The notes under the pieces were generated by a model. The model made no database searches. It saw only the letters and a list, made by a program, of their open reading frames with translations, and was not told the DNA's origin. The translations under genes were made by a program, and so were the position numbers. This document shows, in pieces, positions 1-36,829 of a stretch of 36,829 nt of DNA. Origin of the DNA: an uncultured bacterium (GTDB taxonomy: Bacteria; Patescibacteriota; Minisyncoccia; Moranbacterales; GWC2-37-73); contig CAISKQ010000029.1 of the NCBI GenBank assembly GCA_903885965.1, positions 1-36,829 on the forward strand, written 5' to 3'. How positions within the stretch are numbered: the first letter of the stretch is position 1; every line of letters begins with the position of its first letter.

Positions 1-1
1 A

Positions 2-118
2 AGTACTAATGCTTCAGCTGAGTCGTTTAATGCAAAATTGAAAGGTTTTAGATCTCTGGTACGAGGCGTAAGAGACAAGAAATTCTTTCTTTTTCGGGTG
101 GCAAAATTATTCAGTTAA
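2..118 (+). mobile_element. 3' end of an ISAon1/ISL3-type transposase gene (partial)
   Basis: An open frame enters from the window edge and stops with TAA at 116-118, giving the last 38 residues of a transposase. The segment NASAESFNAKLKGFR followed by RGVR..KFFLFRVAKLFS matches from memory the C-terminal end of ISAon1-group (DDE, ISL3-related) transposases, where the Glu of AESFN is the last catalytic acidic residue. The IS right end probably lies near 139-142, because the neighbouring minus-strand radical SAM gene loses its reading frame there. The rest of the element is outside the window, so the family call rests on a short segment. Confidence 0.72.
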
Positions 119-745
119 TCCAGGTGATTTGAGTATGACCCCATATGGGCATCCTCTTGTTGCCATAATATGCGCAGAAACAAACTTTGCGTAATTAGAT
201 AAATCAAGTAAAGAGTAGGTTTCTGGTGATATTCCCGAGATAGAATCTAATAATTTTCCACATTTGTTGTGAATATTTCTACCGCAACTTTTAAAAGATA
301 GACTGCTAACTTTTTCGAGTTTTTCTTCATTGACTCCTCTCTTTAAAACATTTAACAATTCAAGCAAAGATTGCTCACCTTCGCCACATACAATGTAATC
401 AATTTCATTGTATGTAAGACAATATTCTTTGTTTTGCGTTGGAAATATTCCACCGACTACAGTGACTTTCCCAAGCTTCTTAGCAATAGATAATAATTTT
501 AATGCTGGAGGAAATTCACTAGTGGAACAACCAATCCCAATAACATCAAAACCAAGAAAGTCTTTCATTGGATTAACCTCTCGCCCCAATACCATATTAA
601 GACGATAATCAATGATTGAAACTTCCCAATTTGATTTCTGCCTAACATATTGAGCAAGATGTAAATATGCTTGAGGAATTCCTAGCTCCTGCGAATCATC
701 AACAGGAAAATCAACAATGGGTCTTACAAGCAAAAGTTTATTCAT
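107..745 (-). pseudogene. B12-binding radical SAM protein, truncated by IS insertion
   Basis: The 212-residue frame starts at ATG 743-745, preceded by a good AAGGAGAT ribosome site; a longer in-frame start at 790 is less likely. It shows an N-terminal cobalamin-binding Rossmann domain, with IGIGCSTSEFPPALKLL, VVGGIFPT and YIVCGEGEQSLLELL at roughly residues 70-130, as in the B12-binding radical SAM superfamily. The frame reaches ATRGCPYG, the start of the CxxxCxxC cluster motif. It then runs into non-homologous codons (VILKSPGLTE, stop) exactly where the adjoining IS end lies, so only the first cluster Cys is present. The SAM barrel is missing and may continue beyond the IS, outside the window. 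The product cannot be an active radical SAM enzyme. Its own promoter is at 806-833. Confidence 0.8.
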
Positions 746-805
746 CGTATATCTCCTTGATTTTAAAGAACTTTTAACAAAATATTCCAATTCAATTAGA
801 CTAGA

Positions 806-833
806 ATTCTATCATAAACGAAACCAGAGTCAA
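806..833 (-). promoter_or_regulatory. Sigma70-type promoter of the radical SAM gene
   Basis: Read on the minus strand: -35 TTGACT (828-833), 16-bp spacer, -10 TAGAAT (806-811). Transcription would start near 799, about 55 nt before the ATG at 745. Confidence 0.55.
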
Positions 834-864
834 GTCATGACCTTTTTTATTAAAAAGGTGACAT

Positions 865-912
865 TCAGAACTTCACCCTCACCCATCCCAATTTTCCAAT
901 TTTGAAAACTTT
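865..912 (-). pseudogene. Orphan tail of a tyrosyl-tRNA synthetase gene
   Basis: Forty-eight bases encode KVFKIGKLGWVRVKF and a TGA stop. This is the same C-terminal peptide as the intact tyrS at 2304-2351. The two DNA copies differ at 4 of 48 positions, and all four differences are synonymous third-codon changes in Gly or Val codons. Similarity stops near the tyrS stop codon on one side and just upstream of the AAA codon on the other. The ATPase stop codon (923-925) lies 10 bp upstream. No start codon or rest of tyrS is attached. It looks like a remnant att-like or recombination copy derived from a diverged but functional tyrS allele. Confidence 0.8.
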
Positions 913-922
913 GCCCAGAAAA

Positions 923-2179
923 TTACAATTCCCAAGCACAAAAATGCTTGATACCACCCCGCATACCAAGCGAAACATCATCAAGACTAATAACTATTTT
1001 TTCATAATTATCATCAATTTTTTCCAAGTTTCCAAATTCTCGCAAGACGACTTTCTTCTCATTAATAGTATAGGCAACTTGCACATATTTTTTTTCTTGA
1101 CCCTTCTCCAGGACAAAGTCAATTTCACTTTTGCCAAGACTCCCCACAAAAACCTGCCAACCTCGAGCCATAAAATGAAGATAAACCGCATTTTCAAGAT
1201 GCTTTCCTAGACCATAATCAAAACTAGAAGAAAGATAATTACGAAAAGAAAGATCATTTAAATAATATTTCTTACTCGTAGCCAAAATGTTCTTACCTTT
1301 AATATCAAATCTTTCCACTTCATGAAACAAGTAGGATTGCAGAATATAGCTCAAATAATTGCTAATGGTTTCATGATTTGTTTTTATTTTTTGACTAATC
1401 AAAAACTGCACAATATTATTGATTGAAAACAAATTACCAATATTGTCTGTCAAAAACTTAAACAAATCTTCCAGGAGCTGAGCATCTTTAATTTTGTGAC
1501 GCCAAATCACATCTTTGAGCAGAATGGTGTTTTTCAGCGAACTCAAATAATGATTTTTCATTTCCTCACTTGGCAAATTGAAAAGTTCAGGCAAGCCACC
1601 AGTTTTTAAATACTCCAAATAACTTTCCTTATTTTTGGGAATTTTTCGAAACTGTGCATATTCTTCAAAAAGAAATGGCCACACCACGAAATCAACATAG
1701 CGTCCGCTCAGATATGTTGCTAGTTCAGAAGAAAGCATCTTTGAATTCGAGCCGCTAATAAAAACTTCATATTTTTGCTTGTGATCCTGAGAAAGAGAAT
1801 TAACAGTTTTTTCCCAACCTTCAATTTCCTGAACTTCATCCAAAAACACAAAAATTTTTCCTTTCACTTTCAAGGCTTTTTTATAAAACCCAAGCAACTC
1901 ATTCAAATCCTTGTAGTTCTTAATTTCATCAAAATCAACCAATTCTTTGTTTAAATAAAAAATATTCTTTGGGTTGATCCCATCAGTAATCAAGGTTCGA
2001 ATTAACTGGCGCATCACAAAACTTTTTCCGACTCGTCGTTGGCCAAGAATCACCTTAATCAATTTATTGCCAATAAATTCTTTGATTTTTTCAGTATAAA
2101 TTTTCCGCTCAAAACCAGTGCTGATTTTCTCACCGCCCCAAAAATTATACTTTTTCAGTTTTTTAAATGTTTCAAGCAT
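923..2179 (-). CDS. AAA-type ATPase with C-terminal DUF4143 domain
   Basis: The protein has 418 residues. An N-terminal AAA_14-type P-loop domain carries Walker A GQRRVGKS (46-53), Walker B IFVFLDEVQ with D114/E115, and a sensor-like SGSNSKML (about 141-148). The C-terminal DUF4143 domain holds EIDFVLEKG...YVQVAY, which resembles a PD-(D/E)XK nuclease-like core. Family members are widespread in bacteria and archaea; their function is poorly known, and nucleic-acid or defence roles are suggested. The ATG at 2177-2179 has an AGGAAAG upstream. The gene has its own strong promoter (2214-2242) and lies between two copies of the tyrS tail, which suggests acquisition as a module. There is no recombinase gene beside it. 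Confidence 0.85.
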   Translation of the reverse strand: MLETFKKLKKYNFWGGEKISTGFERKIYTEKIKEFIGNKLIKVILGQRRVGKSFVMRQLIRTLITDGINPKNIFYLNKELVDFDEIKNYKDLNELLGFYKKALKVKGKIFVFLDEVQEIEGWEKTVNSLSQDHKQKYEVFISGSNSKMLSSELATYLSGRYVDFVVWPFLFEEYAQFRKIPKNKESYLEYLKTGGLPELFNLPSEEMKNHYLSSLKNTILLKDVIWRHKIKDAQLLEDLFKFLTDNIGNLFSINNIVQFLISQKIKTNHETISNYLSYILQSYLFHEVERFDIKGKNILATSKKYYLNDLSFRNYLSSSFDYGLGKHLENAVYLHFMARGWQVFVGSLGKSEIDFVLEKGQEKKYVQVAYTINEKKVVLREFGNLEKIDDNYEKIVISLDDVSLGMRGGIKHFCAWEL

Positions 2180-2231
2180 AGCTTAAACTTTCCTAAATAT
2201 TTCATTTATTTCAAGTATATCTTAAACTTTC
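2171..2231 (-). promoter_or_regulatory. Two 22-bp direct repeats over the ATPase promoter and start codon
   Basis: Copies at 2171-2192 and 2210-2231 differ at only 2 of 22 positions and are spaced 39 bp apart. The upstream copy contains the -10 box and the downstream copy contains the ATG. This layout suits a repressor or autoregulator binding site; the regulator is unknown. Confidence 0.5.
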
Positions 2232-2242
2232 TTACATGTCAA
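2214..2242 (-). promoter_or_regulatory. Near-consensus sigma70 promoter of the ATPase gene
   Basis: Minus strand: -35 TTGACA (2237-2242), 17-bp spacer, -10 TATACT (2214-2219). Transcription would start near 2207, about 28 nt before the ATG. Confidence 0.75.
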
Positions 2243-2303
2243 CTAGCCTTTTTCCGTATACCCAAATAAACTAGCTATCTTTTTTGGCTCAAATAAAGAA
2301 CTT

Positions 2304-3506
2304 TCAGAACTTCACCCTTACCCACCCCAATTTGCCAATTTTGAAGACTTTGTCGTTGAAAGAAGAATCGACAACAAAATTTGGGTCAAGGATTTTTTCA
2401 CCATCGATACTGACCCCGCCCTGCTCAACTTTGCGACGAGCGTCGCTCATACTGGTAGCGTTGCCAGATGAAATCAAAAGCTCGGAAAGCTTAACTGCTT
2501 CACCTTCAACCTTAAATTCAGCCACCTTGGTTGGAATTTCTTTGTTGGAAATAGTTTTAATGAAATGTTCTTGAGATTCTTTTGCAATTTCACTTCCATG
2601 AAAAATACTCACAATCTCAAAAGCTACTCTAATTTTTGCATCTCGGGGATTAGAATTTTTCAGAATTGTTTCAATTTCATCCAATGGCAGTCTGGTGTTG
2701 TTCACAAAAAAAACATTTATCATCTCATCTGGTTGAGACATAATTGCTCCAAACATATCAGCGGGACTAAAATTAAGGAATATTCCCGTACCATTGCTTT
2801 TTGACATCAACTCACCAGTTATTGGATTTTCCATCAAATTAACCGCTATCACGAATTTCTCCTTTTTGTTTATTCTTGATTGCAACGTCCTTCCAACCAA
2901 AGCATTAAAAATTTGGTCAGTTCCACAAAGTTCAGCCTCAACATTGAGTGCCACACTGTCATAACCCTGCATCAGTGGATACAAAAATTCGTGCAAATAA
3001 ATTGGTTTTTCTTCCAACATTCGTTTTTCAAACATGTCCCTTTCGAGCATTTGCTGCACTGTAAAATTCGAAGCAAGACTTATTACCTCCTCCATGGTTA
3101 ATTTTGAAAGCCACTCATGATTGTAAACTATGTGCGGAGGATTTTCAGTTGTGTCAAAATCCATCAAGGGTTTTATTTGCTTTGTCCACTCCTTAACATT
3201 TTCCATCACTTCCGCTAGCGTAAGTTGTTTTCTGGCCACTGATTTGTCTGTTGGGTCGCCAATCTGCGCAGTAAAACTTCCAAAAAGCACATAGACTTCA
3301 TGCCCAAGTTTTCTAAATTCTTCTAATAGCATGAAATTTTTTGCATGACTCAAATGCAGAGATGCAGAAGTTGGATCAGCTCCTATATATATTTTCATTG
3401 GAACGCCACTCAAAAGCCGCTGCCGCAATTTATCTTTTCCAGGCAACATTTCAACAATCACACCGCGCGCCAAAATTTCATCCACAATTTGCTCTTTAGT
3501 TTTCAT
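2304..3506 (-). CDS. tyrS: Tyrosyl-tRNA synthetase
   Basis: This class I aminoacyl-tRNA synthetase charges tRNA-Tyr. It is 400 residues, normal for the bacterial family. The ATP-binding signature is IGADPTSASLHLSH, with the HIGH motif as HLSH (51-54); FTAQIGDPT and DSVALNVEAELCGTDQIFN follow in the tyrosine pocket, and the KMSKS loop is MSKSNG (about residue 232). The last ~70 residues form an S4 RNA-binding domain (LLISSGNATSMSDARRKVEQGGV) ending in KIGKLGWVRVKF. The gene lies 50 bp downstream of the AlkD-like gene on the same strand, probably co-transcribed. Its last 48 bases exist in a second, synonymously different copy at 865-912. Confidence 0.96.
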   Translation of the reverse strand: MKTKEQIVDEILARGVIVEMLPGKDKLRQRLLSGVPMKIYIGADPTSASLHLSHAKNFMLLEEFRKLGHEVYVLFGSFTAQIGDPTDKSVARKQLTLAEVMENVKEWTKQIKPLMDFDTTENPPHIVYNHEWLSKLTMEEVISLASNFTVQQMLERDMFEKRMLEEKPIYLHEFLYPLMQGYDSVALNVEAELCGTDQIFNALVGRTLQSRINKKEKFVIAVNLMENPITGELMSKSNGTGIFLNFSPADMFGAIMSQPDEMINVFFVNNTRLPLDEIETILKNSNPRDAKIRVAFEIVSIFHGSEIAKESQEHFIKTISNKEIPTKVAEFKVEGEAVKLSELLISSGNATSMSDARRKVEQGGVSIDGEKILDPNFVVDSSFNDKVFKIGKLGWVRVKF

Positions 3507-3556
3507 TTTTTTGATGAATATAGTTATCTTCCTTGCTAAACAGTAACATTTTTATA

Positions 3557-4255
3557 TTACTTTTTCAAGTATCCCTGCCTTTTCCCTTCTTCAAACCTCT
3601 CAATCGCATATCTGAGGGTCGTGCGAGGCATCACCTTGATATATTTTTGCAGGAATTTTTCCTCTTCTTCTTGTGAGCAACGCTTGCCAACTTCGCGAAG
3701 CATCCAACCGACGGCCTTGTGCATCAAGTCCTCCTTATCATTTAAAAGTTTTTTCGCAATTTCTAAGGTTGTTTGACTGCGACCATTTTTGATTTCGTGA
3801 AAAGTTGCCAGCATCGCAATCCGTCGCTCCCACAAAAGTTTTGATTCGGCAAGACTGAAAAGAATATCTTTCGGCTTATCTGCTAAATAGGCCCCAACTA
3901 TCCTGTCAGCTGTCAAATCAACCAAATCCCAATTGTTGATCCACTGCGTGTTTTTCAGGTATGCGTCAAAAATTTTCTTTTTTTGTTTTTCATCGCCTCT
4001 TTCATATTGCACAATCATAATCAAAAGTGCGGCCAAACGCTCTTCGTGAAAAATTGATTGAAGCAGTTGCAAGACTTCTGCCAATGGCAACTGCCAATAT
4101 TTTTTCGCTACCGTTCGCGTCTGCGGCACTGTGATGCCTAAAAATTTGTCCCCCTCGCCATACTGCCCCTTGCCAGTCTTGAAAAACCCCGCCAAAATTT
4201 TCGCCTTCTCGGGATTTGCCAAACTTCTAATTTCTTTTCTGAGTTTTTTTAACAT
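3557..4255 (-). CDS. AlkD-like DNA alkylation repair protein (HEAT-repeat glycosylase family)
   Basis: The protein has 232 residues, the usual AlkD length. The N-terminus shows GKGQYGEGDKFLGITVPQTR, a family hallmark, followed by helical repeats with WINNWDLVD and VGWMLREVGKR, which in AlkD contain the conserved Trp, Asp and Arg that contact the lesion and backbone. The family removes N3- and N7-alkylpurines without base flipping. The ATG at 4253-4255 abuts the T-tract of a terminator hairpin (4256-4283) with no visible ribosome site or room for a promoter, so expression probably depends on readthrough from the coiled-coil gene or a promoter inside it. Confidence 0.92.
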   Translation of the reverse strand: MLKKLRKEIRSLANPEKAKILAGFFKTGKGQYGEGDKFLGITVPQTRTVAKKYWQLPLAEVLQLLQSIFHEERLAALLIMIVQYERGDEKQKKKIFDAYLKNTQWINNWDLVDLTADRIVGAYLADKPKDILFSLAESKLLWERRIAMLATFHEIKNGRSQTTLEIAKKLLNDKEDLMHKAVGWMLREVGKRCSQEEEEKFLQKYIKVMPRTTLRYAIERFEEGKRQGYLKK

Positions 4256-4283
4256 AAAAAAACAAAAACCGGAGTAAACTCCG
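4256..4283 (-). terminator. Intrinsic terminator after the coiled-coil gene
   Basis: Minus strand: stem CGGAG/CTCCG (4270-4274 with 4279-4283), TTTA loop, then TTTTTGTTTTTTT. It ends exactly at the start codon of the AlkD-like gene and could act as an attenuator between the two genes. Confidence 0.75.
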
Positions 4284-4310
4284 ATTTATTAAGAAATACG
4301 TCAAAACTTT

Positions 4311-4730
4311 TTAATGTTTTTGTGAAAAATTTAGCACGAAATTTTCCAATTTTATTAATCTCTTTTCCAATTTTTGGAAGTCTTCCAAATCAACCTTCTG
4401 AGAGAGTTTGTGCTTAATATCGGTTACATCTATTTGAAGACTGTCAACTTTTGTTTCAAGATTATCAACTTTTGTTTCAAGATTATCAACTTTTGTTTCA
4501 AGATTATCAACTTTTGTTTCAAGATTATCAACTTTTGTTTCAAGCTTATCAAATCTGGCATCCATCTTATCAAATCTGGCATCCATGCCATCCAAGCGAC
4601 CAATGATTCCACTATGTTGTTCAGCAAGAACTTGTATTCCGTCATTCATGCTTTCCAGCATCGACATCACTTCACCGAAACCAAAAGTCTTTTCTTCAGT
4701 TTTATTTTTTTGCTTTTTCATAGTAATCAT
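4311..4730 (-). CDS. Small coiled-coil protein with seven exact-length heptads
   Basis: The protein has 139 residues, is highly charged and has no signal peptide. The centre is two MDARFDK heptads followed by five LETKVDN-type heptads, so leucine or methionine and valine or phenylalanine fall at a and d positions of a long parallel coiled coil; a second helix (residues ~100-139) follows. The DNA is a 21-bp tandem array (4444-4590). An alternative ATG lies three codons inside (4721); neither start has a clear ribosome site. Similar short coiled-coil proteins are common in CPR genomes, but the function is unknown. It sits between a SpoU-type methyltransferase gene (38 bp upstream) and a terminator. 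Confidence 0.75.
   Translation of the reverse strand: MITMKKQKNKTEEKTFGFGEVMSMLESMNDGIQVLAEQHSGIIGRLDGMDARFDKMDARFDKLETKVDNLETKVDNLETKVDNLETKVDNLETKVDSLQIDVTDIKHKLSQKVDLEDFQKLEKRLIKLENFVLNFSQKH
4444..4590. repeat. 21-bp tandem repeat encoding heptads
   Basis: Five copies of a 21-bp unit beginning TCAACTTTTGTTTC (4444-4548) are almost identical and are followed by two copies of a related 21-bp unit (4549-4590). The period equals seven codons. Low divergence suggests recent expansion or ongoing slippage. Confidence 0.9.
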
Positions 4731-4768
4731 ATTTTAACATCAGCCAAAAAAATAGTCAATCTGAAAAA

Positions 4769-5269
4769 TTACCCATAAATTAATTTATCCATAATTCCAT
4801 ATGCTGCCACGCCAGCAGCAATGGAAACATTCAGCGACCCCTTCACTCCTCGCATGGGAATTGCTACGGCCGAATCACATTTTTCCAAAATTTCCTGCGA
4901 AATGCCATCCACTTCATTACCCAAAATCAAAGCCACCGAGCAGTTCGGCTCAAATTTCCCAAGTTCAACCGCCCGTGGAGTTGTTTCCAAAGCTACTACG
5001 GTGCAGTTTTCTTTTTTGAGTTTCTCCAAAAGCTCAAAAATATTTTCCGCTTTTTCCCAGGGCACACTTTTCTCGCCGCCCAAAGCAGTTTTTTCTATCA
5101 TCTTGTCCGCCTTGCTTTTCAAGTCCTGATTTTCCTCTTTGGAGGGCGCATGAGAATAGCCAGTCAAATATATTTTGGAAACTCCAGCCCCATCGGCCGT
5201 GCGAAAAATAGCGCCTACATTATAGGCGCTGCGAATGTTGTGCAAAATCAAAAAAAGTTTCTTTTCCAT
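4769..5269 (-). CDS. SpoU/TrmH-family RNA 2'-O-methyltransferase
   Basis: The 166-residue protein consists of the SPOUT catalytic domain only, like TrmL. Motif 1 is NIRSAYNVGAIFRTADGAG (11-29), motif 2 is LILGNEVDGIS (~115-125) and motif 3 is IPMRGVKGSLNVSIA (~137-151); together these build the trefoil knot that binds S-adenosylmethionine. It presumably methylates a ribose in tRNA or rRNA; the exact target cannot be read from sequence. It is the first gene of a minus-strand run that continues with the coiled-coil gene, the AlkD-like gene and tyrS. Confidence 0.9.
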   Translation of the reverse strand: MEKKLFLILHNIRSAYNVGAIFRTADGAGVSKIYLTGYSHAPSKEENQDLKSKADKMIEKTALGGEKSVPWEKAENIFELLEKLKKENCTVVALETTPRAVELGKFEPNCSVALILGNEVDGISQEILEKCDSAVAIPMRGVKGSLNVSIAAGVAAYGIMDKLIYG

Positions 5270-5374
5270 AATTAAAATTTATTCTATCATTCTTCTGGCA
5301 CTTTATGCAATTTAAATTTTAACAAAAGATGAGTCATACGCGATATATAATTCTAACCAAAAATAATCGCAAAA

Positions 5375-5488
5375 TTTTTACGAGCTTGTTTGCTTTTTAG
5401 GCTTTAGCGTCCGACAGGAAGCCAGAGCTTCTTGGCTATAGTTCCCAGCCAAGAAGCGTGCTCTAAAAAGGAAACAAGCTTGTAAAAA
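5375..5488. repeat. Nested long hairpin element, copy 1
   Basis: Outer arms of 26 bp (5375-5400 and 5463-5488) pair with two non-Watson-Crick positions. An inner perfect 11-bp stem (5427-5437 with 5447-5457) has a 9-nt loop. A homologous element at 13304-13415 preserves both stems despite base changes, so the structure rather than the sequence seems conserved. Confidence 0.8.
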
Positions 5489-5774
5489 TACCTTGTAAGA
5501 TAAAGGGGCTTGCTTAGACAAAAAATAAATTAGCCCAAAAATAAAAAATGATTTATACTAAAAACAAAGAGCCTTCAGAATAGCTTGGCGAAAAATTGAA
5601 ACCCACCTGGATTATCAGGGAAAAAATATATTTTTTTCCGATACTTTTTTCAAGGGATTCAGCCGCCCATTGCTTGCATTGAGGGCTTTTTTGTTACACC
5701 TACGAATATACAAATCAACTACAAATATACAAAAGGTTATAATACCAAATTAACTAAAACCCTGTTATTTTTAA

Positions 5775-5809
5775 GGAGGCTCAACCTCCATTATGGAGGT
5801 TGAGCCTCC
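5775..5809. repeat. Perfect 16-bp inverted repeat with 3-nt loop
   Basis: Arms 5775-5790 and 5794-5809 are exactly complementary and contain GGAGG and CCTCC. There is no T-tract on either side, so it is not a standard terminator. Confidence 0.7.
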
Positions 5810-5927
5810 AACGTCTATCTACCATTAATTAAGTTAATTCTGTATAACACCCCCTAAAAACATTTAACCAATTTATAAAAAAAGAACCTGAAATTTGAGC
5901 AATATGACAATATAGCAATGTAACAAT

Positions 5928-7547
5928 CTACCGCCTCTTCTTCGCAATCACCATCCTAATCTGCTCATAACTAATTTCGGCCGACAATTCTTTTTTGATC
6001 GGGCTAAGTTTTTCCAAACTGCCAACTTTTTCAATCGCTTGTAAAATTTGTTTTTCCGTTTCCGAATCCAAAAATTCTTCAAGTCGAAAATTGCCACCGG
6101 CTTCATACCATTCGATCAGATGATTGAAAATTGTGCTGACTCCCAAACTTCTGATTTTGGCAATCGCGCCCGGAGCATAATTTTGTTGGTAGAGCTGCAC
6201 CGTTTCCAAAACCGTGCCAAAAATTTCGCCGCTTTGTCTTTTCACTTTTTTCTTGGCCGTTTTTTTCTCCCCCTCATTTTCAGCGACATTTGATTTGTCC
6301 CATTTGTAATCAAGGCACACGTCACAACCACCGCAATTCCCGCTATGATTTTTGACTGCCGGATCACCAAAATATTCAAGCAACAAAAGTCGCCGACACG
6401 TTCCAAGACCAACATATTCTTTCATCTTGTTAAGCTTGGCATATTTGACGCTGATGACTTTTTGCGAATCCTCCCAACTTTTTCCTTGCGATTTCATTTC
6501 ACCCTTGCTCGTCAGGATGAAAAAATTGTGCAAACTCGCATCACTCTTGCTGTGCAGCAAGATGCAAAAAGCTTGCTCACCATCGCGACCACCACGACCT
6601 GCTTCTTGATAATATCCTTCTGGACTTGATGGCATTCCCACGTGAATCACGAAGCGAATGTCAGCTTTGTCTACGCCCATTCCAAACGCTACCGTTGCCA
6701 CAATCACCTTAAACTTGTTTTCCATGAAATCATTTTGGATTTTCGCTCTTTTGTCGCCTGTCATTCCGGCATGATAAGCAGCAGCATTAATTCCTTGAGA
6801 TTTGAAAAATTTTGCCAATTCTTCAGTTTCCTTGCGAGTGATAGCATAGACAATTCCAGAACCTTTGATTGACCTGGCGATTCGAAGTGCCTCTTGAGCC
6901 CGCTCTTTTTTCTTAAGATTAGCACGTACAAAAAATTTCAGATTCGGACGATCAAATCCGCGCACAAAAATGTCCGGGCTGCGAAGAGCCAGGCGCTCGA
7001 TGATGTCATCCTTGACTTCAGGCGTGGCGGTGGCGGTGAAAGCCGCCACAATCGGACGTTTTGACAAAAGAGCAATGTACTGCCTAACGTTTAAATAGTC
7101 TGGACGGAAATCATGTCCCCACTGCGAAACGCAGTGCGCCTCATCAACTGCCAGCAAGAAAATTTCCAACTCGGAAAACATTTTTTGAAACTGTCGATTG
7201 CCAAATCTTTCTGGTGCAATATAGATAATTTTTATTTTGCCAGCTTTAATATCAGAAAGTCTTTGAGAAATTTCATCAAAAGAAAGCGAGCTGTTGATAT
7301 AGGTTGCGGAAATTCCTCGCGCCACCAATCCCTCAACTTGATCCTGCATCAAAGCAATCAACGGCGAAATGACAATTGAAATTCCGCCACTCAAAATTGC
7401 AGGCAACTGAAAACAAAGAGATTTTCCTCCCCCGGTCGGCATCAAAGCCACCACATCCCTGCCCGCCATGATGCTTTCCACAATTTCTTTCTGCCCCGCC
7501 CGAAATTGGGAAAAGTTGAAATATTTTTTTAGTTCTGTTTCTAACAT
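5928..7547 (-). CDS. recQ: ATP-dependent DNA helicase RecQ
   Basis: A 3'-5' superfamily 2 helicase of 539 residues from the ATG at 7545-7547. An upstream in-frame extension to 7679 has no family similarity and is rejected. Helicase domain 1 carries Walker A PTGGGKS (37-43) and a DEAH box (AVDEAHC, ~130). Domain 2 shows GMGVDKADIRFVIH and QEAGRGGRDG. The RQC zinc site is a Cys in GTCRR plus NCGGCDVC (~380-410). The C-terminus is a helix-turn-helix-like repeat domain (YAPGAIAKIRSLGVSTIFNH) rather than a typical HRDC. It acts in recombination and repair of stalled forks. No ribosome site is visible. It stands alone, flanked by 29-bp imperfect direct repeats. Confidence 0.95.
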   Translation of the reverse strand: MLETELKKYFNFSQFRAGQKEIVESIMAGRDVVALMPTGGGKSLCFQLPAILSGGISIVISPLIALMQDQVEGLVARGISATYINSSLSFDEISQRLSDIKAGKIKIIYIAPERFGNRQFQKMFSELEIFLLAVDEAHCVSQWGHDFRPDYLNVRQYIALLSKRPIVAAFTATATPEVKDDIIERLALRSPDIFVRGFDRPNLKFFVRANLKKKERAQEALRIARSIKGSGIVYAITRKETEELAKFFKSQGINAAAYHAGMTGDKRAKIQNDFMENKFKVIVATVAFGMGVDKADIRFVIHVGMPSSPEGYYQEAGRGGRDGEQAFCILLHSKSDASLHNFFILTSKGEMKSQGKSWEDSQKVISVKYAKLNKMKEYVGLGTCRRLLLLEYFGDPAVKNHSGNCGGCDVCLDYKWDKSNVAENEGEKKTAKKKVKRQSGEIFGTVLETVQLYQQNYAPGAIAKIRSLGVSTIFNHLIEWYEAGGNFRLEEFLDSETEKQILQAIEKVGSLEKLSPIKKELSAEISYEQIRMVIAKKRR

Positions 7548-7932
7548 ATAAATTTCAGACCGATACGAAACTATGAAATTATATACCTGCCCGTAATGCT
7601 TCGCATAAGCGATGCAGGCGGGCGAATCTACGAAAATATTCCACATTGTCTTTGTGATCCGCCCTGGGTGGAGTGGCAATCCAAAGCTTATTAAGGCAAA
7701 ATTCTAAAATCTAACATCTATAATCCAGCATCTATTTTATCATTATCGCATAGTTGAACGCACCTTGCCAGACTGTGAAAATAAGCCCTCACTAAGCCAA
7801 AAAACAATGTGACAATATAACAATGTGACAATTTTAAGTTTAAACTCTTGACAAAACCCTAAAAACTGTTAGAATGGCTGATAAACAAAATTGTTCTTTC
7901 CCAATTCCAACAACCCTCAAAGATGTTCAGTT
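7548..7932. other. Intergenic region between recQ and the small plus-strand genes
   Basis: Divergent spacer of 385 bp. It contains a GC-rich partial hairpin (about 7585-7625), decamer-like units of the AATCTAACATCTATAATC type (about 7700-7735), the ACAATGTGACAATATA repeat (7804-7832) and the promoter at 7848-7875. No gene was seen. Confidence 0.6.
7848..7875 (+). promoter_or_regulatory. Sigma70 promoter of the 7933/8428 gene pair
   Basis: -35 TTGACA (7848-7853), 16-bp spacer, -10 TAGAAT (7870-7875). The expected start is near 7882, about 50 nt before the ATG at 7933. Confidence 0.65.
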
Positions 7933-8391
7933 ATGCTACTTATTATTGCAAGACCAAAAAATTTCTGCAGAAAGAAACGATGGAAAAAAGAGAAGCCTCT
8001 CTTGACTGAATTTTCTCAACGACCAAAATCAGGAAAAATTGTTTCCTTTATAACAATAGTAGTTGTAAACGAAGCAGAAAAAATCGTTCCAGTCTTTGAA
8101 AAAATTTCCGAAGGACAATTGCGCGATGGATTGCTAGTTCAATTGGACATAGTAACCAAGGTTCCCCAAGCAGCACTTTCGGAAACTGCAGTCAGAAAAA
8201 AGGACGAGAGGTATGAGTTAATCTTTCTTGATTTCTCCGAAAATAGTCCTTCAATTTCTGAAGATGATGAAATTTCAAAAAAGCTGACCTCGAATGGCTT
8301 TCTTGTTAAAATAATTAGGCGCAGGCCAAAAGAAGGAGAACTGCTGCAAAAAGCTGAGGAGTGGTTTTACAGTTTTCTACGTAGTGTTTAA
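7933..8391 (+). CDS. Unknown small protein A (alpha/beta, basic N-terminus)
   Basis: The gene is not recognised. The ATG at 7933 gives 152 residues; an in-frame TTG at 7891 would add 14. Neither has a ribosome site, but a 13-bp AACAACCCTCAAA ends 11 bp before the ATG and recurs before the next gene. The first ~30 residues are very basic. What follows looks like alternating strands and helices: a hydrophobic strand FITIVVVNEAEK followed by a helix, then strands around LLVQLDIV and YELIFLDFSE, a strand GFLVKII and a closing helix. No signal peptide or membrane segment is present. Promoter at 7848 and terminator at 8833 make an A-B unit. Confidence 0.65.
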   Translation: MLLIIARPKNFCRKKRWKKEKPLLTEFSQRPKSGKIVSFITIVVVNEAEKIVPVFEKISEGQLRDGLLVQLDIVTKVPQAALSETAVRKKDERYELIFLDFSENSPSISEDDEISKKLTSNGFLVKIIRRRPKEGELLQKAEEWFYSFLRSV

Positions 8392-8427
8392 AAAAATTCA
8401 AACAACCCTCAAAAAACTAGAAGTGAA

Positions 8428-8817
8428 ATGACAACCTCAAAAAAAGGACCGCTAACAATGGAACAAACAGTAAAACAAATTCCCGACAATTTTAAAGGTG
8501 AATTTATTGTATTCATAAACGATGAGACAATAGTAACATTGTTAAGCGAATGTCGTGAAGAAAAAATTAAAATATACGGAAAAATCCCGAAAGAACTAAT
8601 TGTATCAGAAAATACTTACATTATAAATGTCCATCTTGTTGTAAGGGGAGCAGCAAAACAATCAGCGACATTGAAAGAGTTAAAAAAGATGCCTCAGCTA
8701 AACAATAGCCAAATAATTCCCCTGGGATACGAAATTGGATTATCTGGAGAATCAACATTGCTTCAGAAAATCAAAAATGGTATTAAGGCAATAATTGTTG
8801 GAATGATTCAATCTTGA
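8428..8817 (+). CDS. Unknown small protein B
   Basis: Not recognised; 129 residues from ATG 8428, or 119 from ATG 8458, which has a better AAAGGA ribosome site 9 nt upstream. The predicted order is a strand (FKGEFIVFIND), a helix (TIVTLLSECREE), strands around KIKIYGKIPK and TYIINVHLVVRG, a helix (ATLKELKKM), a strand (SQIIPLGYEI) and a C-terminal amphipathic helix (LLQKIKNGIKAIIVGMI). This resembles the layout of its neighbours at 7933 and 9008, so the three may be distant relatives. Preceded 36 bp earlier by gene A and followed by a strong terminator. Confidence 0.65.
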   Translation: MTTSKKGPLTMEQTVKQIPDNFKGEFIVFINDETIVTLLSECREEKIKIYGKIPKELIVSENTYIINVHLVVRGAAKQSATLKELKKMPQLNNSQIIPLGYEIGLSGESTLLQKIKNGIKAIIVGMIQS

Positions 8818-8832
8818 GTCATAAACAGAAAC

Positions 8833-8873
8833 TAAAAAAGCCAAAGTGTTTCGCAAAACACCTTGGCTTTTTT
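8833..8873 (+). terminator. Intrinsic terminator after gene B
   Basis: The stem AGCCAA(A)GTGTTT pairs with AAAACACCTTGGCT around a CGC loop (one mismatch), followed by TTTTT. Confidence 0.85.
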
Positions 8874-8915
8874 ACTTGCTTTTTTCCTTTTTTAATCCCC
8901 TATTTTGCTGCTTTT

Positions 8916-8944
8916 TTGACAAAGAAATGGAAGAGCTGTAGTCT
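8916..8944 (+). promoter_or_regulatory. Probable promoter of gene C
   Basis: -35 TTGACA (8916-8921), 17-bp spacer, weak -10 TAGTCT (8939-8944). It lies about 65 bp before the ATG at 9008. Confidence 0.45.
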
Positions 8945-9007
8945 GCAGTTATAGTAGTTCTAGATTTGAGTTTTGATCTTTAAAATATAAATTTGGGAGT
9001 AAACAAA

Positions 9008-9403
9008 ATGCTTACAGATGCAGAAATCATTCATTCTCACACTGATCATTCGGTAATTAGAGAGGTTGTCGTTATTATTATTCCTAATGGAGGAGATGCA
9101 ATCTCTTTCTTGGAAAGAATGGAATGTTCTTTCTCGGAAAAAGTTTTTCCAATATTTTTATCTAACGCAGAAAACTTGATAAATACAAAAATACCGGAAA
9201 ATGATGAGTCCTTAAGAAAAACTGGATCTGAACCTGCTCACATAATTTGCGTAATTCCCGAAGGAAAAGAAAAACCAAACGCTCTTCTTAAAAAGGAAGT
9301 TTCTTACATCTATTTTGATCCAAATAGTATTGGTTTTCTTACTAAGAAGATACTTCCCGAAGTAATTGGATCCCTACAAGTAATTGCCAACCAGGTCAGC
9401 TAG
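9008..9403 (+). CDS. Unknown small protein C
   Basis: Not recognised; 131 residues. The ATG at 9008 follows a clear GGGAG ribosome site 8 nt upstream, which decides the start over an in-frame TTG at 8993. The likely layout is a strand REVVVIIIPNGG followed by a helix (AISFLERMECSF), a strand KVFPIFLSN, a strand AHIICVIPEG, a helix, a strand VSYIYFD and a closing helix FLTKKILPEVIGSLQVI: a small Rossmann-like or receiver-like alpha/beta shape. There is no signal peptide. It is monocistronic, with a promoter at 8916 and a terminator at 9481. Function unknown. Confidence 0.7.
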   Translation: MLTDAEIIHSHTDHSVIREVVVIIIPNGGDAISFLERMECSFSEKVFPIFLSNAENLINTKIPENDESLRKTGSEPAHIICVIPEGKEKPNALLKKEVSYIYFDPNSIGFLTKKILPEVIGSLQVIANQVS

Positions 9404-9480
9404 TGAAAATATTTCGCTAAAAATTTTACACAACAAGAGACTAAAAAAATTATTCTCTTTTTTTAAAAACCCCTTTATCC

Positions 9481-9510
9481 AAAGCCCCAATATAAAATGG
9501 GGCTTTCTTT
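9481..9510 (+). terminator. Intrinsic terminator after gene C
   Basis: AAAGCCCC (9481-9488) pairs with GGGGCTTT (9499-9506) over a 10-nt AT loop, followed by a short T-rich stretch. Confidence 0.75.
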
Positions 9511-9567
9511 TCGCCCTTTTTTCGCCTTTTTTCTTATTTTTAATCCCATCCAAACAAAAACAACCAT

Positions 9568-9576
9568 TTATCCACA
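9568..9576 (+). other. Perfect DnaA-box-like 9-mer
   Basis: TTATCCACA lies 4 bp upstream of the -35 element of gene D. A single box is not an origin; it could be chance or a DnaA-responsive promoter. Confidence 0.3.
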
Positions 9577-9580
9577 CCCA

Positions 9581-9609
9581 TTGACGAAAAATCAGAAATA
9601 CGATATCTT
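9581..9609 (+). promoter_or_regulatory. Probable promoter of gene D
   Basis: -35 TTGACG (9581-9586), 17-bp spacer, -10 TATCTT (9604-9609). Confidence 0.5.
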
Positions 9610-9688
9610 TAAAAGTGCATTCTGAATATCGAATGTATCTTAAAAAAATGATGTTTTTTCTTTTTTGTGAACCAAACAAGGAATAGTT

Positions 9689-9955
9689 ATGCCAAACGTT
9701 GCCCCAGCAAGAACAGCATTAAAAAGAAAATCAGTAAAAATACAAGAAGAGTCTGTTCAAAAAGAACAGCGGGACGAAAACTTGAAAATGATTTTTATTG
9801 TTGAAGGTACTGGCTTATTGACCATCTTACTGCAATATACTGAAATTTCGAGCATGATCGGCAAGAAAATTGAAGTCAAAACAAAAAACGACTTTCAAGG
9901 AAAAGTTAATGAGTTTGACAAAAAAATACAGTTGTGGTTGTTATTCACACTATAA
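9689..9955 (+). CDS. Unknown small protein D, frame 1 (possible frameshift product)
   Basis: The ATG at 9689 follows an AAGGAA ribosome site. The frame gives 88 residues: a basic and glutamate-rich N-terminus, a helix-like MIFIVEGTGLLTILLQY, then GKKIEVKTKNDFQGKVNEFDKK. The last ~10 residues (after an A7 run at 9920-9926) are Trp/Leu-rich and look out of frame. A -1 shift at the A7 run would join the open frame ending at 10125 and continue with NTVVVIHTIKPGES, completing what looks like a small Sm/KOW-like beta-barrel strand order. So the gene may be frameshifted (programmed, mutated or a sequencing error). No family was recognised. Confidence 0.6.
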   Translation: MPNVAPARTALKRKSVKIQEESVQKEQRDENLKMIFIVEGTGLLTILLQYTEISSMIGKKIEVKTKNDFQGKVNEFDKKIQLWLLFTL

Positions 9956-10125
9956 AACCGGGAGAATCAACCAGGGATAAAAAGCATCTTGCGACTGTGC
10001 ATGATATCAGAGCACAGGGTTTTCTCAGAGTCCAATCCTGCAATGTCGCAAAAAAGGAATACTACATAATGGCCTCTAAAATAAGAGGTTACATCATAAA
10101 AAGAGCTGAGATAAAATCAGCCTAA
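9934..10125 (+). CDS. Downstream frame of gene D
   Basis: This frame is open from 9919 to the TAA at 10123-10125 and is offset -1 from the preceding frame. An independent start would have to be GTG at 9934, which has no ribosome site, so translation by frameshifting from 9689 is more plausible. The residues (VVVIHTIKPGES, HDIRAQGFLRVQ, YYIMASKIRGYIIK) look like beta strands of a folded domain continuing the upstream frame. A terminator at 10132-10172 immediately follows, which supports this being the true 3' end of the transcription unit. Confidence 0.45.
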   Translation: MVVIHTIKPGESTRDKKHLATVHDIRAQGFLRVQSCNVAKKEYYIMASKIRGYIIKRAEIKSA

Positions 10126-10131
10126 AACTTT

Positions 10132-10172
10132 AAAAGAACCTTTCATCTCATCTCGAGAAGGAAGGTTCTTTT
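10132..10172 (+). terminator. Intrinsic terminator after gene D
   Basis: AAAAGAACCTT (10132-10142) is complementary to AAGGTTCTTTT (10162-10172), with a 19-nt loop holding a small TCTCGAGA palindrome. The right arm itself supplies the T-tract. Confidence 0.65.
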
Positions 10173-10198
10173 CACATTCATTAAAAAAATTCAGATTC

Positions 10199-10768
10199 TT
10201 ATTCTCCTCCCCTTAAAACCCTTTCTTCCCCATTTTTATCCAAAGCAACAATCATCGAAGGCTTAGCTTTTAAAATCCCGCCATCGACATAAAAATCAAC
10301 TTTGCCGTCAAAATATTTTTTAGCCTGCGCAATTGTTTGGGCTGGAGGCTGTCCAGGCAAATTAGCGCTGGGCGCCACCAAGGGTCCAGTTTTTTTGAGC
10401 AATTGCAAAAGTCTTTCATCGGCTGGCAAGCGAAAAGCTAGAGTTTTTTCGAGTGGATGCAAATAAGCAAATTTCTCATCTTTGCAATCCAGCACAACAC
10501 TCACCGGCCCAGGCCAAATCGCTTGCAACTTTTTTTCTTGTACCTGCGAAATTTCCACCGCAAAAAGCTTCAAATCTTCAATTGAAGAAATCAAAATAAT
10601 CAAAGGCTTTTTCAAGTCTCTTTGGCGCACCGCAAAAACCCGCTCAACCGTTTCTTTCCGCAAGGCGCTGCCCACCAAGCCATACAGGGTGTCAGTTGGC
10701 AGAATTCCAATTTGACCAATTGACAGCATTGGGGCAATAATTTTTATCAAATCATCTTCACTCTCCAT
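10199..10768 (-). CDS. tsaC: Threonylcarbamoyl-AMP synthase (YrdC/Sua5 family)
   Basis: The 189-residue YrdC domain protein makes threonylcarbamoyl-AMP from threonine, bicarbonate and ATP, the first step of tRNA t6A37 synthesis. Visible hallmarks are LPTDTLYGL (23-31), the basic RQRDLKKPL (the KxRxxxKPL nucleotide site), AIWPGPVSVVL and LVAPSANLPGQPPAQT with the conserved SANxSG-like loop. It lacks the extra Sua5 C-terminal domain, so it is the short TsaC form. No other t6A genes are in the window. It converges with gene D on the terminator region at about 10150. Confidence 0.92.
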   Translation of the reverse strand: MESEDDLIKIIAPMLSIGQIGILPTDTLYGLVGSALRKETVERVFAVRQRDLKKPLIILISSIEDLKLFAVEISQVQEKKLQAIWPGPVSVVLDCKDEKFAYLHPLEKTLAFRLPADERLLQLLKKTGPLVAPSANLPGQPPAQTIAQAKKYFDGKVDFYVDGGILKAKPSMIVALDKNGEERVLRGGE

Positions 10769-10808
10769 AATTCATTTCTCTTTCGCAGATTCAAATTAAT
10801 AATCTTTT

Positions 10809-11108
10809 TTACATTATAATTTTTCTGGCCGAAACTTTTCTTGTTGCGTCCTGATTAACCACAAACTTCGATTCGGCTTTCGAAATTGTTTCATTTTCTG
10901 GCTTAACTTCTTCATTGCTAAAAAAAGCAAGATATATTATTTCCAAAATTCCCAGGGTGTTAAGCACCAGCATGGTCAAAAACCACCCAAGCTGAGCTCG
11001 GCGAGCGCTGCGCCAAAGCGCGGCAGCTTTCCAAGGCAAAGTCCAAAGTAAAACCAAAACTATCACCCAAGAATGATTAGTAATAAATTCAACAAGATTT
11101 TTTTCCAT
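10809..11108 (-). CDS. Small two-helix membrane protein (DUF5652-like)
   Basis: From the ATG at 11106-11108 the protein has 99 residues. Two hydrophobic segments, SWVIVLVLLWTLPWKAAALW and LGWFLTMLVLNTLGILEIIY, are joined by a short basic loop (RSARRAQ), so both termini should be outside by the positive-inside rule. A charged tail of ~35 residues follows. Length and the P-WK-A-LW signature resemble DUF5652 proteins common in CPR genomes. No function is known. It lies 36 bp downstream of the MGMT-type gene and 40 bp upstream of tsaC. Confidence 0.75.
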   Translation of the reverse strand: MEKNLVEFITNHSWVIVLVLLWTLPWKAAALWRSARRAQLGWFLTMLVLNTLGILEIIYLAFFSNEEVKPENETISKAESKFVVNQDATRKVSARKIIM

Positions 11109-11144
11109 ATGAATTGTGATAAAAATTAACAAGTTATTTGAATA

Positions 11145-11447
11145 TTATAGCACACCTTCCTGCTTGAGTTTGCGCAACTTTTCCACAACGCCGCGATTAT
11201 ATCCCCCAACTTTTCCATCACTGCGCACAACTCGATGACAAGGAACACTTGAATCATAGTTTTTGCCAAGTGCATTGCCAACCGCCCGAGCTGAATTCGG
11301 CCTGCCTATTTTTTGAGCAAGTTGTTTGTATGTGAGAGTCTGTCCCGGGGGAATTTTTTTCGTTGCCGAAAAAACCAAAAGTTCAAATTCAGACAAAATG
11401 ATTTTTTTGCAATTGCCGCTTTTTTTGTTTTTTGATTTTTTTTGCAT
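11145..11447 (-). CDS. MGMT-type methylated-DNA-protein cysteine methyltransferase (catalytic domain only)
   Basis: The ATG at 11445-11447 gives 100 residues; an in-frame TTG three codons earlier is less likely. Hallmarks are IPPGQTLTYKQLAQKIG, the Arg-finger region NSARAVGNALGKN and the active-site PCHRVV (Cys near residue 73). The acceptor Cys is present, so it is not an Atl1-type protein in which Trp replaces it. The N-terminal RNase H-like domain of Ada/Ogt is missing and a Lys-rich tail takes its place. It presumably repairs O6-alkylguanine by suicide transfer and complements the AlkD-like protein encoded at 3557-4255. Confidence 0.9.
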   Translation of the reverse strand: MQKKSKNKKSGNCKKIILSEFELLVFSATKKIPPGQTLTYKQLAQKIGRPNSARAVGNALGKNYDSSVPCHRVVRSDGKVGGYNRGVVEKLRKLKQEGVL

Positions 11448-11689
11448 ATATTTCAAATTAAAACGCCCATATTCACATATTACACACCATCTTGGAAAAA
11501 TTTGCCAATTTGTTGTTGCGCTAAAAGAAGAAATGATTTATAATATTAATAGAAAAAAGAACTTATCGTCGCTCGCTTTAAAATGAAAAATTGTTTTCAT
11601 TTTGCTTGCTTCGCTAAATAATAAAAACAAAAAAATACGGGTGACTCTTGAGAAAAAAATACTCAAGTTTTTCTCCGGGCAAAAACAAA

Positions 11690-12514
11690 ATGACGACTCA
11701 AAATTCACATGAGGAAATCAGTGAGAGCGAGAAAGCTCACAAAATTGAGATGCTTCGGCAAATGATTCTCAATGCTGAAAAAACCATGCAAAGTGCGAAA
11801 GCAATGCTGTTGCAAATGGAAGGGAAAAAGAAAACCGGACGAAAACGAAAATCTGAAAATGATGATGAAGATGGCACTATCATTGAAGGCACTTTCGACG
11901 GACAAATCATGCACGGAACAGACGGCAAACAATATCCGGTTCCCGCTAACTATGCTTCAAAATCAAAACTCGTTGAGGGAGACTTATTAAAACTTACCAT
12001 TACTCCTGACGGGTCTTTCATATATAAACAAATCGGACCGGCAAATCGCCGAAGTGTGATTGGAATTGTCAGTCAAGATGAAAAAGGAAATTATTTCATT
12101 CTTTCCGAGGGAAAACCTTATCGGGTGCTCCTAGCCTCTATCACCTATTTTAAAGCTGAGCCAGGTGACGAAGTGGTCATTATGATTCCTCGCGATTTGG
12201 ATTCCAATTGGGCTGCTATTGAAAACGTCTTAGCCAAAGGAGGAGAGTTTAAAATGCCGCAACAAGTCAAACCAACCTATACTCCAACTCAACAGCAAGA
12301 AGATTCCTTTCAGCCAGCACCTCAAGCAAGCAGATTTCCATCTGACGGCGGTTTTAACTCATGGAAAAAAGACCTTGTAGAAAAACCAACGGAAACAAAA
12401 ACGGAAGAATCTGCAGCTCCGATTGACGATGACATCGAAGATGAATGGACTTCAGATATTGAAGACTTGGAAAAAGAAATTCAAGCTCAACAAAAAACTT
12501 CCTTTCTAAATTAA
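11690..12514 (+). CDS. Conserved-looking protein of unknown function, possible OB/beta-barrel core
   Basis: From the ATG at 11690 the protein has 274 residues; an in-frame TTG at 11648 is possible. Three parts are seen: an acidic/basic helical N-terminus (residues ~5-60) ending in a KKKTGRKRK stretch, a beta-rich core (~60-190) with FDGQIMHGTDGKQYPVPANY, VEGDLLKLTITPDG and VIMIPRDLDSNWAAIENV, and a low-complexity Pro/Gln then Asp/Glu-rich tail. The core suggests a small nucleic-acid or ligand-binding barrel, but I do not recognise a named family. There is no signal peptide. The next gene starts 24 bp later and is probably co-transcribed. Confidence 0.8.
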   Translation: MTTQNSHEEISESEKAHKIEMLRQMILNAEKTMQSAKAMLLQMEGKKKTGRKRKSENDDEDGTIIEGTFDGQIMHGTDGKQYPVPANYASKSKLVEGDLLKLTITPDGSFIYKQIGPANRRSVIGIVSQDEKGNYFILSEGKPYRVLLASITYFKAEPGDEVVIMIPRDLDSNWAAIENVLAKGGEFKMPQQVKPTYTPTQQQEDSFQPAPQASRFPSDGGFNSWKKDLVEKPTETKTEESAAPIDDDIEDEWTSDIEDLEKEIQAQQKTSFLN

Positions 12515-12538
12515 TTTCCCCAGAATATAAATATTTTT

Positions 12539-13213
12539 ATGTCTACCAAAAAAACTGAAATAAAAATCACTCAAAGAGATTATCATTTTGCCATCGCCGC
12601 TGGATTACTTATTGGTCTACTTTTACTCCCAATCTTAAAAACCAACAATCCTGGAATTTTTGCAAAATTTTGGTTGGCTATCGTCCCATTTTTTCTATTT
12701 GCCACCCCGCTTGGACTGCGAGTTGCTTTCCTTATCGGCAAAAAATTCGCCATAGTTTATCAAATTGCAAAATTCGGCATAATCGGTGTTTCAAATGTAC
12801 TAGTTGATCTTGGCGTACTTTCACTTGTTGCATTGCTTTTTAGCACACAATTTAAAATCGAAGCATCGACTGCTATGATTGGCGCAATAACTTTTTATTC
12901 TCTATTCAAATCAATTTCATTTATCGTGGCTAATGTTAGCAGCTTTTTCTGGAATAAATATTGGACATTCAATCAAGGAGAAAAAAAGCAATCTAAATCA
13001 GAATTTTTGCAATTTTTTGCAGTCAGTCTTGTTGGCTTCTTGATAAATGTTATTGTCGCATCATTAGTTTTCAAGCTCATAGTTGGCTCCCGAGCAGTCG
13101 GCCTCAGCGCCGTGCAACTTGCCCAATTTGGAACACTCGGAGCAGCAGCTGGCTCTGTCGTTGGTCTTGCCTGGAATTTCATCGGATATAAACTGTGGGT
13201 TTTCAAAAAATAA
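12539..13213 (+). CDS. GtrA-like membrane protein
   Basis: This 224-residue protein has at least five hydrophobic helices. The C-terminal ~150 residues fit the GtrA/DPMS family: FGIIGVSNVLVDLG at the start of the domain, FFWNKYWTF in the middle and WNFIGYKLWVF at the end. The N-terminal ~60 residues add a two-helix extension. GtrA proteins are thought to help move polyprenyl-phosphate-linked sugars across the membrane in cell-surface glycosylation. It follows the unknown gene at 11690 by 24 bp and is closed by the terminator at 13235-13269. Confidence 0.88.
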   Translation: MSTKKTEIKITQRDYHFAIAAGLLIGLLLLPILKTNNPGIFAKFWLAIVPFFLFATPLGLRVAFLIGKKFAIVYQIAKFGIIGVSNVLVDLGVLSLVALLFSTQFKIEASTAMIGAITFYSLFKSISFIVANVSSFFWNKYWTFNQGEKKQSKSEFLQFFAVSLVGFLINVIVASLVFKLIVGSRAVGLSAVQLAQFGTLGAAAGSVVGLAWNFIGYKLWVFKK

Positions 13214-13234
13214 AAACAGTTCAAAACTTCTACA

Positions 13235-13269
13235 CAAAACTCCCCTCTCGTGGGGAGTTTTGTTTTTAT
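13235..13269 (+). terminator. Intrinsic terminator after the GtrA gene
   Basis: CAAAACTCCCC (13235-13245) pairs with GGGGAGTTTTG (13252-13262), 6-nt loop, then TTTTTA. Confidence 0.9.
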
Positions 13270-13303
13270 TAATGAACTAATCAGGCGTAATTTATGATTT
13301 TAA

Positions 13304-13415
13304 TTTTTACGAGTTTGTTTATTTTTTAGACCATTAAAGCGACAGCTTCTCTGAGCCCTTGGTCATTGTACTCGGCCAAGGAGCGCGTCCTAAAAAATGA
13401 ACAGACTTGTAAAAA
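13304..13415. repeat. Nested long hairpin element, copy 2
   Basis: Outer 26-bp arms at 13304-13329 and 13390-13415; inner stem 13355-13364 with 13374-13384 (one bulge) and a 9-nt loop. It corresponds position for position to 5375-5488. Outer-stem pairs 11 and 19 change from C:G to T:A with both sides altered. Confidence 0.8.
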
Positions 13416-13444
13416 TTATTAATATATTTTATGAAAGCTATGAT

Positions 13445-13474
13445 TTGCGTATGATACTAAAGAACTGCTATACT
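13445..13474 (+). promoter_or_regulatory. Possible dnaX promoter
   Basis: -35 TTGCGT (13445-13450), 18-bp spacer, good -10 TATACT (13469-13474), about 45 bp before the dnaX ATG. Confidence 0.45.
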
Positions 13475-13520
13475 TTCTAAGCAAATGGGAAACCACTGAT
13501 AAACATTTTTCAATTTAAAT

Positions 13521-15290
13521 ATGTCAATTTCATTATATAGAAAATACAGACCACAGACCTTTTCGGATGTTATTGGTCAAAAACACATCGTTCAAACTCT
13601 CTCAAATTCAATTGTCAATGACCGAGTTGCACATGCCTATCTCTTCACTGGTCCACGAGGAACCGGCAAAACAACCATGGCTCGCATTTTTGCCAGAGCA
13701 GTCAACTGCACGAATCGAAGTGGCGCGAATCCTTGTCTTGAATGCGACATTTGCAAAAACATTACCGAAGGCAGATCTTTGGACATTTTCGAAATTGATG
13801 CCGCTTCAAACACAGGCGTTGACAACATTCGCGAACTGCGAGAGAACGTCAAATTTCCACCTTCACAAGCAAAATACAAAGTATATATCATCGATGAAGT
13901 CCACATGCTTTCAACTGGAGCATTCAATGCTCTACTCAAAACCCTTGAGGAGCCACCAGCTCATGTAATTTTTATTCTTGCAACCACAGAAATTCATAAA
14001 GTTCCAGAAACAATCATTTCCCGTTGTCAGCGCTACGATTTTACTAGACTTTCACTTGAACATATCATTGAAAAACTTTCCACCATCGCAGAAAGTGAAA
14101 AAATTTCCATTGAAAAAGACGCTATCGAAATGATTGCCGTTGCATCTGAAGGTGGCATGCGCGATGCCGAGTCTCTTTTTGCACAAGTCATTTCCTTCGA
14201 AGAAAAGCATATTACCGCCAGCATAGTTGAAGAAATGCTTGGCACGACCAAGCGCCAATCTTTGGAGGCTTTGGCAACTGACATTTTAAACAAAAACGCA
14301 ACTGATGCCTTGTCACTTATCAATCAGCTTTCCCAGGATGGATATGACCTGGATGTTTTCAATAAATCTTTTTTAAATTATCTTCGTCAAATCATGCTTG
14401 TCAGCGTGGACGAAAAACTTGCCAAACTTTTTTCTTTCGAACTTACCGGCGAACAAACTCAGGCGCTTTTAACTCAAGCCAAAGGTCATCCGGCCAAAGA
14501 GATTCTCTTCGTCACGCAGTGTTTCACAGAAATTCAAGGGAAAATAAAATCATCATTCATTCCCCAGCTTCCCTTGGAAATTGCAATCATCAAAGCCACC
14601 TCAAGTCAAGCCGCTTTACCCCCAATCGCAGCCACAAACTTTGCTCCGGCTGCACCTGCAGCTGTCAGAACTGCGCCAGTTGCACCGACAGTCGTAATGC
14701 CACCAGAGACGACGCCTGTCAAACAAGTGCCACAAAGCGCTACTATTGCGCCCCAGCAGCCAATAACTGCTCCTTCAACGGTAGTAGCACCGATAGTTGA
14801 AAGCTTCCCTGAGCCAATAATTGAAAATATCCAAATCACTCAACCACAAGAAATCCGCAACGAAGCCAAAATTGCCGATTCCAATTTTACACTCAATGAC
14901 GTCAAAAAACATTGGGGTCAATTTGTAAAAGACACGAAAGTCTTAAACTACACCCTTTCAGCCGTTATGCAAAGCTGCCAACCAGTCTCAGCCGAATTTG
15001 GAATCATCACAATTGCCACCGCCTTCCCGTTTTATAAGGATAAATTAAATGAACATGCCAATAAATTGACAATGGAAGGAGTTTTTGCTAAAATTTTAGG
15101 GTTGCGTTTGCTTATAAAAATAGTTACGGCTCAAGAAGCAGGCATCACAATCGCCTCGAGCCTGAACCATCCTACAGGCAGCTCAAGCACTCCACAAGCC
15201 CCATCAGAAACCAGTTCCCTGCTTTCAAGTGCGATGGGAATAATGGGCGGTCGCCTCGTCGGCGACCAGGGTCAGCAAATTGAAAATTAG
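13521..15290 (+). CDS. dnaX: DNA polymerase III subunit gamma/tau
   Basis: Clamp-loader ATPase of 589 residues. The AAA+ domain has Walker A GPRGTGKT (44-51), a zinc module (Cys 63, 72, 75, 78), Walker B IIDEVHML (D125/E126), ATTEIHKVP and the SRC box (SRCQRYDF). A lid and collar domain follow to ~residue 360, then a Pro/Ala/Thr-rich linker of ~100 residues and a C-terminal globular region (about 460-560; VKKHWGQFVKDTKVLNYTL). It loads the sliding clamp at the fork. No slippery A-rich signal of the E. coli gamma type was evident. The common downstream partners ybaB and recR are absent; GIY-YIG genes and a tRNA follow instead. Confidence 0.96.
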   Translation: MSISLYRKYRPQTFSDVIGQKHIVQTLSNSIVNDRVAHAYLFTGPRGTGKTTMARIFARAVNCTNRSGANPCLECDICKNITEGRSLDIFEIDAASNTGVDNIRELRENVKFPPSQAKYKVYIIDEVHMLSTGAFNALLKTLEEPPAHVIFILATTEIHKVPETIISRCQRYDFTRLSLEHIIEKLSTIAESEKISIEKDAIEMIAVASEGGMRDAESLFAQVISFEEKHITASIVEEMLGTTKRQSLEALATDILNKNATDALSLINQLSQDGYDLDVFNKSFLNYLRQIMLVSVDEKLAKLFSFELTGEQTQALLTQAKGHPAKEILFVTQCFTEIQGKIKSSFIPQLPLEIAIIKATSSQAALPPIAATNFAPAAPAAVRTAPVAPTVVMPPETTPVKQVPQSATIAPQQPITAPSTVVAPIVESFPEPIIENIQITQPQEIRNEAKIADSNFTLNDVKKHWGQFVKDTKVLNYTLSAVMQSCQPVSAEFGIITIATAFPFYKDKLNEHANKLTMEGVFAKILGLRLLIKIVTAQEAGITIASSLNHPTGSSSTPQAPSETSSLLSSAMGIMGGRLVGDQGQQIEN

Positions 15291-15334
15291 AACAACATCA
15301 AGTTTTGTTTAAATCACAAAAGAGGCGAAAGAAC

Positions 15335-15601
15335 ATGTTCTACACATATGTCTTAATGAGTTTAAAAAATAAAAGATTGTATACTGGATTTACAAATGAC
15401 CTAAAACGTAGACTCAAAGAACACAATGAAAAACGTGGAGGAGTTTACACGAGTAAGGCAGGTCCATTTGAAATAATTTTCTATGAAGCATACTTAAATA
15501 AGAAGGATGCGATGAAAGCAGAAAGATTTTTCAAAACAGGCTATGGAAGAGAAGTTTTGAATGATAAACTAGAAAATTATTTCAAAAGCGAAAAGAAATA
15601 A
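15335..15601 (+). CDS. GIY-YIG domain protein 1 (UPF0213-like small nuclease)
   Basis: The ATG at 15335 has an AGAGG ribosome site 9 nt upstream, giving 88 residues. It is a stand-alone GIY-YIG domain: YTYVLMSLKNKRLYTGFTND (the GIY...YIG half-motifs are YVL and YTG), RRLKEHN with the conserved Arg and His-Asn, and the C-terminal AMKAERFFKTGYGR with the catalytic-type Glu. Such one-domain proteins are numerous in CPR genomes; their substrates are unknown. It lies 44 bp after dnaX. A second member (15845-16096) lies on the other side of the tRNA-Gln. Confidence 0.88.
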   Translation: MFYTYVLMSLKNKRLYTGFTNDLKRRLKEHNEKRGGVYTSKAGPFEIIFYEAYLNKKDAMKAERFFKTGYGREVLNDKLENYFKSEKK

Positions 15602-15629
15602 CACTCAAAGGTTTTCCGATGAGGCGAAT

Positions 15630-15716
15630 TGGGGATTAGCCCATTCCGACAAATCGGAACTTTCAGGCAGGTAAGGCATCCCGATTGCTATCGGGACATT
15701 CCGGGAGTTCGAATCT
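15630..15716 (+). pseudogene. Degenerate tRNA-Gln copy disrupted by small palindromes
   Basis: The 5' part GGGGATTAGCC and later segments GGTAAGGCA and CATTCCGGGAGTTCGAATC match the intact tRNA-Gln at 15755-15827. A ~26-bp insert after the D-stem contains TTCCGACAAATCGGAA, itself a hairpin. The anticodon arm is replaced by TCCCGATTGCTATCGGGA, another palindrome. The 3' acceptor strand is lost (CTTAAC). It cannot fold into a functional tRNA. Confidence 0.7.
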
Positions 15717-15744
15717 TAACAATAGAATAAAAAACTTTATTTTG

Positions 15745-15836
15745 TATACAAAGTTGGGGATTAGCCAAGCGGTAAGGCAACGGGTTTTGATCCCGTCATT
15801 CCGGGGGTTCGAATCCCTCATCCCCAACTTTGTATA
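15745..15836. repeat. 17-bp inverted repeat including the tRNA-Gln acceptor stem
   Basis: 15745-15761 and 15820-15836 are exact reverse complements. Seven pairs are the acceptor stem and ten lie outside the mature tRNA (TATACAAAGT and ACTTTGTATA). Confidence 0.85.
15755..15827 (+). tRNA. trnQ: tRNA-Gln (TTG anticodon)
   Basis: A complete cloverleaf: acceptor TGGGGAT/ATCCCCA, D arm with AGCGGTAAGGC, anticodon stem ACGGG/CCCGT with loop TTTTGAT (anticodon TTG, reading CAA/CAG), T arm GGGGGTTCGAATCCCTC. Discriminator A at 15827; CCA is not encoded. Flanking DNA extends the acceptor helix by 10 more base pairs. Confidence 0.93.
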
Positions 15837-15844
15837 GAAATCTT

Positions 15845-16096
15845 ATGGAATTTTTTGTCTACATTCTCAAAAGTCTGAAAGATGATCGTTTTTATATTGG
15901 TCAAACAAATGACATCGCCAGCAGAATCGAGCGACATAATTCTGGGCAAGTCACTGCCACAAAAAACAGAAGACCTTTAGTGATTATACACACTGAAAAA
16001 TTTGCGACCAGGGCGCACGCCATGCAAAGAGAAAAATATTTGAAATCACTAAGAAGTCAAAAATACATTTTAAAAAATATAATCAAAATTACGTAG
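15845..16096 (+). CDS. GIY-YIG domain protein 2
   Basis: From the ATG at 15845 the protein has 83 residues; an in-frame TTG at 15830 inside the tRNA flank is unlikely. It carries VYILKSLKDDRFYIGQTND (GIY = VYI, YIG = YIG), RIERHNSG and AMQREKYLKSL with the family Arg and Glu positions. It is only distantly similar to the protein at 15335-15601, so this is not a recent duplication. The ATG is 17 bp after the tRNA-Gln with no ribosome site, and its mRNA leader would include the long tRNA-flanking helix. Substrate unknown. Confidence 0.85.
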   Translation: MEFFVYILKSLKDDRFYIGQTNDIASRIERHNSGQVTATKNRRPLVIIHTEKFATRAHAMQREKYLKSLRSQKYILKNIIKIT

Positions 16097-16168
16097 CTTG
16101 AAGTGTCTTTTTTATATATCAATTTTAGTGCCATACTTTAGGCATATTAAAATAATAAAAAAACGAAC

Positions 16169-16660
16169 ATGAACCAATCACCTCTTGAGTTTTCAAAACA
16201 ACTTATCAAAGGAAAAATTGCAGAAATGATTTTTGAACAGATGCTTAGAGATTCTGGACATTTCACTGTTTTAGGCTTTGGATATGAAAAAGTGCTCCCA
16301 GAATTAATGCACAAACAACAAGACATTGAGGCAGAAACTACAATGGAAATTATCAGACGCGCTCCAGATTTTGCAGTTATTAATAACGATTCACATGATG
16401 TTCACCTTATTGAGGTCAAATTTAGGGCAAATAATTTTCCCGCATATGTTCTTGAAATAGCTAAGAAACTTCATGACTCATGGAAACCAGCCTACCTATT
16501 TTTAGCAACACCTCATGGTTTTTATTTTGGGAAAGGCGTTGAGATAATAAAAGAAAATGGTCGTATAAAACCCCTAGATCATCCTCAGCTTTCAAAAGAA
16601 TTACAAGAAAAATACCTTGAATTATTGAACCAGTTTATCGGCAATTCTTGTGCCAAATAA
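16169..16660 (+). CDS. PD-(D/E)XK nuclease-like protein
   Basis: The protein has 163 residues. KGKIAEMIFEQML (early helix with Glu), RRAPDFAVIN (Asp) and VHLIEVKFR (ExK) are spaced as in the restriction-endonuclease fold, then a KLHDSWKPAYLFLATP region. Similar stand-alone proteins occur in CPR and archaea. The sequence supports a metal-dependent nuclease or a nuclease-fold binding protein; the substrate is unknown. There is no methyltransferase or restriction partner nearby, so a classical restriction-modification system is not supported. The start ATG at 16169 lacks a clear ribosome site. It is followed by the terminator at 16709. Confidence 0.65.
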   Translation: MNQSPLEFSKQLIKGKIAEMIFEQMLRDSGHFTVLGFGYEKVLPELMHKQQDIEAETTMEIIRRAPDFAVINNDSHDVHLIEVKFRANNFPAYVLEIAKKLHDSWKPAYLFLATPHGFYFGKGVEIIKENGRIKPLDHPQLSKELQEKYLELLNQFIGNSCAK

Positions 16661-16708
16661 GTTCCAACTTCATCCCATAGCCTCAACATTAAGAAGAAAC
16701 AAAGAAAA

Positions 16709-16739
16709 TGTTACGCAGTTAGTTACGTAACAGTTTTTT
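16709..16739 (+). terminator. Intrinsic terminator after the nuclease-like gene
   Basis: TGTTACG (16709-16715) pairs with CGTAACA (16726-16732), 10-nt loop, then GTTTTTT. Confidence 0.7.
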
Positions 16740-16833
16740 CAAATTCCCAACCTCCTTTCCGGCCTTCAAAATAACCCCTCCTCCCAAAAGGTCAATAAAA
16801 TTTTCCAAAAAATCCTTTCAACGGAGAACCGCC

Positions 16834-17430
16834 ATGCATCACGAACAGACCAAAAGAGACAAGGAAGTATCAGCCGCTCTACGTTTTGCAATATCACAGG
16901 ATCAGAAACAAGAAGTTAAGCTTTTACACAAAACAGGTCATACCGAATATCACGTGACCTTGCAAGATGGAACAAATTTTGTTGCCGATTCGGTAGTCTA
17001 CAATGAGCAAAAAAATGAAATTACCTTTGCACTGAAAAAACGAATCAAGGTAAAAGTTACCAGAGAAAACATCACACCTGTAAAGCCAGGGGGAACTTTT
17101 TTTGGACTGTGGAATCCGCCCAATATTATTCCCGAAATTATAGGCGGAACGCTTGGGTTTTTTCAGGCCTGCGGACAAAAAAGTGTCGAAGCGTCAATCC
17201 AGGCAGCCGAAAAAGTTTTCGATTTTTTTTCAGGAATCTTCTCAATTGCTGAAGATTATTTTGATTGCCTTCTCGATTACATCTTCGACGAAAAAGCCTT
17301 GCGAGAAATTATCTTCGATTGCTGTGATTTTTGGGAATTAGTCGAAAGTCAAGAATTTGGACCGCTTGACATAATTAGCGCCATGGGATTAATTCTTTTC
17401 ACTGTTTTCAAGGTCCAGTTGATAGTTTGA
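16834..17430 (+). CDS. Unknown protein E with hydrophobic C-terminal half
   Basis: Not recognised; 198 residues. The ATG at 16834 follows a CGGAGAA ribosome site. The N-terminal ~75 residues look like a beta-rich domain (VKLLHKTGHTEYHVTLQDGT, FALKKRIKVKV). Residues ~85-198 are hydrophobic and acidic, with a FFGLWNPPNIIPEIIGGTLG segment, a helix with FDFFSGIFSIAEDYFDCLLDY and a C-terminal MGLILFTVFKVQLIV that could insert in a membrane. It stands alone between two strong terminators, as the other orphan small genes here do. No promoter was found with confidence. Confidence 0.65.
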   Translation: MHHEQTKRDKEVSAALRFAISQDQKQEVKLLHKTGHTEYHVTLQDGTNFVADSVVYNEQKNEITFALKKRIKVKVTRENITPVKPGGTFFGLWNPPNIIPEIIGGTLGFFQACGQKSVEASIQAAEKVFDFFSGIFSIAEDYFDCLLDYIFDEKALREIIFDCCDFWELVESQEFGPLDIISAMGLILFTVFKVQLIV

Positions 17431-17445
17431 GCATTTTTTCTGCAG

Positions 17446-17480
17446 CCCTGTCTTGTGCATCACAAGACAGGGTTTGTTTT
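17446..17480 (+). terminator. Strong intrinsic terminator after gene E
   Basis: CCCTGTCTTGTG and CACAAGACAGGG form a perfect 12-bp stem with a CAT loop, followed by TTTGTTTT. Confidence 0.93.
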
Positions 17481-17510
17481 ATTTCTCAGTCCCACATTTC
17501 TCAGTCCCAC
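17481..17510. repeat. Tandem 15-bp duplication upstream of gene F
   Basis: ATTTCTCAGTCCCAC occurs twice in a row just before the -35 element at 17512. It may be an activator site or slippage. Confidence 0.6.
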
Positions 17511-17511
17511 A

Positions 17512-17540
17512 TTGACGAATCTTCAATAATCAAATACAAT
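17512..17540 (+). promoter_or_regulatory. Sigma70 promoter of ORF F
   Basis: -35 TTGACG (17512-17517), 17-bp spacer, -10 TACAAT (17535-17540). The leader to the ATG at 17642 would be about 95 nt. Confidence 0.65.
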
Positions 17541-17641
17541 AATTTCATCATTGATTTTTAAATTAAAAGTCAATTTAAAAAAATTTTGCCAAGTCTTGTT
17601 CTTTCTTTTTTAAATTCTCTAAAACCCTAAGGAGAAAAAAC

Positions 17642-17866
17642 ATGCCAAATACTTCTGCTGACGAATGCCTAACGGGCAAAAATTGTAAACGCACAAAGTC
17701 AGTTTCAAGCAACAGCAACGAACAAATTACTCCATCCATCTGCACCGATACATGTGGAGGTAAGTGTTGCGAAAAAAGAGATTGTAGCAGTGCAAGCCTT
17801 TTCCTCAAAGCCTGCATGCTCATCAATGTTGAGTCCATCAATATTCCAACCAGGCGTTTCAAGTGA
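17642..17866 (+). CDS. Cys-rich small ORF F (74 residues), possibly truncated
   Basis: A strong AAGGAG site lies 6 nt before the ATG and a good promoter lies at 17512. The peptide is hydrophilic and Cys-rich, with a cluster SICTDTCGGKCCEKRDC, and has no signal peptide. Residues after ~50 look less protein-like and overlap an opposed ORF (17938-17705, minus) that also has a good ribosome site. One reading is that two unrelated genes were fused head-on and both lost their 3' parts. Others are a true antisense overlap or a small Cys-rich peptide gene. No family was recognised. Confidence 0.4.
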   Translation: MPNTSADECLTGKNCKRTKSVSSNSNEQITPSICTDTCGGKCCEKRDCSSASLFLKACMLINVESINIPTRRFK

Positions 17867-17938
17867 TTTATAACCATATTCCTCAAGTACACTTCGAAGA
17901 AACGGGGCTTTTTTACCACCAACAAAGACTACATCCAT
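17705..17938 (-). CDS. Opposed small ORF (77 residues), Rossmann-like start
   Basis: The ATG at 17936-17938 has AAGGA 6 nt upstream. The N-terminus MDVVFVGGKKAPFLRSVLEEY followed by GYKSLE looks like a beta-alpha-beta start (strand, GG turn, helix), weakly reminiscent of DUF2325-type proteins. The last ~30 residues are less convincing. It overlaps ORF F by 162 bp tail to tail. It lies 189 bp downstream of mltG on the same strand; that gap has only an AT-rich spacer and a weak CCAAAAAATTTGG hairpin. Whether it is a real gene or the 5' piece of a broken one cannot be settled here. Confidence 0.4.
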   Translation of the reverse strand: MDVVFVGGKKAPFLRSVLEEYGYKSLETPGWNIDGLNIDEHAGFEEKACTATISFFATLTSTCIGADGWSNLFVAVA

Positions 17939-18127
17939 AATTAATCCTTTTTATGTTTTTGAAATACACAAATAATATATCCGTAAAATTCACCAAAGAA
18001 CAAAAGAAAAAAAACAAAGTTTCTTATTTTTTCTATTAATTTAAAAAGAACACCAAAAAACAATACCAAATTTTTTGGCAAATGTAAAGCATTTCAAGTC
18101 TGGCGCCTCAACGACAACACTAAAATA

Positions 18128-19150
18128 CTACAGACCATATTTTGCCTTATTGGCAACGTGTTCTTCAAAAGTTTTTGCAAAAACTGTTTTGCCGGTTTTT
18201 GGATCGCTCAGAAAATAGACAAACTCACTTTTTTGAGGATTAAGCACTGCTAAAACAGAAGCTAGTCCAGGATTTGAAACAGGTCCAGGAGGCAGCCCTT
18301 TGTTTTGATAGGTATTGTAAGGTGAATCCGTTTTTGTCTCTGCGATAGAATGCTGAATTTTGTTTGTGCCAAGGGCATATTCCAAAGTGGCATCACTTTG
18401 AAGCGGCATCCCGCCCACAATCCGATTCCAAAAAAGACCTGCTACAATTTTTCGATCACTATCATTTTTAACTTCTCCCTCAACAACACTTGCCATTGTA
18501 ATGATTTCAAATAAAGACTTCTGCTGTCCGTCAAAATCACTCTTAATTGCAGTGATAACTTTTGCAGAAAAATTTTCCAACATTTTTTTGATAATTTCAT
18601 CAGCTGTCACATCCTTGGCAAAATAATAAGTATCAGGAAAAAGATAACCTTCGAGAGTTGCGCCGACTGGAAGTTCCGTCAGGAAAGGATAATCATCCCT
18701 CAATGATTGGCTTGGACTTTTCTCAAGCGTCAAAAAATCAGCCCCAGGGAGGTTATTTGCCGTAAGGCGCTCTGACATGTCCTTTGCCGTCCAACCCTCC
18801 GGAAAAGTGATTTTAACCCTCATTGTTACGACTTCCCCGCCAGTAACAATTCTCATCGCTTCAGGAATCTGCATTCCCCTTGGAAATTCGTAAACCCCAG
18901 CCACAATAGAGTGCAATTTATGCGAACTCCACAAATAATAAGCAAAATAATATTTCCCCGAAATAACACCAGCATCAGACAGTTTCTGGCCAACAACTAG
19001 CGCATTATCACCCTTTTCAACAGAAACAGTTCTTGAAACGCTAGCAATTCCCTGCGAAAAATATATCTTATTATATACATAAAAAAAACATCCTCCAAGA
19101 AGGATAATTACCAAAACAAAAATACTGATTTTTCTTCTAAGACTTGGCAT
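18128..19150 (-). CDS. mltG: Endolytic murein transglycosylase MltG (YceG-like)
   Basis: The 340-residue membrane-anchored enzyme cuts nascent glycan strands and sets their length. A TM helix (residues 9-27) is followed by a LysM-like part (VEKGDNALVVGQKLSDAGVI) and the YceG domain: FPEGWTAKDMSERL, LEGYLFPDTYYF, MASVVEGEV (catalytic Glu ~224, matching E218 of E. coli), LQSDATLEYALG, SPYNTYQNKGLPPGPVSNPG and a C-terminal HVANKAKYGL. It is 31 bp downstream of pcm and probably co-transcribed with yjbQ and pcm. It works with FtsI and MurF encoded at 27.9-31.1 kb. Confidence 0.95.
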   Translation of the reverse strand: MPSLRRKISIFVLVIILLGGCFFYVYNKIYFSQGIASVSRTVSVEKGDNALVVGQKLSDAGVISGKYYFAYYLWSSHKLHSIVAGVYEFPRGMQIPEAMRIVTGGEVVTMRVKITFPEGWTAKDMSERLTANNLPGADFLTLEKSPSQSLRDDYPFLTELPVGATLEGYLFPDTYYFAKDVTADEIIKKMLENFSAKVITAIKSDFDGQQKSLFEIITMASVVEGEVKNDSDRKIVAGLFWNRIVGGMPLQSDATLEYALGTNKIQHSIAETKTDSPYNTYQNKGLPPGPVSNPGLASVLAVLNPQKSEFVYFLSDPKTGKTVFAKTFEEHVANKAKYGL

Positions 19151-19181
19151 TGTATAAAAACTTTTAAAAATTTATAAGCTA

Positions 19182-19796
19182 TTATGCTACAAAAGGAACA
19201 AATGAAAATCCAGGAAATTTTTCAATATAAAAATCATCTTGAGCTTTCTTTTCAATAAACCAAATACTATTCCTAACTGGAAGTACCATTTTTCCACCAA
19301 TCTTTAATTGTTTCTCGAGTGACTCTGGCACTTCATCCACCTCGGCTGAAACAAGAATACGATCGTAAGGCGCATTTTTTTCAAAACCTTCCGTTGCTGA
19401 TTGACAGTAAAATTCTGCAATGCCATTACGCACAAAACCATATTTATCAGCATTGCTTTCTCCAAATTCGCAAAGCTCTTTTAATATTTCCAGGGATGTT
19501 ATCCGCCCTTTTTCGCCAACCATGTGCGCCAGTAAAGCTGTTGTCCAGCCGCTCCCACTTCCAACGTCCATCACATTGTTTCCCGCTTGGACATCTAAGA
19601 GTTCCAACATAGTTGCAACCGTAAGTGGCTGCGAAATTGTTTGCCCATTCCCGATAGGTAAAGAAATATCAATTTCACCAAAGCCAGCCAAATCATCGGG
19701 TATGAATTCAATTCTTTGAATCTTTGAAAAAGCTTCGATAACATTATCGGTGCGTAAATATCCGCTGCGCATTAAATCATTAACAAGCTTACTCAT
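19182..19796 (-). CDS. pcm: Protein-L-isoaspartate O-methyltransferase family protein
   Basis: The 204-residue Rossmann methyltransferase has the S-adenosylmethionine site VMDVGSGSGWTTALLAHMVG (~74-93), the PCMT signature LPIGNGQTISQPLTVATML (~46-64) and APYDRILVSAEVDEVPESL with the later GGKMVLPV. Family members repair isoaspartyl residues, though CPR homologues are divergent and could methylate another carboxylate. It lies 16 bp after yjbQ and 31 bp before mltG, consistent with one operon. Confidence 0.9.
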   Translation of the reverse strand: MSKLVNDLMRSGYLRTDNVIEAFSKIQRIEFIPDDLAGFGEIDISLPIGNGQTISQPLTVATMLELLDVQAGNNVMDVGSGSGWTTALLAHMVGEKGRITSLEILKELCEFGESNADKYGFVRNGIAEFYCQSATEGFEKNAPYDRILVSAEVDEVPESLEKQLKIGGKMVLPVRNSIWFIEKKAQDDFYIEKFPGFSFVPFVA

Positions 19797-19812
19797 AAAA
19801 CAATTTATAGGC

Positions 19813-20253
19813 TTAGATTCCCATTATTTGAACAGTAATATCTCTTTTTCTGGAGCCATCAAATTCTATGGCAAAAATGCTCTGATTAGGGTTAATTAGC
19901 AATTTTCCCTTTTCGACAGGCAGCGTCTGACTCACTCCCAAAAGAAATGATTTACAATGTGAGTGTCCATTACTTCGGCCATCTGACTTAGAACTCTTGC
20001 GAAGCTCAAACAAATCATGAGAGTAACGATCATCCATTGGTACAAGTTTATACAAAATACGCATAAAATCCTGTATCAACATTGGTTCATTGTGATTTAC
20101 AGCTATACCCATGGTGGTGTGCGGAGCAAAAACCAAAAGAATTCCCTCTCTAATTTCAGACGCATCAATCACCGCCTGAACTTGAGCGGTAATATCAAAA
20201 AATTCAATCTGAGTCTTACTTTCAACTTCAATTTTCTGTCTGTGTATTTTCAT
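19813..20253 (-). CDS. yjbQ: YjbQ/UPF0047 family protein
   Basis: The ATG at 20251-20253 gives 146 residues, normal for the family; an upstream in-frame start adds five residues inside a palindrome. Conserved features are VFAPHTTMGIAVNHNEP (His and Asn of the active cleft), GRSNGHSHCKSFLLG and the C-terminal FAIEFDGSRKRDITVQIMG. E. coli YjbQ has been linked to side-activity thiamine phosphate synthesis; the biological role is unclear. First gene of a yjbQ-pcm-mltG run; a 36-bp-arm palindrome sits directly upstream (20262-20354). Confidence 0.93.
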   Translation of the reverse strand: MKIHRQKIEVESKTQIEFFDITAQVQAVIDASEIREGILLVFAPHTTMGIAVNHNEPMLIQDFMRILYKLVPMDDRYSHDLFELRKSSKSDGRSNGHSHCKSFLLGVSQTLPVEKGKLLINPNQSIFAIEFDGSRKRDITVQIMGI

Positions 20254-20261
20254 ACAAGTGT

Positions 20262-20354
20262 CCCACAAATATACAAATTTCTTACAAATCTACAAATATA
20301 CAGAAGTGATGTAGGATCATTTGTAGATTTGTAGTTTATTTGTATATTTGTGGG
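20262..20354. repeat. Long palindrome of ~9-nt units upstream of yjbQ
   Basis: Arms 20262-20297 and 20319-20354 are complementary at 32 of 36 positions around a 21-nt loop. They are built from ACAAATATAC and ACAAATCTAC units. All four mismatches lie in a 5-nt patch (TTCTT against AAACT). Confidence 0.85.
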
Positions 20355-20378
20355 GATTATTTTATTTTTATACTTTTT

Positions 20379-21503
20379 TTATTTTTTAAAGATAGCAGCG
20401 ACAACCTTGGCCGCTTGCCGATTAAGCGCTTCTGGAATTATTTTATCACGAGTTGGTTTTTTTACCAAAGATGCCAATGCCTGTGCAGCTTCTACTTTGT
20501 GTTTTTCGGTTATTTTTTTCACACGGTTATCGAGCGCACCGCGAAAAATTCCAGGAAAAGCCAGCACGTTGTTGATTTGATTTGGATAATCACTGCGACC
20601 AGTAGCCACAACTGCAGCGCCCCCCTTAAGCGCCTCCTCTGGCATAATTTCTGGAATTGGATTACTCATAGCAAAAACAATCGCATCCTTATTCATCAGC
20701 GCAACATCTTTATGCGTGATTAAATTTGGAGCGCTAACACCAATAAAAATGTCTGCTCCTGCCAATGCATCTTTAAGCATTCCCATAACATTTTTCGGAT
20801 TAGTTATTTTTGCAATTTCCATTTTTGATTGATTAAGTCCTCCCTCTCGTTCTTTATAGATAATTCCTGTGCTATCAACAACTAAAACATTCTTAGCGCC
20901 ATGCAGCAGTAATAATTTTGTAATGGCCACACCAGCAGCACCTGACCCTGAAACCACAATTTTCACGTCTTTGATATTTTTCTTGACGACCTTAAGCGCA
21001 TTAATGATTCCAGCTAAAACCACAATGGCTGTTCCGTGTTGATCATCATGCATGACGGGAATATCCATTTCAGCTTTCAATCTCTCTTCTATTTCGAAAC
21101 ATCTTGGAGCAGAAATATCCTCCAAATTTATCCCGCCAAAGGTTGGCTCAAGTGCTTTCACTATTTTAATAATTTCTTCGCTGTCTTGAGTTGCCAAAAC
21201 AATCGGAATCGCATCGACACCACCAAGTTCCTTGAAAAGAAGCGCCTTGCCTTCCATTACTGGTAATGCTGCCTCCGGTCCAATATTGCCAAGCCCCAAA
21301 ACTGCGCTTCCATCCGAAATCACAGCTACAGTATTCTTACGAATCGTATATTCAAATGAAAGTTTTTTATCCTTTGCCACCGCCAAGGAAACTTTTGCTA
21401 CTCCAGGCGTATATAAAACCGCCAAGTTCTGCTTGGTCAATTTTTGCTTGCTTTTTATTTCAATTTTTCCCCCCAGTTTTTTTGATAATTCAATTGGATC
21501 CAT
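20379..21503 (-). CDS. NAD(P)-dependent malic enzyme
   Basis: Oxidative decarboxylation of malate to pyruvate. At 374 residues it is the short form without a phosphotransacetylase domain. Visible are YTPGVAKVSLAVA, the catalytic Tyr/Lys regions, VISDGSAVLGLGNIGP, metal-binding LEDISAPRCFEIE and MHDDQHGTAIV, the nucleotide fold VVSGSGAAGVAITKL (~168-182), and FAMSNPIPEIMPEEA with ATGRSDYPNQINN. Cofactor preference (NAD or NADP) is not decided here. It lies 45 bp downstream of trxB on the same strand, possibly as an NADPH source for it. Confidence 0.95.
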   Translation of the reverse strand: MDPIELSKKLGGKIEIKSKQKLTKQNLAVLYTPGVAKVSLAVAKDKKLSFEYTIRKNTVAVISDGSAVLGLGNIGPEAALPVMEGKALLFKELGGVDAIPIVLATQDSEEIIKIVKALEPTFGGINLEDISAPRCFEIEERLKAEMDIPVMHDDQHGTAIVVLAGIINALKVVKKNIKDVKIVVSGSGAAGVAITKLLLLHGAKNVLVVDSTGIIYKEREGGLNQSKMEIAKITNPKNVMGMLKDALAGADIFIGVSAPNLITHKDVALMNKDAIVFAMSNPIPEIMPEEALKGGAAVVATGRSDYPNQINNVLAFPGIFRGALDNRVKKITEKHKVEAAQALASLVKKPTRDKIIPEALNRQAAKVVAAIFKK

Positions 21504-21548
21504 AATTTCAAATCAGACAGATATGACCGATACGTCCTATGCGTCCTG

Positions 21549-22469
21549 TTATTTTTTAATTAATTTTAACTTTTTATACACACTTCCTGCAGATACGGCT
21601 CCCTCAGCAACAGCTGTGATTATCTGACGAAATTTGTTTGAACCTGTGGTCATGTCTCCTGCCGCATAAACATTTTCAACAGCCGTGCTTTGATCTTGAG
21701 ATACCATAACATATCCTTGTTCATCGGTCTGAACTCCAAGCTCTTGAGCAACCACTACTCCTGGAACTGAGCCTATCTCAATAAATACGCCTTGCACCTG
21801 AAGTTCTTTCTTTTCCTGACCAGTTTTTTCATAAACAAGCCCTTCGAGTTTATCCTCGCCTAAAAGCTCATCAACGTTCTCAAATGAATCAACGGCAATT
21901 TTTCCAGTTTTAACGATTTGCTCCTCCCAAGCTGGTTCATAAATTTTTGTGCCTTCCTTGTAAAGCAGGTGGACGCTATTGGCAAATTCAGCAAGATGAA
22001 TAGCAGCTGTTGCAGCCGCATCTCCACCACCGATAACTACTACATCTTTACCACGAAAAAACATCGCGTCGCATGTTGCGCAATAAGAAATTCCCTTGCC
22101 AAGAAATTTGCTCTCTCCTGGAATATTCATTTTTCGAGGTTTCATGCCTAGCGCGAAAATAATCGTCGTGGCTTCATATTTCTTTCCATCTTCTAGGAAA
22201 ACTTCAAAACCATTTTCAATCTTGTTAACCTTATTGACGCTGCCAGCGATGATTACTCCACCCAAATCTTCTGTTTGCTTGCGAAATTTTTCCATCAACT
22301 CTTTGCCTGAAATTGATTCGATGCCAGCATAATTTTCAATCTCCCAAGCCTGCGTCACCTGTCCGCCAATCTCAGCCCCGATAACAACGTGGTTGAGTTT
22401 GTAGCGAGAGGCATAGATGGAAGCGCCGAGCCCCGCAGGACCCGCTCCGATAATGATGAGGTCGTACAT
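21549..22469 (-). CDS. trxB: Thioredoxin reductase
   Basis: The FAD/NAD(P)H flavoprotein is 306 residues from MYDLIIIG; alternative starts three codons (22478) or 18 codons (22523) upstream are less typical. FAD site GAGPAGLGASIYASRY, redox CATC (~128) within KGISYCATCDAMFF, NAD(P) site VIGGGDAAATAAIHL and the final VYAAGDMTTGSNKFRQIITAVAEGA. It reduces a thioredoxin-like partner. No free thioredoxin gene is in the window, but the upstream neighbour is a thioredoxin-CcdA fusion. No ribosome site is visible; TATACT-like boxes lie just upstream, so a very short leader is possible. Confidence 0.95.
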   Translation of the reverse strand: MYDLIIIGAGPAGLGASIYASRYKLNHVVIGAEIGGQVTQAWEIENYAGIESISGKELMEKFRKQTEDLGGVIIAGSVNKVNKIENGFEVFLEDGKKYEATTIIFALGMKPRKMNIPGESKFLGKGISYCATCDAMFFRGKDVVVIGGGDAAATAAIHLAEFANSVHLLYKEGTKIYEPAWEEQIVKTGKIAVDSFENVDELLGEDKLEGLVYEKTGQEKKELQVQGVFIEIGSVPGVVVAQELGVQTDEQGYVMVSQDQSTAVENVYAAGDMTTGSNKFRQIITAVAEGAVSAGSVYKKLKLIKK

Positions 22470-22630
22470 AGGATGCATAAAGTATAAAATATTTATACAT
22501 ACAGTATAGCGCAAATGGGGCACATCTCAAAATAACCAAATTCAAGCTAATTTGTTCGTTATTTTAAATTGCTGCGTTACTTGCTACGTAGCAACTACTT
22601 ACCCTAAAAAATATTTGAAAAATTTTCTCT

Positions 22631-22669
22631 AAAAAAATTCACTTCCACACGCAAGCGCATGAAAGTGAA
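22631..22669 (-). terminator. Intrinsic terminator after the Trx-CcdA gene
   Basis: Minus strand: TTCACTT pairs with AAGTGAA, with an inner CATGCG/GCGTG stem over CTT, followed by a T7 run (22631-22637). Confidence 0.85.
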
Positions 22670-22703
22670 CAATGGTGCATAAAATTGTCAGCAACGCTGA
22701 AAA

Positions 22704-23762
22704 TTAAAATCTTGCGTAAATCAGATATATTCCAACAGCTAACATGACGATGCCGGCAATTGCATGCAGCAGCCGCAGATTGCCTTTTCGCCATTTTTCC
22801 AACTTACCAAGTTTGGTGTTGAAAAAATACATTCCGATAGTAATAAGCAACATCGGCAATACAAAGATGAAATTATACAAAACCAGCAAAGTCAAAGTTT
22901 TGGTCATATTAACTTTTTCTGCCAGCATTCCAAGAATGACAACGTAGGGACCACTTGCACAGGGCACCAAAAAAAGACTCACCAAGAAACCGATTCCAAA
23001 AGCACTCCAAGGCCCAGTGGCTTTTCTAATAATCTCCTGCATTTTTGGCCGCCAAGAAAGAGGCACTTCCATGATGAAAAACTTTCCATACCAGAAAACA
23101 TCTTTGAAATTAGCCAGCGCAATGACAATTGCCAACACACCAACTCCAAGTGAGAGATATTTTGAAATATTAAAAACTGCAATCGCTCGATAAATCCCAA
23201 CACCCATCAGGAGATATGAGAGAAACACTGCCAAGGAAAACATCAGACCTGAAAGCAAGGCGTGCTTTTTACCCTTGGCTGCAATGACGGTTGCTAAAAG
23301 CAAAATAAGCACGGCCAAAGCGCAAGGATTGCTTGCATCAAGAAATGCTGCCCCAATCAAAGCAATGATTGTGAAGTTGCCAATCAAACCATTTCCAGTA
23401 ACAGTTCCATTTCCATTATTTGCAACTATCTTAGACGGAAGTTGTGTTTCAAAATATGCGATGATATCTTTATCTCCAGTAAAAACCTTGTCCTCAACAA
23501 ATAAAGCCGGGATGCCAGAATCACCTGCATATTGCTTTTCCGCAAACATATTATTTAGCTTTATTTTATTTGCCAGTTCATCATAATTCAATTGTTGAAT
23601 ATCATATTGCTCAAAAAGTCCTTGCTGCTTCAGATAAGCTTCCACTTTTTGACAATGTGGACACCAATCCGCATAAAACAAAATGGCAGTCTTTTTTTCT
23701 TGAGCAAAAACGTTTATCGGAACAAGAAAAACAAGTAACAATAAAAATAATATTTTTTTCAT
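22704..23762 (-). CDS. Thioredoxin-like domain fused to a CcdA/DsbD-type membrane transporter
   Basis: The protein has 352 residues. A signal peptide (1-20, ...NVFA) is followed by an exported thioredoxin/glutaredoxin-like domain with WCPHC (C34, C37) and a cis-Pro-like GIPALF, then six or more TM helices (from ~127). The membrane half holds DASNPCALAVL and VPCASGPYVVIL, the paired Cys of CcdA/DsbD. The inferred role is passing electrons from cytoplasmic thioredoxin through the membrane Cys pair to the outside thioredoxin domain. A terminator separates it from trxB. A Cys-rich surface protein is encoded at 33564-36518. Confidence 0.9.
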   Translation of the reverse strand: MKKILFLLLLVFLVPINVFAQEKKTAILFYADWCPHCQKVEAYLKQQGLFEQYDIQQLNYDELANKIKLNNMFAEKQYAGDSGIPALFVEDKVFTGDKDIIAYFETQLPSKIVANNGNGTVTGNGLIGNFTIIALIGAAFLDASNPCALAVLILLLATVIAAKGKKHALLSGLMFSLAVFLSYLLMGVGIYRAIAVFNISKYLSLGVGVLAIVIALANFKDVFWYGKFFIMEVPLSWRPKMQEIIRKATGPWSAFGIGFLVSLFLVPCASGPYVVILGMLAEKVNMTKTLTLLVLYNFIFVLPMLLITIGMYFFNTKLGKLEKWRKGNLRLLHAIAGIVMLAVGIYLIYARF

Positions 23763-23816
23763 AGATTTTACAAGTTATACGTTATACAAAATGAGCTATA
23801 TAAAATACATTTAATT

Positions 23817-24539
23817 TTATTTCCCATATCGTTTACCTCTTTGTGCATAATCCTTCAAGGCAATCTCGAGCTCATTTTCATCAAAATCAGGATAATATTT
23901 ATCGGAGAAAAAAAGTTGCGCATTCGCGATATCCCACATCATAAAACCAGCGCTCAAATGAGGTTCGCCACCTGTCCGAATAAGATAATCCACTACTGGC
24001 AAATCCTTAGTCATTAAATATTTTTTCACAGTTTCTTTTGTGATTGACTGCGCAGAAAGATTATCTTTGGCTATATTCTTAATCACGTCCAGCATTTCGT
24101 CATCGCCACTATAAGCCAAGAAAAAATTCAGAACATGCTTTGAATAATCTTTAGTTACACTAATGCATTCATGCATGATTTTTTTCAGTGAACCTGGAAA
24201 CTGCTGCTCCCACTTTCCAATGAAATTTATCTTAACTTGGTTGTCATGAATATCAGCACTCGTAATTAATTTAGTGAAATATTCTTCATAGATGCGTAGC
24301 AATTCCTTTTTCTCCAAAAATGGTCTCTTGGTGAGGTTTTCAACCGAAGAACCCCAGAGCGAAACGCATTTAACACCCGTAGACAAAGCTTTCAATAAAA
24401 GCTTTTCAGTGTTTTGTGCTCCGGCTTCATGCCCCTCCCAAGGACGAAGACCTCTGTCCTTAGCCCAGCGCCTATTTCCATCAGGAACAATGGCAACATG
24501 AATAGGAAAACCGTTATTAATAGAATTATTCTGCAACAT
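23817..24539 (-). CDS. uppS: Isoprenyl transferase (undecaprenyl diphosphate synthase family)
   Basis: The 240-residue cis-prenyltransferase extends farnesyl-PP with isopentenyl-PP to the C55-type lipid carrier. Signature HVAIVPDGNRRWAK (catalytic Asp 20; the usual M-D-G-N is P-D-G-N), GHEAGAQN, SLWGSSVENLTKRP and the C-terminal RTGGEPHLSAGFMMWDIANA with FFSDKYYPDF. The PHLSAGF and NRRWA details look closer to archaeal-type enzymes than to the E. coli form. It lies 30 bp downstream of ispG and 54 bp upstream of the Trx-CcdA gene. Confidence 0.94.
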   Translation of the reverse strand: MLQNNSINNGFPIHVAIVPDGNRRWAKDRGLRPWEGHEAGAQNTEKLLLKALSTGVKCVSLWGSSVENLTKRPFLEKKELLRIYEEYFTKLITSADIHDNQVKINFIGKWEQQFPGSLKKIMHECISVTKDYSKHVLNFFLAYSGDDEMLDVIKNIAKDNLSAQSITKETVKKYLMTKDLPVVDYLIRTGGEPHLSAGFMMWDIANAQLFFSDKYYPDFDENELEIALKDYAQRGKRYGK

Positions 24540-24569
24540 TAGGTTTAGATTTTATTACATTTTTTAATT

Positions 24570-25634
24570 TTAAATTTTCAAATATTTCTTCACTTCCTTA
24601 ATAAATTCTCTGAGCAAATCTTTTTCAGCCACTTTTCTCAAAATTTCCCCATTTTTCATGATAAGTCCGACACCCTTGCCACCAACGATGGCCAAATCAG
24701 CTTCACGCGCTTCGCCCGGACCATTTACCACACAGCCCATCACGGCTACATGTATATCCTTATCAATAAATGCTAGTTCGCTTTCAACTTTTTTAGCCAA
24801 AGCAATTAGGTCAATCTCCGTTCTTCCACAAGTCGGACAGCTTGTGATGGTAATCCCTCTTTTTCGCAGGCCAAGTGATTTGCAAATCTCCCAGGCAACT
24901 CGAATTTCTTCAATCGGATCCGCTGTGAGCGACAATCTCAATGTATCTCCAATTCCGCCGTAGAGGAGAATTCCTAGTCCAACCGATGAAAGCACTGTAC
25001 CTCTGAAAATAGTGCCAGCTTCTGTCACACCAATGTGAAGCGGATAGTTAACTTTTTTAGACAATAGACGATAAGCTTGAACCGTTCGCTCAACATCAGA
25101 AGCTTTAAGTGAAATTACAATATCTTGAAAATTATATTTTTCGAGAATTTTAATGTGCCGCATTGCTGATTCAACCATTGCCTCGGCAGTCACCTTTCCC
25201 TTATATTTTTCCAGGATATCTTTTTCAAGCGATCCACCGTTAACCCCAATTCTAATTGGAATTTTTCTTTTTTTCGCTTCCAACACTACCATCTTAATCT
25301 TATCCTCATTGCCAATATTTCCTGGATTAATTCTGAGTTTGTCAATTCCGCTGCGCATCGCCTCCATGGCTAGTTCGGCAGAAAAATGGATGTCCGCCAC
25401 CAGTGGAATTGAAACGTGTTTTTTTATCTTGGCAATAGCCTTAGCCGCCTCCAAATCAGGCACCGCTAAACGCACCAATTCACAACCAACTTTTTGAAGC
25501 TGCTTGATTTGAGCCACTGTCGCTTTCACATTTCGCGTGTCAGTGTTACACATTGATTGTATCACAATTGGAGCATTTCCTCCAAGATACAGATTTCCTA
25601 TTTTAATTTTTTTCGTTAGTTTTCTTTTTAACAT
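24570..25634 (-). CDS. ispG: 4-hydroxy-3-methylbut-2-en-1-yl diphosphate synthase (GcpE)
   Basis: The 354-residue enzyme catalyses the penultimate step of the MEP isoprenoid pathway. The TIM-barrel half has PIVIQSMCNTDTRN, LVADIHFS and KLRINPGNIG. The [4Fe-4S] half has SCPTCGRTEID and MGCVVNGPGEAREADLA, which supply the three cluster Cys and a Glu. Together with the polyprenyl synthase (28 bp upstream) and uppS (30 bp downstream) it forms an isoprenoid operon, implying a full MEP pathway elsewhere in the genome, which is not universal in CPR bacteria. Confidence 0.96.
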   Translation of the reverse strand: MLKRKLTKKIKIGNLYLGGNAPIVIQSMCNTDTRNVKATVAQIKQLQKVGCELVRLAVPDLEAAKAIAKIKKHVSIPLVADIHFSAELAMEAMRSGIDKLRINPGNIGNEDKIKMVVLEAKKRKIPIRIGVNGGSLEKDILEKYKGKVTAEAMVESAMRHIKILEKYNFQDIVISLKASDVERTVQAYRLLSKKVNYPLHIGVTEAGTIFRGTVLSSVGLGILLYGGIGDTLRLSLTADPIEEIRVAWEICKSLGLRKRGITITSCPTCGRTEIDLIALAKKVESELAFIDKDIHVAVMGCVVNGPGEAREADLAIVGGKGVGLIMKNGEILRKVAEKDLLREFIKEVKKYLKI

Positions 25635-25662
25635 AAAAGTTATTTTGCATATGAAAATAATT

Positions 25663-26733
25663 TCAAATATCTCTTTTCTCTAAATATTCAACCATTCCTA
25701 TTAGAAAATTCCTAGACGATGAAAGCAATGGGGCTTTTTCAATTTCCTTTTTTCCTCTCTCCAAATATTTCCCGGCCAAATCTTGGGCATATTTTTTTGC
25801 TCCAGTTTTAATTAAAATAGCTTTAAAAGATTGCACCTCCTTTTGACTCAGATTTTTCTTGCCCAAAGTTTCATTTAAACTTTTCAAATCTCGCGCATCA
25901 GCATTTTCCCTAGCATAAACAATCATAATGGAAAGTTTACCTTCTTCTATATCTGAAGTTACCGACTTGCCGATTTTTTCCTTCTTACCAAAAATTCCTA
26001 AAATATCATCCTGCAGTTGATAGGCTTTTCCAATAGCGCTGGCATATTGACTAAAAATCTTTAACATTTTTTTGTCCGCCGTACCCGCAAATATTGCACC
26101 CAGCTGGAGAGGTCCCTGAAAAGTGTACCGAGCAGTTTTGTTTTCATACATCGCAAGAATTTCCTTTTCATTTGCCTGTTTGCCAATTTCAATTGCGATA
26201 TCCTGAGCTTGCCCAACAATGGTAGTCTTAACTACTCCCTGCAAATATGTCAACGCTTCCAGGGTTTCACGCTGTCCAAATCCAGCCTGCAAAATAAGCT
26301 CATTAGCTTTGGCAAAAAGCATATCGCCAACAATAAGCGCAACTGAGTTACCAAAACTTACAGACCTCAACTCATCATTTTTTTTGACCGTTTTTTTGGC
26401 AAAAAATTTATGAACAGTCTCCTGTCCATGTCTTAAATTTCCACAATCAATAATATCGTCATGAACCAGAAAAAAAAGATGCAAAAACTCAACAGCAACA
26501 GCAATTTTGAGAATCCTTTTCTTCTCTTTTCCTCCGGCACCAGAGTATGCGCATTGCAAAAGAGCCCCACGAATTCTTTTTCCACCAGCAAGTGCTATTT
26601 TTTTTGTTTGCTCAAGAGCATTTGCGATAAGTTCGCTTTCTCTTTGAGCATCAGCTATTGCGATATCAAAATAATGTTCAAGCTCTTTATCTATGGCAAG
26701 TTTGAATCCACTCAGCGTTTGTTGAAAATTCAT
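25663..26733 (-). CDS. Polyprenyl (all-trans) diphosphate synthase
   Basis: The 356-residue enzyme belongs to the trans-prenyltransferase superfamily. First Asp-rich motif: FLVHDDIIDCGNLRHG. Second: YQLQDDILGIFG. An ALAGGKRIRGALLQ segment near the N-terminus matches the GGKRxRP substrate loop. Residues just before the first motif (FLHLFFLVHDD) include two Phe, which usually limits product length to short chains such as farnesyl- or geranylgeranyl-PP, a plausible primer for UppS (inference). First gene of the ispG-uppS run. It is transcribed divergently from gene G. Confidence 0.92.
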   Translation of the reverse strand: MNFQQTLSGFKLAIDKELEHYFDIAIADAQRESELIANALEQTKKIALAGGKRIRGALLQCAYSGAGGKEKKRILKIAVAVEFLHLFFLVHDDIIDCGNLRHGQETVHKFFAKKTVKKNDELRSVSFGNSVALIVGDMLFAKANELILQAGFGQRETLEALTYLQGVVKTTIVGQAQDIAIEIGKQANEKEILAMYENKTARYTFQGPLQLGAIFAGTADKKMLKIFSQYASAIGKAYQLQDDILGIFGKKEKIGKSVTSDIEEGKLSIMIVYARENADARDLKSLNETLGKKNLSQKEVQSFKAILIKTGAKKYAQDLAGKYLERGKKEIEKAPLLSSSRNFLIGMVEYLEKRDI

Positions 26734-26848
26734 AATTTAGCGTTAATTTCCTTTATTCGAGGCTATCTTTTCATTTTTTCAATTGTATCATTATGAACAA
26801 AAAAGGCAAGGCAAATTGCAATTCAGATTAGAATTTAAGGTAAAAATG

Positions 26849-26877
26849 TTGACGAAATCAAATAAGTATTAGATAAT
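26849..26877 (+). promoter_or_regulatory. Sigma70 promoter of gene G
   Basis: -35 TTGACG (26849-26854), 17-bp spacer, -10 GATAAT (26872-26877). Confidence 0.65.
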
Positions 26878-26940
26878 TATCTCTATTCATAACAGTACCG
26901 CTCTTTGAAAAATAAACAAGAAAACACATGGGAGGTTAAA

Positions 26941-27501
26941 ATGCCATTCTCAAAACAACGTATCCTAGTATTTTTAAATTTGCTGGAAACCGTGTACGGA
27001 TTTAGTTCAGATGAAGCGACTTGCAAAATAATAAAACTCAGAGGAGAACCATTTTCAGTCAGGATTCATGACAGGCTCAAACAACTCATTGATGAACACT
27101 GCGAAGTTTTAATCAAGCAAGCAAAAAAAGATGCCGACACATTGATATTTGAAAAACAATCTGAAAGCATGTGGATTGTTTCCTTCAGCTGCGATGGAAA
27201 GGAAAACTATCTCTGGGACAACATATTCAGATGCATTTTCAAAGGTCTAAATAAAAAAAACAGAGAACGTATCAATTCTGGCAAAAAGGTAGTCAGAGAA
27301 TCTCTCAAAAAAATCTTGTATGATTTTGGCTCAAGTAACTTAAGAACATTCGTACAGTACAAGGAAAAAAAATACCGCGTAAGCATTCATACACCTGGGC
27401 CACAAATCATATTTGAAAATACATCAGCTCAAGAATTAGAAGGCAACATCATTGAAATGTTACCTAGATTCTTAGATGTTATTCCAACGTATACAACTTA
27501 A
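26941..27501 (+). CDS. Unknown protein G
   Basis: Not recognised; 186 residues. The ATG at 26941 is chosen over an in-frame TTG at 26905 because GGGAGGT lies just upstream of it. It is soluble with no signal or membrane segment. It shows alternating helices and strands: helix ILVFLNLLETVYGF, strands around FSVRIHDRLKQL, MWIVSFSCDGKENY, then a basic KKNRERINSGKKVVRES and KYRVSIHTPGPQIIFEN. The start style (TTGACG promoter, strong ribosome site, single gene, strong terminator) matches the orphan small genes at 9-10 kb and 17 kb. Function unknown. Confidence 0.7.
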   Translation: MPFSKQRILVFLNLLETVYGFSSDEATCKIIKLRGEPFSVRIHDRLKQLIDEHCEVLIKQAKKDADTLIFEKQSESMWIVSFSCDGKENYLWDNIFRCIFKGLNKKNRERINSGKKVVRESLKKILYDFGSSNLRTFVQYKEKKYRVSIHTPGPQIIFENTSAQELEGNIIEMLPRFLDVIPTYTT

Positions 27502-27549
27502 AAATCGAAATATTAGGCCTTAAAAAAGTGCCTAAACATTTTTCACAAC

Positions 27550-27583
27550 AAAAGCCGACTATCAAAACAAGTCGGCTTTTTTA
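27550..27583 (+). terminator. Intrinsic terminator after gene G
   Basis: AAGCCGACT pairs with AGTCGGCTT over a 9-nt loop and is followed by TTTT. Confidence 0.9.
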
Positions 27584-27605
27584 TTTGTAGCGCTAAGGAG
27601 AATCG
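27584..27605. repeat. 22-bp duplicate of the tRNA-Glu 3' end
   Basis: Identical to 27739-27760, which covers the 3' acceptor strand of tRNA-Glu plus 4 flanking bases. The copy is 155 bp away. It also begins a short element bounded by TGTAGCGC and GCGCTACA (27587-27641). A hairpin AGGATGC/GCATCCT lies between the two copies. Confidence 0.8.
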
Positions 27606-27709
27606 CTTCTTCGCCCTGACTCGAAACTTGGGCGCTACACACAGGATGCTCGCACTTGCTCGCATCCTACTCGCGCTCGTCCAATTCTCTCTTATCGCTA
27701 AGCAAACAA

Positions 27710-27734
27710 AAATCTCCACCTAGAGCGGAGATTT
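27710..27734 (-). terminator. Intrinsic terminator after tRNA-Glu
   Basis: Minus strand: AAATCTCC (rc of 27727-27734) pairs with GGAGATTT, 9-nt loop, then TTTGTTTG. Confidence 0.75.
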
Positions 27735-27742
27735 CTTGTTTG

Positions 27743-27814
27743 TAGCGCTAAGGAGAATCGGACTCCTGTTGCCAGGATGAGAACCTGGCGTCCTAGCCAC
27801 TAGACGATAGCGCC
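27743..27814 (-). tRNA. trnE: tRNA-Glu (CTC anticodon)
   Basis: On the minus strand: acceptor GGCGCTA with TAGCGCT (last pair G-T), D arm TCGTCTAGTGGCTAGGA, anticodon stem CCAGG/CCTGG with loop TTCTCAT (anticodon CTC, reading GAG), T arm CAGGAGTCCGATTCTCCT. CCA is not encoded. Its 3' end is duplicated at 27584-27605. Confidence 0.92.
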
Positions 27815-27915
27815 AATACAGACAGCTTTTCAGAACAACACAATCAAAGCTAAAATATTTTTCCATAACAACAATAGATAGTTTAGCACTATAAAATAAA
27901 ATAATCAAGTCTAGA

Positions 27916-29211
27916 TTATGGCGTTAAATAGGCTTTTTTCCTCCATTCCCTATTTTGACGACAAAGTAATTTTTTACCATCCTTAGGATTCGCCAAAATA
28001 CCTGCAACTACTTTTTCCATCCGCATACCCTGTGAGCCTTTCACTAAGATGAAATCGCCCTGCTTTACGATATCTTGCAGTGCAAATACCATTTCCTTAT
28101 GCTCAGCAAAAGTCATAATTTTTTCAGCCGGAAAGCCTTCGATAACAAGCTGCTTGGCAGCATCTTCCATTCTTTTTCCAATAATCAGCAACAAATCAAT
28201 TTTCAGGTGAAAAGCTTTCTTAAGCACTTCAAGATGACCAGTCTGACTTTCGCTGCCTAGTTCCAGCATATCCCCTAGCACTGCAATTTTTCTCTGCGTT
28301 TGCAATTGAAAAAGTGTATCAAGCGCTGCAGAAGTAGAGACTGGCGAAGCATTGTAGGTATCATCAATAATATAACTGCCATTGCTGCCTTCCAAAAGAT
28401 TCATACGACCATTTGGAGATTTTAAATTCTCAAGAGACTGCGCAATTTCAACAAGATTCATCTTGAAAACAATTCCCGCTGCAACAGCTGCCAATGCGGC
28501 ATAGACATAATGTCCGGCAAGAATATTCTTAAGTCTAATTGGGATATTTTTTCCATCATAATTTAATTTAAAACTCATGCCGTCTGGCATATTTTCCTGA
28601 TAATTGTATTTAAGATTTGAAGCATTAATTGCCGCTCCTTGATTAAAGCCAAGTGTCAACGTGGTAGCCTTTACGTTTTTCTCCATCTGAGAAACCAACT
28701 CATCATCAACATTTAGGACTGCAAAGCCTGTCTCATTCAAAGATTTAACAAGTACGCTTTTTTCTTTGGCAATTTTTTCAACCGTAGAAAAAAATTCTAA
28801 ATGACTAGCTGAAACATTCGTTACAACCCCAATCATAGGCACAATGAAAGACATGAAGTGCGCCATATCACCAGGACGATCTACGCCCAATTCAAGCACG
28901 AGAATTTTCGGATAATTTGAAGAAATCAAAGTAGCTGCCCATTTATAAATAACCAAAAGCCATTTAAAAATGTTTCTCCCCCCACTTTCAGCCCCAATTA
29001 TCGTCAATGGAATTCCAATTTCATTATTATAATTTTTTTGATTTTCCCTTACAGAAAATTTAGAAGAAAGCACTTGAAAAATTGCATCCTTTGCAGATGT
29101 TTTTCCAACTGAACCAGTAATCGCAATTATGCTTGGCTTGTGCCGCTTCAAAACAGCCACCACCATCAAACGAAGCAAACTTTCTAAAAATAAAATTTTC
29201 TTTGGTTTCAT
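27916..29211 (-). CDS. murF: UDP-MurNAc-tripeptide--D-alanyl-D-alanine ligase
   Basis: The Mur ligase adds D-Ala-D-Ala to the peptidoglycan precursor. From the ATG at 29209-29211 it has 431 residues; an in-frame TTG four codons earlier would start 2 bp after ftsI. The central ATPase domain has the P-loop ITGSVGKTSAKDA, then NYNNEIGIPLT, LELGVDRPGDM and VTNVSASHLEFF. The C-terminal domain has IIDDTYNASPVST, LGDMLELG and VKGSQGMRMEKVV. The hydrophobic N-terminus (LESLLRLMVVAVL) replaces a full UDP-binding domain, as in other MurF proteins with reduced N-termini. Last gene of the dcw run; mraY, murD and ftsW do not follow. Confidence 0.94.
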   Translation of the reverse strand: MKPKKILFLESLLRLMVVAVLKRHKPSIIAITGSVGKTSAKDAIFQVLSSKFSVRENQKNYNNEIGIPLTIIGAESGGRNIFKWLLVIYKWAATLISSNYPKILVLELGVDRPGDMAHFMSFIVPMIGVVTNVSASHLEFFSTVEKIAKEKSVLVKSLNETGFAVLNVDDELVSQMEKNVKATTLTLGFNQGAAINASNLKYNYQENMPDGMSFKLNYDGKNIPIRLKNILAGHYVYAALAAVAAGIVFKMNLVEIAQSLENLKSPNGRMNLLEGSNGSYIIDDTYNASPVSTSAALDTLFQLQTQRKIAVLGDMLELGSESQTGHLEVLKKAFHLKIDLLLIIGKRMEDAAKQLVIEGFPAEKIMTFAEHKEMVFALQDIVKQGDFILVKGSQGMRMEKVVAGILANPKDGKKLLCRQNREWRKKAYLTP

Positions 29212-29225
29212 ATGAATTTTCAATA

Positions 29226-31139
29226 TTAATCTACCGAAGTAATTACCTTTTCATTGCTGCTTTTTGGTTGATCTTTTTGCGCTTTGCTATCAACAGCAGG
29301 AACTGGCGTGACAGGCGTGGTCGCAACTGGATTAATGGCCAATGGATCAATTCCATTTTTATAAGTTTTATACATCGGGCTAGTGGTTGGATCCTCTGTT
29401 GGCTTCACATTATAGTATTCAAGCAGAAATTTCATAACTCGTCCAAATGTCGGCGCTGCTGACGACTCAGCCCAAGCCACCCCCTTAGGATTTACCATTT
29501 TTACCAAAACCACAAATTGCGGATCATTAACGGGAGCATAGCCACCAAAAGATCCAATATTTATTCCTTGCGCATATCCTCCAGCTTTTGCGATTTGTGC
29601 CGTCCCAGTTTTCCCGCCCACTAAATATCCTGGAACATCTGCTTGCTTTCCATGTCCATCAGTGACAACGCTTCGAAGCATTTGTCCCATTTGATCGGCG
29701 GTTGCTTTGGAAACAACCTGCCTAACCTCTGCAGGCTTAGTTTCTTGAGTGTGACCATCCGAATAACGCATTTTATCAACTATTTGCGGTTTCATCAACA
29801 TCCCACCATTTGCCAAAGCGCCATAACCTGCCACTAGTTGAATTGGGGTCACTGTGATTCCCTGCCCAAAAGCCGCAGTAAAAAAATTGATTGTTGTTTT
29901 TGGATCATTCAAATTTAGGATATTTCCGGCCAATTCACCTGGAAGATTAATATCAGTTTTTTGACCAAAGCCAAATCTTTTCACATAATCTGAAAAAAGC
30001 TTATTGCCCACTAATTTTTCGATGTAGATAACTCCCGTATTTAAGGATTTATCGAGCACTTGGGTCATTGTTTGCAGGCCATTAGCTTTTAAGTCTGAAT
30101 TGTGAATTGAGTAACTAGCTTCGGTCACTACGCCACTGTCAATGTAGGTTGAAAAGGGCGTTATTTTCCCAGTGTCCAGGCCGATTGCTTCTGTGAAAAC
30201 TTTGAAAACGGAGCCTGACTCATACGGCTCACTCACGGCAGGATTACTAAAAGTAGAAATGTCTTTGGTTTTAGAAAAATCATTGGGATCAAAACTTGGC
30301 TGATTTGCCATCGCCAAAATTTTTCCAGTCTTTGGTTCCATTACTACAATAGTTCCACTATCAGGAGTAAATTTATCCATTGCCTGCTTGAGAATTTTTT
30401 CAACCTCAAACTGAACTGTACGATTCACGGTCAAAATAAGATCAGCTCCATTTTGAGCAGGCTGTAACTCGCGATCAGATATTGGAATCCATCGTCCTCT
30501 TGAATCACCTTCTTGTGTTAATTGCCCAGACTGTCCCTTTAAATCTTTTTCCCAAAAAGATTCAAGTCCATACCTACCCCTTTGCTGATCGCCATCCGAT
30601 CCCACAAATCCAACTAGTTGAGAAGCTAGCTGCCCACCAGGATAATATCTGAAACTTTCCGGAGTCAAATAAACACCAATTATTCTAGCTTCCTTTAGCC
30701 GCGATGCCTCCTCATCAGAAAGCTTATGTTTTAGAATTTCAAACATATCCTTTTCATCACCCAGTTTTGTTTTCAACAAATTCTGATCAAGCCCGAGGAT
30801 AGTAGAAAGTTTGCTAGTACTTGCATCTAGATCCTTCATTTCACTGGGAACAGCGTACGCCATTTGCAGGCGGCGATTAACTGCCAGCGGATATAGTTCG
30901 TTATTTTCGTCCTTCAAAAAAATCTCGCCGCGGTTAGCTGCAATCGCAGTAGTACTATCATGTTGATTTTCTGCTAAGGCAACATAACTTTTATATCTTA
31001 CAACTTGAAGAACGTACAATTTGCCAATCATACTAAGTCCCAAAAACAAAATGAAGAAAGCCAAACCTTGCAATCTCCATTTTTTTTCAGAAGTTGTTTT
31101 TTGCTCAACTCTTGGTTTTATTTTTCTTGTCTGCTTCAT
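29226..31139 (-). CDS. ftsI: Septal peptidoglycan transpeptidase (class B PBP, FtsI/PBP3-like)
   Basis: The protein has 637 residues. A cytoplasmic basic tail and one TM helix (about 26-46) are followed by the pedestal domain (ANRGEIF, RYYPGGQLASQLVGFVG, GLESFWEKDL) and the transpeptidase with SVFK (nucleophile Ser ~310), SLN (~366) and KTGTA (~508). The C-terminus adds a Pro/Thr-rich tail of ~60 residues. It cross-links septal peptidoglycan and works with an FtsW-type glycosyltransferase, which is not in the window. It sits between the FtsL-like gene and murF, the canonical dcw position. AAAGGA lies directly before the ATG. Confidence 0.95.
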   Translation of the reverse strand: MKQTRKIKPRVEQKTTSEKKWRLQGLAFFILFLGLSMIGKLYVLQVVRYKSYVALAENQHDSTTAIAANRGEIFLKDENNELYPLAVNRRLQMAYAVPSEMKDLDASTSKLSTILGLDQNLLKTKLGDEKDMFEILKHKLSDEEASRLKEARIIGVYLTPESFRYYPGGQLASQLVGFVGSDGDQQRGRYGLESFWEKDLKGQSGQLTQEGDSRGRWIPISDRELQPAQNGADLILTVNRTVQFEVEKILKQAMDKFTPDSGTIVVMEPKTGKILAMANQPSFDPNDFSKTKDISTFSNPAVSEPYESGSVFKVFTEAIGLDTGKITPFSTYIDSGVVTEASYSIHNSDLKANGLQTMTQVLDKSLNTGVIYIEKLVGNKLFSDYVKRFGFGQKTDINLPGELAGNILNLNDPKTTINFFTAAFGQGITVTPIQLVAGYGALANGGMLMKPQIVDKMRYSDGHTQETKPAEVRQVVSKATADQMGQMLRSVVTDGHGKQADVPGYLVGGKTGTAQIAKAGGYAQGINIGSFGGYAPVNDPQFVVLVKMVNPKGVAWAESSAAPTFGRVMKFLLEYYNVKPTEDPTTSPMYKTYKNGIDPLAINPVATTPVTPVPAVDSKAQKDQPKSSNEKVITSVD

Positions 31140-31174
31140 ATCCTTTCAATCACTTACCAAGTTAGCAAGCTATT

Positions 31175-31576
31175 TCATTTTTTGATTTTTGTTTGAGAAT
31201 CTGAATATGCAACAGTCGGAACCTCCTCAAGATAAACAACATTTTGAGCAGAAACCATATTCATATTCTTTGACTCATCTTCAATATGATAAAGTGATTT
31301 CACCTCAGCCTCACGTATTCGCAAAGAATCATTTTCATTTTTTTCTAAATCAATTTCTTTTTCAGCTTGCCCAATTGCGATACCCTTGGTTGCTGTTTGA
31401 TTTATAGAATAAACATAAAAAACACCGGAAAAAACAGTGCAAGCTAAAACTATGAAAACAGGATTAATAAACCCCGCCGCACTTTTCTTTGGCTGAGTTG
31501 TTGATTGTGTTTTTCTTTTTATGTTTGGTTGCCAGCAGAAGGATTTTTTTCTGATAACAACAGTTCTTTTTGTCAT
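31175..31576 (-). CDS. FtsL-like bitopic division protein
   Basis: The start is chosen at the ATG 31574-31576 (133 residues); the earlier in-frame start would pass through a G7 run and a proline-rich peptide and looks spurious. A basic cytoplasmic N-terminus (KRKTQSTTQPKKS) is followed by one TM helix (FINPVFIVLACTVFSGVFYVY) and a short leucine-poor coiled coil (GQAEKEIDLEKNENDSLRIR). Size, topology and position between rsmH and ftsI fit FtsL, which nearly always diverges beyond sequence recognition. It would link FtsI to the divisome. Confidence 0.75.
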   Translation of the reverse strand: MTKRTVVIRKKSFCWQPNIKRKTQSTTQPKKSAAGFINPVFIVLACTVFSGVFYVYSINQTATKGIAIGQAEKEIDLEKNENDSLRIREAEVKSLYHIEDESKNMNMVSAQNVVYLEEVPTVAYSDSQTKIKK

Positions 31577-31636
31577 TTCCCGTGGACCCCCCCAGAGAAA
31601 TAAAAAATTAAAACGCCTACCCATCGTACTTCAAAT

Positions 31637-32584
31637 TTATAGCTTCTCAGCCACCCTGAGCTTTGCACTCCGAGCGCGAGGATTTTCCACTAATTCAGTT
31701 TCACTGGCCACAATTGGCTTGCGAGTGATAATCTTTAATTTTGGCTTATTATCACATCTACACTGCGGAAATTCAGGCGGGCAAATGCATCCCCTTGCAT
31801 TTTCCCTAAACCAATGTTTAACCAAAACGTCTTCGCCTGAATGAAATGTGATGATTGCTAATCGCCCGCCAGGTCGCAAAGATTCTATCGCCTGGAAAAG
31901 AAATGAACGAAGAGACTCTAGCTCGTTATTCACTTCCATTCTTAGTGCTTGAAATGCTTTGGTGGCACAATTTATTTTTTTCCTTCTATAACTTCCCGGC
32001 ACGGCTGATTCAATAATTGAAACAAGCTGAGACGTGCGAGTTATTCTCTGCTCACCGCGAGCAACCATGATTTTTTGAGCAATAGATTGGGCATATTGCT
32101 CATCCCCATACTGCCGTAAAATTCTAGTGATTTCTTGTTGCGAATAATCATTAACCACGGTTTCAGCAGTCAATTGTGATTGCATATTCATTCGCATGTC
32201 CAATGGTGCATTTCCCGTGAAACTGATTCCCCTATCAGTGTCAGCGAGTTGATCTGAAGAAATCCCCAAATCTGCTAAAATTGCATCAACATAGTCAATT
32301 TCAAGTAAAATCAAGCTATCTTTTAGCATTGAAAAATTTTTGTTAACTAACGAAATGTTAGCTTTTGCATTTTCAACACCTCCCGACTTTAATTGTTTTT
32401 TGAACCTGTCGATTGCATCGCAATCTTGATCAAATGCTATTAATTTTCCAATTTTTCCAATTTTTTTAAGAACTAACTTGCTGTGTCCACCTCCTCCAAG
32501 CGTAACATCAGCTACAATCATCCCGGACTCCAAATTTAAAGCTTTCACTGTCTCATTCAATAATACGGTTTTATGGATAGTCAT
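31637..32584 (-). CDS. rsmH: 16S rRNA (cytosine-1402 N4) methyltransferase
   Basis: The 315-residue protein is normal length for RsmH/MraW. The N-terminus HKTVLLNETVKAL is followed by VADVTLGGGGHSKLVLKKIG (AdoMet site), ILADLGISSDQLADTDRGISF and the family ending AIITFHSGEDVLVKHWF, with a Cys pattern CICPPEFPQCRC and RSAKLRVAEKL. It methylates C1402 in the ribosomal P site. It is second in the mraZ-led dcw cluster, after a 154-bp AT-rich gap containing a small TGCCAA/TTGGCA hairpin (32627-32642). Confidence 0.96.
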   Translation of the reverse strand: MTIHKTVLLNETVKALNLESGMIVADVTLGGGGHSKLVLKKIGKIGKLIAFDQDCDAIDRFKKQLKSGGVENAKANISLVNKNFSMLKDSLILLEIDYVDAILADLGISSDQLADTDRGISFTGNAPLDMRMNMQSQLTAETVVNDYSQQEITRILRQYGDEQYAQSIAQKIMVARGEQRITRTSQLVSIIESAVPGSYRRKKINCATKAFQALRMEVNNELESLRSFLFQAIESLRPGGRLAIITFHSGEDVLVKHWFRENARGCICPPEFPQCRCDNKPKLKIITRKPIVASETELVENPRARSAKLRVAEKL

Positions 32585-32738
32585 ATCAGGATAATTTTTA
32601 ATTTTAAATTTTTAATTTTTAATCCATGCCAACACATTGGCAAGAAATTTCAATACTTTAATTTAGAAATGTTTCAAAATTGAGTCATTTATTAATTTAA
32701 TATTGATTTAAAATTTCAAATTTAAAATTTCAAATTAT

Positions 32739-33173
32739 TTAGTATATTCCAAGCTTACCCAACTGCTCTGCCACTTCAGCGCTATTTTCTTCAGCCTTAT
32801 TTCGATATGTTTTCCATGACTGCTCATCCCAAATTTCCAATCTATTGAAAAGTCCAGCCACAGTCACTGAGCGATCAAGTCCAGCATATTCCTTGAGATA
32901 ATCTGGCAATAAAATCCTGCCTTGGTTATCAACATCGCTATCAACCGCACCAGCCAACATCAAACGAACAAAACTCCTAGTTGATGCTTCCCCCATAGGC
33001 AAAGTTCCAAGTTTTTCAGCAAGATCTTTCCATGTTTTAATCGGATACACAAAGAGGCATTTATCCAACCCGCGTGTCACTACCACTCTCGTTCCGAGTT
33101 CTTTTCGAAATTTTGAAGGAAGCGCTAAGCGCTTTTTTGGATCGACGCTATGCTGATATTCTCCGATAAACAT
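32739..33173 (-). CDS. mraZ: Transcriptional regulator MraZ
   Basis: From the ATG at 33171-33173 (MFIGEYQHSVDPKKRLALP) the protein has 144 residues; a longer frame to 33203 adds residues from a repeat and is rejected. Two tandem AbrB-like swapped-hairpin halves are visible: DPKKRLALPSKFRKELG with VVVTRGLDKCLFVYP, and VDNQGRILLPDYLKEYAGL with VTVAGLFNRLEIWD. MraZ forms ring-like oligomers and represses its own dcw operon at GTGG-containing repeats; such repeats are present upstream at 33291-33309. Confidence 0.96.
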   Translation of the reverse strand: MFIGEYQHSVDPKKRLALPSKFRKELGTRVVVTRGLDKCLFVYPIKTWKDLAEKLGTLPMGEASTRSFVRLMLAGAVDSDVDNQGRILLPDYLKEYAGLDRSVTVAGLFNRLEIWDEQSWKTYRNKAEENSAEVAEQLGKLGIY

Positions 33174-33201
33174 AAACGGCCGATACGAATCTACGAATAT
33201 C

Positions 33202-33259
33202 ATGCGAATCTACGAATATGCGAATGGCTTAATTTATTTGCATATTTGCAGATTTGCAT
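33202..33259. repeat. Imperfect palindrome of ~9-nt units in the mraZ leader
   Basis: Arms 33202-33225 and 33236-33259 pair at 20 of 24 positions; three of the four exceptions are G-T on the plus strand. Units are ATGCGAATCT/ACGAATATG. The segment lies inside the ~146-nt mraZ leader. Confidence 0.75.
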
Positions 33260-33290
33260 CTATTTGCATAATTTGTATTTTTTAATAATT

Positions 33291-33309
33291 CCCCACTTTC
33301 CTCCACTTT
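33291..33309 (-). promoter_or_regulatory. MraZ operator boxes
   Basis: Minus strand: AAAGTGGAG and AAAGTGGGG spaced 10 bp apart, just downstream of the predicted start site, with a further GGTGGAGTA at 33330-33338. This matches the AAAGTG(G)-repeat operators known for MraZ. Confidence 0.7.
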
Positions 33310-33325
33310 ACTACACTACAATGTA

Positions 33326-33354
33326 ATTCTACTCCACCATCTGGCACGCGTCAA
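33326..33354 (-). promoter_or_regulatory. Sigma70 promoter of the dcw operon
   Basis: Minus strand: -35 TTGACG (33349-33354), 17-bp spacer, -10 TAGAAT (33326-33331). Confidence 0.75.
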
Positions 33355-33402
33355 CACTTTACTATTAAATTAAAAATGGCTAAAGTCAGCCATAAATAAA
33401 AG

Positions 33403-33411
33403 TTATCCACA
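33403..33411 (+). other. Perfect DnaA-box-like 9-mer near the mraZ promoter
   Basis: TTATCCACA lies about 50 bp upstream of the mraZ -35. It is isolated, so not an origin; it may link division-gene expression to DnaA, or be chance. Confidence 0.3.
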
Positions 33412-33518
33412 GTGCGTAAATTTATCAGAAACATAGGCGTATGTAAAAATTCGAAAAATATACCTTGAAATTATATAAACAATACGTAATCAATTAAGCG
33501 CATATAAACAAAATAAAA

Positions 33519-33545
33519 ACGGAGAAATTAATTTCTCCGTTTTTT
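33519..33545 (-). terminator. Bidirectional terminator between the surface-protein gene and mraZ
   Basis: The perfect palindrome ACGGAGAAATT/AATTTCTCCGT has T-rich tracts on both sides (TTTTTT on plus, TTTTATTTTG on minus). It serves the minus-strand surface-protein gene. Confidence 0.85.
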
Positions 33546-33563
33546 GTATTTTCCTAAAGTATG

Positions 33564-36518
33564 TTAATTGCCAGGAGCCACCTCGATGAATCCGCCAGGC
33601 CTAACTACAATTGGACATCCTGGACATTTAATGGTTTTAGCTGTTGATGGACATGGGATACCTTTGGCCGTACATTCAGAAGTATTTCGGCTATCATCAA
33701 AACCTGTGCAATTGTTTTTAGCCATGCAAACAAAATCAGCAGCCGTTGTCGTGATGCCTCTGCTGCAATTTTTCGTGTCAGCGCAAAAAGCCTTGATAGC
33801 AGCATCTGTCTGAGTGCAATTGTAATCAGAATAAGTTGGGGCTTTGGTGCCAGCCGTTAAAGCATTGATGCCATTGTCACAAGTATCCCCAATGCAAGTA
33901 TTAGCAGCACAACCATTATCAGTAAGTACTGGTAGTGTACACGACCCAGAAAATACACCAGTATTTGTCCCACCGCTTGCGCTGGAACAGGAAAATTTGT
34001 ACGTTTGACTGCCATTTAAAATCGTTGTCCATTGACCAGAAGTTCCTAAATTCAAACTCATCCAACCAGCCGGACCACTAGTTGGGGTACAAGAAGTGGC
34101 ACCACTGGAAGTCCAAACAAGAATCAAGGAACAATCATCACCTTTTAGGGTACCACCAAAAGAAACCGAAGGTGTTGTACAAGCTTTAGTTCCAGAAATC
34201 CATTTAGCACCATCCCAACACATTGAATCACTACACGTGCTGGCAGCAGAGCAATTGCCATTGCCAACACTGGCACATGTTTTAATGCCACTAACCCAAG
34301 TTAAATTATTGTAACATTGTTGACCACTGCAAGTGATGGCGGCGCAACCATTGTCAGGACAAGTCTTGGTGCCAGCAACGGTGGTGATGGAATTGTTGCA
34401 AGTGGTTGTAGTGCAAGTGTTGGCAGCGCAACCATTATCGCAAGCCAGAATTCCTGGAGCTGTTGGATTGACACCATTATTACAAGTCTGACCGACGCAA
34501 GTGTTGACTTCGCAACCGTTGCTTAATCTTGGAGCGCTACAAGAAGCAGGTGTTCCACCATTTGAGCCGGTGCAAGTCCAGGTGTACGCAGTTGCGCCAG
34601 AGGCTACAAATGAGGCTGAGCCAGTTGAGCAGAGGCCAGCCGAAGGAGCTGCGGTTCTGGCAACACCATTGGCTGTGCCACAAACCCCATTAATAGGCTG
34701 TTTAGGGAGATTCAAAAAGAAAGTCATATATGCATAATTTCCTGTTGATCCAGGAAGGCTTGCCGTAACATCAAGTCGAGCATATGTGGTCCAGGGATTG
34801 GTTCCTTGAGCACTGGCTTGTGATGGCATTTGCATAGTCCCACTGAAATATTTTGTAATGCTTTGCAGGTTAGTTTCCGAAGCTGTCCATTTTTTCCCCC
34901 AATTCAGGCCAGCACCACCAAAGCAGTCTCCTGGAGTAGAAAGGGACGTGTTACAAGCATTGGTCGTCATGCTGTGATATTCATTCACCTGCACATTCCA
35001 TCCCGTGGAGCCATTCAGACATTCAGCAACCGAGAGGTCACCAGACATAGAAAATTGCTCCCCATATGAATAAATGTATGAACTGGGATGATTGATGTTG
35101 AAATTTCCTGTGGTCATAGCACCTGGAATAGTATAGGTAAGCGCCATTGCTTGCCCCCTCCCCACCACCAAGCCACCAACAACAAATGCCAAGAAGATTA
35201 ACGACTTAACTCTAAATTTCTTGCCTCTAGTTTTCCAGAAAATAATTACCAAACTTACTACAAAAAGAATCGAAATAAAAATCAGCAATATTCTTTTTGC
35301 AGTTAGGCCTATTTTAACAGGCTGAGCTTGAACTGGACTTTTTGGACTTTCAATATTCCTAGCATCTAATTGATCACTTCCGCTAGAAAGAGAGACACTA
35401 GCCTTAGGATTGCTGCAATTACTAATTGCGGGAAGGGTTAAAATTGAGATTGTTTTGTCAATGGTAACTTCTTGAGAAAAAGGAGCGATACAGGTATCAT
35501 TGCTGGCGTCAGTGATGTTGAGAGTGACAGTAACTTTTGGTAACTCGGTGCCCTTGCCAGCTCGAGAGCTTGGGAAATTGTCTGCTGATGGACTCCAAAA
35601 AAGCTTAGCAGAGATGGTGTCACCTGATTGATAGTTTTCTTTATCTAATTGAATATTTTGAATAGTAGCGCTTTGACCTTGAATGACATAGTGCGCAATG
35701 ATTTTTTCAGCGATGATTGCCTTGTCTTGAGTCAGGGAAATGACAGCGTCATAAGCTTGGGGATCTGGAGCCTTAGGGATGTTGAGCGTGAAGTCTTTTT
35801 TTTCTTGGGCAGCAAAAGTTATGTCTGATTGAGTTGGGTAACTAATATTTACACTTGGTCCATAGAGAGAGCGACGGAAAGTGTTGATATTTGGGGCAAC
35901 TGTCAATTGAGAGTTGGAATTGTTTTGAGCGTTGCAAGTTAAAGTCAGAGTTTCGCTTTGAGCTAGGTCGACACCTTGAGAAAGGTTGTATTTTGTTTCA
36001 GCGTTGTTGACTTTCAGATAGCAAGAATCTGGCATAATTGTCAGTGAATCTTGTTTTTGAGAAAGGTTCACTTTTCCAGCGTTGCCAAGTCCAAGAGCAA
36101 GACCACTAGTAGTTTTGCCAACTGCCCAGACGTCATACTCTCCATGTAGATAGCTTGGGACTTGATATTGAATTTCTTTGTGCAAAAGTTGCTTGGGAGC
36201 CAGCGTGATAATTTCCGGGGAGATCAAAGTGTCAACAGTAGTCTGACCTTCTTTGGTAATTTTAAGAATTTCAACTCCATATTTGATGTCTGATTGCGGA
36301 GTATCGCCTTGATTTTCCAAGTCCAGACCAACAGTAATTGCTTGAGGGGTTTCCTTAAGAATAGTAGCGCCTGAAAGATTTACATTAGCAACGATGACGG
36401 GTTTGACGTTTGAAATAGGAGCAGAAGCTGGAATATTATTTGGGGCTGTTTGCCCCAAGGCAGCCACAGGAAACAAAACAATTGCAGCGAGAATAGGTAC
36501 TAAGAATTTGCGAGACAT
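33564..36518 (-). CDS. Large Cys-rich surface protein with an internal signal-peptide-like segment
   Basis: The protein has 984 residues. An N-terminal signal peptide (about 1-22) is followed by an exported beta-rich region (~25-400, CARDB/Ig-like look). Then come a TM helix (~408-427), a very basic loop KTRGKKFRVK, and a second hydrophobic stretch ending GRGQAMA (~433-459) that resembles a complete signal peptide with an AxA cleavage site. The C-terminal ~525 residues hold a domain with GVCGTANG...TWTCTGSNGG, five DNGCAANTC-type repeats (~665-890) and a Cys-rich end with CPGCPIVVRPGGF. Possible readings are a two-pass anchored protein, or two exported proteins fused in frame. Probably cell-surface or pilin/adhesin-like; the role is not known. 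Probable -10 TATAAT at 36564-36569. Confidence 0.85.
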   Translation of the reverse strand: MSRKFLVPILAAIVLFPVAALGQTAPNNIPASAPISNVKPVIVANVNLSGATILKETPQAITVGLDLENQGDTPQSDIKYGVEILKITKEGQTTVDTLISPEIITLAPKQLLHKEIQYQVPSYLHGEYDVWAVGKTTSGLALGLGNAGKVNLSQKQDSLTIMPDSCYLKVNNAETKYNLSQGVDLAQSETLTLTCNAQNNSNSQLTVAPNINTFRRSLYGPSVNISYPTQSDITFAAQEKKDFTLNIPKAPDPQAYDAVISLTQDKAIIAEKIIAHYVIQGQSATIQNIQLDKENYQSGDTISAKLFWSPSADNFPSSRAGKGTELPKVTVTLNITDASNDTCIAPFSQEVTIDKTISILTLPAISNCSNPKASVSLSSGSDQLDARNIESPKSPVQAQPVKIGLTAKRILLIFISILFVVSLVIIFWKTRGKKFRVKSLIFLAFVVGGLVVGRGQAMALTYTIPGAMTTGNFNINHPSSYIYSYGEQFSMSGDLSVAECLNGSTGWNVQVNEYHSMTTNACNTSLSTPGDCFGGAGLNWGKKWTASETNLQSITKYFSGTMQMPSQASAQGTNPWTTYARLDVTASLPGSTGNYAYMTFFLNLPKQPINGVCGTANGVARTAAPSAGLCSTGSASFVASGATAYTWTCTGSNGGTPASCSAPRLSNGCEVNTCVGQTCNNGVNPTAPGILACDNGCAANTCTTTTCNNSITTVAGTKTCPDNGCAAITCSGQQCYNNLTWVSGIKTCASVGNGNCSAASTCSDSMCWDGAKWISGTKACTTPSVSFGGTLKGDDCSLILVWTSSGATSCTPTSGPAGWMSLNLGTSGQWTTILNGSQTYKFSCSSASGGTNTGVFSGSCTLPVLTDNGCAANTCIGDTCDNGINALTAGTKAPTYSDYNCTQTDAAIKAFCADTKNCSRGITTTAADFVCMAKNNCTGFDDSRNTSECTAKGIPCPSTAKTIKCPGCPIVVRPGGFIEVAPGN

Positions 36519-36563
36519 AGTTTTTATTTTTATTTATTAATTTAGTTAAATTAAAGCTATTTC

Positions 36564-36569
36564 ATTATA
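36564..36569 (-). promoter_or_regulatory. Probable -10 box of the surface-protein gene
   Basis: TATAAT on the minus strand, about 46 bp before the ATG. A second TATAAT is at 36592-36597. No clear -35 was found. Confidence 0.4.
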
Positions 36570-36604
36570 TCACAAAACTTAAATAAATGAAATTATAGTC
36601 TAGT

Positions 36605-36656
36605 CCAATGCAACATGAGCTTGAAATAGGTACCCATTCCAACGCAAGATGAGCTT
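36605..36656. repeat. Direct repeats at the presumed IS left end
   Basis: CCAATGCAACATGAGCTT (from 36605) and CCAACGCAAGATGAGCTT (from 36639) differ at 2 of 18 positions and are 34 bp apart. They precede the transposase start and probably serve as transposase-binding ends. Confidence 0.6.
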
Positions 36657-36706
36657 TAAGGAGCAAAATCTGCTAGAATATCGGGTAATTTCATAAGCTA
36701 GACCCT

Positions 36707-36829
36707 ATGACAATTGATATGGATGATTCGGGTATTGTAACCATCACGCAGATCAGTAGTTTCTTAAAAACTTCAGCCCTTGTAACTTTCAAGGGAGTCA
36801 GTAGAAAAGATAAATATCGTTGGGTAGAA
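36707..36829 (+). mobile_element. 5' end of a DDE integrase-type transposase gene (partial)
   Basis: The open frame runs from ATG 36707 to the window edge (41 codons). DDSGIVTITQISSFLK and VTFKGVSRKDKYRWVE match, from memory, the N-terminus of an integrase-core transposase family frequent in CPR genomes, in which a helix-turn-helix and an rve catalytic domain follow. It runs off the edge, so completeness cannot be judged. Confidence 0.65.

Follow-up and report, generated by a model that had tools for sequence, protein, structure and literature searches.

A palindromic mobile element with ISL3-type ends in Candidatus Moranbacteria: two nested hairpins as its probable core

Two nested hairpins in a 36,829-nucleotide stretch of DNA from an uncultured bacterium (contig CAISKQ010000029.1, referred to as the window at its full length) are very probably the core of a MITE of Candidatus Moranbacteria, which would have been moved in trans by an ISL3-family transposase and would not have been kept as a host RNA. 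The preliminary description of this DNA had offered two readings of the hairpins, a structured RNA family or a mobile palindromic, MITE-like element. The latter was borne out by dispersed copies, terminal repeats and 8-bp duplications, by an insertion sequence that shares these ends, and by orthologous sites free of the element, whereas the former was not upheld. The element is of a known kind, that is an ISL3-type MITE with a structured core, and represents a new family member in Ca. Moranbacteria.

Both hairpins were found where they had been placed, copy 1 at 5375-5488 and copy 2 at 13304-13415. The outer arms of copy 1, TTTTTACGAGCTTGTTTGCTTTTTAG (5375-5400) and CTAAAAAGGAAACAAGCTTGTAAAAA (5463-5488), form 24 Watson-Crick pairs, the two exceptions being pair 8 (G·T) and pair 18 (a G·G mismatch), and the inner stem (GCTTCTTGGCT / AGCCAAGAAGC) comprises 11 bp closed by a 9-nt loop. 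Pair 8 is a G·T in the outer arms of copy 2 as well (13304-13329 and 13390-13415), where pairs 12 and 17 are T·G wobbles, while the inner stem of this copy is shorter, consisting of 8 bp followed by GC/GC across a bulge; the 11-bp inner stem that had been described for both copies is hence present in copy 1 but not in copy 2. The G·T shared by both copies and the change from C:G in copy 1 to T:A in copy 2 at outer pairs 11 and 19 are as first described. Folding of the + strand gave z scores of -9.3 (copy 1) and -8.9 (copy 2), whereby none of 200 shuffles was equally stable. Strong stems in an intergenic location might indicate ordinary intrinsic terminators or chance palindromes, an idea to which practically no credence is given: the 3' side of the outer stem carries A-runs (the 3' arm ends in GTAAAAAT in both window copies) and, as no T-run follows the stem, the terminator reading was rejected, in agreement with the initial statement that these are not ordinary terminators. 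Homologous copies elsewhere, target duplications and mobile-element ends likewise refute both terminators and chance.

Instead of a two-copy element of about 113 bp, as initially assumed, the hairpins were identified as merely the core of a larger element with about 23 copies in the genome. With copy 1 as the query, the own genome (67 contigs, 1.27 Mb) yielded 22 clear matches and one partial match, and in most of these copies, aligned in one orientation, the similarity extends past the hairpin and stops sharply at GGGTCATACGCAATTTATGGTT on the left and at its complement on the right. Thus defined, the terminal inverted repeats are 22 bp long (GGGTCATACGCAATTTATGGTT), and full copies measure about 180-203 bp, with element lengths of 180-185 or 197-211 bp that differ mainly by a left spacer of about 18 bp. 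The element is short and multi-copy and holds no transposase gene, as is characteristic of a MITE. Within the window the following features were assigned:

13278 to 13457, + strand: window copy 2, a complete MITE of 180 bp that belongs to the subtype lacking the left spacer; terminal-repeat match 15/22 and 16/22, target duplication 7/8.
13278 to 13299, + strand: left terminal inverted repeat of copy 2, TAATCAGGCGTAATTTATGATT (a decayed GGGTCATACGCAATTTATGGTT), from the terminal-repeat match.
13436 to 13457, - strand: right terminal inverted repeat of copy 2, reading ..GCTATGATTTGCGTATGATAC on the + strand, from the terminal-repeat match.
13270 to 13277, no strand: left 8-bp target duplication of copy 2, TAATGAAC, from duplication comparison.
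13458 to 13465, no strand: right 8-bp target duplication of copy 2, TAAAGAAC, 7/8 match with the left one.
13302 to 13415, + strand: core of copy 2 with outer stem, short GACA-loop hairpin and inner hairpin with 9-nt loop; core profile 82.8 bits, folding z -8.9.
5331 to 5372, + strand: copy 1, left terminal repeat plus spacer (GAGTCATACGCGATATATAATTCTAACC...), 17/22 match; the junction of TTTTAACAAAAGAT with GRGT recurs in sister genome G004.
5373 to 5488, + strand: core of copy 1 with outer stem 5375-5400 / 5463-5488 and the inner 11-bp hairpin between the arms; core profile 93.9 bits, z -9.3.
5489 to 5519, + strand: right flank of copy 1, right terminal repeat no longer recognisable, possible remnant TTGCTTAGAC at 5510-5519; 11/22 match and comparison with G003 and G004.

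Judged by these matches, copy 2 is a complete old insertion and copy 1 retains the left end only (5331), the best candidate for its right terminal repeat not exceeding background (11/22). More generally, most copies would by now be old, decaying insertions.

The evidence for mobility comes from the element's borders. Among 49 copies with at least 14/22 terminal-repeat matches at both ends, 22 are flanked exactly at the borders by an AT-rich 8-bp target duplication matching at 7/8 or 8/8, a level reached by 0.7% of flank pairs when these were mismatched by random pairing between copies. Moreover, the own genome contains a 1419-bp insertion sequence (L081:1296-2714) with the same terminal repeats at both ends, which is flanked by a perfect 8-bp duplication (CAAAAAAG) and directly abuts another MITE copy (L019). 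Its ORFs match NF049916 (1.6e-23), NF049917 ISAon1 (2.6e-88 and 1.4e-45) and Pfam PF01610 DDE_Tnp_ISL3, whereby the N-terminal ORF corresponds to the ISAon1 upstream protein family and the downstream part to the ISAon1 transposase with the ISL3 DDE domain, and on the strength of these matches the transposase is assigned to the ISAon1 group of the ISL3 family. By its ends, which it shares with the insertion sequence, and by its target duplications the element is thus identified as an ISL3-type MITE. The transposon ends are GGGTCATACGCAA, while the end proposed in the preliminary description, TTTTTACGAG, turned out to be an arm of the inner hairpin. The ORFs of the insertion sequence do not share a frame, an arrangement compatible with the two-protein ISAon1 models; owing to an in-frame TAG at L081:2330 the insertion sequence with its transposase is probably dead. 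A search of the other 130 genomes of the order revealed no transposase homologue, and the terminal repeats occur in 13 of the order's 131 genomes. Multi-copy insertion sequences often drop out of metagenome assemblies, hence the missing homologues weigh little. Given that the sole transposase found is probably dead and has no homologue in these 130 genomes, the mobiliser is one that we infer: a transposase of the ISL3 family (ISAon1 group) would have mobilised the elements in trans through recognition of the common ends.

Comparison of orthologous sites is consistent with insertion. At the junction between a gtrA-like gene and dnaX (gene names assigned by eye), which holds copy 2, the element is absent in four sister genomes and the intergenic sequence has diverged; conversely, the own-genome sites orthologous to the sister-genome copies L170, L181, L210/L207 and L215/L234 lack the element. 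Divergence of the flanks is such that none of these unoccupied sites displays a single target copy matching in every letter. The copy 1 site has a more complex history, with one type of element in the own genome and G003, another with both ends in G004, a third with fully rewritten stems in G002 and none in G001. Different element subfamilies between species were likewise found at the L215/L234 site, meaning that either sites were used repeatedly or cores were exchanged by conversion.

In total 103 copies were collected, with 17-30 matches in each of the five other genomes of the genus, and the core is present in all six genomes of the genus as well as in two sister genera. A covariance-model search, which had been proposed at the outset, gave among 380 genomes sampled from the phylum no copy that is certain outside the family and one weak match. 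Named records place the element family in Candidatus Moranbacteria. The copies of Ca. Moranbacteria GW2011_GWC2_37_8 have identical ends and an identical core plan although their stem letters differ; they are accompanied by the 8-bp duplications CTTTTAAT and TTTATTAT, and the core lies in either orientation between these ends (L114 as compared to L122 and L128). In Ca. Paceibacterota STD2_77 the same terminal repeats enclose a different folded interior (L124:5243-5406 and L127:3943-4326), with an 8-bp duplication (GTGAATTA) at L124. At L082:1020-1260 a 42-bp MITE end fragment adjoins a fragment that by eye resembles a Y1/REP-type transposase. Ends without the core, both core orientations within the same ends and, furthermore, about 15 copies with a good core and unrecognisable terminal repeats, which plain decay does not predict well, might be explained by assuming that the core was once an independent palindromic element or RNA and was captured later between ISL3-type ends. 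Such a capture is regarded as rather unlikely, as no target duplication was seen directly at the core ends and many of the seemingly core-only copies have kept one decayed end.

The structure of the core is documented by compensatory change, which had been noted from the two window copies and was confirmed with 94 aligned cores and 26 pairs in three helices. Standard pairs occupy 94.8% of the cells, and change on both sides occurred at 20 of the 26 pairs, a number that falls to 10.1 in shuffles and to 7-14 once partners were slid; double-change cells number 182 versus 9-31 in the slid controls, and the covariation score amounts to 0.259 versus 0.030-0.061, all counts being inflated by relatedness of and exchange between copies. 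Scanning the stems identified complete inner-stem versions including GCTTCTTGGCT, GCGTTTGACC, GCACTTGACC, GCATTTAGCC, CCCTTGACC and CAACTAGCC, all of them accompanied by their complements, and together with covariation above the controls this documents that the compensation is real. When copies at shared sites are compared, differences are about half as frequent at stem positions as at unpaired ones. The short hairpin carries the loop GACA, which scores best among tetraloops in 53 of 107 copies, and one stem position is G·U in 55 of 94 copies, which suggests some constraint on a single strand. Stable cGNNAg DNA tetraloops are a possible parallel to the GACA loop and are not used as evidence here.

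Matched changes in both arms may alternatively need no selection at all, with the MITE's arms being kept complementary by hairpin-templated (quasipalindrome) repair and by conversion between copies. This is a real possibility, albeit one short of being probable: the alignment appears mosaic with hairpin types freely combined, different subfamilies occupy the same orthologous site, and the counts of changes to G·U and A·C, given below, are symmetric. On the other hand, conversion accounts for the spread of variants and not for their first origin, and the GACA loop and the plan of three stems recur in three genera whose stem letters differ, suggesting that the plan itself is kept. For the ISL3-type MITE favoured here, a passenger transposon whose complementary arms would be upheld at the level of DNA or transposition, two routes of upkeep may be considered, both with less assurance than its mobilisation in trans, namely that the nested palindrome stays complementary since folding matters as DNA or during transposition, or that repair and conversion of the above kind maintain the matched arms.

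Selection on an RNA would be expected to show as an excess of G·U over A·C among changes on the strand that is transcribed. Strand-specific tolerance of this kind was seen neither in pairs of copies at shared sites nor on the tree: 13 such pairs gave 16 changes to G·U and 22 to A·C when read on the + strand, 20 and 18 when read on the - strand, and on the tree 65 changes from a Watson-Crick pair led to G·U and 53 to A·C. No Rfam family matched the element at gathering score, sub-threshold hits being at chance level only. In 85 of 94 copies the + strand has a better fold than the - strand; flanking co-directional genes, however, are antisense to this better-folding strand at 32 of 37 independent sites (5 sense, p = 7e-6), so that read-through mRNA contains for the most part the strand with the poorer fold. 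Neither Rfam nor the G·U and A·C counts nor the orientation lend support to the element as a host RNA gene, and the case for a host RNA appears weak. A structured non-coding RNA, cis-acting or small, might still be carried by the transposon and act on neighbouring mRNAs, with selection keeping its pairing, as RNA action of this kind was proposed for Correia/NEMIS or ERIC transcripts. Strong compensation in all three stems, the GACA loop, the G·U position, the better fold of the + strand and the lower variability of paired positions would fit such an RNA, which is nevertheless considered distinctly unlikely given that the lack of a G·U preference, the strand carried by read-through mRNA and the Rfam result all speak against it.

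With respect to the orientation bias, the element tracks GC skew as well (24 of 31). In 83% of genes the strand coincides with GC skew, which leaves transcription and replication inseparable as orientation cues; the five discordant copies split 3 to 2. Probably, insertions that put the better-folding strand into mRNA or into the lagging-strand template were lost.

Further repeats and conserved blocks were observed in the window. Downstream of copy 1 a non-coding block on the + strand (5539-5697, z -4.2) with a terminator-like end (GCCC..GGGCTTTTTT) is strongly conserved in six of six genomes of the genus and, with no above-threshold Rfam match, is a candidate for an unannotated structured RNA. 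A second dispersed repeat (5739-5860) contains a perfect 16-bp palindrome (GGAGGCTCAACCTCC/GGAGGTTGAGCCTCC) and has at least 25 related copies in the genus with 81-97% identity. Inverted repeats of the type CCCCACAAATATACAAAT..TACAAATCTACAAAT locate to 5699-5733, 20262-20297 and 20319-20354 as well as to L257 and L258; related repeats in G003 and G004 flank a small gene (132 aa in G004), which we take to be GxxExxY-like and which separates the gtrA-like gene from dnaX; this points to a further mobile unit. Within a - strand ORF, 21-bp direct repeats (ACTTTTGTTTCAAGATTATCA) at 4405-4572 probably encode a coiled-coil repeat, and imperfect 84-bp repeats at 33866-34523 lie in an ORF of 984 aa.

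Among known systems the element is placed with ISL3-family MITEs of the ISAon1 group, being short, without a gene of its own, and sharing terminal repeats and 8-bp duplications with the ISAon1-group element of this genome; in contrast to ISL3-derived MITEs, its interior is a three-stem palindromic core with no recognisable remnant of a deleted transposase gene. QMITE2 of Coxiella burnetii, with direct repeats of 7-9 bp, terminal repeats of 23-29 bp and a strongly folding core of 113-145 bp (PMC10969869), has the same proportions as far as its description goes. Correia/NEMIS of Neisseria and ERIC of enterobacteria are comparable as mobile repeats of about 100-200 bp with long stem-loops (PMC2229807, PMC2649163), but are set apart by description through their 5'-TA-3' termini (PMC2229807), unlike GGGTCATACG here, and through effects that act on the transcribed strand (PMC2229807, PMC2649163), whereas read-through mRNA of the Moranbacteria element holds the less well folding one. 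RUP, BOX and SPRITE of Streptococcus pneumoniae are small folded mobile repeats as well, RUP and BOX possessing terminal repeats and target duplications; these are enriched between convergent genes and follow coding bias only mildly (about 61%; PMC3049150), while for the element described here antisense co-directional sites dominate (32:5). A limited literature search returned no description of the element and no specific work on MITEs in CPR or Moranbacteria.

The finding documents MITE expansion in a lineage of small, reduced genomes (Candidate Phyla Radiation). Tentatively, and with considerable doubt, the core may be a selected folding module in the movement or tolerance of ISL3-type MITEs of Ca. 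Moranbacteria, acting as RNA or single-stranded DNA whose stems are exchangeable and whose GACA-loop hairpin is conserved, which, if true, would explain both the structure-preserving sequence turnover across genera and the antisense orientation bias. With about 100 copies carrying matched stem changes, the family provides a good natural data set for asking whether selection or templated repair maintains the fold of palindromic mobile elements. Its orientation bias relative to neighbouring genes is a clear observation that any model of the element must account for.
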